From: Clostridiales bacterium | GTDB lineage: Bacteria; Bacillota; Clostridia; Christensenellales; Pumilibacteraceae | Assembly: GCA_029066805.1 (NCBI GenBank) | Contig: JAIEFT010000036.1 | Coordinates: 1-64,000 of the forward strand | DNA: 64,000 bases | Direction: 5' to 3' | In this document: positions 1 to 64,000 of the stretch, in pieces | How the letters are laid out: every line of letters starts with the position of its first letter | How positions within the stretch are numbered: position 1 is the stretch's first letter | Made by a program: the position numbers and the translations under genes | The notes under the pieces: model-generated | Database searches by the model: none | What the model was told of the DNA's origin: nothing | What the model saw: only the letters and a program-made list of their open reading frames with translations

Positions 1-129
1 CCCGGCGACAACGTAACAATGACCGTTACGCTTATCCACCCGATCGCTGCCGAGAAAGGCTTGCGCTTCGCTATCCGCGAAGGCGGCAGAACCGTTGGTT
101 CGGGCGTTATCACCGAGATAATAAAATAG
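1..129 (+). CDS. tuf: Elongation factor Tu, C-terminal fragment (5' truncated by window edge)
   Basis: Frame 1 translation [42 protein letters not shown] matches the EF-Tu C-terminus. Confidence 0.95.
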
Positions 130-288
130 GCATTAACACAAGGCTCGCCTTGTGTGCGCGCAATGCGCGCTGTCCCGTCGTAAACGACGAAACATGCCTA
201 CTTTGTCGTCGTCGTAAATTTGCCCTTGCAAGCAAGCAAATTTATTCCTCGACACAAATAATTGCGATTAAATTACTGATAAACAAAA

Positions 289-319
289 AGAACGGTGTTC
301 ATACGAACGCCGTTTTTTT
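289..319 (+). terminator. Intrinsic terminator downstream of tuf
   Basis: AACGGTGTTC-ATAC-GAACGCCGTT stem followed by a T tract. Confidence 0.85.
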
Positions 320-376
320 GTGCCTAAAGATAAAACCGACGGTTTAGGCAGGTGTTGATAGTAAACAATAATTATC

Positions 377-392
377 TTTCAATATATTGTGT
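377..392. promoter_or_regulatory. NrdR-box-like site 1 (TTTCAATATATTGTGT)
   Basis: Resembles the NrdR consensus acaCwAtATaTwGtgt, located upstream of nrdD. Confidence 0.65.
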
Positions 393-418
393 ATGTTGTG
401 GAAAAAATTTTTTAAAAA

Positions 419-434
419 ACACAATATCTTGTGG
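419..434. promoter_or_regulatory. NrdR-box-like site 2 (ACACAATATCTTGTGG)
   Basis: Resembles the NrdR consensus; 42 bp from site 1, just upstream of the -35. Confidence 0.7.
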
Positions 435-442
435 TAAAACTA

Positions 443-471
443 TTGACAAAGCTATTTTGGGATGATATAAT
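443..471 (+). promoter_or_regulatory. Sigma-A type promoter for nrdD: TTGACA-N17-TATAAT
   Basis: Consensus hexamers at 443-448 and 466-471. Confidence 0.85.
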
Positions 472-607
472 GAACAAGCTTTCGCACCTTTATCTACGAG
501 GGAAAATCAAAAGTCGCAGCATTTGCTTTGCGAAGGTTTTGAAAGCGCTAACAACGGTTATAATCATAAATCTTTAAAGGTTTTTTGATATACATTTGGA
601 GGTAAAC

Positions 608-3043
608 ATGTACAACGTAGTTAAAAGAGACGGCAAGCTCACCGGGTTTGATATCTCTAAAATCAGCCAGGCAATACGCAAAGCGTTTGAGGCGGTAGGT
701 AAGCAGTATAACGATGACGTTATCGATCTTATTGCGCTCCGCGTTACGGCGGACTTTGCGGGCAAGGTCAAGAACGAGCGAGTAGCCGTCGAGGACATTC
801 AGGATAGCGTCGAGCAGGTGCTCATTCAAGCGGGCTATGCAGACGTTGCTAAGGCGTACATTCTTTACCGCAAACAGCGCGAAAAAATCCGTAACATGAA
901 GTCCACCATCCTTGACTACAAGGAGCTTGTGGACAGCTACGTCAAGGCGTCCGACTGGCGCGTCAAGGAGAACTCCACCGTTACGTATTCGGTTGGCGGA
1001 CTTATTCTTTCCAACTCCGGCGCGATAACCGCCAACTATTGGCTTTCCGAAATCTACGATGAGGAAATCGCCAACGCTCACCGCAGTGCGGACATTCATA
1101 TTCACGACATGTCCATGCTTACCGGTTACTGCGCGGGCTGGTCGCTTCGTCAGCTTATTCAGGAAGGCTTAGGCGGCATACCCGGCAAGATAAGCTCGTC
1201 GCCTGCAAGCCACTTGGCTACGCTGTGCAATCAGATGGTCAACTTCCTCGGCATTATGCAGAACGAATGGGCGGGCGCGCAGGCGTTCTCGTCTTTCGAT
1301 ACCTACCTTGCGCCGTTCGTCAAGGTGGACAACCTCAGCTACAACGAGGTTAAAAAGTGCATTGAGTCGTTTATTTACGGCGTTAACACTCCGTCGCGCT
1401 GGGGCACGCAAGCTCCGTTCAGCAACATTACGCTTGACTGGACCGTTCCGCCCGACCTTGCCGAACAACAGGCGATCGTCGGCGGCAAGCCCATGAGCTT
1501 CAAGTACAGGGACTGCAAGCGCGAAATGGACATGGTGAACAAGGCGTTCATCGAAATCATGATCGAGGGCGACGCCAACGGCAGGGGATTCCAGTATCCC
1601 ATACCCACGTATTCCATTACCCGCGACTTCGACTGGTCGGAAACCGAGAACAACAAGCTGTTGTTTGAGATGGCAGCCAAATACGGCACGCCGTACTTCA
1701 GCAACTATATCAATTCGGACATGGAGCCGTCAGATATCCGCAGTATGTGCTGCCGTCTGCGCCTCGATCTTCGCGAGCTTCGCAAAAAGTCGGGCGGATT
1801 CTTCGGCAGCGGCGAGAGCACCGGCTCGGTCGGCGTTGTCACGCTCAACATGCCGCGCATTGCGTATCTTGCGGAAAACGAAGCCGACTTCTACGCAAGG
1901 CTGGACAAGCTCATGGATATTTCCGCGCGTTCGCTCAAGATCAAGCGCGATATCATTACCAAGCTCATGGACGAGGGGCTGTATCCGTACACACGCCGCT
2001 ACCTCGGCACGTTCAACAACCACTTCTCCACGATCGGTCTTGTCGGCATGAACGAGGCGGGACTCAACGCCAAATGGTTAAGAGCCAACCTCACCGACCC
2101 GCGCGTACAGAAGTTTGCGCAGGACGTGCTCAACCACATGCGCGAGCGCTTGGTTATCTACCAAGAGCAGTACGGCGATCTGTACAACCTCGAAGCTACG
2201 CCTGCGGAGTCCACTACCTACCGCCTTGCCAAACACGACAAGGAACGCTATCCCGACATCATCACCGCTAACGAGAACGGCACGCCGTACTACACCAACA
2301 GCTCGCACCTTCCCGTCGGCTATACCGAGGACGTGTTCAGTGCGCTCGACATTCAGGACGAGCTTCAGACTCTGTACACCTCGGGTACTGTTTTCCACAC
2401 CTTCCTCGGCGAGAAGCTGCCCGACTGGAAAGCGGCTGCCAAGCTTGTCCGCACGGTCGCGGAAAACTACAAGCTTCCGTATTTTACGCTTTCGCCCACG
2501 TACTCGGTGTGCCGCAACCACGGCTACATCGCAGGTGAGGTTTATACCTGCCCGCACTGCGGCGAAAAGACCGAGGTCAACAGCCGTATAACCGGATACT
2601 ATCGTCCCGTGCAGAACTGGAACGACGGCAAGGCGCAGGAGTTTAAGGACCGCAGAACGTACAACACCATGAAGTACGACACGCCTCACACCGGTCACTG
2701 CGTGAACAAGACGGCGGATAAGACCGAACAAGCGTCCGAAGTCCGCATGAACGGAGCAAGACTCATGATGTTTACTACTCCCACCTGTCCTAAGTGCAGG
2801 GCTGCGAAACCTATGCTCAACGAAGCGGGAATCGAAGTGGAGATAATAAACGCAAATGAGCAGCGCGAGCTCGCCATGAAGTACGGCGTTAAGAAAGCTC
2901 CCACCCTCGTAGCAGACGACGGGGAGAATGTCGTTAAGTATGTAGATATTGCCGGAGTAAAGCAATTCATAGACGCGTACAGGGCGAGCAAGGCGGACGT
3001 TCCCGGCTCGGGCGATCCGAACAAGGTCAATGCCCATGCATGA
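608..3043 (+). CDS. nrdD: Anaerobic ribonucleoside-triphosphate reductase with C-terminal glutaredoxin/thioredoxin-like domain
   Basis: CCRLRLDLRELRKKSGG..GSGESTGSVGVVTLNMPR core, glycyl radical motif RITGYYRP; C-terminal MFTTPTCPKCRAAKPMLNEAGIEVEIINA redoxin domain. Confidence 0.93.
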   Translation: MYNVVKRDGKLTGFDISKISQAIRKAFEAVGKQYNDDVIDLIALRVTADFAGKVKNERVAVEDIQDSVEQVLIQAGYADVAKAYILYRKQREKIRNMKSTILDYKELVDSYVKASDWRVKENSTVTYSVGGLILSNSGAITANYWLSEIYDEEIANAHRSADIHIHDMSMLTGYCAGWSLRQLIQEGLGGIPGKISSSPASHLATLCNQMVNFLGIMQNEWAGAQAFSSFDTYLAPFVKVDNLSYNEVKKCIESFIYGVNTPSRWGTQAPFSNITLDWTVPPDLAEQQAIVGGKPMSFKYRDCKREMDMVNKAFIEIMIEGDANGRGFQYPIPTYSITRDFDWSETENNKLLFEMAAKYGTPYFSNYINSDMEPSDIRSMCCRLRLDLRELRKKSGGFFGSGESTGSVGVVTLNMPRIAYLAENEADFYARLDKLMDISARSLKIKRDIITKLMDEGLYPYTRRYLGTFNNHFSTIGLVGMNEAGLNAKWLRANLTDPRVQKFAQDVLNHMRERLVIYQEQYGDLYNLEATPAESTTYRLAKHDKERYPDIITANENGTPYYTNSSHLPVGYTEDVFSALDIQDELQTLYTSGTVFHTFLGEKLPDWKAAAKLVRTVAENYKLPYFTLSPTYSVCRNHGYIAGEVYTCPHCGEKTEVNSRITGYYRPVQNWNDGKAQEFKDRRTYNTMKYDTPHTGHCVNKTADKTEQASEVRMNGARLMMFTTPTCPKCRAAKPMLNEAGIEVEIINANEQRELAMKYGVKKAPTLVADDGENVVKYVDIAGVKQFIDAYRASKADVPGSGDPNKVNAHA

Positions 3044-3938
3044 TATAATAGTAATAGGCGCAGGCACGGCGGGAATGACCGCCGCGCTGTACGCGCTTAG
3101 GAACGGGAAAAGCGTGTTATTGCTCGAGGGCGAGTGCGTCGGCGGACAAATCGCCAACTCGCCGCGAGTGGAAAATTTCCCGTCGGTCAAGGCGATTTCG
3201 GGCAGCGAGTTTTCGGACAGGCTTTTCGAGCAGATCAAGGCGCTCGGCGCAGAACTGGAACTGGAACGCGCGGAGCAAATACAAAAAAACGCCGACGTCT
3301 TTACCGTTAAGACCGACAGCGGCGCGCACGAGGCTCGGGCGGTAATAATCGCTACCGGGGTCAAGCACAAAAAAATCGGAGTGGATCGCGAGGAAGAGCT
3401 GACAGGCAGCGGCGTAAGCTACTGCGCCGTTTGCGACGGTCCGTTCTACTCGGGCGACGACGTGGCGCTTGTTGGCGACGCAAATACCGCGCTCCAGTAC
3501 GGCATTCTGCTCTCGGGATACTGCAATAAGGTCTACGTATGTACATGGATGGACAAGTTTTTCGGCGATAAAGCGCTAGTCGATACACTGCTGCAAAAAC
3601 CCAATGTCGAGTGGGTAAAAAATGTTACGTTGTGCGGATTGGAGGGTAGCGATGAGCTCAGCGCGTGCGTATTCGACGAAAAGGATACCGGAAAAAAGCG
3701 CTCCATACCCGTCAAGGCGTGTTTTATCGCAATAGGTCAAGAGCCCGATAATGCGCCCTTTAATGACGTAGTCAAGTTAGACGGAAAAGGCTATATCGCC
3801 GCCGACGAGAGCTGCATGACGGACACCGCAGGCGTGTTCGTAGCAGGCGACTGCCGTACTAAAAAAGTTCGTCAGCTTACCACCGCCGTAGCCGACGGCG
3901 CTTCCGCCGCTATGGCAGCCTGCAAATACTTAGGATAA
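3030..3938 (+). CDS. trxB: Thioredoxin reductase (overlaps nrdD 3' end by 14 bp)
   Basis: GAGTAGMTAALYALRNGKSVLLLE, CAVCDGPFY redox site, GVFVAGDCRTKKVRQLTTAVADGA. Confidence 0.93.
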   Translation: MPMHDIIVIGAGTAGMTAALYALRNGKSVLLLEGECVGGQIANSPRVENFPSVKAISGSEFSDRLFEQIKALGAELELERAEQIQKNADVFTVKTDSGAHEARAVIIATGVKHKKIGVDREEELTGSGVSYCAVCDGPFYSGDDVALVGDANTALQYGILLSGYCNKVYVCTWMDKFFGDKALVDTLLQKPNVEWVKNVTLCGLEGSDELSACVFDEKDTGKKRSIPVKACFIAIGQEPDNAPFNDVVKLDGKGYIAADESCMTDTAGVFVAGDCRTKKVRQLTTAVADGASAAMAACKYLG

Positions 3939-4030
3939 TTGAGTTTGTTTTTCCTACTTCTTTTGAAAAAGAAGTGGGGTAAGAAAACTTTAAACGAAAA
4001 GTGTTAGAGTAACTATAGTCATCTATTCTT

Positions 4031-4068
4031 TTGTCACTCAGAGCGTAGCGAAGAGTCTCATCCTTTTC
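4031..4068. repeat. Half copy of dispersed GGATGAGAttcctcg...GACAAA repeat
   Basis: ttgtcactcagagcgtagcgaagagtctcatcctttt resembles the arms at 5475-5594 and 10979-11060. Confidence 0.6.
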
Positions 4069-4075
4069 TATAATA

Positions 4076-4113
4076 AAACCCTTTGCAGTCGTATTGCAAA
4101 GGGTTTATTTATT
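4076..4113. terminator. Hairpin terminator between convergent trxB and HTH gene
   Basis: AAACCCTTTGCA/TGCAAAGGGTTT perfect 12-bp stem. Confidence 0.8.
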
Positions 4114-4311
4114 TAGTTTGGGGTTATCGGTGCGTTCGAGTAGGTAATCAATTGATACGTTAAAGTAATCGGCAAGTGCAATAAGTGTCGCATAGTCCGC
4201 TTCATGCTCGCCGGTTTCGTATCTGCTTATACTATTTTGGTTTAAGCCCAAATCCATAGCAAGCTTGATTTGTGTAATATTATGTTTTTCTCTTAATTCT
4301 TTTAGGCGCAT
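4105..4311 (-). CDS. XRE-family HTH transcriptional regulator
   Basis: MRLKELREKHNITQIKLAMDLGLNQNSISRYETGEHEADYATLIALADYFNVSIDYLLERTD; ATG with AGGA ribosome-binding site preferred over the upstream TTG. Confidence 0.92.
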   Translation of the reverse strand: MRLKELREKHNITQIKLAMDLGLNQNSISRYETGEHEADYATLIALADYFNVSIDYLLERTDNPKLNK

Positions 4312-4328
4312 AATTTTTAAATTTCCTA

Positions 4329-4357
4329 TTGACAATATTATACCATTATGGTATAAT
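4329..4357 (+). promoter_or_regulatory. Divergent (+) promoter TTGACA-N17-TATAAT overlapping dyad ATTATACC-ATTAT-GGTATAAT
   Basis: -35 4329-4334, -10 4352-4357; dyad 4337-4357. Confidence 0.8.
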
Positions 4358-4406
4358 CATAATATCCCAAATCGGGATAAAATGTCCCTAGGCCATTAGG
4401 CATACC

Positions 4407-4465
4407 GTTCCGTTGAATGCGACGCTAAAGAATCCCCTTTCTCTTGAGAGAGAGGGGGTTCTTTA
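4407..4465 (+). other. GTTCCGTTGAATGCGACGCTAA motif followed by ~18-bp hairpin
   Basis: Stem 4427-4444/4447-4464; same motif and hairpin layout at 17316-17370. Confidence 0.6.
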
Positions 4466-4549
4466 ACATAGAATGATTTTCTGTTTGCAATCTGATTTTG
4501 AATTTATTATTGTCTTGTAATTTTTAATGCAATATGCTACAATAAAATT

Positions 4550-5476
4550 ATGAGCAACGAGACGGTTATTGGAAGATTTGCGCCGACGCCGAGCGGGTTT
4601 ATGCACGCGGGCAATCTTTTGTGCGCCATGCTCGCGTATCTTTCGGCTAAGAGCAAAGGCGGTAAGTTCATAATTCGTATAGAGGATCTGGACGCGTTGC
4701 GCTGTCCTCGGTCTTCAGCGCTCGAAATTATAGACACGCTCGCGGCGGTGGGGATAAAAAGCGACGAGCCTATCGTTTGGCAGAGCGAACGCACTTCCGC
4801 GTATAAGTCGGCGGAACGGCTGCTCAAATCGCATGCCGAAATCTATCCGTGCTATTGTACGCGCGCCGAGCTGCATGCGCCGCAAATTACGCGCTTGCCC
4901 GACGGTGGAATATTGTACCCTCAAACCTGCAAAAAACTATCGGCTGAACAGCGCGAGGAAAAAGAAAAATCTGTCAAGCCGTCGTTTAGAATATCCGTGC
5001 CGGACGAGATTATCACATTTACCGACGGCATACGCGGCGAGCAACGTCAAAACCTTGCTTTAGGCTGCGGCGATTTTATTATCAGGCGCAGCGACGGCGT
5101 GTACGCGTATCAGCTTGCGGTGGTAGTAGACGACGGCGAGAGCGGTGTGACAGAAGTCGTGCGCGGCGCCGATCTACTGTACGACACGCCGCGGCAAATA
5201 TATTTACAGCGACTTTTAGGACTGCCTACGCCCAAATACTATCATATCCCGCTTGTGTGCGACTTTAGCGGCAGAAAGCTCAGTAAGAGCGAGGGCGACA
5301 GTGCACAGCGGCTACTGAAGACTTTCACCGCACGGCAGATAATAGGCGAGCTTGCATTTGCGGCGAATATTATAGCCGAGCCGAAGCCCATGGATATTGA
5401 CGAATTGATACCGCCGTATTCGGCGGATAAAGTGCCGAAGGATAAGATTTTTTTGACGGACATGTTTATGAAATAA
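4550..5476 (+). CDS. gluQ: Glutamyl-queuosine tRNA(Asp) synthetase-like / truncated GlnRS/GluRS paralogue
   Basis: GRFAPTPSGFMHAGNLLCAMLAYL, RIEDLD, CYCTRAEL, GRKLSKSEGD; short, no anticodon-binding domain. Confidence 0.85.
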   Translation: MSNETVIGRFAPTPSGFMHAGNLLCAMLAYLSAKSKGGKFIIRIEDLDALRCPRSSALEIIDTLAAVGIKSDEPIVWQSERTSAYKSAERLLKSHAEIYPCYCTRAELHAPQITRLPDGGILYPQTCKKLSAEQREEKEKSVKPSFRISVPDEIITFTDGIRGEQRQNLALGCGDFIIRRSDGVYAYQLAVVVDDGESGVTEVVRGADLLYDTPRQIYLQRLLGLPTPKYYHIPLVCDFSGRKLSKSEGDSAQRLLKTFTARQIIGELAFAANIIAEPKPMDIDELIPPYSADKVPKDKIFLTDMFMK

Positions 5477-5594
5477 GGTTGAGATTCTTCACTGCGCTTC
5501 GCTTGTTCAGAATGACAAAAGTAAGTTAGTTTGGTCGATAATCAAGCAAGTAGCTTTTGTCATTCCGAGCAACGCGAGGAATCTCATCCTTTTT
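5475..5594. repeat. Dispersed imperfect inverted repeat (MITE-like), two ~40-bp arms
   Basis: Left arm aaggttgagattcttcactgcgcttcgcttgttcagaatgacaaaag, right arm cttttgtcattccgagcaacgcgaggaatctcatccttttt. Confidence 0.75.
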
Positions 5595-5642
5595 ATAAAC
5601 AAACAGTGTATAAATGCCGTAAATGCGGTAATAATCGTATGC

Positions 5643-6209
5643 ATGGTTACATTCTGTTTGGGTTCTGCGCGGGCAAAACGCGCACACGTCAAGTCTATCG
5701 GTGATGCGATACTCCTCGACAACATAGAGGTAGTGTTCTGCGTTAGCGAGAACGGGCGCAACTACTTTGCGTACGCGCCCGTGCCGTTCAGTGAGTTTAC
5801 AGTATACGACTACCTAAGCTATAGGCGCGCGCTGTGCGGCGACAAGGTTATAATGTCGGACATAGCGCGTTTCGGTATAAGTCCCAAGTGTAAAATGGGC
5901 AGACTTTCCGCAGCGGCGCGGCGCATTGTGCAATTCCTTGAAAAGACTTGCGGCAAAGCGGATAAACCTGTAATAGTCAATCTTGACGGTATAAGATATA
6001 CGCGCAAAAATATGGCTGCGCTCCGTCGGCTGCTTGCCGCTATAGGCGAAGCGTATGTGTTTGTCACGGACAGACGGTTCGTCACGCGCTATCGCGGCGA
6101 ATGTGTGACGCAAACGTTCGGCACGCAGTCGAATTACATGTCACACAGGTTCTACGGAGCTAAACTTCTCGCCCAAAAAATCGGTGCGAACAAGATATCC
6201 ATAATGTAG
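5643..6209 (+). CDS. Hypothetical protein, possibly a degenerate ABC-ATPase-like fold lacking Walker A
   Basis: Uninterrupted 188-aa ORF between recognisable genes; ends before a terminator. Confidence 0.6.
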   Translation: MVTFCLGSARAKRAHVKSIGDAILLDNIEVVFCVSENGRNYFAYAPVPFSEFTVYDYLSYRRALCGDKVIMSDIARFGISPKCKMGRLSAAARRIVQFLEKTCGKADKPVIVNLDGIRYTRKNMAALRRLLAAIGEAYVFVTDRRFVTRYRGECVTQTFGTQSNYMSHRFYGAKLLAQKIGANKISIM

Positions 6210-6218
6210 TAAACGGGG

Positions 6219-6242
6219 CGCACGCGGAAGCGTGCGTTTTTT
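6219..6242 (+). terminator. Intrinsic terminator
   Basis: CGCACGC-GGAA-GCGTGCG-TTTTTT. Confidence 0.9.
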
Positions 6243-6403
6243 ATTGAACAAAACATAAAAATCTCGCTGTATGCCCAGAAATGTCAATATGTAAAAGTCA
6301 CCGAAAATGATATTGCGTGTCATACAGGCGCATTTAACGGCATTTGACGGCACGTCGCCAAAAATAATATTTAAGATATTGGGATTTTTGGGCTAAAACG
6401 CTT

Positions 6404-6431
6404 TGAAAATTTACCGTTTTGTGGTATAATC
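6404..6431 (+). promoter_or_regulatory. gyrB promoter TTGAAA-N16-TATAAT
   Basis: Hexamers at 6404-6409 and 6426-6431, ~30 bp before gyrB. Confidence 0.65.
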
Positions 6432-6445
6432 TAAGTAACTATTGA

Positions 6446-8374
<1,929 letters not shown>

Positions 8375-8390
8375 TCGGAGGTGAGTGAAA

Positions 8391-10928
8391 ATGGCTAAAT
8401 TACCTAAAAGAGGCGCGCCGTCCGGCAGCAGCAACAAGGATTACGTAGACAATACCAAAATAATAGAAACGCACGTCGTTGACGAAATGAAAAAATGCTT
8501 TATTGCTTATGCAATGGCGGTCAACGTTTCGCGTGCTATACCCGACGTTCGCGACGGTCTTAAACCCGTTCACCGCCGCATACTTTACGCAATGGGCGAG
8601 CTTTCGTTGTGGGCGGACAAACCGTACCGCAAGTGCGCGCGTGTTGTAGGTGACGTTCTCGGTAAGTATCACCCGCACGGAGACAGCTCGGTGTACGACG
8701 CATTGGTCAGGTTCGCGCAGGACTTTTCCATGCGCTATCCGTTGGTAGACGGGCACGGCAACTTCGGTTCGGTAGACGGCGATCCTCCCGCGGCTATGCG
8801 TTATACGGAAGCGCGTCTTGCCAAAATCGCTGCCGAAATGCTGCGCGATATAGATAAGGAAACGGTAGACTGGACAAACAACTTTGACGATTCGTTACAA
8901 GAGCCGACGGTTCTTCCCGCAAGATTCCCCAATCTGCTCGTCAACGGTTCGGACGGTATAGCCGTAGGCATGGCGACTTCCATTCCGCCGCACAACCTCG
9001 GCGAAGTCATTTCCGCTATAGACGCGTTGATCGAAAATCCCGATATCACGGTAGACGAGCTGTGCAAATACGTGCCTGCGCCCGACTTCCCGACCGGCGG
9101 CTTGATCATGGGCAGATCCAACATCAAGCGCGCGTACAAGACGGGCAAGGGCGGCGTTATCATGCGCGCCAAGACCGAGATAGAAGAGTATCCTGTGCGC
9201 GACGGCAGCGACCTTATGCGCCAGCGCATTGTCGTTACCGAATTGCCGTATCAGGTAAATAAGGAAAAGCTGATCGTCCAGATCGCCGACCTCGTCAAAG
9301 ACAAACGCATCGAGGGCATTTCGGACATCAAGGAAGAGTCCGACCGCAGCGGTATGCGCATTGTTATAGAGGTCAAGCGCGACGCTCAAGCGCAGGTCGT
9401 ACTTAACACGCTGTTCAAGCACACCAACCTTCAAGTATCGCAGGGCATAACCTTCCTTGCGCTTGCCGACGGCGAACCCAAAATCCTCAACCTTAAGGAA
9501 ATGCTCGAGTACTACCTCAAGCACCAGGAAGAGGTTATTGTGCGCCGCACCAAGCACGATCTTCAAGCGGCGCAGGAACGCGAGCACATCGTCGAAGGGC
9601 TTGTCAAAGCGCAAGCCAATATCGATAGAGTTATTAAGATAATCAAGCAGAGCCGCGACAACGTGGAAGCCGCCGAACGTTTGATGGCGGAGTTCTATCT
9701 GTCCGACAAGCAAGCCAACGCAATACTCGAAATGAAGCTGCGTAGGCTTACAAGTCTGGAAATCGACGCGCTCCAAGCCGAGCTTGCGGCATTGCAAGAG
9801 AAAATCGCCGACTTCAAGAGCATACTCGCCAGTCCCAAGCGCGTTACCGATATCATTCGCACAGAGCTTCAGGAGATTAAGGAAGCTTACGACAATCCGC
9901 GCCGAAGCGAGCTTGTGATCGACTACGACGAAATCGATATCGGCGACCTTATCGACAAGGAAGACGTTGTCATTTCCATGACGCATTACGGCTACATCAA
10001 ACGCCTTCCCACAACCGAGTACAAAGCTCAGCACCGCGGCGGCAAGGGCGTTACGGCGCACCGTCCCAAGGAAGAGGACTTTGTCGAAAAAATGTTTGTC
10101 ACCAACACGCACGACACGCTGCTGTACTTTACCAACTTCGGCAGAGTGTATGCGGACAAGGCGTACGCCGTTCCCGAAGCGGAGCGCACCGCGCGCGGCA
10201 GAGCGATTGTCAATCTGTTGCAGCTAAGCGACGGCGAAAAGGTCAGTGCGGTCATTCCCATTGCCGACGATATGTACAAGGGCAACCTCGTCATGGCAAC
10301 AAAGCGCGGCATGATTAAAAAGACGGCGCTTACCGAGTTCAAGCAGATCCGCAAGGTCGGCAAGGTCGCTATCAAGCTAATGGACGGCGACGAGCTGATT
10401 TCCGTTCAGCAGTCCGGCGGCATAGACGAAATACTCATCGCTTCGCAGAGCGGTAAGTGCATACGCTTCTCCGAGGAGAACGTAAGGCTTATGGGCAGAG
10501 ACACGCAGGGCGTAAGAGCAATGCGGCTGGACGAGGACGACAACGTAGTCGACATGACGGTCGTACTGCCCGACTGCGACGTGCTCACCGTCAGCGAAAA
10601 CGGCTTCGGCAAGCGCACCGATATCGAAGAGTTCAGACTTCAGTCGCGCGCAGGCAAGGGCATTAAGGCGGGCACGTTCAACGAAAAGACCGGACGGCTT
10701 GTCAACCTTAAGCTTGTCAACCCCGACGACGACGTAATGGTAATTTCCGACAACGGCACGATAATAAGAATGCTCGTCAAGGAAATCAGCAAGATCGGCA
10801 GGGGCAGTCAGGGCGTAAGAATGATGCGCGTCAAGAACCAAGGCAACGTCGTGTGCGTAGCCACCGCTCCTCATCAAGAAGTAATCGAGGAAGGCGGCGA
10901 AGGCGGCGCGGACGGTGCGGCGGAATAA
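8391..10928 (+). CDS. gyrA: DNA gyrase subunit A
   Basis: [43 protein letters not shown], GyrA-box QHRGGKG. Confidence 0.96.
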
Positions 10929-10961
10929 TGCAGAATTAAGAATGCAGAATTATGAATTAGT
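10929..10961. repeat. AT-rich dispersed repeat (TGCAGAATTAAGAATGCAGAATTATGAATTA)
   Basis: Related words occur at 13273-13378 and 36826-36845. Confidence 0.5.
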
Positions 10962-10978
10962 GGCGACAAAGCCGCATT

Positions 10979-11060
10979 AAGGATGAGATGCCTCGTTACA
11001 CTCGGCATGACAAAAGAATTTAATCTTGTCATTCCGGGCAACTCGAGGAATCTCATCCTT
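10979..11060. repeat. Dispersed imperfect inverted repeat, same family as 5475-5594
   Basis: AAGGATGAGATGCCTCG...GACAAAAG / CTTGTCATTCCGGGCAACTCGAGGAATCTCATCCTT. Confidence 0.75.
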
Positions 11061-11146
11061 ATTTTTTCTTAGTGCCTTTGATTTCTTGCCAAATAGTGTT
11101 AAATATGATAAAATGTACTTGACATCTTTGAGAGGTGATAACACTA

Positions 11147-12514
11147 ATGATTCACGAAGAATGCGGAGTAATGGGCGCATACGACTTTGACGGCGGTGAC
11201 GTTGCGGTCGATCTCTATCACGGTCTGTATACGTTGCAGCACCGCGGGCAGGAGAGCTGCGGCATTGTTACAAACAACTATGTCGGGCTGTACACGGTCA
11301 AGGGTAAGGGGCTTGTAAACGAGGTCTTTACCAAAGACAATCTGCCTACTCTTAAGGGCAAAATCGGCGTGGGGCATGTGCTTTACGGCTATACGGGCGA
11401 GCGTAGCGACGGCGTTCAGCCGATTGTATCGCGGTACTGCAAGGGCTCGATGACCATTGCCATGAACGGCACGATCACCAATTACGACGAGCTGCGCAGT
11501 GAGCTTGAGCACCGAGGAGCGATATTCCAGTCTGCTTCGCATGCGGAAATGGTCATGAACATGATAGCCGTTGCGCGTACGCAAACACACAGCGCGGAAG
11601 ACGCCGTGATGAAGGTTGTAGCTAGGCTCAAAGGCGCGTTCTCCATTATTGTAATGAGCCCCAAAAAACTCATGGCGGTGCGCGATCCGTACGGGTTTAA
11701 GCCGCTGTCGCTGGGCAAGCGCGGCAACGCGTACTTCTTCGCTTCCGAGACCGCGGCGTTCGACGTAATTCGCGCCGAGACGTTGTGCGACGTCAGGCCG
11801 GGCGAGCTTATCAAAATCGACGACAACGGCGTTACGCACTACGACAACGCGGTAGGCAAGGTGACTCCCGCGCAGTGCATATTCGAGTTTGTATACTTTG
11901 CGCGCCCCGACAGCTTTATCGACGGCAAAAGCGTTTACCGCGCGCGTATCGATATAGGCAGAGAGCTGTTTAAAGCCGCTCCCGCAGAGGCTGACGTTGT
12001 TATAGGCGTGCCTAGCTCGGGCTTGCACTTCGCGCTCGGCTATTCTTATGAAAGCGGGATCAGATACGCCGACGGGCTTGTAAAAAATTCCTATGTAGGC
12101 AGAACGTTCATTAAAGGCACGGACGAGCTGCGCAGGGAAGCTGTGTCTATCAAGCTCAATGCGCTCCGCGGCGCGATAGAGGGCAAGGACGTCGTGCTCA
12201 TAGACGACTCGATAGTCCGCGGCACGACCAGCGCAAACCTTATTAAGCTGATCAAGGACGGCGGCGCTAAAAAAGTACATATGCGCATTGCCTCGCCGCC
12301 TTTCATTCATTCCTGCCCGTACGGTTCGGACATTCCCAACCGCAAGCATTTGGCAGCGGTGCGTATGGACGTGGAGGGTATTCGTAAGTCCATAGGCGCG
12401 GACTCGCTCGGGTATCTGCCTATGGAAGCGTTTGAAAAAGTCGGCTTGGGCGGAAGATATTGCGACGCGTGCTTTACCGGCAAATACCCCGACGGCTATA
12501 CGGAGCAAGACTGA
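11147..12514 (+). CDS. purF: Amidophosphoribosyltransferase
   Basis: EECGVMGAYDFDGG, YTLQHRGQESCGI, PRTase motif VVLIDDSIVRGTTS, YCDACFTGKYP. Confidence 0.95.
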   Translation: MIHEECGVMGAYDFDGGDVAVDLYHGLYTLQHRGQESCGIVTNNYVGLYTVKGKGLVNEVFTKDNLPTLKGKIGVGHVLYGYTGERSDGVQPIVSRYCKGSMTIAMNGTITNYDELRSELEHRGAIFQSASHAEMVMNMIAVARTQTHSAEDAVMKVVARLKGAFSIIVMSPKKLMAVRDPYGFKPLSLGKRGNAYFFASETAAFDVIRAETLCDVRPGELIKIDDNGVTHYDNAVGKVTPAQCIFEFVYFARPDSFIDGKSVYRARIDIGRELFKAAPAEADVVIGVPSSGLHFALGYSYESGIRYADGLVKNSYVGRTFIKGTDELRREAVSIKLNALRGAIEGKDVVLIDDSIVRGTTSANLIKLIKDGGAKKVHMRIASPPFIHSCPYGSDIPNRKHLAAVRMDVEGIRKSIGADSLGYLPMEAFEKVGLGGRYCDACFTGKYPDGYTEQD

Positions 12515-12516
12515 TC

Positions 12517-13272
12517 GTGGACGATACCGTAACCGAAGTAGCCATGCCCGAAGAGAGCGCTAAAGAGCGATTTACGCGTACGCTCAAAAGCTATGCTCAG
12601 AGCATAAACAGCGCGCGAAACGACGTGTACACCACAAAATGGTGGCAGTTTGTGTTGAACTTTTTATTGGGCGGCGGCGCGCTTGCACTGCTTATTGCGT
12701 CCATGTTTACCAAGGGCACGGCAATGGCGGTGTGCTCGATACTCGGTATTGTTCTGGTCATAGCGCTTATTGTTTTTAACTATGTATTGCGTTCGATCAC
12801 GCCTTCGAGTTTTTTGCAGTATACCTATCTCGAGCGCGATAAGAACAATCGGTACAGATACATGATACTCTCTAAAAAACGCGCAGTGTTCGATGACGGC
12901 ACGAACACAATAGAGTGTAACCGCGACGCGGCGGCAATGCTGGAAGAACCTATGTTTACGCAGTATCGGTTTGACTTCTTTGCTTATATGCAGCCCAAGG
13001 AGCGCATAACCGACGGCAAAAAGGAAGAGTTTAGAGGCGTGCTCACCGAGAACGGCAAGCAGTACAAATGCAGAATAGTGTTTTCCGGCGGTGTGCCGCT
13101 GTACGGCTCGGTGGGCGGTGCGCGCATAAAGTACTTTGACGTAAACAACACCAAAGAGAAGTTTGTTGTGCCCGTCAATCTGAAACGCGCGGCAAAGGCG
13201 TTAAAGGTGGACTTTCCCAAAATCCCCGGACTGTATATCAAGGACGACGTTAAGGATTATACAAAACAATAA
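12517..13272 (+). CDS. Hypothetical membrane protein (two predicted TM segments)
   Basis: Continuous ORF; starts just after purF (GTG 12517 or ATG 12544). Confidence 0.65.
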   Translation: MDDTVTEVAMPEESAKERFTRTLKSYAQSINSARNDVYTTKWWQFVLNFLLGGGALALLIASMFTKGTAMAVCSILGIVLVIALIVFNYVLRSITPSSFLQYTYLERDKNNRYRYMILSKKRAVFDDGTNTIECNRDAAAMLEEPMFTQYRFDFFAYMQPKERITDGKKEEFRGVLTENGKQYKCRIVFSGGVPLYGSVGGARIKYFDVNNTKEKFVVPVNLKRAAKALKVDFPKIPGLYIKDDVKDYTKQ

Positions 13273-13378
13273 TTTTGAATTCAGAATTATGAATTCAGAA
13301 TTGATTCTTATTAAATAAGGTACGAGCAACGCGAGTAATCAATTATTCTTAATTCTGCATTCTTAATTCTTAATTAAA
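13273..13378. repeat. AT-rich inverted dispersed repeat
   Basis: ttgaattcagaattatgaattcagaattga ... tcaattattcttaattctgcattcttaattc. Confidence 0.6.
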
Positions 13379-14146
13379 TTTAAAAATCTCATTATATTCG
13401 GCGGTGCAGGACGTACCGCCGAATTTGTCTATTTTGAACTTTTCTACCGTAGTTACTTTTATAGGTCGGTCGCCGTCCACAGTGAGCGTGAACTCGACGT
13501 GGCTGTACTCCGGATAGGACTTTCCGCCTAGCGTGGTTTTGACCTCGTTGCGCGAGTACAGCGTAGAGCGGGCGGGGTCAAGCACGTATCTAAACGTATT
13601 GTCGCTTAGTTGCTCGGCAGTAATAACCGTGCCGTCAAGGTTGTACTTGACAACGCCCGTAAACGGCTGCCCGTATTGCGCAATATAGTTGCTTTTTGTC
13701 AGCTTTTGCTCGTTGTCGTAAGTGAATGACTTGCGTTTGTAGCTTCCGCGCGATACGTAAAAAACACCGTCCCGTCCTTCGCGCTTGAGAGCGGCTTTTA
13801 CAAGCGCGGACTTGCTCTCCGCCACTTCGGCAAAGGCTTGGTATTTGACGTCGACGGTGCGGCTGCCGTGAATTTTTTGCGTGTACTTTACGCCGATTAC
13901 GTTAGCTTTGACCGACCCGTTCATGGTAGTGGAAAAGTCGTTGGCGGCGGCGTAGGCGTTGCAACAGCCTAGCACGCGCATGGCTTCGGCGTCCATATCG
14001 CTCATGCTCGACGTGGCTTCCGTTCGTGCATTGCGTGAAACAATTGTCGGTATGAATGCCGCAACCGCGAGCGCTAAAATCAGCAGCGACAGCAGCAGTG
14101 TAATTATAAAACTCTTGTTATTTTTTTTCGCGTTGTTCATACCCAT
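13370..14146 (-). CDS. Hypothetical membrane-anchored/secreted protein
   Basis: N-terminal TM segment SFIITLLLSLLILALAVAAFIPTIV; no recognised domain. Confidence 0.65.
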   Translation of the reverse strand: MGMNNAKKNNKSFIITLLLSLLILALAVAAFIPTIVSRNARTEATSSMSDMDAEAMRVLGCCNAYAAANDFSTTMNGSVKANVIGVKYTQKIHGSRTVDVKYQAFAEVAESKSALVKAALKREGRDGVFYVSRGSYKRKSFTYDNEQKLTKSNYIAQYGQPFTGVVKYNLDGTVITAEQLSDNTFRYVLDPARSTLYSRNEVKTTLGGKSYPEYSHVEFTLTVDGDRPIKVTTVEKFKIDKFGGTSCTAEYNEIFKFN

Positions 14147-14336
14147 AGTATTGGCATTTACGGATATTATTACACGCTCGACTTGTGCTGTTTAACGCCT
14201 TACGGCAATAAGCGAAAAACGTTGAATTTTGCCGGTTTTGTTAAGGCGAAAATTTTTACTGATTATTTTTGAAAAACCCTTGATTTATCATATTAAACAT
14301 GCTATTATACATATAAATAATCATGGAGGTAAAAAA

Positions 14337-14570
14337 ATGTCCCTTAATAGCAGTTTTAAATCATTGCCGAGATTGATTCAAATCATATTGCTTTTAATCC
14401 CCGGCGTTAACTGGTTCACGGAAATCCTCGTCCGCGGCTCGGCTGCTCTTCACGGCAAGGCGATGTTGCAATTGATCGTGTTGATTTTCGCGATTCTGCC
14501 CACCGGCGTATTGCTTGGCTGGATTGACTTGTTCTCCTGCTTGCTGCAGAAGAAACTGATTTTGACCTGA
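14337..14570 (+). CDS. Small hydrophobic protein (77 aa)
   Basis: GGAGG ribosome-binding site before ATG 14337; followed by terminator-like hairpin. Confidence 0.6.
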   Translation: MSLNSSFKSLPRLIQIILLLIPGVNWFTEILVRGSAALHGKAMLQLIVLIFAILPTGVLLGWIDLFSCLLQKKLILT

Positions 14571-14583
14571 TTAGGAAAATCAA

Positions 14584-14622
14584 CAAAACCCGATATGCCT
14601 ATAGCGGCTGTCGGGTTTTTAC
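14584..14622 (+). terminator. Hairpin AAACCCGA...TCGGGTTTTT
   Basis: Stem plus T tract. Confidence 0.65.
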
Positions 14623-14735
14623 ATGCCGTAAATTTTTTTGTAAACTGCTTGTAATATCATTGACAAACTCAACCCATTGTCTTATAATATCCTTACAAGT
14701 AATTCATACTAAATTCATAGGAATTAAACGCTTGT

Positions 14736-15938
14736 ATGGCACAGACTAAAAGAACGATCTATGTAGATAATGCGGCTACCACCGCCATGTGTGATGACGC
14801 TATCGCCGCCATGACTCCGTATCTAAAGGAAGTATACGGCAATCCGTCGTCGCTGCACACGGCAGGACAGGTGGCTAAGGAAGCGCTGGAACGCGCGAGG
14901 GCGGCAATTGCCGCGCATTTAAACGCCGACGCGGGCGAGATCTATTTTACTTCCGGCGGGAGCGAGGCGGACAATCAGGCTTTGCGCTCGGCTGCGGTAA
15001 ACGGACTTAAGCGCGGAAAAAAGCATATTATAACTACGGCGTTTGAACACCACGCGGTGCTGCACACACTTAAGAAATTAGAGCGCGAGGGATTTGACGT
15101 AACATACCTTGACGTGCACGAAAACGGAATTGTCACGCCCGAACAGGTGGCAAATGCAATCCGCCCCGACAGTGCGCTTGTGACTATTATGTTTGCCAAC
15201 AACGAAATCGGCACTATTCAGCCGATAGCGGAAATCGGCGCGATCTGCCGCGAGAAAAAGGTTGTGTTTCACACCGACGCGGTTCAGGCGGTCGGACATG
15301 TGCCTATCGACGTTAAGGCGATGAACATCGATATGCTGTCCATGTCTGCGCACAAGTTTCACGGCGCGAAGGGCGTGGGCGCATTGTATGTGCGGCGCGG
15401 TGTTCCGCTCAACACGTTTATTGACGGCGGTGCACAAGAAAAGGGCAGGCGCGCGGGCACTGAAAACCTCGCCGGCATAGCGGCTTTTGCCGCGGCACTC
15501 GATTACGCTTGCAAAAATATGGAAAGCAACGCAAAGCGGCTATCCGCCCTGCGCGACAGAATTATAAAAGGACTATCGGCTATCCCGCACTCCAAGCTGA
15601 ACGGTGACGCCACTACGCGACTGCCGAGCATACTCAACATGTGCTTCGAGGGCATAGAGGGCGAAAGCTTGCTTTTGCTGTTGGATGACAAGGGTATTTG
15701 TGCGTCAAGCGGTTCGGCGTGCACGTCGGGATCGCTCGACCCGTCGCACGTGTTGCTGGCTTTGGGCTTACCGCACGAGGTGGCGCACGGCAGTCTGCGA
15801 ATAAGCCTGTCCGAAGACAACACCGACGAGGACGCCGATTATATTATAGCGGCGGTCAAAGAGGTCGTAAAATATCTGCGGGAGATGTCACCCGTATGGG
15901 AAGCTCTGGAGAAAGGCGAGAAGCCGCATCTACTATGA
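14736..15938 (+). CDS. iscS: Cysteine desulfurase
   Basis: IYVDNAATTAMCDDAI, GNPSSLH, TDAVQAVGHVPIDV, SAHKFHGAKGVGALYVRRG, SSGSACTSGSLDPSHVLLALGL. Confidence 0.93.
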   Translation: MAQTKRTIYVDNAATTAMCDDAIAAMTPYLKEVYGNPSSLHTAGQVAKEALERARAAIAAHLNADAGEIYFTSGGSEADNQALRSAAVNGLKRGKKHIITTAFEHHAVLHTLKKLEREGFDVTYLDVHENGIVTPEQVANAIRPDSALVTIMFANNEIGTIQPIAEIGAICREKKVVFHTDAVQAVGHVPIDVKAMNIDMLSMSAHKFHGAKGVGALYVRRGVPLNTFIDGGAQEKGRRAGTENLAGIAAFAAALDYACKNMESNAKRLSALRDRIIKGLSAIPHSKLNGDATTRLPSILNMCFEGIEGESLLLLLDDKGICASSGSACTSGSLDPSHVLLALGLPHEVAHGSLRISLSEDNTDEDADYIIAAVKEVVKYLREMSPVWEALEKGEKPHLL

Positions 15939-16059
15939 CCGCGCATTCATCGCGTGATGCGGGCTACGTTTGCCTCGGCGGTTCGGTCATGTAGGTGGGT
16001 CTACACTCCCTTCACCACCTCGCCAACTGTTGCCCACCTGACGCGCGACTCCGCGGTCA
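15936..16059. repeat. Structured ~124-bp repeat element, copy A
   Basis: Terminal inverted repeat TGACCGCG...CGCGGTCA; shares TCGGTCATGTAGGYGGGTCTACACTCCCTTC and TGTTGCCCAYCTGACGCGCGACT with copy B. Confidence 0.85.
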
Positions 16060-16105
16060 AATCGAAATAGTTAGAAACAAACAATAAGGAGATAAATATT
16101 TTATC

Positions 16106-16549
16106 ATGGCATTATACAGTGAAAAAGTTATGGATCATTTTCGCAACCCGCGCAACGTCGGAAAGATAGACGACGCCGACGGAGTCGGCGAGGTGGGCAA
16201 TGCGCGTTGCGGCGATATAATGAAGATTTACATTAAGGTCGCAGACGGCATTATAACCGACGTCAAGTTCAACACGTTCGGGTGCGGCAGCGCTATCGCA
16301 TCGTCGTCCATGGCGACCGAGCTCATCAAGGGCAAGCCCATAGAACAGGCGCTTGAACTGACAAATAAAGCTGTTGTGGAAGCCTTGGAGGGTCTGCCCG
16401 CGCACAAGCTGCACTGCTCGGTGCTTGCCGAACAGGCTATCCGCGCCGCAATCAAGGACTACTACGAAAAGCACGGAATCGAGTACGACAAAGAAATGTT
16501 CCCCGACTTCGACGAGGACGAGCACGACCATGGTGATGGGGAAGAATAA
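16106..16549 (+). CDS. iscU: Iron-sulfur cluster scaffold protein (IscU/NifU-like)
   Basis: YSEKVMDHFRNPRNVG, GNARCGDIMKIYIKV, FNTFGCGSAIASSSMATELIKG, LHCSVLAEQAIRAAIKDY. Confidence 0.93.
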   Translation: MALYSEKVMDHFRNPRNVGKIDDADGVGEVGNARCGDIMKIYIKVADGIITDVKFNTFGCGSAIASSSMATELIKGKPIEQALELTNKAVVEALEGLPAHKLHCSVLAEQAIRAAIKDYYEKHGIEYDKEMFPDFDEDEHDHGDGEE

Positions 16550-16555
16550 TCCGAC

Positions 16556-17029
16556 ATGAACGAGCTGAACAAAATACCGTCGTTTGAAAAAAATCACAAC
16601 ACACTAATGCCGGGGCTGCACGAGAGCGGCACGGCTAACGGCGTTACCACGTGGGACTTGCGGTTCAAGCGTCCCAACTGCGGCGACTTTTTGGAGCAGG
16701 CGGCGTTGCATTCCATAGAGCATATGTTAGCGACGATACTCAGAAGCTCCGACAAAAAGGATGGCATTGTGTACTTCGGACCGATGGGTTGCAGAACGGG
16801 GTTTTATCTTTTGACCGTCGGCATGAATAGGGCGGAAGTGGTCAAGCTGTTAAAGCAGAGTTTTACCGCTGCGCTTGAGCTTGACTTCGTCCCCGGCGCG
16901 AAACAAGAGGAGTGCGGCAACTACCTCGAGCACGACATTGACGGCGCAAAAGCCGAATGCAAAAAATACATAGAGATACTCAATTCGGAATTAGTGGTTG
17001 GGACTAATAATCAGCCAATAAAAAATTAG
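16556..17029 (+). CDS. luxS: S-ribosylhomocysteine lyase
   Basis: HSIEH zinc motif, PMGCRTGFYLLTVG, EECGNY. Confidence 0.9.
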   Translation: MNELNKIPSFEKNHNTLMPGLHESGTANGVTTWDLRFKRPNCGDFLEQAALHSIEHMLATILRSSDKKDGIVYFGPMGCRTGFYLLTVGMNRAEVVKLLKQSFTAALELDFVPGAKQEECGNYLEHDIDGAKAECKKYIEILNSELVVGTNNQPIKN

Positions 17030-17232
17030 ATTATTTGTCTTCCGATTAGTTCGTCAACCGTAATTCCGTAAAAATCTGCAAGTTTAACGCAAAAATCAAT
17101 ATTCGGTAAAACCTTGCCGCTTTCCCAGCGGCAAATATTTTGGTGCGAAGTACCTATTTGATTTGCAAGCTCTACTGTTGTCAGTTTAGCTATTACGCGT
17201 TGCGTTCTCAATGCCTCACCATAGTTAATCAT
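17026..17232 (-). CDS. XRE-family HTH transcriptional regulator
   Basis: MINYGEALRTQRVIAKLTTVELANQIGTSHQNICRWESGKVLPNIDFCVKLADFYGITVDELIGRQ; AGAGG ribosome-binding site before ATG at 17232. Confidence 0.9.
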   Translation of the reverse strand: MINYGEALRTQRVIAKLTTVELANQIGTSHQNICRWESGKVLPNIDFCVKLADFYGITVDELIGRQII

Positions 17233-17252
17233 AATTATACCTCTCATATATT

Positions 17253-17298
17253 TTTGCACATTTTTGTGCAAAACGCTTGGCTTGCACGTATTTGTGCA
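17253..17298. promoter_or_regulatory. Two operator-like dyads TTTGCACA-N4-TGTGCAAA and TGCAC-N6-GTGCA
   Basis: Dyads at 17253-17272 and 17283-17298, 28 bp centre to centre. Confidence 0.75.
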
Positions 17299-17305
17299 GT
17301 ATAAT
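17277..17305 (+). promoter_or_regulatory. Divergent (+) promoter TTGGCT-N17-TATAAT overlapping second dyad
   Basis: -35 17277-17282, -10 17300-17305. Confidence 0.6.
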
Positions 17306-17315
17306 TATTTATACT

Positions 17316-17370
17316 GTTCCGTGGTTGCGACACTAACGCACCCTCCTTTCTATTGATAGGGGGGTGCGTT
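17316..17370 (+). other. GTTCCGTGGTTGCGACACTAA motif followed by GC-rich hairpin
   Basis: Stem 17335-17347/17358-17370; same layout as 4407-4465. Confidence 0.6.
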
Positions 17371-17420
17371 GAATTGAATAGATAAGAGATAGAATTGAAT
17401 AGAATGTGATAATTCTTACA

Positions 17421-17462
17421 AAACAAAGGCGGTGTTGTTTTGTTTACGACACCGCTTGTTTT
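17421..17462 (-). terminator. Hairpin terminator of the PII-like operon
   Basis: GCGGTGTCG/CAACACCGC stem with T-rich flank on the minus strand. Confidence 0.65.
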
Positions 17463-17472
17463 GTTGTTTGAC

Positions 17473-17841
17473 TTATTTATCGTCGGCAGCTTCCGCTTTT
17501 TCGGCTTTGTTTTCCTCAGCGGGCTGCGCAGGCGGGGCAGAGGAAATGCCTACAACGTTTGTTACCGGCAGAGAGAACGCTATGCCTTGTCCCGCTGTTT
17601 TAAGTCCTGCCGCGCCGTATACCGCGTGAAGCACCGCGTCCTTGATTTCGGAGGGGACGAGTATCATAACCATTTCCTTATCGGGCTGAATGGAGATGTG
17701 GAAAAACTCCTCCGCTTCCTTATTGGCTGTGCCTCTGCCGTGAATGACAGTGCCGCCGCGCGCGCCGACTTCCTTTGCGGCGTCCATGACAACGTCGGTG
17801 AACCCGGTATTTACTATACAAACGATAAGCTCATTCGTCAT
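17473..17841 (-). CDS. P-II family regulator-like protein
   Basis: ELIVCIVNTGFTDVVMDAAKEVGARGGTVIHGRGT.. PDKEMVMILVPSEIKDAVL. Confidence 0.8.
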   Translation of the reverse strand: MTNELIVCIVNTGFTDVVMDAAKEVGARGGTVIHGRGTANKEAEEFFHISIQPDKEMVMILVPSEIKDAVLHAVYGAAGLKTAGQGIAFSLPVTNVVGISSAPPAQPAEENKAEKAEAADDK

Positions 17842-17842
17842 A

Positions 17843-18313
17843 TTATTTACTCTCCTTCGTCTCCCCGGTCATGTGGCGGTTGTGGCTTAACAAGCCGAAT
17901 CGCCGCGGGCCGCTCACCCCCGACAGCGGGACGGTATAGGCTATGCCTTTGCCGTTTTTGATAGTGCGGAATTTTTCTTCTAGCGCGTCGAGCGCGGCTT
18001 GGAGCTTGTTGCCCTGAATCACGCTGAAGATGACGACTTTGTCCGAGTCGGTAAAGCCAAACATCGACAGCGTTTTGGCGTCCGCCGTGCCGTGACCCAT
18101 AGCAATAAATTGCATGTTTACGTCGAACGACTGAATTAGATCGGCGTAGTATTCGCCTTTATTGCGTCCCACAATAGTGATGAGCATCTCCAGACGGTTT
18201 TCGGACACCGTGTTGGTTGCGGGCGCGTCGGTTTTGGCGGTCTTTGTCGGTTTAAGCTTGGCAAGGCGTCTGCCCATTGCCGTATCCGTTTGAAATCTTT
18301 TTTTGTTCGCCAT
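17843..18313 (-). CDS. Second P-II-like protein, divergent
   Basis: MLITIVGRNKGEYYADLIQSFDVNMQFIAMGHGTAD..DSDKVVIFSVIQGNKLQAALDALEEKF; one base from the next gene. Confidence 0.7.
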   Translation of the reverse strand: MANKKRFQTDTAMGRRLAKLKPTKTAKTDAPATNTVSENRLEMLITIVGRNKGEYYADLIQSFDVNMQFIAMGHGTADAKTLSMFGFTDSDKVVIFSVIQGNKLQAALDALEEKFRTIKNGKGIAYTVPLSGVSGPRRFGLLSHNRHMTGETKESK

Positions 18314-18323
18314 GTTACACCAC

Positions 18324-19856
18324 CTACTTTTTGTCCCAAGCGAAGTTGATTATCTGTTCGTCGTCGGCGGAGAGTATGCGCTTCATAATAATGCGGTTGC
18401 GCGCTTTAGCTGACATTACGGCTTTAAAGCCGAGCGTCTGAATGGATATAAGCGGGATCATGGCGACAAGCGCGACTACGCCGAATGCCAGCTCCAAAAC
18501 TCGCGACGGCGCAAGAATGCTGCATGCTCCTATTGCGAGCGGAAGAATAAACCCCGACGTGAGCGGACCGCTTGCCACGCCGCCCGAGTCGAACGCGATT
18601 GCCGTGTACAGTTTAGGTACAAAGAACGACAAGCCGAGCGACAGCAGGTAGCCGGGGATGAGGTAGTACAGCACCGAAAATTCGTAGATTATGCGTATCA
18701 TGGAAAGCGCGATCGCAAGACCCACGCCCAAGCATAATGCCACCATCATTTGCGTTTTGGTAACGCCGCCGCCGGTAACTTCCTCCACCTGTTTGTTAAG
18801 GACGTGGATAGCGGGCTCGGCAAGAACTACGACCATGCCGAACACCAAGCCGAATATAACAAGCACTATGCGGTTTTCGGCGAGCAGCTGACCGAGCTTA
18901 AGTCCTATCGGCATGAATCCGATTTTGACCGCCGAAAGGAATATGACAAGCCCGATAAACGTGTATGTAATGCCTATTACAATGCGAATGATTTTGTCGC
19001 GCGGAAGCTTAAGCACGGTAAGCTGTAACACTACGAAGAACGCCACGATAAGCGCGAGCGCGATAATAACTTCCTTGCAAGTTTCCAGTATTGTCCAGCC
19101 CCATTCGCCGTTTGCCAGCATGGAGCTTACCGTATATGTGGGAGTCTGATAGTCCAAACTGCCGTTTGAGGCGATGGAAAGAATAGTCACCGCGAGTATA
19201 GGACCTATAGAGCAAAGCGCGACTAAGCCGAAGCTGTTTTCGTTGCTGTTTTTTCCGCCGATGGTTGTTGCAATACCTACGCCGAGAGCCATTATGAACG
19301 GAACGGTGATCGGTCCGGTTGTAACGCCGCCGGAGTCGAAGCACATAGCGAGCAGATCGTTCTTTCCGCTTTCGATAAGCATGGCGCACAATGCAAACAG
19401 CGCCATGTAGAAGAACATGAGCATTGCGGACAGGTCTTTGCGCAGTATTATTTTGAGTACTGCGAGTAACAGGAAAAGCCCCACGCCGATACCGACCGTG
19501 GCAATCAGCAGCGTGCTGTTCATTACCGTTTTGACCTGATCGGCAAGAACCGAAAGGTCGGGTTCGGCAATAGTAATAAGTACGCCCATCAAAAAGCACA
19601 CAATAAGCAGTACGGTTATTTTTTTTGACTTGGTAAGACCCGAGCCGATTTGTTCGCCCATGGGCGTCATGGCAAGGTCTGCACCCAGATTGAACAGTCC
19701 TATGCCGACGATTAGGAACACAGCAGCCACGCAAAATGCGGCAATCTCCGTGCCTGAAAAATCTACCAACGGAGTTGCGGAAAGAATGAGTACTATCACC
19801 GCAACCGGAAGTACGGATATTAATGCTTCACGCAGTTTTAAAAATACCAATTTCAT
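18324..19856 (-). CDS. DUF1538 family membrane transporter-like protein (internally duplicated)
   Basis: Multi-TM; two FDSGGV(T/A)(T/S)GP(I/L)T motifs. Confidence 0.85.
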   Translation of the reverse strand: MKLVFLKLREALISVLPVAVIVLILSATPLVDFSGTEIAAFCVAAVFLIVGIGLFNLGADLAMTPMGEQIGSGLTKSKKITVLLIVCFLMGVLITIAEPDLSVLADQVKTVMNSTLLIATVGIGVGLFLLLAVLKIILRKDLSAMLMFFYMALFALCAMLIESGKNDLLAMCFDSGGVTTGPITVPFIMALGVGIATTIGGKNSNENSFGLVALCSIGPILAVTILSIASNGSLDYQTPTYTVSSMLANGEWGWTILETCKEVIIALALIVAFFVVLQLTVLKLPRDKIIRIVIGITYTFIGLVIFLSAVKIGFMPIGLKLGQLLAENRIVLVIFGLVFGMVVVLAEPAIHVLNKQVEEVTGGGVTKTQMMVALCLGVGLAIALSMIRIIYEFSVLYYLIPGYLLSLGLSFFVPKLYTAIAFDSGGVASGPLTSGFILPLAIGACSILAPSRVLELAFGVVALVAMIPLISIQTLGFKAVMSAKARNRIIMKRILSADDEQIINFAWDKK

Positions 19857-20042
19857 GTGCTTTCAGTATAACATTATTATTCGAAATAATCAACAATATT
19901 CGCCTTTATATTTTCAAATAAATTTTAAGCAGTTGTATGTGAACGCGAAAAAACGAAATGCAACCGACGTTTGCGCAAAAAAGCGTTTTTGCAACCGAAA
20001 ATCGGTTGAAAAATATTTAATCATACTGTATAATTACTATTA

Positions 20043-20981
20043 ATGAAACGGCGTGACAGAATTTTAGAATTTTTACTAAAGCCGCCTATTTGGGTGTGCA
20101 TTATCGTTTGGACGGTCGGCGCGGTCACGCTTGGCGGCAGCATCGTGCTCTACTATTTAGGTTTGGGGTTAAAGCTGTGGGCGCTGTCCGTGCATTTGTC
20201 TGCGCTTGTGTTTTTTATACTGTCCGTGTACGCCGTGCTCACCGTTATAGGTTTGCCAAAGCGTGCAAAAAACAGTGCGCGCGTTCAAAGGTTTTTCGAT
20301 AATTACAGCGTGCGTGCGTTTGCGTATGCGGCGTGCTCTATAGTGTTCAATTCCTGTTATGTGGTTTTCGGTATCATAATCGCCAATCTCGAACAGTCGG
20401 TGTGGCTTGGTGTGCTTGTCGGTTATCACGTGTTTTTGATTATTCCGCGAATAACGGTATTTTATATGAAAAAACGCGGCGACGATAAAGAAATACAAAA
20501 CGTTCGCGCGTACGCGTATTGCGGATTTGCGCTCATGCTTTTGGCGTTTGCGGTTGTGCCGGTAATCAGAATGGTGCTGGATGACCAAAACTCGTACAAC
20601 TACTTTGTAAGCAGTATAATTTACGTCATGGCGATTTCCACATATAGCTTTGTCAAGCTCGGCATTGCGTTGTACAACTTGAAAAAAGTGCGCAAGTCGG
20701 ACGACATGTCGCTAAAGGCCATTAAGAACGTCAGCTTTGCCGACGCGCTTATTTCCATATTCGCATTGCAGGCAATGATGCTGAAAGAGCTTAACGGCAC
20801 GACAAATTCTTCGGTAATGAATCCCGTCACCGGCGGACTTGTGGCGCTTTTCATATTCGCTATGGGCTTGTATATGCTTATCGTCGGGCGAAAGAAATTA
20901 AAATCGCTGCCGCTCGAAATCGTCGAACAGGCGGACGGACAAGAAGAACAAAACGATAATAGCGTAAGGGAGGAAGAATAG
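20043..20981 (+). CDS. Multi-TM membrane protein of unknown function
   Basis: Several hydrophobic segments; stop one base before the next ATG. Confidence 0.75.
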   Translation: MKRRDRILEFLLKPPIWVCIIVWTVGAVTLGGSIVLYYLGLGLKLWALSVHLSALVFFILSVYAVLTVIGLPKRAKNSARVQRFFDNYSVRAFAYAACSIVFNSCYVVFGIIIANLEQSVWLGVLVGYHVFLIIPRITVFYMKKRGDDKEIQNVRAYAYCGFALMLLAFAVVPVIRMVLDDQNSYNYFVSSIIYVMAISTYSFVKLGIALYNLKKVRKSDDMSLKAIKNVSFADALISIFALQAMMLKELNGTTNSSVMNPVTGGLVALFIFAMGLYMLIVGRKKLKSLPLEIVEQADGQEEQNDNSVREEE

Positions 20982-20982
20982 C

Positions 20983-21903
20983 ATGCAATGTGCGCAAGGT
21001 CACGACGCAATAATCGAGATTGACGGACTTGTAAAAAAGTTCGGCGAGCTCACCGCAGTGAACAACGTTTCGTTCGAGGTGCGGAGGGGAGAGCTGTTTG
21101 CGTTTTTGGGCGTGAACGGCGCGGGCAAATCCACCACCATTTCCATAATCTGCGGTCAGCTCGACCGCGACGGCGGTAGCGTTACGGTGGACGGGCACGA
21201 CATCGACAAGGACATCAATGCCATAAAAGGCGATATCGGCGTGGTGTTTCAGTCTTCTGCGCTCGACAAGGTGCTCGGCATAAAGGCTAATCTAAAGAGC
21301 CGAGCCGCGCTGTACGGAATATTCGGCGCGGAGTTTGAAAAGCGTTACGCCGAGCTCGACGAAATGTTGGGGCTTAAGGAATTGGAAAAGCGCGCCGTGG
21401 GCAAGCTTTCCGGCGGGCAGCGGAGGCGGTGCGATATTGCGCGCGCGCTGATACATAATCCCAAAATCCTTATACTGGACGAGCCTACGACGGGACTCGA
21501 CCCGCAGACGCGCAAGACGGTTTGGAGCGTTATAGAACGCTTGCGAGAAAAGCGCGACATGACGGTGTTTTTGACCACGCACTACATGGAAGAAGCGGCG
21601 GACGCCGATTACGTTGTCATACTCAACGCGGGCAAGGTCGTAGCAAATGGCACGCCCGTCGAGCTGAAAAACGCGTATACGGGCGACTTTATCAGCTTTT
21701 ACGACAAGACCGAAAACGACTTGCATGTACTGGGCATGCCGTTACAAAAAATAGCCGGCGGCTACCGCATAGAGGTAAAGGACACCGCCCAAGCAACCGA
21801 GCTTATCAAGGCTTATCCCGAGCTGTTTACCGATTACGAGGTGAGCAAGGGCAAGATGGACGACGTGTTTTTGGCAGCGACCGGACTAAAGGCAGGTGAT
21901 TAG
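20983..21903 (+). CDS. ABC transporter ATP-binding protein
   Basis: GVNGAGKSTTISII Walker A, LSGGQRRRCDIARALIHNPKILILDEPTTGLDP. Confidence 0.93.
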   Translation: MQCAQGHDAIIEIDGLVKKFGELTAVNNVSFEVRRGELFAFLGVNGAGKSTTISIICGQLDRDGGSVTVDGHDIDKDINAIKGDIGVVFQSSALDKVLGIKANLKSRAALYGIFGAEFEKRYAELDEMLGLKELEKRAVGKLSGGQRRRCDIARALIHNPKILILDEPTTGLDPQTRKTVWSVIERLREKRDMTVFLTTHYMEEAADADYVVILNAGKVVANGTPVELKNAYTGDFISFYDKTENDLHVLGMPLQKIAGGYRIEVKDTAQATELIKAYPELFTDYEVSKGKMDDVFLAATGLKAGD

Positions 21904-21904
21904 G

Positions 21905-22033
21905 TTTTTTGGCGCATTCATCACGTGATATGGGCTACGTGCGGCAATCAGCCTCGGTCATGTAGGCGGGTCTACACTCCCTTCGGTCAGCTTGCCGCCT
22001 GTTGCCCATCTGACGCGCGACTGCGCCAAAAAA
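21905..22033. repeat. Structured ~129-bp repeat element, copy B
   Basis: Terminal inverted repeat TTTTTTGGCGCA...TGCGCCAAAAAA; core shared with copy A at 15936-16059. Confidence 0.85.
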
Positions 22034-22059
22034 TTTTATACATGACAAGGAGTTCGATA

Positions 22060-22977
22060 ATGATAAAACAATACATAAAACAGATAGCGGCGTTTACCGC
22101 GAGGAATATAAAGCTGTTCTTTAAGGATAAGGGCACGCTGATCGGAGCGCTTATTGCGCCGCTCATAATAATGATGCTGTACGCGCTGTTTTTGCACCGC
22201 GTGTTTTTGCAAACATTTGACGGCATGTTTGGAGGCATAACGCTTTCGGCAAATACCGTAAACGGCTTAGTCGCGTCATACGAGGTTTCGTCGGTGCTGG
22301 CGGTGTGCTGTGTTACTGTCGCTTTTGTCGCCAATATGAACATGGTGACAGACAAAGTAAGCGGTGCGCGCGCCGACATAACGGTAACGCCCGCCAAGGG
22401 GCACGTGCTTGTGCTCGGCTACTACTTTGCCACCGCCGTCGTCACGCTCGCCATATGCTACATCGCCATGATTGTCGGATTGTGCTATATAGCCGGAATG
22501 GGTTGGGCGATGTCCGTAAGCGAAGTATTTGCAGCCGTATTGGACGTATTTTTGACAGTTATGTTCGGGACTGCGTTGTCGTCCGTAATTTGTTACTTCC
22601 TAAAATCGCAGGGTGCGGTGAGCGCGGTATCGACCATTGTGTCGTCGGTTTACGGATTTATCTGCGGCGCATACTATCCGATATCGCAGTTCTCCGCGGG
22701 CATGGCAAACACCATTATGTGTTTGCCGGGCACGTACTGCACCGGGCTGCTGCGCACGCACTTTATGGGCGGATACGCGGAGCTGATGACCGCTGAGGGC
22801 GCGCCCAAAGCGGCGGTGGACGGTCTGCTCGGCGGCTTTGACGTAAAGCTTAGCTTTTTCGGCAGCGACGTGAAGGTGTGGGCAATGTACCTTGTGGTCG
22901 TGTGCGCCGTGATCGCGCTTATTGCTGTGTTTGTGCTGATAAACGTGCTAAACAAAAAACGCAATACCAAAGTGTAA
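22060..22977 (+). CDS. ABC-2 type transporter permease
   Basis: FKDKGTLIGALIAPLIIMMLYALF and multi-TM ABC-2 layout; ATG 22060 after AAGGAG. Confidence 0.88.
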   Translation: MIKQYIKQIAAFTARNIKLFFKDKGTLIGALIAPLIIMMLYALFLHRVFLQTFDGMFGGITLSANTVNGLVASYEVSSVLAVCCVTVAFVANMNMVTDKVSGARADITVTPAKGHVLVLGYYFATAVVTLAICYIAMIVGLCYIAGMGWAMSVSEVFAAVLDVFLTVMFGTALSSVICYFLKSQGAVSAVSTIVSSVYGFICGAYYPISQFSAGMANTIMCLPGTYCTGLLRTHFMGGYAELMTAEGAPKAAVDGLLGGFDVKLSFFGSDVKVWAMYLVVVCAVIALIAVFVLINVLNKKRNTKV

Positions 22978-23020
22978 CTTTAGCGCTCATGAACGAGCTT
23001 TCGTATAAAACAAAGCAAAG

Positions 23021-23060
23021 AAAGCGGATTATGCGAAAACCCACGCATATTCGCTTTTTT
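23021..23060 (+). terminator. Hairpin terminator
   Basis: AAAGCGGATTATGCG/CGCATATTCGCTTTTTT. Confidence 0.75.
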
Positions 23061-23269
23061 CGCTTAACGGATTAGCATTGCCGTTGATTAAATCAATCCT
23101 CGCCGCGCACAACATAAATAGCCCCAAAAAATCAACCGTAAAGGCGGTTTTTGTTTTTCCGAAGATTAAACGATTGATTTTTAAAATGCGATGTGCTAAA
23201 CTATTGTTCATAACTCCCCGAAACAAATTTTGAAAAATTTCAAAAAAGCCGCCCTCAAGGCGTTCCCTC

Positions 23270-23290
23270 GGGGGGGGGGTATATTATAAT
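23270..23290 (+). promoter_or_regulatory. G10 homopolymer immediately upstream of a TATAAT -10 element
   Basis: GGGGGGGGGGTATATTATAAT, ~85 bp before the ABC ATPase start. Confidence 0.6.
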
Positions 23291-23375
23291 TTCCTTATTA
23301 ATTTTACGATTATTGTCGATTATGATGTGTATAAATCGACAGTAGTCACAGCTACATCGGCATCGTGAGGGTAAT

Positions 23376-24422
23376 ATGATTGAACTGAAGAATGTAGAAA
23401 AATATTTCACCAAGCCCATTCGCGGCAAAGGCGTGTGGGGAATGCTAAAGTCGCTGTTTTCGCGTAAGCATACAGTGGTGAAAGCTGTGGACGGAGTGTC
23501 GTTTACCGTTAACGACGGCGAGGCTGTTGGGTACATAGGTGCGAACGGCGCGGGCAAGTCCACCACTATCAAAATGATGAGCGGTATACTGACGCCCACC
23601 GGCGGAGAGATCCTTATTGACGGAAAGCATCCGTACAAGTCCAAGGAGCGTAACGCCGTGCTCAAAACCATAGGCGTGGTGTTCGGGCAAAAAACTCAAT
23701 TGTGGTACGACCTGCCATTGACCGAAACATACGAGCTATTAAAGTACATATACGACGTGCCCGACGACGAATACAAAACGCGACTGGGCGAGCTAGTCGA
23801 GCTGCTTGATATGAAGTCGTTTATGGACGCGCCTGTGCGCACGCTGTCGCTCGGTCAGCGCATGCGTGCGGACCTTGCCGCCGCCATGCTGCACAATCCC
23901 AAAACGCTGTTTTTGGACGAGCCGACTATCGGCTTAGACGTGCTTGTCAAGCGCAATCTGATAGACGCCATAAATAAACTCAAGACCGAATACAACACCA
24001 CGCTTATTCTTACCACGCACGCAATGAGCGATATCGAGCTATTGTGCGAGCGCGTTATTATTCTTGACGCGGGCAAGGTGCTGTTTGATGGCTCGCTGGA
24101 AGCGGTAAAGCACATGTTCGGCGACAGCCGCGACATTAAGGTAATAGCAAAAGCTCCCATCGACGCGGACGGCGTAAAAAGCAGCTTTGGCGAGGCGATA
24201 CTCAAAACCACGGCGGAGGACGGCGGACACAGCGTTACGGTTACCATTGACGCGACCAAGCTGACTACGGGCGAGCTTCTTAACTATATGTTCAATCACA
24301 ACGAGGTTGCGGACGTCAAGATTTCCGAGACGGGTATTGAGCAGGTGGTGGAAAAAATCTACGAGAAAAACCGCATTGCAGCGGGCGGCAACGGAGATGG
24401 CGATGCGCAAGGGACGGATTAG
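23376..24422 (+). CDS. ABC transporter ATP-binding protein
   Basis: GANGAGKSTTIKMMSGIL, LSLGQRMRADLAAAMLHNPKTLFLDEPTIGLD. Confidence 0.92.
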   Translation: MIELKNVEKYFTKPIRGKGVWGMLKSLFSRKHTVVKAVDGVSFTVNDGEAVGYIGANGAGKSTTIKMMSGILTPTGGEILIDGKHPYKSKERNAVLKTIGVVFGQKTQLWYDLPLTETYELLKYIYDVPDDEYKTRLGELVELLDMKSFMDAPVRTLSLGQRMRADLAAAMLHNPKTLFLDEPTIGLDVLVKRNLIDAINKLKTEYNTTLILTTHAMSDIELLCERVIILDAGKVLFDGSLEAVKHMFGDSRDIKVIAKAPIDADGVKSSFGEAILKTTAEDGGHSVTVTIDATKLTTGELLNYMFNHNEVADVKISETGIEQVVEKIYEKNRIAAGGNGDGDAQGTD

Positions 24423-25224
24423 AAAATACTTAATATTTATGCGGTCGGGCTTTCAGACCATGCTGGCATACCGCGGCGCGATAATCCTGTGGTTTATCGG
24501 CGCGATTATCAGCGCGGTGCTAATGGGGCTTGTTTGGTGGGCTATTTACTCGTTTTCGCCGGACAGCGCGATTGCCGGCTATACCTTTCCGCAAATGCTG
24601 ATGTACGTTATACTTTCCGCAGTGGTGGGAGAGGCGATATATACCGATACGCTCGGCGAAATATCGGATGACGTAAAGCAGGGGCTGATCGGCATGCGGC
24701 TAATGAAGCCGATCAACTATCGCATGCAGCTCGGCTTTTCCGCTATGGGCTCGTTTTTGGCGCGCATACTCATTATAGGCGTGCCGGTCATCACCGTAGG
24801 CACAATAATCGTCGTGTTCGGGTTTGGATTGGAAGGAATACAGTGGTACAACATTCTGCTGTTTTTGCCGGCGTGCGTGCTGTCCGCTATTATGTTCGAT
24901 ACGTTCGGCTTCCTGTTCGGACAGCTCGCGTTCCGTACGCAGGCTATGTTCGGCGTGTCCAGCATGAGCCAAATAATCATGTCGTTTCTGTCCGGCGGAA
25001 TAGTGCCTATTGCACTGTTTCCCGTTTGGGCGCAAACGGCTTTGGCGTACACGCCGTTCCCCACACTGGTGAGCCTGCCTGTGCAAATATTTTTGGGTCA
25101 GGTCGGTTGGATGGATATGCTGATAGCGTTTGCCGTGTCAATCGCTTGGATTTTGGTGCTTAACGTTTTGGCGCACTTCGCGTACAAATCTTCAGTAAAA
25201 CACGTTGTAGTATTCGGGGGCTGA
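24397..25224 (+). CDS. ABC-2 family permease (DUF990-like)
   Basis: Multi-TM, overlaps ATPase 3' end; RSGFQTMLAYRGAIILWFIG. Confidence 0.82.
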   Translation: MAMRKGRIRKYLIFMRSGFQTMLAYRGAIILWFIGAIISAVLMGLVWWAIYSFSPDSAIAGYTFPQMLMYVILSAVVGEAIYTDTLGEISDDVKQGLIGMRLMKPINYRMQLGFSAMGSFLARILIIGVPVITVGTIIVVFGFGLEGIQWYNILLFLPACVLSAIMFDTFGFLFGQLAFRTQAMFGVSSMSQIIMSFLSGGIVPIALFPVWAQTALAYTPFPTLVSLPVQIFLGQVGWMDMLIAFAVSIAWILVLNVLAHFAYKSSVKHVVVFGG

Positions 25225-25225
25225 T

Positions 25226-26017
25226 ATGATTAAAGAATTAAAGTTATATCCCAAATACGTTTCGATGAGCTTAAGGAGCGGATTGTCGTACAAAGCCGAT
25301 TCTATCATAATGATGATCAGCTTTGCCATATCCGAAATAATATCGTTGGCTACGGTGTACCTTATAGTAGGGTCAGTGCCGCAGACCGGTATTTGGACGT
25401 TTAACGCTTTAGCGTTTCTGTTCGGATTCACGCTTGTGCCAAAGGCGATCGATCACGTCTTTACGGACGAGCTGTGGATATTGGCGTACTGGGCTGTGCG
25501 CCGCGGCGAGCTGGATATTTATTTGACGAGACCGCTGAACCCGCTGTACCAGTTTGTAGCCAAAACGTTCAAGTGGGACGGGATAGGCGAGTTTGTAGTC
25601 GGCATAGTGATCATGTGCATATTTGCGCCCATGTCCGGAATCGCTTGGTCGTTCGGCGGGGTTATGGCGCTACTGTTGTGCGGCTTTTTCGGAATATTCG
25701 TGTTTACCGGAATCAAGTTGATTTTTGCTTCGCTCGCGTTTTGGATCAAGTCCTCGGGAATAATACTCAACACCGTGTACGGCTTTAGCGGCTACGCAAA
25801 GTACCCGCTAAAGTACATGGGCAAAGCGTTCATGTCGATAATGTTTTACGTAATTCCGTTTGGGCTTGTACTGTACTATCCGATAGAGTGCCTGATAACG
25901 GGCGAGAACATTTGGTGGTCGGTGCTGTGGAGCGCAATCGCCGCAATAGTAGTTATAACGCTTGGACTGTTTGTGTGGCACAGAGGCATAAGACGTTACG
26001 AAAGCTCGGGAAACTAA
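25226..26017 (+). CDS. ABC-2 family permease (DUF990-like), second subunit
   Basis: Multi-TM; RRGELDIYLTRPLNPLYQFVAKTF typical of this family. Confidence 0.82.
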   Translation: MIKELKLYPKYVSMSLRSGLSYKADSIIMMISFAISEIISLATVYLIVGSVPQTGIWTFNALAFLFGFTLVPKAIDHVFTDELWILAYWAVRRGELDIYLTRPLNPLYQFVAKTFKWDGIGEFVVGIVIMCIFAPMSGIAWSFGGVMALLLCGFFGIFVFTGIKLIFASLAFWIKSSGIILNTVYGFSGYAKYPLKYMGKAFMSIMFYVIPFGLVLYYPIECLITGENIWWSVLWSAIAAIVVITLGLFVWHRGIRRYESSGN

Positions 26018-26021
26018 ATAT

Positions 26022-26056
26022 AAAAACACCCCTTCTTTTTGAGAAGGGGTGTTTTT
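26022..26056 (+). terminator. Intrinsic terminator
   Basis: AAAAACACCCCTTCT/AGAAGGGGTGTTTTT. Confidence 0.9.
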
Positions 26057-26147
26057 ATGTCGCAGCCAAGGAACGGTATATCAATTATAAAAAGTATTGA
26101 CTTATTTAACAACGATAACAATTTGAGTAATAAAACATATAAAAATC

Positions 26148-26220
26148 ATACGTTTTACGTATAAGAAGATTATATCATACGGAAAACGTATAAGCCAAGC
26201 GCTTTATACGCTTTTCGTAT
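26148..26220. promoter_or_regulatory. Three tandem operator-like dyads ATACG-N5-CGTAT
   Basis: 26148-26162, 26177-26191, 26206-26220; centres exactly 29 bp apart. Confidence 0.85.
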
Positions 26221-26244
26221 ATAATTTTTTTAAGAGGTTTTATT

Positions 26245-26493
26245 ATGAAATTGTTGAAATTTCCCGAGAATTTACGAAATGCATTAGCCGAAAGCGAAAT
26301 GACACAAATAAAGCTTGCCGACCTTTTAGGTACAACGCAAGCGACAGTCAATCGTTGGATAAAAGGTATAAACGAGCCGGACCTGACAACGCTATTGGAA
26401 ATATGTTTATATTTGGACGAAACACCAAACTCGCTTTTAGGCTACGACGATATAACAGAACAAGACGCTTCGGCGTATAAACAAACCCATTAA
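26245..26493 (+). CDS. XRE-family HTH transcriptional regulator
   Basis: FPENLRNALAESEMTQIKLADLLGTTQATVNRWIKGINEPDLTTLLEICLYLDETPNSLLGY. Confidence 0.92.
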   Translation: MKLLKFPENLRNALAESEMTQIKLADLLGTTQATVNRWIKGINEPDLTTLLEICLYLDETPNSLLGYDDITEQDASAYKQTH

Positions 26494-26528
26494 ATAACAC
26501 AAAAAAGCTCTGGGGTATAATACCTTAT

Positions 26529-28703
26529 TTATTTTTTTGTTCGCGATTTGAATGCGGCGCGAATGGCTGCGAGCAGGGTATCTACATCTAACGGTTTGTT
26601 GATGTGCGAGTCCATGCCCGCTTCGAGCGACGCGCGCCTATCGCTCTCGAACGCATTGGCGGAAAGCGCGATTATGGGTATATCCGACAGCGGGTGGTCT
26701 TTCAGTCCGCGGATCTCGCCCGCAGCGGTGCGCCCGTCCATAATCGGCATTTGTATATCCATCAGCACGAGATCGTAGTCGTCTTTGCCCGCGGCGGCGA
26801 TTTTATCAACGGCTATCTTACCGTTTTCCGCGCTGTCGATAACAAAACCGTAGTCGGAGAGGATTTCCGTTTCGATTTCCAGATTGATTTCGTTGTCCTC
26901 AACTATCAGGATCTTTTTTCCGCAGAGGTCTGTGTTGTCGGCTTGCTGTTCGTCTGCGTATTGTGTTAAGTCCGGTTTAAAGCCGAGCGTGACCGTGAAT
27001 GTACTGCCTTCGCCTAAAACGCTTTCCGCGCGAACAGTGCCGTGCATAGCGTTCACCAGTTGCTTGACTATTGTAAGCCCAAGCCCCGCGCCGAATATGC
27101 CACTCTCCGTGGAGTTGCTTTCGCGTATGAACGGCTCGAATATGCAGTTTAGCGTTGCGGCGGAAATGCCTATTCCGTTGTCCTCCACCTGGAACGTGAA
27201 CGACGATATCCTGTTGATAAGCCCTGTTTTTTGCGTGACGGTTATGTCCACTTTACCGCCGATATCGGTATACTTGACGGCGTTGTCTATTATGTTGCTT
27301 AAAATTTGAATCAGCTTATTTTTGTCGCCGATTACTTTGTCGTCTGTCAATGTGTCTACGTTTAGCGACAGCTTGATATTCTTTTTTTCTGCTTGCGGCC
27401 GCATGCGCAATATTACTTGAGCGAGCAGCTCGGTAACGCTGAACGGCTCTTCGTTGAGCATGTAGTCTTGCGACTCCGAATAAGAAAGCTCCAATACCTT
27501 GTCTACCAGATCGAGTATTTGCTTGCCCGCGCCTTCTATCTTGTCGAGATAGGCAGTAGCGGCGGCGGTAAGCTCGGTTTTTCTTGCGAGCTGAATGTAG
27601 CCGAAAATGGCGTTGAGCGGTGTGCGCATGTCGTGCGACATGTTGGAAAGAAAAGTGTCTTTTGCGAGCTCCGCTGTTTTGGCGTTTTGCAATGCTACTT
27701 CCAAAAGTTGTTTCTGGCGCATTTCCTGCAAAACTTCCTCGTCGACGTTGCGGTAGCCCATTACTATCTGCGCCACCTTTTTGCCCACGCTGACGTTGAC
27801 TATGCGCAGTTGAATATATTGAACCTCGCCGTTTTGAATGCAGCGGTAGTTGATGTAGTAGGTGTTCTTTTTGGATAGCGCCGACTTAATGTGCTTGATT
27901 GACGTGCGCCGTTTTACATGATCGCGGTCCTCGGGGTGAACCCATACCTTGACGTACTCGTCCAAAAACCAGTCGAGCGCGCGTACCTCCAGTTTTTTGG
28001 TGAACTGGTGGATCAGTCTTGTGGAAAGGCGGTAGGGCAGTGCGATGTTCTGCTCGATATTTGCGTAAATTATGGAGTCGTAGTTGACGCTGAGACCTTC
28101 TATTACCTCTAAGCGCTGCAAATGCTCCTGGCTTATCAGCTTGCGCTCCTTGTCGAATTCCTCGATCAGGTTTTGCAGCCTTTGTTCTTTTTGAGTTTGG
28201 TCGTTGATCAATTGTGCGCGTTCTATAATTTGCTTGGTGATTTTTTCGGTCGCGTCCGTTATGAACACGTAAAAATAGTTGTCCGCATTGCCGCCAGAAA
28301 TATAATGTCCGTAGTCCTCCACCCAGCGCACAATGCCGTCTTTGCGGATTATGCGGTACTCCACGTAGTCCAGCACTTTGCCGCCGTTGCTTAATTGACC
28401 TTTGATTTCCTTTTCTACGCGATCGAAATCGTCGGGGTGAACGACGCCGCGAAACACGCCGTCGGTGAGCAGCATGAACTCCTTAAAGTCGTTGCACTTA
28501 AATATGTCGAGCAATGCCTTGTTGGCATAAATTATTTGCTCGTCGCCGCCGGCGCGGTAAATCAAAAATCCGCCCGGGATTTCGTCGATAAACATGCGAA
28601 TTTGCTCCGCGGCTTTCGCCTCCGCCGAGCTGTCGTCACTTTCCGAATGCAGCGTGGGTAGCAGATAGTCTATAATGCTTTTGTTCTCGCGGTCGCTGTT
28701 CAT
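26529..28703 (-). CDS. Hybrid sensor histidine kinase (PAS x2, HisKA, HATPase, receiver)
   Basis: FLSNMSHDMRTPLNAIFGYIQLA H-box; VEDNGIGIS; GAGLGLTIVKQLV; DLVLMDIQMPIMDG receiver. Confidence 0.93.
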   Translation of the reverse strand: MNSDRENKSIIDYLLPTLHSESDDSSAEAKAAEQIRMFIDEIPGGFLIYRAGGDEQIIYANKALLDIFKCNDFKEFMLLTDGVFRGVVHPDDFDRVEKEIKGQLSNGGKVLDYVEYRIIRKDGIVRWVEDYGHYISGGNADNYFYVFITDATEKITKQIIERAQLINDQTQKEQRLQNLIEEFDKERKLISQEHLQRLEVIEGLSVNYDSIIYANIEQNIALPYRLSTRLIHQFTKKLEVRALDWFLDEYVKVWVHPEDRDHVKRRTSIKHIKSALSKKNTYYINYRCIQNGEVQYIQLRIVNVSVGKKVAQIVMGYRNVDEEVLQEMRQKQLLEVALQNAKTAELAKDTFLSNMSHDMRTPLNAIFGYIQLARKTELTAAATAYLDKIEGAGKQILDLVDKVLELSYSESQDYMLNEEPFSVTELLAQVILRMRPQAEKKNIKLSLNVDTLTDDKVIGDKNKLIQILSNIIDNAVKYTDIGGKVDITVTQKTGLINRISSFTFQVEDNGIGISAATLNCIFEPFIRESNSTESGIFGAGLGLTIVKQLVNAMHGTVRAESVLGEGSTFTVTLGFKPDLTQYADEQQADNTDLCGKKILIVEDNEINLEIETEILSDYGFVIDSAENGKIAVDKIAAAGKDDYDLVLMDIQMPIMDGRTAAGEIRGLKDHPLSDIPIIALSANAFESDRRASLEAGMDSHINKPLDVDTLLAAIRAAFKSRTKK

Positions 28704-28749
28704 GATAACGCCTTATAAATAATATCAGTCTGAAAATATTATATCGTAT

Positions 28750-29628
28750 TCAATTGGAAATGTCAATATTATTAATTATATGTTCCGCGTACGCGCCCGC
28801 GACGTTGATGCCTGTTGCGGCTTCGAACGCGTCGAAAAACGCGTTGGAGTTGACCTCGCAGAGCATGTAAGTTTTTTCTCCGTACAAAAAGTCGATCCCG
28901 CAGTAGTCAAGTCCCAAAATTTCCGCTGCTTTTATTGCCGTTTTTTCGACTTCAGTCGGCACGTCCGCTCGCTTTGCATGCCCGCCCAAGCCGACGTTGG
29001 AGCGGAAGTCCGTGTCCGAGCTCCGCTCTATGCCGCCGAGCACCTTTCCGCCTACTACTATTACGCGTAGGTCCTTGCCGCACGACGAACCGATATACTG
29101 CTGAAATAGATGCGGCTCGCACTTGAATTTTTCCATAAGCGCCTTAAGCCGGTCTTTCGTGTCTGCCTTATACACGCCTGTGCCCATCGAGCCGTATGCC
29201 TGCTTTACAATAACGGGAAGCCCGAGATAGGCCATTACGCAGCTTACCGAATCCTCGCGTATCTCGGCGGATCTGTCGTAGCACAAAAAACCCGCAAGAG
29301 TGTCGGGCATTATTATGCCGTGGTTTGCAAGCATTAGGTGCGTAATCATTTTGTCGTCGCAGTATTCTATCGCCGACGCGGAGTTGAAAAGCCGCATGCG
29401 CTTACTCAGCACGCGCGGCACATACTTGTCCTTATCCAAATAAAGACAAAAATCGTATTTTTTGAATTCTTCCTCTTCTACTATGTTGTTCGTTATGCGC
29501 GCAAAATGTTGGTCGTTGCGCAACGTATCTACCGTTACACCGCGGCGCGTAAGTTCCTCGCGCATGCGCACGACCTGACGGGTCTCCGTCGTTTTGGCAT
29601 AAGCGTTTACGAGAATAAGCCCTTTCAT
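28750..29628 (-). CDS. RimK-like ATP-grasp ligase
   Basis: LPVIVKQAYGSMGTGVYK, LFQQYIGSSCGKDLRVIVVGGKVLGGIER, GLDYCGIDFLYG..MLCEVNSNAFF. Confidence 0.88.
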   Translation of the reverse strand: MKGLILVNAYAKTTETRQVVRMREELTRRGVTVDTLRNDQHFARITNNIVEEEEFKKYDFCLYLDKDKYVPRVLSKRMRLFNSASAIEYCDDKMITHLMLANHGIIMPDTLAGFLCYDRSAEIREDSVSCVMAYLGLPVIVKQAYGSMGTGVYKADTKDRLKALMEKFKCEPHLFQQYIGSSCGKDLRVIVVGGKVLGGIERSSDTDFRSNVGLGGHAKRADVPTEVEKTAIKAAEILGLDYCGIDFLYGEKTYMLCEVNSNAFFDAFEAATGINVAGAYAEHIINNIDISN

Positions 29629-29646
29629 TATATAATATGCCGCGGA

Positions 29647-30624
29647 CTACTTAGTAAACGAGCAACCGGCAAGCACATACTCGGTGTGGCGGTACGGCTT
29701 AGCGTTTTGGTACGAGCTGTAGTCTATTTTGACGGGCAGCTTTTTGTGTTCCGCCTCGCCCTGAAGGAAGGAATCTTTAGCATACAGAACGGTGTACGAA
29801 GGACCGTGCTTGTCCGCGTTTATCGTAAGCGTTGTGGGAGTGCAGTTAACGGGGTAAGGGATCGCGACGTTTTCGCCCTCGGCGGCTTTTATGCCGAAGT
29901 CCTTGACCCATTCGCCCAAATCGACGGCGCGCTCCGAGCCGCCTGCAACGGCTATGCGATATTCCGCCACCTCGCCCGATATAAAGGAGTCAAACACGTT
30001 TATCATTTTGAAGTTGGTGGACGAGCTCGCGCTTAAGCCTTGAGCTCGCGCCACAAAAAACATCATTTCGTTGTCGCGTGCGGCGTTGCGGGGAAGATCC
30101 ATGGTCTGTTCCTTTGCGCCGTCCTGCTTGGTGTATAGCATAGTCGCTTTGTGAGTTTCGAAGTAATCCGCCGTGACCTTGTAGGAAAGGTTGGTCTTGT
30201 CCTTGCGGTCGGCAAGCGTGACGGTCTTTTCCATGCTTTTTGCGGCAAGGCTGTTTGCCTCGAATACTACGTGCGAAGTGATGGCGTCGGTAAGTCCCGC
30301 GTCCACGCCCGCTTTTTCCGTGTTGTCGATATACTTTACGGAAAAGCTCATGTCAAGCGTTGTATAGCCCGGCTCAGCGCCTTCGTCCAATGTGAACGTG
30401 AGCGTGCCGTCGGCTATCTTTTCGCGTTCGGATTCGCTCTCGCTCTTTTCGGTATTGTACACGGCGACCTTGTAATCGAGCTTTTCGTACGACACGGCGA
30501 CGGCGTGCCAAGGCAGCTTTTCGTCAAACCCCGATTCGGGCTGTTCTGTACTGCACGCCGCAAGCGGCATAGCCAAGGCGGCGGCAAGCGCCGCGCATAA
30601 TATTCGTTTTCCGTTGTTCTTCAT
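29647..30624 (-). CDS. Predicted lipoprotein of unknown function
   Basis: MKNNGKRILCAALAAALAMPLAACSTEQ lipobox. Confidence 0.8.
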   Translation of the reverse strand: MKNNGKRILCAALAAALAMPLAACSTEQPESGFDEKLPWHAVAVSYEKLDYKVAVYNTEKSESESEREKIADGTLTFTLDEGAEPGYTTLDMSFSVKYIDNTEKAGVDAGLTDAITSHVVFEANSLAAKSMEKTVTLADRKDKTNLSYKVTADYFETHKATMLYTKQDGAKEQTMDLPRNAARDNEMMFFVARAQGLSASSSTNFKMINVFDSFISGEVAEYRIAVAGGSERAVDLGEWVKDFGIKAAEGENVAIPYPVNCTPTTLTINADKHGPSYTVLYAKDSFLQGEAEHKKLPVKIDYSSYQNAKPYRHTEYVLAGCSFTK

Positions 30625-30763
30625 AGTTCACCGCGTGCGTATTGATTAGCTATCAAAATGCATAGCCGTACGATTTAGCATATTGTACCATATCGCGGTC
30701 GTTTTGGCAACCGATTATCGACTACTACTTGCTTTTTGGCACAAACGGATATATAATATCAGC

Positions 30764-33568
30764 ATGAGCTCACGCATGAAAAAATTGCAGTTTAATAGCT
30801 ATCCGCAAGCATTGGGCGCGCTTGCGCGCGAGATTAACGGTCGCGAGTTTTCGTTTGACGAATACTATGTGGTGCTTTGTCCCGATCGCTACACGCTGGC
30901 TGTGGAGCAAGCGCTGTTTTGCGGCGGGGAAAACAGCGGCGGGCGCGGCGCGCTGGACTGCGAGGTGCTCACGCTGTCCCGATTGTCGCGGCGGATCGCG
31001 CCCGCGTCCAAAACGCTTTCGCAAGAGGGCGGAATAATGATAACCGCGCGCGCTATTGCCGCTGTAAAGCCCAACCTCGGCTACTATGCAAAGGCGGCGG
31101 TGTTTGACGACTTTGCACGCGAGGCGTATACGACCATTCAACAGATAACCGCGTCTGACGTGGATATAAGCGCAATACCCGCAACCGGCGCGACAAAAAT
31201 CAAGCTGGACGATTTGTCGCTGATCAAGGCGGAGTACGACAAAATAAAGGGCGAATACTCGGATTCACCGGACAAGCTGTTCGCACTGATCGACGGCGCA
31301 AGCACGAGCGAGTTTGTAAAGAACACACGCTTTTTTGCGATAGGCTATTACGACATGACCAAGCTGATTGCGCGCGTGTTTTCCGTGCTGAGCGGGTACG
31401 CAAAATCGTTCACGCTGTACGACGCGCAGCCGCAAAATATAAAGCGAAACGAGCTCGATTTATTTTGCGCGCCCGATCGCATAAGCGAGTACAAACAGGT
31501 CGCGACTGAAATACGCGACTATGTGTACGTCGGCGGCAAATACGAGGACGTTTCCATAGTGTGCGCCTCGCCGCGTGCACTTAAAAGAATACTGTCCGAA
31601 TACGATATACCAAGCTATACAGACGAGAGCAAGCCGCTGTACGCAACACCGCCGCTGACGGCGTTAGATAATATTTATAAGCTTTGTGCGGCGTACAAAA
31701 AGCGCAACGCCATTGACTGCACCGCGCTTGTAGCATTGTGCAAAAATCCGTACATAGGCTGTGACGCGTTCGACGCGGAAAAGCTGCTGACATACGTGGC
31801 GACGCGCGGACTCACGCTTGTGCCGGCGGACTACGAGTTTAATGGCGACGGCGGTAGGGCGGCTTTGCGTGCGCTGTCCGTAGTTCGCGCGTTTTTGACG
31901 TACCCGAATTTTTGCGCCGCAGTCAAATGCGTGGTCGAGCTTTGCGACTTTTCGGGAGTGCATGAGGCTAAGGCGCAAAACGGCACTGACGAGGTGACGC
32001 CGATATTAAGCCTTGTAGAGCTGCTTTCGCGCTACGGTTCGGGCGACTTCGACACCGACGCCAAAGCGTTTTTTGCGGCGGCGCAGTCTGTGGACGTAAA
32101 CACCCTGCCGCGAGAACGCGATTGCGTTACCGTTACAAGCATAAGCGCGCTGCGCATGACAAGTGTAAAAAAACTGTTTATAACAGACTTTAACGAAGGC
32201 GTAATGCCGCAGGCGACCCCGGATACCGGACTGATCACCGACAGTGAGCTGAATGCGCTCGGCGGCGTTATCGAGCCGACGGTGAGAAAACGCAACAAAT
32301 CCGCCCGCGACGAACTGAAAGCGGTGGTTTATAATGCCGACAGCGTGTTTATTGCGTATTCCGCCGCGGACGGAAGAGCGGCGGCGTTCATAAAAGAGCT
32401 TGCCGACAAAATCAACGAGTACGATTTTTCCGAAAACAGCGACGTGCTGTTACTCTCGCAGGACGCGCGGTTTATTGCCAAGTACGCGTGCGTGCCTGCC
32501 GCCGCGCGGGAGATCGCCGCGCGGCATTTGTCATGCTATTATAGCTCCGTGGACGCCGCTACCGAAAAAATCGAAGCATACTATGCGCCGTTTGTCGATC
32601 GAGTGGATTTATCCCACAAACCCACAATATCGGTCAGCGAGCTGTCGCACTGGTTTACCTGCCCGTATTCGCGGTTTTTGCGCGACGCGGTGGGGCTGGA
32701 AGAGCGGCGCAGTGGGTTTGGCGCACCCGACTTCGGCATAGTAGTGCACGATTTTATGCGGCGGTTTGTGGAAAAAACGCCTTACGATCATTCGCGCGAG
32801 GCGGTAAAAAAGATTATCGACGACGTGCTTGATGAAAGCGATATTCACCTCGATGACGCTGCGTACAGCCGAATGGTGGCGGACGCCGTCGATTACGCGC
32901 AGGCTAACGCACTCATTTTGGAAAGGGGCAAATACAAAGTCGCAAACACCGAATACCGCTTTGGCGGAAAGACGTTCGGCAAGAGCGCCGGATTAGAGTT
33001 TATCGGGTTTATAGATAGGTTTGACGTGTGCGAGGGGCGCGCGCGCATAATCGACTATAAAACAGGCAACAAGGTTTTCAGTATAGACAGGTGTCTCGAC
33101 GGCACGGACATGCAGCTTCCGCTGTACGCTTATGCACTGCCTTACGACGTTACGGGAATGTTCTACGTGCGCCCGACCAAGCGTTACTCTACTGCCGACG
33201 GTGTGGAACGTGCAATGTCGGGCTGTATGGTTATGGACGTAGACGTTGCGTGCGAATACGATACCGCGCTCGAGGCGGGCGGCGCGGCGTCCGACATCGT
33301 GCCTGTGCGACTAAAGGTCGATAAGGACAGCGGGGAAGTTGTGTTTTCCGGCAGACCGAGTAAATCTTTGCTCGGCGCGGATGAGTTTGACAAGCTCATA
33401 ACGGCGTGCAAGGACAACGCCGATGTTGCGGCGGATGAGATCGCGCGCGGCTACATTTGCCGCTCGCCCGTTGAGGGCGCGTGCGACTACTGCCCGTATA
33501 TAGGGATATGCGGCGGCGGTGTGCCGAGGGTGTTTGACGGCGCGGGCGAAGAGAACGAGGGGGATTAG
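30764..33568 (+). CDS. addB: ATP-dependent nuclease subunit B (AddB/RexB-like, PD-(D/E)XK)
   Basis: RARIIDYKTGNKVF nuclease motif; CDYCPYIGIC Fe-S cysteines; adjacent addA. Confidence 0.88.
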   Translation: MSSRMKKLQFNSYPQALGALAREINGREFSFDEYYVVLCPDRYTLAVEQALFCGGENSGGRGALDCEVLTLSRLSRRIAPASKTLSQEGGIMITARAIAAVKPNLGYYAKAAVFDDFAREAYTTIQQITASDVDISAIPATGATKIKLDDLSLIKAEYDKIKGEYSDSPDKLFALIDGASTSEFVKNTRFFAIGYYDMTKLIARVFSVLSGYAKSFTLYDAQPQNIKRNELDLFCAPDRISEYKQVATEIRDYVYVGGKYEDVSIVCASPRALKRILSEYDIPSYTDESKPLYATPPLTALDNIYKLCAAYKKRNAIDCTALVALCKNPYIGCDAFDAEKLLTYVATRGLTLVPADYEFNGDGGRAALRALSVVRAFLTYPNFCAAVKCVVELCDFSGVHEAKAQNGTDEVTPILSLVELLSRYGSGDFDTDAKAFFAAAQSVDVNTLPRERDCVTVTSISALRMTSVKKLFITDFNEGVMPQATPDTGLITDSELNALGGVIEPTVRKRNKSARDELKAVVYNADSVFIAYSAADGRAAAFIKELADKINEYDFSENSDVLLLSQDARFIAKYACVPAAAREIAARHLSCYYSSVDAATEKIEAYYAPFVDRVDLSHKPTISVSELSHWFTCPYSRFLRDAVGLEERRSGFGAPDFGIVVHDFMRRFVEKTPYDHSREAVKKIIDDVLDESDIHLDDAAYSRMVADAVDYAQANALILERGKYKVANTEYRFGGKTFGKSAGLEFIGFIDRFDVCEGRARIIDYKTGNKVFSIDRCLDGTDMQLPLYAYALPYDVTGMFYVRPTKRYSTADGVERAMSGCMVMDVDVACEYDTALEAGGAASDIVPVRLKVDKDSGEVVFSGRPSKSLLGADEFDKLITACKDNADVAADEIARGYICRSPVEGACDYCPYIGICGGGVPRVFDGAGEENEGD

Positions 33569-33572
33569 TATT

Positions 33573-36500
33573 ATGGCGTTTACCGAAAACCAGCGCCGCG
33601 CGGTCACGACAAGCGGCAATATAATAGTATCGGCGGGCGCGGGCAGCGGCAAGACTACCGTCATGATCGCGCGTATAATAGACAAGCTTAAAAATCACGA
33701 CGCCGCGCTTGACGAAATGCTGATAGTAACGTTTACACGCGCGTCGGCGGCGGACATGCGCGCTAAGCTGACCGAAAAGCTGTACGAGCTGAAATCGGGC
33801 GACGGCGGAAAAATAGCGGAAGCAGCGCTCGACGCACTCCCCACAAGCAATATCGGAACTCTGCACAGCTACTGTCAGCGGCTTATAAGAATGTTTTTTT
33901 ACACCGCGGATCTCGACCCGTCGGCGGCGGTGTGCGAGGAGAGCGAGGCGGTCTCGATTAAGCAGCGTGCAGTAGCCGAAGCGGTGGAGTCGGCGTGGAA
34001 TAAATCCGACACGTACTTTATGGCAATGTACGATATGCTTTGCACACGGCGCAGCGACGAGCAGGTAAAGTCCGTCGTGTACAAAATTTTGGATTTTGCG
34101 CTTTCCATGCCCGACCCGATAGGATATCTTACCGACAGCCGCACGGACAGCGAATATTTTGAGGACTTGGACGTAATAGTAAAATCGCGGCGTGACAAGC
34201 TTTTAAATGATATTGCCGCGCTAAAGAATGACCTCGAGAGCGCAGGCATGGCAAAGCACGTGATAGGCGCGGACGACATGGCGGCGTATATTAACGGAAT
34301 AGCGGACGACATTATATCTACCTCGCACACCAAACGCCACGACTACACCGACGAGCTCAACGAGCAGTACAAAGTCCTAAAGACGGCTTGCAAAAAGTTC
34401 CGAGAGTTCAAAGCGGAAACGGACGTCGCCAAACATGTAGACAGCGCGCCGTACTCGTATGCGCTGCGTATGGTTGCGCTCGACGCGTTGGGCAGGTACG
34501 GCGAGAAAAAGAAGTCGCTGGGCAAGATCGATTATTCCGACCTCGAGCACGGCGCGTACAGGGTGCTGTGCGACGAGGATTGCCTTAGCGAAATCACCAA
34601 GAATATAAAATACGTGTTTATAGACGAGTTCCAGGACGTAAACCCGTTGCAATCGGCTATTGCCGACAAGCTTCGCGTTGCGGGCGCGGAAATGTTTGTT
34701 GTGGGCGATATAAAACAGTCGATTTACGGCTTTCGCCGCTGTTCGCCCGAGCATTTTAAACGCGCAATCGCAAATCCGGATTATACGCACATTCCGCTAA
34801 CCGACAACTTTCGCTCGTCCGAGGCGGTTATAAACTTTGTAAACACCGTGTTTGACGGCGTTATGACCAAAGAGTTCGGCGGAGTCGATTACTCGGACAA
34901 AGCCCAGCGGCTTGTATGGGGCAACAAGAATATCTCGGATGGAAGCGCGGAGTTCTACGCCGTGGACGACGCGCAGCCCGCACATAACGACAGCGTTGTT
35001 GCACCGCCCGAAAAAAAACGCGGCGGCGGATATTCTGTTGTAAACGGCGCGGCGTGCTTGCAGCGCAACGCCGAGGCCGAGCTTGTAGCCGATTGTATTG
35101 TCGATTACATAAAAAACAGCCCCGCGCCGCAAATGAGCGGTATTGCGGTCTTGACAAGGTCGGTCAAAACTCCGTTTGTCGCGGCGCTCACGGACGAGCT
35201 GAATCGCCGCGCAGTCAAGTACAGCGTGGGCAAAAACAGCGGCGCTAAGTTGTATCCCGAGGTCGTCGCGCTTATGGATATTGTGCGCTGCGCGGATAAC
35301 AGGCTGGACGACGTGGCGTTGTACACGGCTATGCGGTCGGGATTGGGCGGATTTTCGGACGCAGAGCTTGCCGAGGTCGCTACGGTGGGGGACGGCATCT
35401 GCCGAAAGAACGGCGACGAGCCGCTCGGCGCGCGCAGCAGCTATGCGTTTTGGCAAAAGGTGGATTCTTACCGCGGCGAGTTGCGCGCCAAGGTAGAGAG
35501 TTTTATCGCCGTGCGTGAAAAAATATCCGATTACGCGTTGAACCACGACTGCGCGGACGTGCTTGGGTACATTACTTCGGAAATCGATTATTTTCAGCAC
35601 GTATACGAAACGGACGGAAGCGCGGCGGCTGTGGACGCGCTCATACGGCTTGCCGCAGAACGCGCGCAGGACGTTCACGCATTTTTGACGTACTACGACG
35701 GCAATGCGTGCGAGCTGGGCGAATCAAGCGGCGGAGACGCGGTCACTATCACCACCATACATTCGTCCAAGGGTTTAGAGTATGACTTTGTTATAGTAGC
35801 CGACGCGGGCAAAAGCTTTAACGAGACGGACCGATATGCGCGAGTGCTCGCGTCCGAGAACGGCGTTTTTGTAAAAGTCCCAGACGAGGATACGCGAACG
35901 CTTTTAAAATCCGTGCCGTGGACTGTGGAAAACCTGTTATACCCCGACCGTATGCGCGCCGAGGAGCTTAGATTGCTGTACGTCGCGCTCACACGCGCCA
36001 AGCGCCGACTTGTGGTGTGCGGAAATAGCAAGGCGTACAAAAAAGCGCCGCCGCAGAGCAGCACGTGCCAAATGATGTTTTTCGGCAATATAACGCCGAG
36101 CATTGCGGACGTGCCGCGTCTGCCGATAGGCGACGATACTCCCTACTGCCCATATAATAATGATATAGCGGCGGCGGTTGCTGCGCGTCACAAGCAGGTC
36201 AAGGATTACAACGCGCTCAGGCTGAAAAACGCTTTGCCCGTTAAAACATGCGTAACGGCGGTTGCGCACAGCGAGTGGGAGGAACGTGCCGACTATACGT
36301 CGACTGCGCCAGTGCTCACGATAGACGACCGTGACCGAACAAAAGACGGCGAAGACGTTATGAAAAGAGGCACTGCATACCATCGTGCTATGGAGAAAGT
36401 AGACTTTATCAGTCCCGATGTGGAAAGCCTCCGCCGTGAGTGTCAAGACTTCGACTTGGTTGACGAGAGCGTGATCCTGACTGCCGCAAGCGCTATGAAA

Positions 36501-36824
36501 GAGCTTACAAAGGATTGCATTTTTGTTGCGCGCGAGCGGTACTTTATAGCCAACCTTCCGGCGAGGCTGGTTTATGGGGTCGAGTCCTCTGCGGCTAACG
36601 GCGGCAGCGTGCTTGTTCAGGGCGTTATAGACCTGCTTATAGTGCACGGCGACAACACCGTAACGATTGTGGACTACAAGACCGGCAGCCCGTCGTCGCT
36701 CAAAAACCCGAGCTACCGCAAGCAGCTCGAGTTATACTCCGCCGCGGTCGAGCGCTGTACGCCGTTCAAGGTGAAAAACGCGCTGCTGTATTCGTTCGCT
36801 TCGGGTGAGCTGATAAAGCCGTAG
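33573..36824 (+). CDS. addA: ATP-dependent helicase/nuclease subunit A
   Basis: VSAGAGSGKTTVMIARII, VFIDEFQDVNPLQ, TITTIHSSKGLEYDFVIVAD, LLYVALTRAKRRLVV, TIVDYKTGSP. Confidence 0.95.
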   Translation: MAFTENQRRAVTTSGNIIVSAGAGSGKTTVMIARIIDKLKNHDAALDEMLIVTFTRASAADMRAKLTEKLYELKSGDGGKIAEAALDALPTSNIGTLHSYCQRLIRMFFYTADLDPSAAVCEESEAVSIKQRAVAEAVESAWNKSDTYFMAMYDMLCTRRSDEQVKSVVYKILDFALSMPDPIGYLTDSRTDSEYFEDLDVIVKSRRDKLLNDIAALKNDLESAGMAKHVIGADDMAAYINGIADDIISTSHTKRHDYTDELNEQYKVLKTACKKFREFKAETDVAKHVDSAPYSYALRMVALDALGRYGEKKKSLGKIDYSDLEHGAYRVLCDEDCLSEITKNIKYVFIDEFQDVNPLQSAIADKLRVAGAEMFVVGDIKQSIYGFRRCSPEHFKRAIANPDYTHIPLTDNFRSSEAVINFVNTVFDGVMTKEFGGVDYSDKAQRLVWGNKNISDGSAEFYAVDDAQPAHNDSVVAPPEKKRGGGYSVVNGAACLQRNAEAELVADCIVDYIKNSPAPQMSGIAVLTRSVKTPFVAALTDELNRRAVKYSVGKNSGAKLYPEVVALMDIVRCADNRLDDVALYTAMRSGLGGFSDAELAEVATVGDGICRKNGDEPLGARSSYAFWQKVDSYRGELRAKVESFIAVREKISDYALNHDCADVLGYITSEIDYFQHVYETDGSAAAVDALIRLAAERAQDVHAFLTYYDGNACELGESSGGDAVTITTIHSSKGLEYDFVIVADAGKSFNETDRYARVLASENGVFVKVPDEDTRTLLKSVPWTVENLLYPDRMRAEELRLLYVALTRAKRRLVVCGNSKAYKKAPPQSSTCQMMFFGNITPSIADVPRLPIGDDTPYCPYNNDIAAAVAARHKQVKDYNALRLKNALPVKTCVTAVAHSEWEERADYTSTAPVLTIDDRDRTKDGEDVMKRGTAYHRAMEKVDFISPDVESLRRECQDFDLVDESVILTAASAMKELTKDCIFVARERYFIANLPARLVYGVESSAANGGSVLVQGVIDLLIVHGDNTVTIVDYKTGSPSSLKNPSYRKQLELYSAAVERCTPFKVKNALLYSFASGELIKP

Positions 36825-36937
36825 GAATGCAGAATGAAGAATTAGGAAAATTTACAAAAAACTTTTTTAAAACTGTGGATTTTTTCATTTTTGTATGTTA
36901 CACTATAATAGTACAATAATCGATAGAGGAGAGAAAA

Positions 36938-38092
36938 ATGCTGGATTTTCTTATTACATTATTTACGGAACAGCTTACGCTGTCAGCCGATTTATGGTTG
37001 ATTGCATTGACGGTTGTCGTGGTACTCGCGTTTTTGATCCCGCTAATCATGGGACTTGTGACGGGTGCGTTCTCTAAAATCAAAGGGAACATGAAACGCG
37101 CGGTGCAAAAGCCGTCAACGGCGGTCGTGCAAATGAAGAATATGCCCGCAGGCGTCAAGGCGCTTTACAAAACGGCGCGCATGAGCAATGCCAAGCCGTC
37201 CGCGCTTGTTACGCAGGCAGTGTGCGTGGACGAGCCGTACAAGCATTCGCTTGTTTCCAAGGTTTGGCTTACAACGCTTATCGCTACCGTTGTTTGCGCT
37301 GCGCTCGCGTATTTTACCGCGCCGCTCTCCGCGTTTGCCGAGGACGCAGACGCTGTGGTTTCGACTATGGCGGAGGCCCTTTCGCCCATATTTGTGCTTA
37401 TTGTCGGCGGATTGCTCACTTTGGTCGGCGGCATCGTCGGCAGGGCAGTGTACGGCGGCGCTGTCAAGACCTACGCCAAGTTCGCGCCCGTCATCGACGG
37501 CGACGGTAACACGGCGGATCATATGGCGCAAGCCCAAGCACAGCAACAGCAAACATACGAACCTCAAGCCGCCGCTTATGCGGCCGAGCCTGTCGGAAAC
37601 GCTTATGCCGAGCAGCCCGCTTACGAAGCTCAAGCGGCATATGAACCCCAAGCCGATTACGCAGCCGAGCCTGTCGGAAACGCTTATGCCGAACAACCCG
37701 CTTACGAAGAGCCTGTAGCGGTGGTTGCCAACGAACCGCAGGAGAGCGACGAGGAAATTCGCCGCCGTGCGCGCGAGGAGGCCATGGCACAAGCCCGCGC
37801 CGCGCAGCAACAGGCGCAAGCGCAAGCGCAGGCTAAAGCTCAACCGCAGCCGCAGCCCAAACCGCAACAGCAAGCCGCAGCTTCGGGCGGCACGTCCACC
37901 GCGGACGACGTTATAGCGCAGATAGAAAAGATTTCGCGCGAGGGCGCGCCGAGGGAAACCATGCGCGACGTGGCAACACTGCTCCAAAAGGAACGCGCCA
38001 AGCCCGAGAACAAAACGCCCGAACAGCAAAAGCGCCTTAACGAAGCGCTCAGCAAGCTGCTAAAGGCAATGTCCGCGGCAACTAAGAAATAG
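36938..38092 (+). CDS. Membrane protein with Ala/Gln/Pro-rich repeat region, unknown function
   Basis: N-terminal TM segments; 27-aa repeat AAEPVGNAYAEQPAYEAQAAYEPQADY. Confidence 0.75.
   Translation: MLDFLITLFTEQLTLSADLWLIALTVVVVLAFLIPLIMGLVTGAFSKIKGNMKRAVQKPSTAVVQMKNMPAGVKALYKTARMSNAKPSALVTQAVCVDEPYKHSLVSKVWLTTLIATVVCAALAYFTAPLSAFAEDADAVVSTMAEALSPIFVLIVGGLLTLVGGIVGRAVYGGAVKTYAKFAPVIDGDGNTADHMAQAQAQQQQTYEPQAAAYAAEPVGNAYAEQPAYEAQAAYEPQADYAAEPVGNAYAEQPAYEEPVAVVANEPQESDEEIRRRAREEAMAQARAAQQQAQAQAQAKAQPQPQPKPQQQAAASGGTSTADDVIAQIEKISREGAPRETMRDVATLLQKERAKPENKTPEQQKRLNEALSKLLKAMSAATKK
37580..37708 (+). repeat. 81-bp in-frame direct repeat (second copy partial)
   Basis: GC(G/A)GCCGAGCCTGTCGGAAACGCTTATGCCGA at 37580 and 37661. 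Confidence 0.9.
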
Positions 38093-38150
38093 CCGTATCG
38101 CGGCGAAGCCCCGCAGCCGAAACGAGCATAAAATAATCAGTAAAACGTAA

Positions 38151-38185
38151 AGGCTCTTGTACAAAACGTGCAAGAGTCTTTTTTT
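38151..38185 (+). terminator. Intrinsic terminator
   Basis: GGCTCTTG...CAAGAGTC-TTTTTTT. Confidence 0.85.
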
Positions 38186-38204
38186 GTATCAAATATTATG
38201 GATA

Positions 38205-40634
38205 TTACAAGTTCTTTATCGCGTCGATCGGCTTTAGCTTGATTATCTTTCTTAACGGTATCAACGCCGCAAGCAACAATAGCACGAATGACGCCGTGAC
38301 CAGAGTTATAACGGTAAGGTAATCGAATCTTAGCAACGTCAGTTTTAGAAGCGTGTACATGCAGAACAAATTGTTGCTTACGGTAATGCCGACGAGAATT
38401 GCTGCAAGATTGATTATAAACGCTATTGTCGCTATCAATAAAGTTTCTAACAAGAATATTTTGGTTATATCGCCGTTGGTCGCGCCTAACGCAGACAGAA
38501 TGCCTATCTCTTTTTTGCGGCTTACTATGCTGAACGAGATAAGGTTAATGACAAGTAATATCAAAATAAGCGTAAGCAATACGGCAACGCCTAAGAATAT
38601 GAATTTGAACATGAAAATTTCCTTTTCGAAGAAGTAAACGTAATCCGCGTAATGTTCACTCTCGTCTACTCCGATGTTTGTGACATAACCCGCGTGCTTG
38701 CTGCGGAAGTTGACAAGAAATTTTTGCAGGTTGTCAATACTGCCGACGTGCACAAGAAAGCTGCGATTGGATAACGCTCTGTTAATTTTATGTGAGGTAT
38801 TTGTGCTCGTGGCGAATTTAGGTACGTTTTCGCTATTAAAATAATTAGGTTTATTTTCGAATTCACTATATGAAAAAACTATTCCCGCAATTTTCAGTTC
38901 GCCCACGTCAATCAACAGTTCGCCCGTATCATGCTCGAAGAATTTAACGCGCAAGCTCTGTCCGATATGCTGCGGCGTGCTTATCACTTCCGTAAGTTCT
39001 GTGTTCACATAAGACCATTTCGGACTGACGTCAAACAGCTTTGAATACATATAATATGAAAACGCTATTTCGTCGTCGTCGAGCTCGACATCCCATAGCT
39101 CCTGTAAGCCATTCTCAGTCAATATTTTGCCGCCGCCACGATTTCCATTTTCACTCGGGTTCGCTAAGCTGGCTAAATTGGTTCTTGCGGAAAAATCTTT
39201 TGAGTATTTCACGTTTCCGAACTGAATGGTTATTTCGGGTGAAACAGTTCCTTGTTCGGCAGAAGTATATTTTATTTTATCGGAGCTTTCTTTTACGAAA
39301 TATTCTGGAAAAGCGTCCGATATAAGCGGACTGCAGGAAGAGATATCCACCACGCCCGCGAGCGTATAGTCTGTTGAAAATCGGCTTATATCCAGCTTTT
39401 TCCCTACAAGGAATTCGGCAGGGTGTCGTTCTTTGATCAACTTGACCTTTTCGCCGTTTATCTCGACGTAGCTGTCTTTGTTGTTATATTCTGCTTCCAG
39501 TTCGGCAGTGGTAATATAATATGAATAATCGTCAAGCTCTAACGCGTCGCCCACAAAGGACAGTCCCAAATTATAAATATCCTGCTTTGTTTTAATTTGT
39601 CCGTACTGATCATCGAATTCAATACAATTTGAGTTTTCTATTAAATATTTTTCAGTAGCGGGTCTTACCGGAATGCTGAAATAATCAAATTCATTGCCGA
39701 ACCTTAATTTGCCTTGTGTGACAGTTATATAGTCGATATTATTATCGGTTATGAATTTTGCAAACGTTTTTTCCGCAGAAAACGAAAGTAAGGTTTGAGC
39801 CAACAGAATAACAAAAATGGTAAGAATGGACAGTAATATTACGCTTACCGTTTTTACTTTGCGTTTTAGCAAATTGTTCATTGCCATTTTGAAGCAAACG
39901 GCAAAAGAAAGCCGCTTCCGCGTCGGCGAAAACGTTTTCGTTTCCTCTTTAGCTTCGGGCTGCTCGCCGTTGTCCGATATTATTTTTCCGTCCGATATTT
40001 CTATTATTCTGTCGCCGTACTTTTCCGCGCTCTCTCTGTCGTGCGAAACCACGATAACAAGCTTCTTGCTTGAAAGGTCTTTTAGAATACTCCAAATACT
40101 TTTGCCCGTTTCGCTGTCGAGATTTCCAGTGGGCTCGTCTGCCAGTATCATCTTGCTGTCTTTGATAATAGCACGTGCAATAGCCACTCTCTGCTTTTCG
40201 CCGCCCGAGAGCTCGTCGATTTTTCTAGTAAGATATTCGGAAGAAAGCCCGACAGCTGCGAGCGCGCTCGTAACCTTTTCGGTAATTGCGGTTTCCTTAG
40301 AAAGCCGCAACGCAAGTGCAACGTTGCCGGAGACGTCAAAATCATTTAAAAGATTGAATTCTTGAAATACAAAGCCGACATACTGATTGCGGTAATTATC
40401 GTAATCGGCTTGTTTAAAATCCGCAAAGCTTTGATCGTTTACATAAATATCCCCGCTTGTAGCGCTGTCTAAACCGCCTAAAATATTAAGAAGAGTGGAC
40501 TTGCCGCTCCCGCTCTTGCCGAGAATAAATACAAGCCCGCTGTCTTTTATTTCAAGATTGATATTTCTAAGTGCAGCAACTTCTTGCTTGCTCTTGGATA
40601 TGTAAGATTTGCAAACGCTGTTAAGCTTTAACAT
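38205..40634 (-). CDS. ABC transporter with fused ATPase and FtsX-like permease (MacB-type)
   Basis: LGKSGSGKSTLLNILGGLD, LSGGEKQRVAIARAI, FtsX-like C-terminal TM region ISFSIVSRKKEIGILSALGATNGDI. Confidence 0.92.
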   Translation of the reverse strand: MLKLNSVCKSYISKSKQEVAALRNINLEIKDSGLVFILGKSGSGKSTLLNILGGLDSATSGDIYVNDQSFADFKQADYDNYRNQYVGFVFQEFNLLNDFDVSGNVALALRLSKETAITEKVTSALAAVGLSSEYLTRKIDELSGGEKQRVAIARAIIKDSKMILADEPTGNLDSETGKSIWSILKDLSSKKLVIVVSHDRESAEKYGDRIIEISDGKIISDNGEQPEAKEETKTFSPTRKRLSFAVCFKMAMNNLLKRKVKTVSVILLSILTIFVILLAQTLLSFSAEKTFAKFITDNNIDYITVTQGKLRFGNEFDYFSIPVRPATEKYLIENSNCIEFDDQYGQIKTKQDIYNLGLSFVGDALELDDYSYYITTAELEAEYNNKDSYVEINGEKVKLIKERHPAEFLVGKKLDISRFSTDYTLAGVVDISSCSPLISDAFPEYFVKESSDKIKYTSAEQGTVSPEITIQFGNVKYSKDFSARTNLASLANPSENGNRGGGKILTENGLQELWDVELDDDEIAFSYYMYSKLFDVSPKWSYVNTELTEVISTPQHIGQSLRVKFFEHDTGELLIDVGELKIAGIVFSYSEFENKPNYFNSENVPKFATSTNTSHKINRALSNRSFLVHVGSIDNLQKFLVNFRSKHAGYVTNIGVDESEHYADYVYFFEKEIFMFKFIFLGVAVLLTLILILLVINLISFSIVSRKKEIGILSALGATNGDITKIFLLETLLIATIAFIINLAAILVGITVSNNLFCMYTLLKLTLLRFDYLTVITLVTASFVLLLLAALIPLRKIIKLKPIDAIKNL

Positions 40635-40641
40635 TTATATA

Positions 40642-40650
40642 CCCCCCCCC
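40642..40650 (-). promoter_or_regulatory. G9 homopolymer at Shine-Dalgarno position of the ABC transporter
   Basis: Minus strand GGGGGGGGG-TATATAA-ATG. Confidence 0.75.
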
Positions 40651-40788
40651 GTCAACATTTCGGAATTCTTAAAAGCTTTACGTTTATATATTTTAGCATA
40701 TATCAACATGTTTTTCAAGTATATTCCGAAAGAAGTATTTATATATATACTTGACAATCTTCCGCCTAAAGTGTAAACTTGTTTTGTT

Positions 40789-41469
40789 ATGAAGCTGTTT
40801 GAAAGTGGCAAGTTCGCAGTTGAACGCGCGGCAATGGAAGACGGGCTCAAGTTCGAGAACGCCAAGGTCGTTATTGACGAGCCTAACGCCGCGGTCATCG
40901 ACATGGGCAGATGGAGCAAGTGCGTATTTGCGGACGTGCGCGACTATTCGTGTTTTACGCAAAAGTACGGGATAAGCGGCGATGTGTGTCTTATCGGCGC
41001 GCCCGAAGGTTTAGCGGACGATCCGTGCTATACGTATGCGTATCTAAACCCCATGCCGCCAGCGCCTGTAGCCGTTAACGGCATGGAAATCAAGCAGCTC
41101 GCGCCCAGTCTGGCGGAAGTCGTGCTTGCGGCTTATCACAACCCGGGCGGGGGATATACCGTCGAGCGTATGGCGGGGATCATGCGCGACAAGGGCGTAT
41201 TCGGCGCGATAGTAGGCGGAAAGCTCGCCGGATTTATCGGCAGACACGGCGACGGCAATATGGGCATGCTGGAAGTGTTTGAGCCGTTTCGCCGTCGCGG
41301 GATTGCGGCGGAGCTCGAAAAGTTTTTAATCACTTATGTAATGACGTTTGGGCGCGTGCCGATCTGCGACGTGTATGCGGACAATCCCGCAAGCATGGCT
41401 TTGCAGAACAAGCTTGGACTTATAAAGGGCGTCGGTTGCACATATTGGATTAGTACGGACAAGGAATAA
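40789..41469 (+). CDS. GNAT family N-acetyltransferase
   Basis: MGMLEVFEPFRRRGIAAELEKFLITYV...DVYADNPASMALQNKLGL. Confidence 0.85.
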   Translation: MKLFESGKFAVERAAMEDGLKFENAKVVIDEPNAAVIDMGRWSKCVFADVRDYSCFTQKYGISGDVCLIGAPEGLADDPCYTYAYLNPMPPAPVAVNGMEIKQLAPSLAEVVLAAYHNPGGGYTVERMAGIMRDKGVFGAIVGGKLAGFIGRHGDGNMGMLEVFEPFRRRGIAAELEKFLITYVMTFGRVPICDVYADNPASMALQNKLGLIKGVGCTYWISTDKE

Positions 41470-41478
41470 ATTGAGATA

Positions 41479-42423
41479 ATGGAAATCAGTCAGACGATAA
41501 AAGAATTGTTCGAGCCCACGTTTGAGTGCGTGGGAGACAGCGAGCTCAAATATCAGCTCAAACGGGAATTGCTGTATAATTTGTATTGCTTTGCGTGCGC
41601 GATTTATCCCGAGTATGTGGCAAACCCTTGCAACACGCTTTTCGAGTACGGCTGCTGCTTTTTGATCGAACCCGAACGTCATCCCGATTATGAAGAAGGC
41701 AAATCCGAGTTTGTGCATACTGCGGCGTCAAACGACGCTCTGCCCGGCGGCGGCAGGTGGTACGAGCGTAAAGGCAAGTACTTTATCAAGTACGACTACG
41801 GTTCGCCGCTCTATAATAAGCTTGTATTGAGCGGCGTAATTCCCCCCGACGACAGAGAGCCTATAGACAGTTTGTCGCTGTATGCTGCGGTGTATTGTGT
41901 GTGCAATCTGTTCAAGGACTTGCGACCGCTGTGGTTTACATACTATTTCTATCTGGACGCGACCAACGAGCCCGTGGACGAAGAATATGACGAAAAGCTT
42001 TTTGACATGTTGCATGACGAAAAGATATATAAGGCAGCGTGCGAGGTTGCGGGGTCTATGCTTATCGGCGACGAGACCGAGCTCGAGGGCGCAGAAAAAC
42101 TTTTAAACTGGTATAAGCCGTTTATGGACGTTCGGCGCGAGTGTATATTTGAAGTGTTTGAAAAACACATGGCAAGCGGCGACGTAGATTTTGTTTGTGA
42201 ATATTCGGGCGTACTGCTTAGCTGCTATCCCGAATCGGTGGGACTGATGAACTGGAACGCCGCCTCGCGCACCGAGCGCGTTGTTAAATTAAGAGACGCA
42301 GCAGAGCTCAAAGTATTGGTGGATGACTTGCGCGAATACTCCAAGTACACCGATTCGCCGGTGATAAAGAAGTATCTAAAGCTTGCCGTCCTAATGAAAA
42401 AGAACATCGACGGCGGAGTGTAA
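41479..42423 (+). CDS. Hypothetical protein
   Basis: Long ORF co-directional with flanking genes. Confidence 0.75.
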   Translation: MEISQTIKELFEPTFECVGDSELKYQLKRELLYNLYCFACAIYPEYVANPCNTLFEYGCCFLIEPERHPDYEEGKSEFVHTAASNDALPGGGRWYERKGKYFIKYDYGSPLYNKLVLSGVIPPDDREPIDSLSLYAAVYCVCNLFKDLRPLWFTYYFYLDATNEPVDEEYDEKLFDMLHDEKIYKAACEVAGSMLIGDETELEGAEKLLNWYKPFMDVRRECIFEVFEKHMASGDVDFVCEYSGVLLSCYPESVGLMNWNAASRTERVVKLRDAAELKVLVDDLREYSKYTDSPVIKKYLKLAVLMKKNIDGGV

Positions 42424-42506
42424 TAGAGCATAAAAACGATGTAGCCGTGTCAATCGGAAACGGTGGCGCTTAAAGCGATTCGGTATATTAAAAGGAGTTC
42501 AAACTT

Positions 42507-42959
42507 ATGGCATATTCATTCAACAGCGTTACGATCCGTACGGATAATTCCGAGAGCGGAATGGCAAAGATCAACGAGCTTTGGGCGGACATTATGCAAG
42601 GCAAAGTTCCGCTTGACTTTATCGCAAACGGCATGCCCGTCAAAGGGCTTTCGCCCATTTCGGCGTACAGCGACTACGAAAACGACGAGAAAGGCAAGTA
42701 TAACTTGTCGGTTATGAGCGTAACCGTTGACTTTTTTGCAAAACTGGAGGAAGCTGTTGCGCAAGGCAAGTACATAAAAATCGACGAGAGCGGCGAAACC
42801 ATCGGAGAATGCGCCGATAAAGCGTGGACAAAGGTTTGGCATCTTACGGCGAGCGGACAGTTGAACCGCGCATTTACCGTCGATTACGAAAGCACTGTTC
42901 CCGCACAATATACAAAAGACGGCAAAACGCACTGCTATTTGTATATTGCCGTAAAATAA
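42507..42959 (+). CDS. Effector-binding/GyrI-like domain protein (tentative)
   Basis: AAAAGGAG before ATG; AVK C-terminus; placed next to a GyrI-like gene. Confidence 0.55.
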   Translation: MAYSFNSVTIRTDNSESGMAKINELWADIMQGKVPLDFIANGMPVKGLSPISAYSDYENDEKGKYNLSVMSVTVDFFAKLEEAVAQGKYIKIDESGETIGECADKAWTKVWHLTASGQLNRAFTVDYESTVPAQYTKDGKTHCYLYIAVK

Positions 42960-42972
42960 AGGCGGGGCGACA

Positions 42973-43605
42973 ATGGCGTTCGACTATAAAAAAGAATATA
43001 AAGAGTTTTATATGCCGGCGAGCAAGCCGACAATAGTCACTGTGCCCAAAATGAATTATATAGCGGTGCGCGGCAAGGGCAATCCGAACGACGCGGACGG
43101 CGAGTACAAAAACTCCATCGGGCTTTTGTATGCCATAGCTTTTACTATAAAAATGAGCTACAAGGGTTCGCACAAAATTGACGGGTATTTTGAGTATGTC
43201 GTTCCGCCGCTCGAAGGTTTTTGGTGGCAGGACGGCAGTGATACGATCGACTATGTCAATAAAGACGGATTTAACTTTATATCGCTTATACGCTTGCCCG
43301 ATTTTGTTACGAAAGCCGAGTTTGATTGGGCAATACGGGAGGCGACAAGCAAGAAAAACATCGACTTTTCCAAGGTGGAATACTTGACCTACGACGAGGG
43401 CGTGTGCGTTCAGTGTATGCACGTCGGGTCTTACGACGACGAGCCGAAAACGGTTGAGCTTATGCACGAGTATATGGCGGCAAACGGCTATGAGTTAGAT
43501 ATAACGAGCGGTCGCTATCACCACGAAATATACTTATCCGATCCGCGCAAATGCGCCGTGGAAAGACTGAAAACCGTCATAAGACATCCCATACGTAGTA
43601 AATAA
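42973..43605 (+). CDS. GyrI-like small-molecule binding domain protein
   Basis: MAFDYKKEYKEFYMPASKPTIVTVPKMNYIAVRGKGNPND. Confidence 0.85.
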   Translation: MAFDYKKEYKEFYMPASKPTIVTVPKMNYIAVRGKGNPNDADGEYKNSIGLLYAIAFTIKMSYKGSHKIDGYFEYVVPPLEGFWWQDGSDTIDYVNKDGFNFISLIRLPDFVTKAEFDWAIREATSKKNIDFSKVEYLTYDEGVCVQCMHVGSYDDEPKTVELMHEYMAANGYELDITSGRYHHEIYLSDPRKCAVERLKTVIRHPIRSK

Positions 43606-43889
43606 TGACAAGTTTATAAGAATAAATGATAGCATGCTGCGGAATCGCCTGCGTCTGCGGCTGTTTTGGGCTGAATAATCCATATATATGTTTGACATTT
43701 TCCGCGCGGGCGTGTATACTAAGCTGTGTATCGGCGTCGGTTCTGACAAAGGAGTTGGCTGACGCCGTTATTGTCGTACTTGAAATTGCTGCGAAAAAGC
43801 GGGCTTTTAGGCTTTACATATGTTACGGCTTGCTTTGGCGCTGTCGGTTGCGGAACGATGAAAGAAGGTCTCGGAGGACTGTGATTATA

Positions 43890-46800
43890 ATGAAAAGATT
43901 TTACAAGCTTTTATGTGCGCTGTTTGCGGCGATATGCGCCATTGGCGTCGCAACTGTTTTTGTGGCGTGTTCGGAAACAACCGACAATCCGCCGCCGACT
44001 CCCAAGGAATACACTATCACGCTCATGCTCAACGAGGAGCAGGTGTGGGATACTTTTACCGGAAAAGCGGGGGACGAGGTCAAGTTTGAAAAGGGCTTGC
44101 CGTCCCGTAACAATTACGAGATGAAGGGGTGGAGCGCTACTCTTAACGGCGCGGCCGCACAGCTCCCTACCGTCATGCCCGAGAGCGACCAAACGTACTA
44201 CGCCGTATTTGTGCGTTACTACAATCTTACGCTCAGGGCGGGCGCGGGTACGCTTGCGGGCGACGGCAACATTCGCGCCGAAGAAGGACAAAGCCTTTAT
44301 TCGCTTGTTAAGGATGTTGCGCCTACCGCGCCGGGCTCGTCCAAGTTTGACGGCTGGTATTACGGCAACAAAAAGATAGACGCTCAAACTTCCGATACAG
44401 TCACTGGCACGCTTACGCTTGACGCTAGATACACCGTAGATTACACCATTAATATATTCAAGCAAAACGACTACAAGTCCGACGACTACACCAAGGTGGA
44501 GACCGACACGGTCGAAAAGTCCGGGTTTATAGGAAGTTCGCCGCGCGACAGCGAGTACCCTTCCTATCCGGGATTTGAGTTCGACGAGCAAAAAAGCGGC
44601 GCAACGTCCGACTTTGTGCTTTCGGCAACCGAGAAAAACGTGTTCAACGCGTATTACAATCTTCAAGCATACAGGCTCGTATTCAATCCCAATACTCCCC
44701 AGGGCTTGACCGTAAGCGGCTCTATGGGCGCTGCGGAGTGGGGATACAATGTGGAAAACACAATTCCCGACTGTGATTTCTCCATTACAGGCTATCGTTT
44801 TTCGCACTGGTCGTCCACTGCCGACGGCGGCGATAGGCTCGAAGTAGGCGATAAGTACAAAATAACCGACAGCACCACGCTGTACGCGGTGTGGACGCGC
44901 GGCTATGCCGACATCACCGGTCGGTCTTACGACTATATTTATGTTGTCGAAAACAACGACGGCAGCACCGTCGCGTACCTCGACAGATATTATCTGGACG
45001 AATTAGAGGGTACATACGACAAGACCACAAATACCGTTTCGTTCAAGGAGAACGGAAAGGTAATCTTGCGCGGCAAGCTCGATACCAAAGGCTATACTTT
45101 CGCGTACATAAACACGCAAGCGTATGTTCTGCATGCGCTCGGCTTGTCCAACGAGGATCTTTCGGGCACGATTGACGAGTCTGTAACGCTCATTCTGAGC
45201 GACAACGGCTCTGCCGTATATTCTAAGGACGGCGTCAAGGTTAACGGCACATATGCTCTTGACGGCGAGCAGCAGTCCATGAAGTTTACGGCGGATGACG
45301 GCGACAGCACGTTCTACTTCCGACTTTCGCGTCAGCTCACTGCGGGCGGCAATGTTGACGTGTTTGAAATTCGCAGCGACGCGGAAGTGGGCGAGTGGTG
45401 CAGACTTACCGACAACTATGGCGGCGGCTCGGACTACGCAGACGATTGCTATGTTCTTGAGCTAAACGGCTACGGCGAAGCTGTCATGCACGCAAAGAGC
45501 GGAATAAACTCTTCCGCCCGCGACTACGACGGCTATTACAGATATTCCGCGGGCGCGCCCGAGGGCAGATTGGAAATTTACACCGTGTTCGTCACAAGCT
45601 ACGATTCGGATATTTCGCGGGTCGTGCTGGTAGACCGCACGGCGACCGCGGCGGAGGACGCCAAATATAAAAAGTTCTACAAGCCTTGGGAGTTTGCTAC
45701 AACTGCGTACGCCAAGCCCGCGGACGGCGAAGAGCTTGACATCGAAACAGCGGATAGCGTCGTGCTCGACGGCTACGGCTTGTTCGATGACAGCGCCAAG
45801 TACACGCACGGCGGAGAAACGGTAAACGGCAAGTATACGCTCAACTATACAAACCGCACGCTTGAGTTTGGCGGTACGAAGTACTTTGTGGATATCCAAA
45901 CCGTAGGCGAGGGTGACGACGCGCGCTCGTATCTTGTGTACGAGCCCATGCAGAACAAGGACGAGTTTGACAAGCTATATGCCATAAGCGGTATCGAAAA
46001 TAGCTATCGTCCGGGCGCAACTTACGGCTTTAGGTTCTTCAACGACAACGTAGCTGTGCTTTACGTAGCTATGCCCGACATTAATCGCGCATTCAACATG
46101 CTAAACGTGTCGTTGCAGCCCGTTATCGAGGGAACGTACACCTCGCTCGGCGGCGGCGAGTATCTGTTTCAAGCGGATATCCCTGCCGAAGCGGTTTTGC
46201 TCATTCAGTATTATTACATAAACTTTTTCGGCAACCAAGTCGGGCTTAACATCTCCAACTTCGGCGACTTCAAGTTTAAGCTAAACGGCGCGACGACCGG
46301 CGAAGTATCGGCGCTAAGCGACGGCTATATCGGTATCGAGGTCGTTGAAAACGGCGTCACGTACGTGACTGACGGTTACGGCAAGGCTAAGTTCACCAAC
46401 GCCCAAGGTATTGTTACCGAGGAGCGCGATTACGTTATTCTCAACAGAGGCTTGCCCTGCTTGGTCCTGCGTTGGACGGCGGAAGAAATCGACGTAAACG
46501 GCAAAAAAGTAGAAGTAAGCAAGCAGCAGACGTACACGCTGATCGACGGCGAATTCAGAGAGTGCATCGACGAATACGGCAAGCACAATACGCAGTATTC
46601 GGCGCAGATTCCCGACACTACGTTCCGTTTGGTTGTTTACAAAGGCGACTACGCGACGCTCGCTTACGACAACGCCGCTACAAGGCAAATTACAATGTAT
46701 TCTTGGGGCAAGGTCGTTTGGGTGGACGGCGAAAAGCGGTTCGGCGTCTACGAAGAGAGCGGGATCGTCGGCAATACCGAGATTATTTTGCGCGACTTGT

Positions 46801-48356
46801 ACGGCGACTTTAAGTTCGGACTTAAAGAAGTGACGGTAAAGAGCTCGGACGGCAAGGAAACCACCGCGACGCGTTTATTCACATACGATTCGCCCGCGTC
46901 CGACGTGATTGACGGCAAGTTTGTCATAAACGGAAAGGACGGCGCGACGCTCGCGGTCGATCTTACCAAAGGCGAAGCCGAATACGCCGTGCCCAACGCC
47001 GACGGCGGAAAAACCACGGTAAGCGGCGAGTTCAAGCTGCGCGAGAACGTGCTTACCATAGTTTACACGGTAAAAGGCGAAGGCGAAGACGAAAATACGT
47101 ATATTCGCAGCAATGCGTTCAAGCTGATATACGAGAACAATGTTTTGACTTCGTTCATGCCCGTCGGCGCGGAAACCGGCACTTGGAATGACGCGACCGG
47201 CGTTAACGGCAGACTGTTGCTTTCGGGCGAAGCGTCGTCGGTCGACGGCGAGTATATCGGCACTTGGTACGGTTACGACCGCGACACCGACAGTATATCG
47301 GCTATAGACGGCACGTATGCGCGCACGGATAACACAGAGGTCATAGAGTATGTGTTCAAGTACAAGGTCGAGCCGAACGAGAGCATAGAAGGCGACGACG
47401 GCAGCCGTTCGTTCAACTTTGCGGTCGGCTATGACGCGTCGAGAATGCCTATATATAGGATATACTCCATTCCCGTTTACGTAGTTCTGTACGGAAGCTT
47501 GACGAGCACAATGCCCAGCTATATGTTGCGCGGCGGCGGCTACACCGACCTTACGTTGGTTGACACCTACAACAATTCGACGGTGGGACAGCTTTTGATT
47601 TATCCCGGCGCGAATCTACTGATAAAAGACGCGGTGCTGTACGCGTTTGGCACTAACGAGATCGAGCCCAGACCGCTGTTGTTCTTCACGATAATAGGCG
47701 AGGGCGAAAATATGCGCGGCATAATCCTCGACGGCACGTTCGCAGCCGAAAACTTCGGCAGGTTCGAGTGCGAGGGCGACGGCAAAGTGCTTACCGTGCC
47801 CGTGCTCAAGGACGCGGAAAGCGAAAAGTACGAGGACGAAAAGATCGTAGTAGACAGAATCTACTTTAACGGCTTAGGCACTGCTATGCTTATCGATACC
47901 AAAAACGAACGCTCTCTGCCCGTTATGTACTTGCGTTACAACACCAACACATACGCGCTTGTGTCTGTCTCCGGCGACAGCATAAGAATTATCGCGCTGT
48001 TCCGCTTGTATACCGGCACTAGGGAAGTAGAAGGCGACGACGGCGAGACTACCACCGAAACGCAGTACTTGGTGCGGTTTGACGACGCGGCGATTCGCCA
48101 AACGTTTAAGGGCGAAGGTCACACTGCGTTTGTAACCGACGGATTCGCTTCGGCGACCTATGCCGACGAGCGCGGCGAGCTGCATGTTTGCACGTTTGCG
48201 CGCCTTGACGAGCATCCCGAAGTTGTGGTGGTTACATACCTTAACGGATTGCAAATCGAGTACATGTTTGTCGAGGTGGACACCGACAAAGGCACGTTCA
48301 AGGTTTTGCCTGCGGACGACGACCGTATTCACGCCGAAAGCGAGCAAGGCGAGTAG
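43890..48356 (+). CDS. Large surface lipoprotein (~1489 aa) with InlB B-repeat-like N-terminus
   Basis: MKRFYKLLCALFAAICAIGVATVFVACSETT lipobox; YYAVFVRYYNLTLRAG, SKFDGWYYGNKKI, TTLYAVWTRGY. Confidence 0.85.
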   Translation: MKRFYKLLCALFAAICAIGVATVFVACSETTDNPPPTPKEYTITLMLNEEQVWDTFTGKAGDEVKFEKGLPSRNNYEMKGWSATLNGAAAQLPTVMPESDQTYYAVFVRYYNLTLRAGAGTLAGDGNIRAEEGQSLYSLVKDVAPTAPGSSKFDGWYYGNKKIDAQTSDTVTGTLTLDARYTVDYTINIFKQNDYKSDDYTKVETDTVEKSGFIGSSPRDSEYPSYPGFEFDEQKSGATSDFVLSATEKNVFNAYYNLQAYRLVFNPNTPQGLTVSGSMGAAEWGYNVENTIPDCDFSITGYRFSHWSSTADGGDRLEVGDKYKITDSTTLYAVWTRGYADITGRSYDYIYVVENNDGSTVAYLDRYYLDELEGTYDKTTNTVSFKENGKVILRGKLDTKGYTFAYINTQAYVLHALGLSNEDLSGTIDESVTLILSDNGSAVYSKDGVKVNGTYALDGEQQSMKFTADDGDSTFYFRLSRQLTAGGNVDVFEIRSDAEVGEWCRLTDNYGGGSDYADDCYVLELNGYGEAVMHAKSGINSSARDYDGYYRYSAGAPEGRLEIYTVFVTSYDSDISRVVLVDRTATAAEDAKYKKFYKPWEFATTAYAKPADGEELDIETADSVVLDGYGLFDDSAKYTHGGETVNGKYTLNYTNRTLEFGGTKYFVDIQTVGEGDDARSYLVYEPMQNKDEFDKLYAISGIENSYRPGATYGFRFFNDNVAVLYVAMPDINRAFNMLNVSLQPVIEGTYTSLGGGEYLFQADIPAEAVLLIQYYYINFFGNQVGLNISNFGDFKFKLNGATTGEVSALSDGYIGIEVVENGVTYVTDGYGKAKFTNAQGIVTEERDYVILNRGLPCLVLRWTAEEIDVNGKKVEVSKQQTYTLIDGEFRECIDEYGKHNTQYSAQIPDTTFRLVVYKGDYATLAYDNAATRQITMYSWGKVVWVDGEKRFGVYEESGIVGNTEIILRDLYGDFKFGLKEVTVKSSDGKETTATRLFTYDSPASDVIDGKFVINGKDGATLAVDLTKGEAEYAVPNADGGKTTVSGEFKLRENVLTIVYTVKGEGEDENTYIRSNAFKLIYENNVLTSFMPVGAETGTWNDATGVNGRLLLSGEASSVDGEYIGTWYGYDRDTDSISAIDGTYARTDNTEVIEYVFKYKVEPNESIEGDDGSRSFNFAVGYDASRMPIYRIYSIPVYVVLYGSLTSTMPSYMLRGGGYTDLTLVDTYNNSTVGQLLIYPGANLLIKDAVLYAFGTNEIEPRPLLFFTIIGEGENMRGIILDGTFAAENFGRFECEGDGKVLTVPVLKDAESEKYEDEKIVVDRIYFNGLGTAMLIDTKNERSLPVMYLRYNTNTYALVSVSGDSIRIIALFRLYTGTREVEGDDGETTTETQYLVRFDDAAIRQTFKGEGHTAFVTDGFASATYADERGELHVCTFARLDEHPEVVVVTYLNGLQIEYMFVEVDTDKGTFKVLPADDDRIHAESEQGE

Positions 48357-48446
48357 GCGGAAAGCCGATCATGGCATAATAAGCCCAATTCGGCATAGAA
48401 TATGTAAAATGATATATAATGTGTGTGAAAAGCACACAAAAAATAG

Positions 48447-48476
48447 TTGACATACATAAAATGTAAGTGGTATAAT
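48447..48476 (+). promoter_or_regulatory. Promoter TTGACA-N18-TATAAT
   Basis: Hexamers at 48447-48452 and 48471-48476. Confidence 0.75.
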
Positions 48477-48485
48477 ACACAAAAT

Positions 48486-48558
48486 ACTAATACGGAAAGA
48501 AGTATCGACCTCGACTAATGGCGAGAAGGCGAAAAGTCAATCTGTGTTACGGTATAGT
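48486..48558 (+). ncRNA. Candidate structured 5' leader (unclassified)
   Basis: ACTAATAC/GTATAGT closing stem (one bulge), inner CTCG/CGAG hairpin. Confidence 0.4.
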
Positions 48559-48572
48559 TTTTCAAATGTAAC

Positions 48573-48612
48573 AAGGGCGTTGCAAATGTTTGCGGCGCTC
48601 TTTTGCTTTTTT
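48573..48612 (+). terminator. Terminator-like hairpin inside leader of the giant LRR gene
   Basis: AAGGGCGTTGCAA/TTGCGGCGCTCTT stem then TTGCTTTTTT. Confidence 0.7.
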
Positions 48613-48649
48613 AGTACACTTTAGGGTTAAACTTCTTATGGAGGCAGGT

Positions 48650-51600
48650 ATGAAAGGTAAAAGATGGTTGCACGCGGTTGTTGTTAGCATAGTCGCCGTA
48701 TTCGGCGCACTTGCTATTGCATGCGGCGGCGACGACGACGGCAAAAAGGACAACAAGCCTTTTACGTCACCGGCAATAGGCGTATATTATTACGACGCAG
48801 GGACTACGGAGTATTTGTTGTCGCTCAACGCGGACAAGACGCTTGCGCTTACGATCGATAACGCCGCAATTTCCGGCAAGTACGACGTCAGCGACAGCGG
48901 CGCGGTAACGTTCTCTGTCAGCGGTGCGGACAAATTGCTCAATACGGCAAAGTACGAGAACGACGAAGTCACGCTCACGTACGACGGCAATGTCTACAAA
49001 TTTTTGCGCAATGTCAATTACACCGTAACGTTTAATACCGGTTCTGGCAGCAAAATCGACAGCGCGACCGTGCGTAACGGCAAAAAGGTGACTAAGCCTG
49101 CCGATCCCGAATATGCCAACCATGTATTTATCGGATGGTACAAGGACGCTAATGCTACAAATGCGTTCAAGTTTGCCACGGACGTAGTTCGCGGCGATTT
49201 AACGTTGTACGCGGGCTGGGTGGATAAGACCGAGCGCGACGAGTACCAAGTTAAGTTCGATTTGGGCTACGGCGACAACTCGCTCTACTACACCGCTAAA
49301 ACGGTAAACGGCAAAGTTTACCCGACCGAAATGGCAGACCCGGCCAGAGCAAACTACACCTTTAAAGGCTGGTGGTTGAAGGATGCGGCAAGCGGCGAGT
49401 ACGCTACGCGCGTCGACCTCGGCAGCTATGTTTTTGCGCAGAACGAAACGGTGTACGCACTGTGGCAGGGCGCGGCGGAAGGCGGAAAGCTAGACGCCCC
49501 CATAGTTTCGGTCGATCTTGCGGGCAACAGATTGTCATGGGATTCCGTTAAAGACGCTTCGAGCTACTCGGTAAAGGTAGTCGATCCCGAAGGTAAGGAG
49601 TGGGAGCGGACTGTTTCGGGCACAAGCGTCGAGTATGCAGACAAGTTTACAAAAGCGGGCACGTACACGGTAGAGGTGTATGCGGTTTCGCTTGCGTCCG
49701 CGGACAAAAACTCGGCGGTCACAACGCGCAAGATTGTCAACAAACAGCTTGCACGCGTATCCAACTTTAAAGTAACGGGCGACGTGCTCACGTTCGGCGG
49801 GGTAGAGAATGCTACCAAATACCTGCTGTACATCACATGCGACGACGAGACACACGATCACAATCCCATAGATAACGGCAGCTCCAAGGAATACAACTTC
49901 GGCGATTGTGCTATGCCTGACAGCGGCATCAAATTCGTTGTGGAGGCGCAGGCGGACGGCTATGTCAGCTCGCGCTCGGAAGAATATGTGGTTGCCAGAA
50001 AGCTCGACGAGGTTACGGGCTTCAAGTACGACGAGAACACCCAAACGGTGTCATGGTCGGCTGTGCCCAATGCCGCGAGCTATTTAGTATCGGTAAAATG
50101 CGACGATCCCACGCACGAGGTTGAAACCGAAGTCAGAAACGCTACCGAAATATTCATCGGCGGATGCGCAGCCGGCTCGGTCAAAGTAACGGTCGTTGCC
50201 AAAAACGCCAAAAAGTACATCCCGTCGGATAGCGCGCTATACGCGGTGAACAAAACCGAATTGGCGGCTGTAACGGGTCTTGAGCTTATCGACACAACGC
50301 TTACTTGGAAAAAGCAGTCGCGCGTAAAGAAGTACATTGTTGACGTCAACGGCGTGACTAACGAAGTGGAAGGCGACAACAGCGTCGACCTAAGCAAGCT
50401 TGCCAATCTCACCTGGGAAGTAGGCAAGGTGTACGACATAAAGGTTCGCGCGGAGCTCACCGGCGGCGAATTGACGTCCTGGAGCTTGCCGTTCTCGGCG
50501 GCGTACAAGACTATGTCCGAGCTAAAATACAGCGAGGGCGTGGTGTCCTGGTCGCCTGTATTCGGCATTGGCACGGCGGGCTACAAGGTCGTGGTAAACG
50601 ACGCTGCGCCCGTATCGGTAAGCACTGCAAGCTATAAGGTAACGCTCACCGACAAGACCAATGTAATCAAAGTATATATCGGCAACGCCGACGCTTCCAC
50701 CGCCAAATCGATCAGCGTAAATGCGTACAAACTCACGCTTGACGGCAACGGCGGCACGGACGCCAATGTGCGATACTATGCAAAGGGCGATCCCATCGCG
50801 CTTCCTACAAGCAGCGAAGTCACTCGTCGCGGCTACAACCTTATGGGCTGGTACACCGCGGCAGAAGGCACAGGCGCGGCATATTACGACGGCGATCTTT
50901 ACGACCTTGACGCCGACCTTAAGCTTTTTGCGCGCTGGGACGGCAAGGAGTATACCGTAAAGCTCAACTATAACATAAACTGCGACGACACCGACGAGGT
51001 AGTTACCACAAAGGTTAAGTTTGGAAGCGAATACAGCTTAGGTGTTCCCACAACGCCCAAATCACTCATGCACGGCTTTTTGCAGTGGAATCTTGCTGCT
51101 GACGGCAAGGGCGCTGCAGTCAGCGATCTTTACGGCGACGGCATGGACGTATGGAATATAGCGGATGACAACGTCACACTGTATGCGGTATGGGCTGAGC
51201 TGTTCGAGTTCGAAAAGGAAGGCGAAGGCAACGACGCATATTACGTAGTTCGTCAGGGCGAAGGCACTCCGTTGGTAAACGAGGTTGTCATACCCGCGCA
51301 GTACCAAGCGCAAGACGACACGCGCATGTACCCGGTAAAGATAATAGGCGGTAATGCGTTCAACAAGTGCCATGATTTGACAAAAGTAACAATACCCGCT
51401 TCGATCGAAACGATTGAAGAAACGGCATTTAACAACTGTGCCGCACTGGAACAAATAAATGTAGATGGCGCACGTCCCGGCATCGATAATTTCTGGTCGG
51501 TCGACGGCGTACTGTACGGCATAAACAAAATATCGGAAAAGATCGAGCTCAAGCTTTTCCCTCGCGGCAGAAGCGGCGACTTTACGCTAGCCGACGGAAT

Positions 51601-54600
51601 AGAAGAGCTTTCATACCACAGCATGTACAATGCTAATATTAATACGCTCACATTGCCTTCGACGTTAAAACGTGTGGCAAGCGGCGCTTTTGAGTATAGT
51701 TCCATAACCGAGGTGATATTTGCCGAACCGAAGAATGCAAACGAAAATGTTGAGCCGTTGACTATTTCGAGCAACGCATTTAGATTTGCATTATCGCTCA
51801 CGTCGGTGACGCTTCCTTCACGTGAAGTCACCTTTGGCGACGGCAAAAATATTGACTTTAAAGCGGACTTCTTCCGTTCGTGCAGTGCGTTGGAATCCGT
51901 TTATGTAGCGCCAAACAACTCTAAGTATATGTCAATCGACGGTATGCTTTGCGAGATTGACCCCGCGACAAAAGAGATAACGTTGGTATTCTGCCCGGCA
52001 AACTATCAGTTTGGAAATAACGGACTGTACAAGACCGATAACAGGCTTACCGCAATAGGCGACAAGGCATTCTCCGGCGTAAGCGGACTTCGCGCGGTCG
52101 AAATTGACGTAAGCATTTCCCGTATCGGTAAAAACGCTTTCTCCGGATATACAACAAAGATTGACGAAGCGGACGTAAATGTAAGCGGCTGCTCGTCGCT
52201 CACCAATCTTACAGTGTTCGGCGGAAGGGTGACTCCGCTTGTAATAGGCGAGTCTGCGTTTGGTTCGGATAACAGCTCGCGCGCAAGCGTTTCTCTTAAT
52301 TTTGTAGACTTCCAGGACGGCTGCAACGTTACGGAAATACAAAAGTACGCATTTGCATATTGCCGTATATTGAGAGTAACGTTCCCCAACAGCCTTGCCA
52401 AGCTTGGCGACGGCGTATTCAAGGACTGCCGTCAGCTCGGCACGGTCACGTTTGGCGTAAGCGACGAGGGCGGCTTTGAGTTTGGCGAGGACGTGTTTAT
52501 GAACTGCGTCTCGCTGCGCAGGGTCATTCTTCCCAAAAACATCACCTCCTTTGAGGGCGGTGTGTTTGCTGGCTGTGAAAACCTTGAGACTATCGAGGTC
52601 GATCCCGAAAACCCCGTGCTTGAGTTTGTGGACGGCATACTGTACGGCAAGAAGGACGGCAAAATTACCGCTATCCACTTTGTTCCCGTGGGCGTAGATC
52701 TTACCGACTTCAAATTGCCTGACGGCATAACGGAAATAAGCGCGGGCGTGTTTGGCAATGCGGGCGGCTCGATTAAAAAGCTTACCATCAACAAGTACGT
52801 GACAAATATCGGTCTTGCGGCATTCGCGGGCACTGGTATAGAGGAAGTTATATTCGAAAACAAGGAGAATGACGAGGACGATGGTGCAGACACTCTTTCG
52901 ATAGCCGCACCGGCGGTAAGCACTTCTTACAATAAACAGGGCTTATTTGCCGAATGCACTAAATTAGAGAGAGTCGTTTTGCCCAAGCGCTTAAAGGCAA
53001 TCCCCAACTATATGTTTGCTAAATGCGATAGCCTCACATCAATTGACCTTGGCGGTGTTACGGAAATCGGGGCTTGGGCATTCTACTACTCCGGACTCAG
53101 CGACGAGCTTGTTATACCCAGGACGGTAGAAAAAATAAACCCTTATGCTTTTAGCAATTGCTCTAAATTGACGAAAGTAACGTTTGAGGACGAAAGAACC
53201 AAAGACCTTGTAATGTTGAATACAAAGGGCGAAAAAGACGGGCTCAATAACGAAAAGTCGTTTGTTACAAGAGTAACTAACGGAAATTACTTCGCTAATT
53301 GCTCCAATTTGACCGAAGTACATTTTCCCGAAAAACTTTTAAATATCGGTGAACAAACGTTCTACTACTGCAGTGCACTTACCACAGTAAATATTCCTGC
53401 GTCGGTGGAATCTATACGCGCGTCGGCATTTTTTATCAACATCAGCTCAAAGCTAACAAATATTAATTTTGCACCGCGTCCCAATTCCAACGCGCTGTAC
53501 TTGGAAGAAGGATTTACAACCGGTTATGGTAGCGACGTGAAATACTACGGCATCTTCTGTTCGCTGCCCGTCAAAGACGTAGTATTGCCGTCCGGTACTG
53601 TGCGTATCCCTTCATACTGCTTCTACAAATGCTCGAGTTTGGAAACGCTTTACATCCCCAACACAGTGAATAATACTGTTAACGAACAGGGTAAGGCTGT
53701 TGTTTTCGGAATAGGCAATAGCGTATTGCAGAATTGCTCGAATGTCACGAGTATAACGTTTGAAGCGGATAATCCTGCCGATCTGGCAAATGCAAATCAC
53801 CCCGGTTTGTCTGTGCCGAGCAACTTCATATATTACTGCAGCAAGCTTACTTCCATAACGTTGCCCGCAAGGCTCGCCGATTACTATTCCTATGCAGGCG
53901 CTACGGAAAAAACCGCAGTAACCGGCAACTTAAGCTCTACAAGCCTTACAAATATTAATGTTATGCCCGGCGGCAGAGATTACTCAAGCGTCGACGGTAT
54001 TATGTATAACGCGGCAGGTACGGAAATCAGATACTGCCCGCGCGGAAGGGTGGACGCCGTCACAATACCTTACTCCGTTTCTAAAATAGGCGTAAGCGCT
54101 TTTAAGGACTGCAAGAAGCTTACAGGTGTGACGTTTGCAGGCAAGCCCGCCGCCGCCGAAGGCGAAACTGTGGCAAATAACGATCTTGTAATAGATGAAG
54201 AAGCATTCTATAGTTGCGCGATAACCGAAATAAATATCCCCGCGCGTACTACCCGTATAGGCAAAAACGCATTCTGCAACAGCGACGTGGAAGTGCTTAC
54301 GTTTGAGAACAACTCCAAGCTTATTACCATAGAAGAACAAGCGTTTTACGGCACAGAGCTCAGCGGCACGATTACGATCCCCGCAAGCGTAACCACTATA
54401 GGCGTTAAGGCGTTTACTGCATCAAGCGGTCTTACTAATGTTACGGCAGTTAAATTCGGCGCAGCAGGCGAAACAAGCAAGCTCACCAATATAGGCGCAA
54501 ATGCGTTTGAAAAAATAGGCATAACCGAAGTATACATTCCCGATTCGGTCACTACGCTTGGCAACCAGGTGTTTGCTAACTGTTTGAGCCTTACAACCGC

Positions 54601-57600
54601 CAGCTTGCCGCTTACCGTAGATAACTTTAACGGCACGTTCCTCAACTGCGGCAACCTCACTTCCTTGACGTTCCGCGAAGTTGCGGGTAAAGCCCCCGTC
54701 CTCAACAAGACGGACGACGGCGCGGTGTACAGCAATGACAATTCGGTGCTTTACTACTATCCGCAGGACGGCGTCCCCGGCAAGGGTACTGCCAATGAGG
54801 GCGTACTTACAATTCAGTCCGGCGTTACGGAAATAGCGCCCACGGCGTTTGCGTTCAACCCGAATATCAAAAAGGTTGTCATCCCCAACACCGTCACCAA
54901 AATAGGCGAAAAGGCGTTCTACTTTATGTCCGCTTTGGAAGAAGTGGAGTTTGAAGCCGATAACGATACGACAAAGGCAACCACGCTTGTGATCGAGGGC
55001 GAACGCGCCTTTGCTGGCTGCAGTAGGCTCACTACTGTGAGGTTGCCTGCGAGATTGCAAACTATTGCTAAAGAGGCGTTCTATTACTGCACAAGCTTGT
55101 CCGACTTGACATTTGCCGAAGGCTGCAAGCTTACAACGATTAACGAAGGGGCGTTCAAGTACACCGGCAATTTAGGCAACGTGACGCTGCCTGCCAATGT
55201 GAGCAGCATAGGTAAAGAAGCTTTCCGTTACAGCGGAATAGGTGGCGTAGAAATACCTGCGGCATATAAGCACAGCACATCCAACACACATATATTTGCC
55301 GATTGTGCGAATCTGACTAAGGTCGAGTTCAAAACGCCCGCATCAAACAGAAGCAGTTTCCAGACGGTCAATTACATGTTCTACAACTGCCCTGAGTTAA
55401 GCGATGTGACGCTGCCCGACGATTTGACAAAAATAGGCACGTATACGTTCCAGCTCGATGAAAATCTGACGTCGATTAAATTTAACAACTCGAAGGGCCT
55501 GCTTACCACTATCGATAGCTATGCTTTTAGCAAATCGGGTATTGAGGAAATCACCTTGCCCGCCAACTTCACCACCATCAACGAAGGCGCGTTTTCCGAA
55601 TGCACCGCGCTTGTCGGTATAAACAGAGGAACAAACGAGCCTGCCGGAACGGTAAATCTTCCGTCAAAGGTTAAGACGATTGGTGCAAAAGCGTTCTACA
55701 AATGCTCTAATGTGACCAACATTAAGCTAACGGATATTACCGTTGCGCTTACCATCGGCAATCAGGCTTTTGCGGCGACGGGCATAAAGGAAATCACCAT
55801 TCCCGCAAAGGTTACCACGCTTAACAAAATTTTCAGCACACCGGGCACATCCGATGCTACCGATGTTTGCAAAAATTTGGAGACAGTTACATTTGCGAGT
55901 GGCAATACAGGACTTAAGTCTATCCCTGACAGCTTATTTATGATGCTTCCCAAGCTCAAAACGGTGGTACTGCCCAAGGGACTGTCAGGTACGGGTACAA
56001 ACGTGCTTTCAATAGGCAGCAGTGCATTCTACGGCACGGCAATAGAGGAAATTGAGATACCCAAAGAAACCAAAGAGATAAAGTCATCCGCATTTAGGAA
56101 CTGCGCGAACCTGAAGTCGATAACGTTCGAAAAGAAGGCGGACGGCACATGCGCGTTGCAGACGATAGCAGGCCATGCATTTGCGGGATCGGGGCTTACG
56201 ACGATTAGCATTCCGAAGTCCGTAAAGCTGAGCGCCTCAAACATGTTTGAAGGTTGCACTTCGCTTACGTCTGTCGTGTTCGAATCCGGCAATACAAATG
56301 TTACCGGCGGCTCAAATTCGCATCTATTCCGCGACTGCACGGCATTAAAGAGTGTTACGTTGCCTTCCGGGCTTAGCAGCATAGATAGCTATATGTTCTA
56401 CGGTTGTACGGCTCTCGAGAGCATCGAAATCCCGAGTAACGTTACCAAGATTGACGTCTATGCTTTCTCCGGCTGCACCAAGCTCGGTAACGTCACGTTA
56501 GGCAACAGCGTCGACCAAATCGGCAACTATGCATTCCAGAACAGCGGTTTGACGTCGATCGAGATACCTGCATCCGTAAACGCAATCGGCAACTATGCAT
56601 TTGGCGGTTGTGCAAAGCTTGAAACCGTAACCTACGGAGCATACAGCGGACTTCGCACAATCGGCAACTATGCGTTTAACGGCTGCACTAAGCTTTTGGC
56701 TATCAACATTCCCGAGGGCGTTACCACAATAGGTGATAGCGCGTACGAAAATTGCGATGCTGTCACTACCGTGACGTTGCCGAACTCGCTGAGAACGTTG
56801 GGCAACAATCCGTTCATCAACTGCGACTTGCTTGCCGAGATTGTCGCTCCCACCTATGAGGAGGGTGAAACAGTGCGCTTTACTACGGACAATAGCGCAC
56901 TCTATAACGGCGATAAATCTATTCTGTATGCATTCTACGATAGAAATGCTGCGTCGTTCACATTGCTCGAGGAAACGGTGGAAATCGCCTCGAATGCGTT
57001 CTGGAACATGCCGCTCACTACGGTTGTAGCAAATACTCGCGTAGTAGAGGAAGGTGACGGTTTATTGATCGGCAACAGCGCGTTCCGTTACAGCGGCATA
57101 AGCTCGATAACGCTCGGCAACAATGTATATATCAACAGTTATGCGTTTGCCAACTGCGGCAACCTAACGAGTATATCGATCCCCGACGGCGCTAATCTGG
57201 AGAAGCTTGCCTTTGACGGCAGCGCAAATCTTGCCAACATAACGTTTGAGGGCGATGTAACATACAGCGGGCATGCCGCAACGTTTGGCGAGAATGCGGT
57301 TGTCACCTTGACAGGTGTTGCCGTTGCCGGTGTAGAAGGGCTGGTAATAAAATCCAATGCCTACCAAAACGACACTGCCTTGGTAAACGTTGTTATAGCC
57401 GAGGGCGTCACCGTAATTCAAGACAATGCGTTTCTCGGAGCTTCCAATCTTACCAATGTAACTTTGCCTTCCACACTTAAGACTATAAGTACCGGTGCAT
57501 TCCGCGGTACTAAGCTTGCTTCGCTTACATTGCCTGCTTCTGTGGAAACCATAGGCAATGACGCATTTGTGAGTTCGGAGAATAACATTACGTCGCTTAC

Positions 57601-58801
57601 ATTGCCGTCCGGTTTGAAGTCGATAGGTTCGGGCGCGTTTGCGGGACTTAAAATGTCGTCAATCACTATTCCGAACACTGTAGAAAATATAAGCGCCGAT
57701 GTATTTTTATGTACCCTCTTAGGACAGACTTATGTTTGCGAGAATCTTTCATCCATAGTGTTTGAAGCCGGCAACACAAAGCTTACCAATATTCCACAGC
57801 ATGCCTTTAGGAATTTGCCTGCGCTCACGTCTGTAACGTTGCCCGATCACCTAGAGTCGATTGGTACGAATTATACGTCCGGAACGGGCTGGACTAGCTC
57901 TTCATTTATAGGCACATCGCTTACAAGCATATCCATTCCCTCTACGGTTACCGTAATAGCGGCTTATGCGTTTGACGGCGTTTCGACGCTTAAGAGCGTC
58001 ACGTTCGAAAAGGACAGCGACGGCAATTCCTCTCTCACAACAATCTATGGAAGTGCATTCCGCAATAGCGGCTTAACCGGAGAGCTTAAAATTCCCGCAA
58101 GCGTGACTGTAATCGAGGATTCTGCTTTCTACGGTTGCGACGGTATTAGTTCGATTACCTTTGAATGTGACGCGCAAGGAGCAAGCTCGCTTAGTAGCAT
58201 AAGTAAAGGCGCGTTCTACGGAACGGCGATAACCACGGTCACCATTCCCGCGAGTGTTAAACTTATCGGTGCAATAAATACTTCTTCTGCGCTCGGCACA
58301 TTCGAGGCTTGCACACAGCTTGCCACCGTCAACTTTGCATACGACGCACAAGGCAAGTCCGCGCTTGAATCGATAGGCAGCAATGTGTTCAAGAACTCCG
58401 GACTTACGCAAATTGTAATTCCCGAAACTGTAACGAGAGTGGACGCCGCATTTGCCGGTTGCGCGTCTCTTAGAAAGGTAACTTTGCCTAAAGATATATA
58501 TTATTTTGGCACAGGTATGTTTGCCAACCTTACGTCGCTCGAAGAGGTTGTCATCCCCGAGGGCGTCACATCGCTCGCTGCCAATTCGTTTGAGGGCTGC
58601 ACCGGTATTAAAAAGTTGGTTTTGCCGTCAACGATTACAGGCGTGAAGTCGCTAGCGTTTAAGGACTGGACGAATACGCAGACTATTTGCCTTACCGGCA
58701 TAGTCGCGCCGCGCTCCGGATTCGATCTCGACTGGGCGGCAGGCTGCAACGCCAACTTGGTGTGGAACTATCAGCCTCAAACCGAATCCGTAAATGGCTA
58801 A
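48650..58801 (+). CDS. Giant BspA-like leucine-rich repeat (LRR_5) surface lipoprotein (~3384 aa)
   Basis: AVFGALAIACGGDDD lipobox; InlB B-repeats and Fn3-like segments; very many LRR_5 repeats such as IGNYAFGGCAKLETVTY. Confidence 0.93.
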   Translation: MKGKRWLHAVVVSIVAVFGALAIACGGDDDGKKDNKPFTSPAIGVYYYDAGTTEYLLSLNADKTLALTIDNAAISGKYDVSDSGAVTFSVSGADKLLNTAKYENDEVTLTYDGNVYKFLRNVNYTVTFNTGSGSKIDSATVRNGKKVTKPADPEYANHVFIGWYKDANATNAFKFATDVVRGDLTLYAGWVDKTERDEYQVKFDLGYGDNSLYYTAKTVNGKVYPTEMADPARANYTFKGWWLKDAASGEYATRVDLGSYVFAQNETVYALWQGAAEGGKLDAPIVSVDLAGNRLSWDSVKDASSYSVKVVDPEGKEWERTVSGTSVEYADKFTKAGTYTVEVYAVSLASADKNSAVTTRKIVNKQLARVSNFKVTGDVLTFGGVENATKYLLYITCDDETHDHNPIDNGSSKEYNFGDCAMPDSGIKFVVEAQADGYVSSRSEEYVVARKLDEVTGFKYDENTQTVSWSAVPNAASYLVSVKCDDPTHEVETEVRNATEIFIGGCAAGSVKVTVVAKNAKKYIPSDSALYAVNKTELAAVTGLELIDTTLTWKKQSRVKKYIVDVNGVTNEVEGDNSVDLSKLANLTWEVGKVYDIKVRAELTGGELTSWSLPFSAAYKTMSELKYSEGVVSWSPVFGIGTAGYKVVVNDAAPVSVSTASYKVTLTDKTNVIKVYIGNADASTAKSISVNAYKLTLDGNGGTDANVRYYAKGDPIALPTSSEVTRRGYNLMGWYTAAEGTGAAYYDGDLYDLDADLKLFARWDGKEYTVKLNYNINCDDTDEVVTTKVKFGSEYSLGVPTTPKSLMHGFLQWNLAADGKGAAVSDLYGDGMDVWNIADDNVTLYAVWAELFEFEKEGEGNDAYYVVRQGEGTPLVNEVVIPAQYQAQDDTRMYPVKIIGGNAFNKCHDLTKVTIPASIETIEETAFNNCAALEQINVDGARPGIDNFWSVDGVLYGINKISEKIELKLFPRGRSGDFTLADGIEELSYHSMYNANINTLTLPSTLKRVASGAFEYSSITEVIFAEPKNANENVEPLTISSNAFRFALSLTSVTLPSREVTFGDGKNIDFKADFFRSCSALESVYVAPNNSKYMSIDGMLCEIDPATKEITLVFCPANYQFGNNGLYKTDNRLTAIGDKAFSGVSGLRAVEIDVSISRIGKNAFSGYTTKIDEADVNVSGCSSLTNLTVFGGRVTPLVIGESAFGSDNSSRASVSLNFVDFQDGCNVTEIQKYAFAYCRILRVTFPNSLAKLGDGVFKDCRQLGTVTFGVSDEGGFEFGEDVFMNCVSLRRVILPKNITSFEGGVFAGCENLETIEVDPENPVLEFVDGILYGKKDGKITAIHFVPVGVDLTDFKLPDGITEISAGVFGNAGGSIKKLTINKYVTNIGLAAFAGTGIEEVIFENKENDEDDGADTLSIAAPAVSTSYNKQGLFAECTKLERVVLPKRLKAIPNYMFAKCDSLTSIDLGGVTEIGAWAFYYSGLSDELVIPRTVEKINPYAFSNCSKLTKVTFEDERTKDLVMLNTKGEKDGLNNEKSFVTRVTNGNYFANCSNLTEVHFPEKLLNIGEQTFYYCSALTTVNIPASVESIRASAFFINISSKLTNINFAPRPNSNALYLEEGFTTGYGSDVKYYGIFCSLPVKDVVLPSGTVRIPSYCFYKCSSLETLYIPNTVNNTVNEQGKAVVFGIGNSVLQNCSNVTSITFEADNPADLANANHPGLSVPSNFIYYCSKLTSITLPARLADYYSYAGATEKTAVTGNLSSTSLTNINVMPGGRDYSSVDGIMYNAAGTEIRYCPRGRVDAVTIPYSVSKIGVSAFKDCKKLTGVTFAGKPAAAEGETVANNDLVIDEEAFYSCAITEINIPARTTRIGKNAFCNSDVEVLTFENNSKLITIEEQAFYGTELSGTITIPASVTTIGVKAFTASSGLTNVTAVKFGAAGETSKLTNIGANAFEKIGITEVYIPDSVTTLGNQVFANCLSLTTASLPLTVDNFNGTFLNCGNLTSLTFREVAGKAPVLNKTDDGAVYSNDNSVLYYYPQDGVPGKGTANEGVLTIQSGVTEIAPTAFAFNPNIKKVVIPNTVTKIGEKAFYFMSALEEVEFEADNDTTKATTLVIEGERAFAGCSRLTTVRLPARLQTIAKEAFYYCTSLSDLTFAEGCKLTTINEGAFKYTGNLGNVTLPANVSSIGKEAFRYSGIGGVEIPAAYKHSTSNTHIFADCANLTKVEFKTPASNRSSFQTVNYMFYNCPELSDVTLPDDLTKIGTYTFQLDENLTSIKFNNSKGLLTTIDSYAFSKSGIEEITLPANFTTINEGAFSECTALVGINRGTNEPAGTVNLPSKVKTIGAKAFYKCSNVTNIKLTDITVALTIGNQAFAATGIKEITIPAKVTTLNKIFSTPGTSDATDVCKNLETVTFASGNTGLKSIPDSLFMMLPKLKTVVLPKGLSGTGTNVLSIGSSAFYGTAIEEIEIPKETKEIKSSAFRNCANLKSITFEKKADGTCALQTIAGHAFAGSGLTTISIPKSVKLSASNMFEGCTSLTSVVFESGNTNVTGGSNSHLFRDCTALKSVTLPSGLSSIDSYMFYGCTALESIEIPSNVTKIDVYAFSGCTKLGNVTLGNSVDQIGNYAFQNSGLTSIEIPASVNAIGNYAFGGCAKLETVTYGAYSGLRTIGNYAFNGCTKLLAINIPEGVTTIGDSAYENCDAVTTVTLPNSLRTLGNNPFINCDLLAEIVAPTYEEGETVRFTTDNSALYNGDKSILYAFYDRNAASFTLLEETVEIASNAFWNMPLTTVVANTRVVEEGDGLLIGNSAFRYSGISSITLGNNVYINSYAFANCGNLTSISIPDGANLEKLAFDGSANLANITFEGDVTYSGHAATFGENAVVTLTGVAVAGVEGLVIKSNAYQNDTALVNVVIAEGVTVIQDNAFLGASNLTNVTLPSTLKTISTGAFRGTKLASLTLPASVETIGNDAFVSSENNITSLTLPSGLKSIGSGAFAGLKMSSITIPNTVENISADVFLCTLLGQTYVCENLSSIVFEAGNTKLTNIPQHAFRNLPALTSVTLPDHLESIGTNYTSGTGWTSSSFIGTSLTSISIPSTVTVIAAYAFDGVSTLKSVTFEKDSDGNSSLTTIYGSAFRNSGLTGELKIPASVTVIEDSAFYGCDGISSITFECDAQGASSLSSISKGAFYGTAITTVTIPASVKLIGAINTSSALGTFEACTQLATVNFAYDAQGKSALESIGSNVFKNSGLTQIVIPETVTRVDAAFAGCASLRKVTLPKDIYYFGTGMFANLTSLEEVVIPEGVTSLAANSFEGCTGIKKLVLPSTITGVKSLAFKDWTNTQTICLTGIVAPRSGFDLDWAAGCNANLVWNYQPQTESVNG

Positions 58802-58842
58802 TATACACTTAAGCTGCTTTAGCAACAAATGAATACACAATG

Positions 58843-58884
58843 CTTTTGTACCGCCGGCATTATATAGTGTCGGCGGTACAAAAG
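58843..58884. other. Long perfect hairpin without T tract
   Basis: CTTTTGTACCGCCG/CGGCGGTACAAAAG 14-bp perfect stem. Confidence 0.85.
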
Positions 58885-58887
58885 TAT

Positions 58888-58916
58888 TTGACTTATTCTA
58901 CAAAAAACTGTATACT
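58888..58916 (+). promoter_or_regulatory. Promoter TTGACT-N17-TATACT
   Basis: Hexamers at 58888-58893 and 58911-58916, just before the 58936 gene. Confidence 0.65.
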
Positions 58917-58935
58917 ATATAAAGGAGGTATAAAC

Positions 58936-60093
58936 ATGGATTACGGTCAGCTCTACAGCAAATACTACTCGCGTATGTCCAAGGAAGGATGGTTCAAGTC
59001 CGCGGTGTTTGCATTGATAGTCGGATTTGTCGTCAACGGCATTATCGCTTTGGTTACTTGGATCGTCGGTTTTGACATGGGGCTCTGGATTGCGCTCGGT
59101 GGGCTTGTTGTCGTCACTGCGGCGATTACGCCTGTGTTTTACTTCCGTGTTTTCCGCCCGACCGAAAAAAAGGTCGCAAAGCGGCTTGACAGTCTAGGCT
59201 TGGACGAGCGTATCATCACTATGCTGGAATTGCAAAACGATACCTCTGAGATAGCGTCTCTTCAGCGCGCGGATACGGCGGCAAATGTTGAAAAAGCGGA
59301 CAAAGCGGAAAAGCAAAACGGCAAGCGTTCCGCCTTTAAATTGCCTGTTGCCGCCGTGGCTGCCGTGGTGTGCGTGGGCGTGTTCGGCATAGCGTTTTCC
59401 ATCGTTGCAGGACTTAGCGGTTACGGTGTTATCGATAGCGGTAAGGACGTTTGGAATAATGCGTTCTCAACTTCCGCCGAGTATTCCGTTACTTACGTTA
59501 TTCACGGCGTTAAGGAAGAGCAGGAAGACAAGGAAAGCGAGATGACCAAAGAGCAACTGGCGTCGTACATTGCTTACCGACTTGCGGCAGACAAAAGTGG
59601 TGACAGCGAGCAAGAGACTCCCGCATACATCACAAAAGGCAACGCCGAGCAGAAGGTAAAAGCTGGCGAGTCTTCCGGAGAAATCTTATACACTGCCAAA
59701 AATTACTACTACTTTGTTAAGTGGCTCGACAACTATGGCAATGTGTACAGCTACAAGGACGGTTACACGCCTTTGCGGCATGAGGACAACGTCAACTACA
59801 ATATCAAGTTTGAGGCGTATTTCGACAAAGTGTCCGCATGCGACGACGACGATGATTTGACTCGGTACTTAAGCGACAACCACAATGGTGGCAGTGGTGG
59901 TGGCAGTGGCAATATTCCGGGCAACATTAATATTGAGACTAACGTAAACGACAATATTATCGACGGAAACACCAAGTATATTACTGAATACGATATGTAT
60001 TACGAATTGGCGATGAAATATCTCTCCGACAACGATAGTCTTTCGGCAGAGGAACGCGCTATGATCGAGACGTACTTCGATATACTCAAGTAA
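58936..60093 (+). CDS. Membrane protein of unknown function upstream of MoxR operon
   Basis: AAAGGAGG ribosome-binding site; three hydrophobic segments; Gly-rich and acidic tail. Confidence 0.8.
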   Translation: MDYGQLYSKYYSRMSKEGWFKSAVFALIVGFVVNGIIALVTWIVGFDMGLWIALGGLVVVTAAITPVFYFRVFRPTEKKVAKRLDSLGLDERIITMLELQNDTSEIASLQRADTAANVEKADKAEKQNGKRSAFKLPVAAVAAVVCVGVFGIAFSIVAGLSGYGVIDSGKDVWNNAFSTSAEYSVTYVIHGVKEEQEDKESEMTKEQLASYIAYRLAADKSGDSEQETPAYITKGNAEQKVKAGESSGEILYTAKNYYYFVKWLDNYGNVYSYKDGYTPLRHEDNVNYNIKFEAYFDKVSACDDDDDLTRYLSDNHNGGSGGGSGNIPGNINIETNVNDNIIDGNTKYITEYDMYYELAMKYLSDNDSLSAEERAMIETYFDILK

Positions 60094-60229
60094 TATATTT
60101 TTTCGGCGTTGAGCGTCGGACAATCCGGTGGTCGCGCTTGCGTATATCCGCGGCGCGACTTGCTGTAAAAGGCGGGTCTATTGTTTTATTGCCGCCCATA
60201 CACACAAAATACATTTTTAAGAGGTCATT

Positions 60230-61342
60230 ATGGCAACGGAAAAGGACATTCTCAAATTCAGCGAACAGTGCAAAAACATTTTTGCGCAGGTCGAACGTGA
60301 CGTGATCGGGCAAAAGGACATTGTTCAAGGTACGATTATCGCCATGATCGCGGGCGGCAACGTACTGCTCGAAGGTGTGCCCGGCGTCGGCAAAACGCGT
60401 CTTGTGCGTTCGCTCGGCAGGGTGTTCAGTCTGCCGTTTTCACGTATACAGTTTACACCCGACCTTATGCCCGCAGACGTCACCGGTACCAACATTATCG
60501 TAAAGGACGACAAGGGCAACTCGGCGTTCCAGTTCCAGCCCGGACCTATCTTCAGCAACATCATTCTTGCCGACGAGATCAACCGTGCTACGCCAAAAAC
60601 GCAGTCCGCGCTTTTGGAAGCTATGCAGGAGCACACCGTTACCGTTATGGGCGTGTCGCGCAAGCTTAACGAGCCGTTCTTTGTTCTGGCTACGCAAAAC
60701 CCCATCGAGCAGGACGGCACGTACCCGCTGCCCGAGGCGCAGATGGACCGTTTTATGTTCAAGCTGATCGTTAAAAACCCCAGCCTCGACGAGCTTATGG
60801 ATATTGTCAGCATGACGCAAAAGACCATGGCGGAGGTTGCCGAGGCCGCATGTAACGGCGAGGACCTTTTGAATATGCGCGCCACTGCAAACCAAATCCC
60901 CGTGGCGACGGACGTTATGCGCTACGCCATGATACTTTGCTCGGCTACTCATCCGGACAGCGAGTGTGCGTCCGAAGCAGCCAAAAAGTACGTACGCTTG
61001 GGTGCTAGCCCGCGTGCGGGTCAAGCGCTTATTTCCGCGGCTAAGGTCATGGCGCTTTTAAAGGGCAGGTTCAACGTTGCGTACAGGGATATCAACGAGC
61101 TTGCGTGCCCCGTACTTCGCCACCGCATGAAGATGAACTTCGAGGCTATAGCGGGACGCGTTTCGCCCGATCAGGTAATAGAAATGATTATAGCCGAGCT
61201 TGTTAAAAAATACGATATTCCTCAGTCGGAAGCCCCTAAGTCTGTCGAAACGGCGGAAGGGGAGCAAGCCTCCGTCGCACCCGAGGCGGTCGTGCCCGAG
61301 GATGACGGAAAAAAGAAGAAACGGAGATTCGCTAAAAAATAA
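60230..61342 (+). CDS. MoxR family AAA ATPase
   Basis: GGNVLLEGVPGVGKTRLVRSLGRVFSLPFSRIQFTPDLMPADVTGT, LADEINRATPKTQSALLEAMQEHTVT. Confidence 0.95.
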   Translation: MATEKDILKFSEQCKNIFAQVERDVIGQKDIVQGTIIAMIAGGNVLLEGVPGVGKTRLVRSLGRVFSLPFSRIQFTPDLMPADVTGTNIIVKDDKGNSAFQFQPGPIFSNIILADEINRATPKTQSALLEAMQEHTVTVMGVSRKLNEPFFVLATQNPIEQDGTYPLPEAQMDRFMFKLIVKNPSLDELMDIVSMTQKTMAEVAEAACNGEDLLNMRATANQIPVATDVMRYAMILCSATHPDSECASEAAKKYVRLGASPRAGQALISAAKVMALLKGRFNVAYRDINELACPVLRHRMKMNFEAIAGRVSPDQVIEMIIAELVKKYDIPQSEAPKSVETAEGEQASVAPEAVVPEDDGKKKKRRFAKK

Positions 61343-62241
61343 TGAAGGTCTCTTACTTAAATGATGACTTTTTCGGTCGTTTGGAGACCTTGGCGCTGAA
61401 TTTGCGCGCGGATTTGTCAGGATTTTTCGGCGGCAAGCATTTGGTCAAGACATACGGTCAGACCGTGGAGTTTGCCGATTACCGCGAGTATCAGTTAGGC
61501 GACGATATTCGCCGCGTGGACTGGAACTTGTACAGCCGTTTTGAAAAGTTTTTTATTAAACTTTTTACCGACGAAAGACAAATGCACGTGCAAGTGTTTT
61601 TGGATTGTTCCGCATCGATGGGAAAAGCTGACCCCAACAAAGCTGCATACGCAACGGCGGTAGCGGCTGCTTTCGGGTTTTTGGCTGTTCACAATATGGA
61701 TAAGCTTTCCATTCATCTCGTTAAGGGCGACAGGGCGGAAAACCCATTTGGCACGATCGTAGGCAAAACGTCGTTTTTTAAGGCGATCCGTACACTAGAG
61801 GAAACGGAGTTTACGGGCGACTGCGATCTCAGTTCTGCCATAGTCGGCTGTCAGGAAGTGGGCAACAAGGACGGTATTACCATTATTGTTTCCGACTTTT
61901 TCTCCGATAACGATTTTAAAAAGGCAATAGATTACTTGGCGTTTAAAAAGCGTCAAGTTTTGCTTGTGCAGGTGCTGGACGAGGAAGAAGCCGATCCGAC
62001 GTTTGACGGGAGATATCAGCTTACCGACAGTGAAGCGGTAGACGTTTCCGATCCAAAAAATATGCGGATTCGCATTACGCGCTCCGCGCTTAAGGCTTAC
62101 GCCAAGGCTCTTGCCGAGTATAACGCTGAAATTCGCGAATACTGTGCGTCGCGCGGTGCGGATTTTATTACTCTTAACACAACGCAGGCGATCGAGCGCG
62201 TGCTGTTTGGAGAATTGCTAAAGGTAGGTATTTTGGAATGA
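61342..62241 (+). CDS. DUF58 domain protein (vWA-like)
   Basis: GQTVEFADYREYQLGDDIRRVDWNLYSRFEKFFIKLFTDERQMHVQVFLDCSASM. Confidence 0.93.
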   Translation: MKVSYLNDDFFGRLETLALNLRADLSGFFGGKHLVKTYGQTVEFADYREYQLGDDIRRVDWNLYSRFEKFFIKLFTDERQMHVQVFLDCSASMGKADPNKAAYATAVAAAFGFLAVHNMDKLSIHLVKGDRAENPFGTIVGKTSFFKAIRTLEETEFTGDCDLSSAIVGCQEVGNKDGITIIVSDFFSDNDFKKAIDYLAFKKRQVLLVQVLDEEEADPTFDGRYQLTDSEAVDVSDPKNMRIRITRSALKAYAKALAEYNAEIREYCASRGADFITLNTTQAIERVLFGELLKVGILE

Positions 62242-64000
62242 GCTTGCTATTGCCCCTCGGTTTTCTCGGGTTGATCGGACTGGCTGTGCTCCTTCTGATT
62301 TACCTGATAAAGCCCAATTATCAAAACAAGCTTGTTTCCAGCACGTTTGTTTGGAGACTGAGCCTTAAATACCAAAAAAAGCGTATGCCTATCAGCAAGC
62401 TTAAAAACTTGCTCGTTTTGCTTTTGCAAATTTTAATCATTGCGCTGTGCGCGTTTATCCTTGCCGGTCCGGTAATTTTAGAGAATGTGGACGATGTCGA
62501 CGAGGTGGTCATTATAATCGAAGCGTCGGCGAGCATGCGCGCTACCGATGAGGACAAAATCACGAGGTTCGACCGCGCGATTGAGGATGCGCGCGAGGTT
62601 GCCGCCAAAACGTTTGATAAGGGCGGCAGGGTTTCGCTCATATTTGCAGATAAGGACGCAGACTATGTTATGCACCGCGTTACAAGCGAGTCGCGCTTTG
62701 AGCTGTACGAGGAGCTCGAAAAAATGGCTGACGAAGACGCTTGCACTTACGGTTCTGCCGATATTGACGGTGCAATGAATCTTGCCAACACTATTGTCGG
62801 GAGTGTGCCCAATACGAAAGTCGTTTTGTATACTTCCACCAAATACGACAATCACGGGAGCGTGGACGTTCGCACCATGGCGAGGGATGACGGAAGTGAG
62901 TGGAATGTGGCTGTACTCGACCTTCGCGCAGAAAGGACTGTGGAGAACACATACACATTCTATGTAGACTTGGCGTGCTACGGCAGGGACATGGAAGTCA
63001 CACTTGGCTTGAATTTGAACAAGGTGAACAATACCGACAGTGAACAGACGTACTTGCTCAACACCGATCCAGTTAAAGTTGGCGAGCGCATTCGACTTGT
63101 GGGTAATCGCGTTACTACCGTGACTATTCCTACAGACGTGGCTGTGCCCGACGGAAGGGAAAAACCTTTGCCGGTGTTCACGTTTGACGACGCTATGGCT
63201 ACTGTGGTTGTAGATGACTCGCTAACCGATGATAACAGTTTTTCTCTGTGCAGCAATATCAAGCCTATAATGAATATTCAGTATGCCAGCACCAAAGCCA
63301 ACAGCTTTTTTGCGGCAGTGTTTATGAGCTTGCAAAGCGCTTTGCAAAATAAATGGACTGTTAACTACCAAGAGGTCCAACTCAGGCAAGATATGATTGG
63401 TGGTATGGACTTTTCTAAGATTAAAACTACGGGGTACGATATATACGTGTTTGAGGAGGGCGCAATTCCGCAAACGCTGCCTACCGACGGTGTTGTGTTT
63501 TTTGTCAACCCGCAGTACTTGCCGTTAGGAACTGATTTCGGCACGACCTCCGCTGTCAGCACGCCGCGCATATCGCTTACCGCAGGCGTTGAACATCCAA
63601 TTACAAAAAACGTGTCAGCCGACAATATCGAGGTCACGCGGTATTCGTCCATTAAGTTCTACAGTGACGAGTATACGCCGCTGCTGTACTGCCAAGGTGA
63701 ACCTGTTTTGGCATGCAAAAACACCGCTTCAAGTAAGACTGTGGCTATGTCGTTCAGTGTGAACTATTCCACCGTGGCAATGAGCTACGAATTTCCGCGA
63801 CTTATGCTCAATATTGCCAATTACTATCTTCCGTCAACGTTTGACAAGAGCGTGTACGAGGTCAACGACACCGTTTCTTTATATGCTCGCAGCTCAAAGC
63901 TCAATGTTGACGGTCCGGATGGGATAAGCAATGAGTACAGTGTGTTCCCGCAAGTATTAGAGCTTACGAAAAGAGGAATTTACACGTTGACTCAAAAGCT
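62238..64000 (+). CDS. BatA/vWA-like membrane protein (3' end beyond window; absent from ORF track)
   Basis: ATGA overlap with DUF58 gene; MSLLLPLGFLGLIGLAVLLLIYLIKPNYQNKLVSSTFVW; open to window end. Confidence 0.88.
   Translation, partial: MSLLLPLGFLGLIGLAVLLLIYLIKPNYQNKLVSSTFVWRLSLKYQKKRMPISKLKNLLVLLLQILIIALCAFILAGPVILENVDDVDEVVIIIEASASMRATDEDKITRFDRAIEDAREVAAKTFDKGGRVSLIFADKDADYVMHRVTSESRFELYEELEKMADEDACTYGSADIDGAMNLANTIVGSVPNTKVVLYTSTKYDNHGSVDVRTMARDDGSEWNVAVLDLRAERTVENTYTFYVDLACYGRDMEVTLGLNLNKVNNTDSEQTYLLNTDPVKVGERIRLVGNRVTTVTIPTDVAVPDGREKPLPVFTFDDAMATVVVDDSLTDDNSFSLCSNIKPIMNIQYASTKANSFFAAVFMSLQSALQNKWTVNYQEVQLRQDMIGGMDFSKIKTTGYDIYVFEEGAIPQTLPTDGVVFFVNPQYLPLGTDFGTTSAVSTPRISLTAGVEHPITKNVSADNIEVTRYSSIKFYSDEYTPLLYCQGEPVLACKNTASSKTVAMSFSVNYSTVAMSYEFPRLMLNIANYYLPSTFDKSVYEVNDTVSLYARSSKLNVDGPDGISNEYSVFPQVLELTKRGIYTLTQK

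Follow-up and report, generated by a model that had tools for sequence, protein, structure and literature searches.

Candidate antisense small RNAs beside XRE repressor genes and their putative leader RNA targets in a Clostridiales bacterium

Multicopy small RNAs (sRNAs) that act in trans through one conserved pairing region, under one common transcriptional regulator, are known from streptococci (the csRNAs) and from Listeria (LhrC). In type III toxin-antitoxin systems a ToxN-type nuclease is encoded downstream of tandem antitoxin RNA repeats. A third arrangement is that of pIP501, in which CopR, a small lambda-repressor-like HTH protein, and the antisense RNA RNAIII control one gene, repR, and RNAIII attenuates transcription of the leader (PMC4981023).

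The locus we investigated lies in a window of 64,000 nucleotides (the whole stretch of DNA that was analysed) from a Clostridiales bacterium. It resembles pIP501 in joining a small HTH repressor to an antisense RNA complementary to an attenuator leader. However, the pIP501 antisense RNA is made at the locus of its own target, whereas here the sRNA and its putative target are unlinked; CopR acts at the target promoter, whereas here the operator-like repeats overlie the sRNA promoter; the pIP501 target is a replication initiator, whereas here it would be a 250-aa protein or, in relatives, YpsA-type SLOG proteins; and, unlike in pIP501, several sRNAs with different repressors appear to share targets. 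Because the antisense RNA is not cis-encoded and the target is not a replication gene, we do not file the arrangement as a member of the pIP501 group. With the csRNAs and LhrC it shares a pairing region conserved across several sRNA copies, but those sRNAs have a regulator in common, whereas here almost all linked copies come with a separate and mostly unrelated XRE protein; and their pairing region is C-rich and aimed at the Shine-Dalgarno site, whereas the one described here is not C-rich and is aimed at a leader switch. The putative target is built like riboswitch and attenuator leaders, with a closing stem (P1), a pseudoknot, a choice between antiterminator and terminator, and a start codon right after the terminator; unlike the described riboswitch classes it has no Rfam match, and an antisense RNA is predicted to be able to override it. 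The layout, structured RNAs in tandem and a terminator immediately ahead of a gene, also recalls type III toxin-antitoxin systems. Here, though, the downstream gene encodes a SLOG-like protein or a 250-aa protein rather than a recognised ToxN-type nuclease, the downstream proteins gave no match in PADLOC and no convincing one in PDB, and the leader units are about 190 nt long and have promoters of their own.

Our best reading of the sequences is a trans-acting multicopy sRNA family with a private, unrelated repressor for most linked copies, aimed at an attenuator RNA that is absent from Rfam. A literature search returned no report of such an arrangement of XRE repressor, antisense sRNA and leader. 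If this reading holds, antisense RNA would be a concrete output for the small stand-alone XRE repressors, a very common class mostly without an assigned role, and several repressors may control one gene set through interchangeable antisense RNAs. Antisense RNAs made at unlinked loci and directed against the strand through which riboswitch-like leaders switch would be the natural counterpart of plasmid antisense attenuation. The comparison also exposes a leader RNA family before SLOG genes, whose function and ligand, if any, are now open to test.

The sRNA copies and their XRE neighbours

At the locus that drew attention, the minus-strand gene XRE2 (17026-17232) encodes a 68-aa single-domain Cro/CI-type repressor (Pfam HTH_3, 37.6 bits, above cut-off). 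Facing away from it is a plus-strand promoter, TTGGCT-N17-TATAAT (17277-17305), laid out as the one at 26169-26198 discussed below. One operator-like dyad, TTTGCACA-N4-TGTGCAAA (17253-17272), lies between XRE2 and this promoter, and a second, TGCAC-N6-GTGCA (17283-17298), with the same half-site, occupies the spacer between its -35 and -10 elements; inverted repeats are in excess over shuffled sequences here (P=0.003). The expected start of the transcript, sRNA-2, is at about 17313, at the motif GTTCCGTGGTTGCGACACTAA (17316-17336), and a hairpin with a terminator-like stem follows at about 17334-17371 (plus strand; RNAfold), without a clear U-run. A sequence-only reading of this DNA had described both dyads, the position of the second within the promoter, and a start point almost at the motif with the hairpin next to it, and all of this is borne out. 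Its observation that the motif is common to two XRE loci stands as well: the gapped pattern GTTCCGT-N1..6-TGCGAC-N-CTAA matches the window at exactly two places, 4407 and 17316, where shuffled sequences would lead one to expect 0.00, and the count for the whole 1.93-Mb genome is likewise two. Directly 3' of the sRNA-2 hairpin lies a fragment, GAATTGAATAGATAAGAGAT (17372-17403, plus strand), of a dispersed genus-wide repeat (approximately AATAGATAAGAGATAAGAATGAA...GCGGCGAAGCCGCAGTCCGAC...TTATCTATTC), of which most genomes of the genus carry many copies; this fragment may have replaced the U-run of sRNA-2.

Searching relatives for the gapped pattern, as had been suggested, gave no match in 73 other genomes of the family, but a covariance model of box plus hairpin did find further copies. 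Together with a second model built from nine copies, it delimits a family of seven copies in the genome (own1 to own7) and three in the sister-species genome G014 (G014a, G014b and G014c, the last at C18:23170). Three of the seven are in the window: own1 (4404-4469, plus strand), own2, which is sRNA-2 (17313-17375, plus), and own5 (26018-26077, minus). The others are own3 (C14:42563), own4 (C39:152113), own6 (C5:30161) and the weaker own7 (C30:75027); nine of the ten copies score 54-76 bits. A promoter and a hairpin are found at nearly all copies, and a U-run at own3, own5, own6 and the three copies in G014; at own1 and own2 the U-run is unclear. Since most copies have a promoter, a conserved box and an intrinsic terminator, each of them looks like an sRNA, and the 3' hairpin is most simply its terminator. 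What the ten copies have in common is the box, while the stems and the XRE genes differ. It is the motif and not the stem that is conserved, and the earlier reading missed what the motif means: it is the complement of part of a leader RNA encoded at another place in the genome.

The family appears to be restricted to these two closely related genomes. Neither the other genomes of the genus nor 74 genomes of the family and 396 of the order gave high-scoring matches with a box, and the matches that remain there are ordinary terminators; weak matches in G006, G012, G026, G268, G412 and others have no convincing box and were set aside as plain terminators. Exact matches to the motif in public contigs (32 bacterial or archaeal, 97 viral) are due to chance or lie in coding sequence, and such a hairpin follows in none of the 58 that were inspected. 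An Rfam scan of the sRNAs returned nothing in the window, and elsewhere only tRNAs and non-credible sub-threshold matches. A small peptide encoded by the box was considered and rejected: own3 has a reading frame (MPFLGCDT...), but by eye it is interrupted in own1 and lacks a start codon in own2.

The other two window copies also have divergent XRE genes. XRE1 (68 aa; 4105-4311, minus strand) diverges from sRNA-1 (own1), whose promoter TTGACA-N17-TATAAT (4329-4357, plus) carries a palindromic operator-like sequence, ATTATACCATTATGGTATAAT (4337-4357; P<0.001 against shuffles), with a second dyad, ATATCCC-N5-GGGAT, at 4362-4378. The box variant GTTGAATGCGACG (4404-4425, plus), which best matches the leaders of G009 and G012, is followed by a hairpin with an 18-bp stem (4426-4465, plus). 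The own5 copy (sRNA-5), absent from the earlier reading, comprises the box ACCGTTCCTTGGCTGCGACA (26077-26057) and a terminator hairpin with a U-run on the minus strand, and scores 59.4 bits with the second model; its promoter, TTGGCT-N18-TATAAT (26169-26198, minus), is accompanied by three repeats built on the half-site TATACG (26205-26221, 26175-26193 and 26146-26164), and XRE5 (82 aa; 26245-26493, plus) is divergent from it.

XRE1-like genes also occur in four relatives (G010, G018, G002 and G011), where they have the same kind of operator-promoter, TTGACA..TATACC-N5-GGTATAAT, and the ATATCCC/GGGATAT dyad as at XRE1. In place of the sRNA there is a short ORF, membrane-like in three of the four. 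Judging from this layout, what an XRE1-like repressor and its promoter control varies from one species to another.

A divergent XRE gene lies upstream of own1, own2, own4, own5, own6, G014a and G014b, that is, of five of the seven own copies (all five within about 170 bp) and two of the three in G014; own3, own7 and G014c have none. With 37 HTH_3 genes above cut-off in the genome and independence assumed, the binomial probability that five of seven copies fall within 200 bp, on the divergent side, is about 5e-13. Enrichment beside XRE genes is therefore real and random placement is not borne out; nor is the motif a generic repeat or a bare terminator, given the XRE linkage and the operator-like repeats over the promoter at XRE sites. 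Pairwise identity among the XRE proteins is mostly no more than 20-35%; the exceptions are XRE2 and XRE6 (56%), the orthologues XRE1 and the XRE of G014a (93%), and the XRE of G014b, which is 44% identical to XRE1 and its G014a orthologue and 37% to XRE4. Because the XREs are mostly unrelated, the copies do not descend from one duplicated cassette. At the site shared by own4 and G014c the left flank is 83% identical over 1.1 kb and the sRNA 82%, but at G014c the XRE gene is absent. This suggests that sRNA and XRE are separable and that their association is functional rather than that of a duplicated block. The proposal of a repeated XRE-plus-RNA cassette thus survives in the recurrence of the module beside XRE genes, but not as a copied unit, since the repressors are so divergent and own3, own7 and G014c lack one.

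At the XRE sites, the sRNA promoters carry an inverted repeat between or over the -35 and -10 elements that is different each time, with its half-site often repeated nearby (own2 has TGCAC, own5 three occurrences of TATACG, own4 ATAGAA/TTCTAT and own6 TTACA/TGTAA). Compared with shuffled sequences, the repeats are clear at own1, own2 and own4 and borderline at own6; those of own5 (by count) and G014b do not exceed the shuffles. Upstream of own7 (C30:75027-75096, minus strand), a copy without a neighbouring XRE gene, lies GATATATCTGTA; since this makes up the greater part of the own6 operator, own7 may be controlled in trans by XRE6.

Leader RNAs complementary to the box

When the genome was searched with the box in reverse complement, C35:41634 came up, a non-coding stretch ending in an intrinsic terminator; similar elements in G009 and G012 had surfaced earlier through their likeness to the own1 box. 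The box consensus, ACCGUUCC-n-UGG-UUGCGACAC, is complementary to the 3' switch of this leader RNA, GUGUCGCA-ACCA-n-GGAACGGU, over about 20-26 nt. The box of sRNA-2, ACTGTTCCGTGGTTGCGACACTAA (17313-17336, plus strand), forms, with a few preceding bases, 26 contiguous base pairs with leader L2 (C35:41583), and G014a and G014c each form about 25 with the G014 leader. Duplex energies between the sRNAs and the leaders of the same genome range from -39 to -48 kcal/mol, with z-scores of -3.0 to -10.6 against dinucleotide shuffles (RNAduplex). For own2, own3, own4, own5 and own7, none of 3162 sites, all drawn from the window, pairs as well as the leader; own1 and own6 are less closely complementary, with one and two of the 3162 window sites scoring as well. 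The variants of box and leader also match: own7 pairs best with L3 (CCGCGUG / CACGCGG), whose linker differs, and the own1 box with leaders of the G009/G012 type. Sequence comparison thus strongly supports the pairing of box and leader, which are unlinked in the genome, with sRNAs on C30, C39, C14 and C5 and leaders on C35 and C46.

A model of the 3' half of the leader gave three in the genome, each directly before an ORF: the tandem pair L1 (C35:41274) and L2, and L3 (C46:14206). Others are in G014 (C1:141218), G007, G009 and G012, with weaker ones in G011, G016, G019 and G006; in all, the family occurs in 30 of the 396 order genomes, in 10 genera. A pattern search with GGNACGGTATGCTA of the leader, allowing one mismatch, gave mostly coding coincidences, with real leaders at four loci. 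Because leaders occur in relatives without the sRNA, the leader does not need it. Rfam gave no credible match to the leader up to E = 5, and a T-box identity was rejected, as the likeness to T-boxes was seen only by eye and Rfam gave no T-box match.

Each leader unit, of about 190 nt, has its own promoter, followed by a 5' strand (TGCGAC...), two hairpins, a small one and then a larger one with the loop GGUAGUAAUACCuGUUCC, the 3' strand of P1 (...GUCGCA), a linker (ACCAnGGAACGGUAUUCUA) and a terminator whose U-run usually runs straight into the ATG. The predicted architecture has a P1 stem, a pseudoknotted P3, and a mutually exclusive antiterminator and terminator before the start codon. In an alignment of 37 members the two strands of P1 covary clearly (cognate strands -21.0 against -11.2 kcal/mol for swapped ones, with 3% of swaps stronger); the covariation is only modest for the pseudoknot and the antiterminator, where 30% of the swaps gave stronger pairing, partly owing to the likeness of most linkers. 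When 21 leaders were folded, in most of them the nascent RNA was predicted to form the antiterminator and the full-length RNA the terminator.

The gene after the leader usually encodes a stand-alone SLOG-like protein, and two that were examined pass the Pfam YpsA cut-off. Behind L2, L3 and the leaders of G014 and G007 is instead a family of 250-aa proteins (MENTLDTEKLYSAFKAITINILVNDYAVERVAFGYEKPGDKAPIDLYL...), those examined having no match in Pfam, NCBIfam, PADLOC or PDB; the ORF behind L1 is a broken copy. In Bacillus subtilis, overproduction of the SLOG protein YpsA inhibits division (PMC7376506), an effect that could favor keeping such genes off.

Proposed regulation and alternative explanations

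At the level of sequence, the recurrence of the sRNA, its adjacency to XRE genes, the operators, the complementarity and a leader family with alternative pairings are established. The explanation we favor, and regard as fairly probable, is that XRE-repressed, trans-acting antisense sRNAs cover the antiterminator strand and favor termination of the leader's gene. The divergent XRE repressor, bound to operators over the sRNA promoter, would block the sRNA, and upon its release an sRNA of 60-150 nt would be made, whose single-stranded box would pair with the 3' switch of an unlinked leader. The strand covered consists of the P1 3' strand and the linker, which would otherwise be used in P1 and the pseudoknot or as the 5' arm of the antiterminator. 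Because the sRNA takes the antiterminator strand, termination should win; the 3' arm of the terminator holds the likely Shine-Dalgarno sequence, which would be hidden, and the gene would be off. In this scheme, XRE off would mean sRNA on and target off. The P1 stem and the pseudoknot of the leader would act likewise in cis, and the sRNA would take precedence over any signal to which the leader responds. We infer the transcription of the sRNA, the action of the repressors at their operators and the direction of the effect. More tentatively, the system may form a fan-in network, in which several unrelated XREs, each with its own operators, feed interchangeable sRNAs into one class of pseudoknotted attenuators and so override the native signal in trans.

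The direction of the effect might also be the opposite. Being similar to two strands of the leader itself, the 5' strand of P1 and that of the P3 loop, the box would compete with the folded state, so the sRNAs could invade P1 and pseudoknot and switch the gene on, through read-through or translation. This is unlikely, however, as the strand covered is the antiterminator 5' arm too, and the terminator would be left free to form. Somewhat less likely still, the leader could be the antidote RNA of a toxin-antitoxin-like pair and the XRE-linked sRNAs would act as sponges for it; tandem units (four in G211, three in G175 and two in the genome studied here), in each of which a promoter and a terminator immediately precede the gene, and the division block by overexpressed B. 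subtilis YpsA (PMC7376506) would fit such a role, but the downstream proteins show no similarity to any PADLOC defence family or solved toxin structure, and the conserved antiterminator pairing points to an attenuator.

The box is a near exact reverse complement of the order-wide leader consensus, and the hairpins score as ordinary terminators in many genomes. This could mean that the motif-hairpin is a mere shared promoter-proximal terminator or dispersed repeat, and its complementarity a functionless relic, an antisense copy of a leader fragment. Such an origin is nevertheless improbable: the box has been kept while stems, XREs and flanks diverged, the copies have their own promoters, most with operators over them, and within each genome the variants of box and leader match. 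Although the box adjoins XRE genes, it is highly improbable that the XRE proteins themselves bind it, as DNA or as RNA, since these proteins are unrelated and have differing operators, yet the box is constant and is found away from XREs as well.

The leaders themselves vary in number and form. Tandem units also occur twice each in G352, G309 and G408. In the larger arrays, on C27 of G211 and C25 of G175, and in the tandem pair of the genome studied here, the units are spaced about 260 nt apart or have a truncated downstream gene between them, which suggests that leader and gene start were recurrently duplicated. In G006 (C43:423-521) there is a P1-terminator RNA with leader-like ends (CCTGCGACACA...TGTGTCGCAACAATGTGG) and a different internal structure, possibly a second leader subclass.
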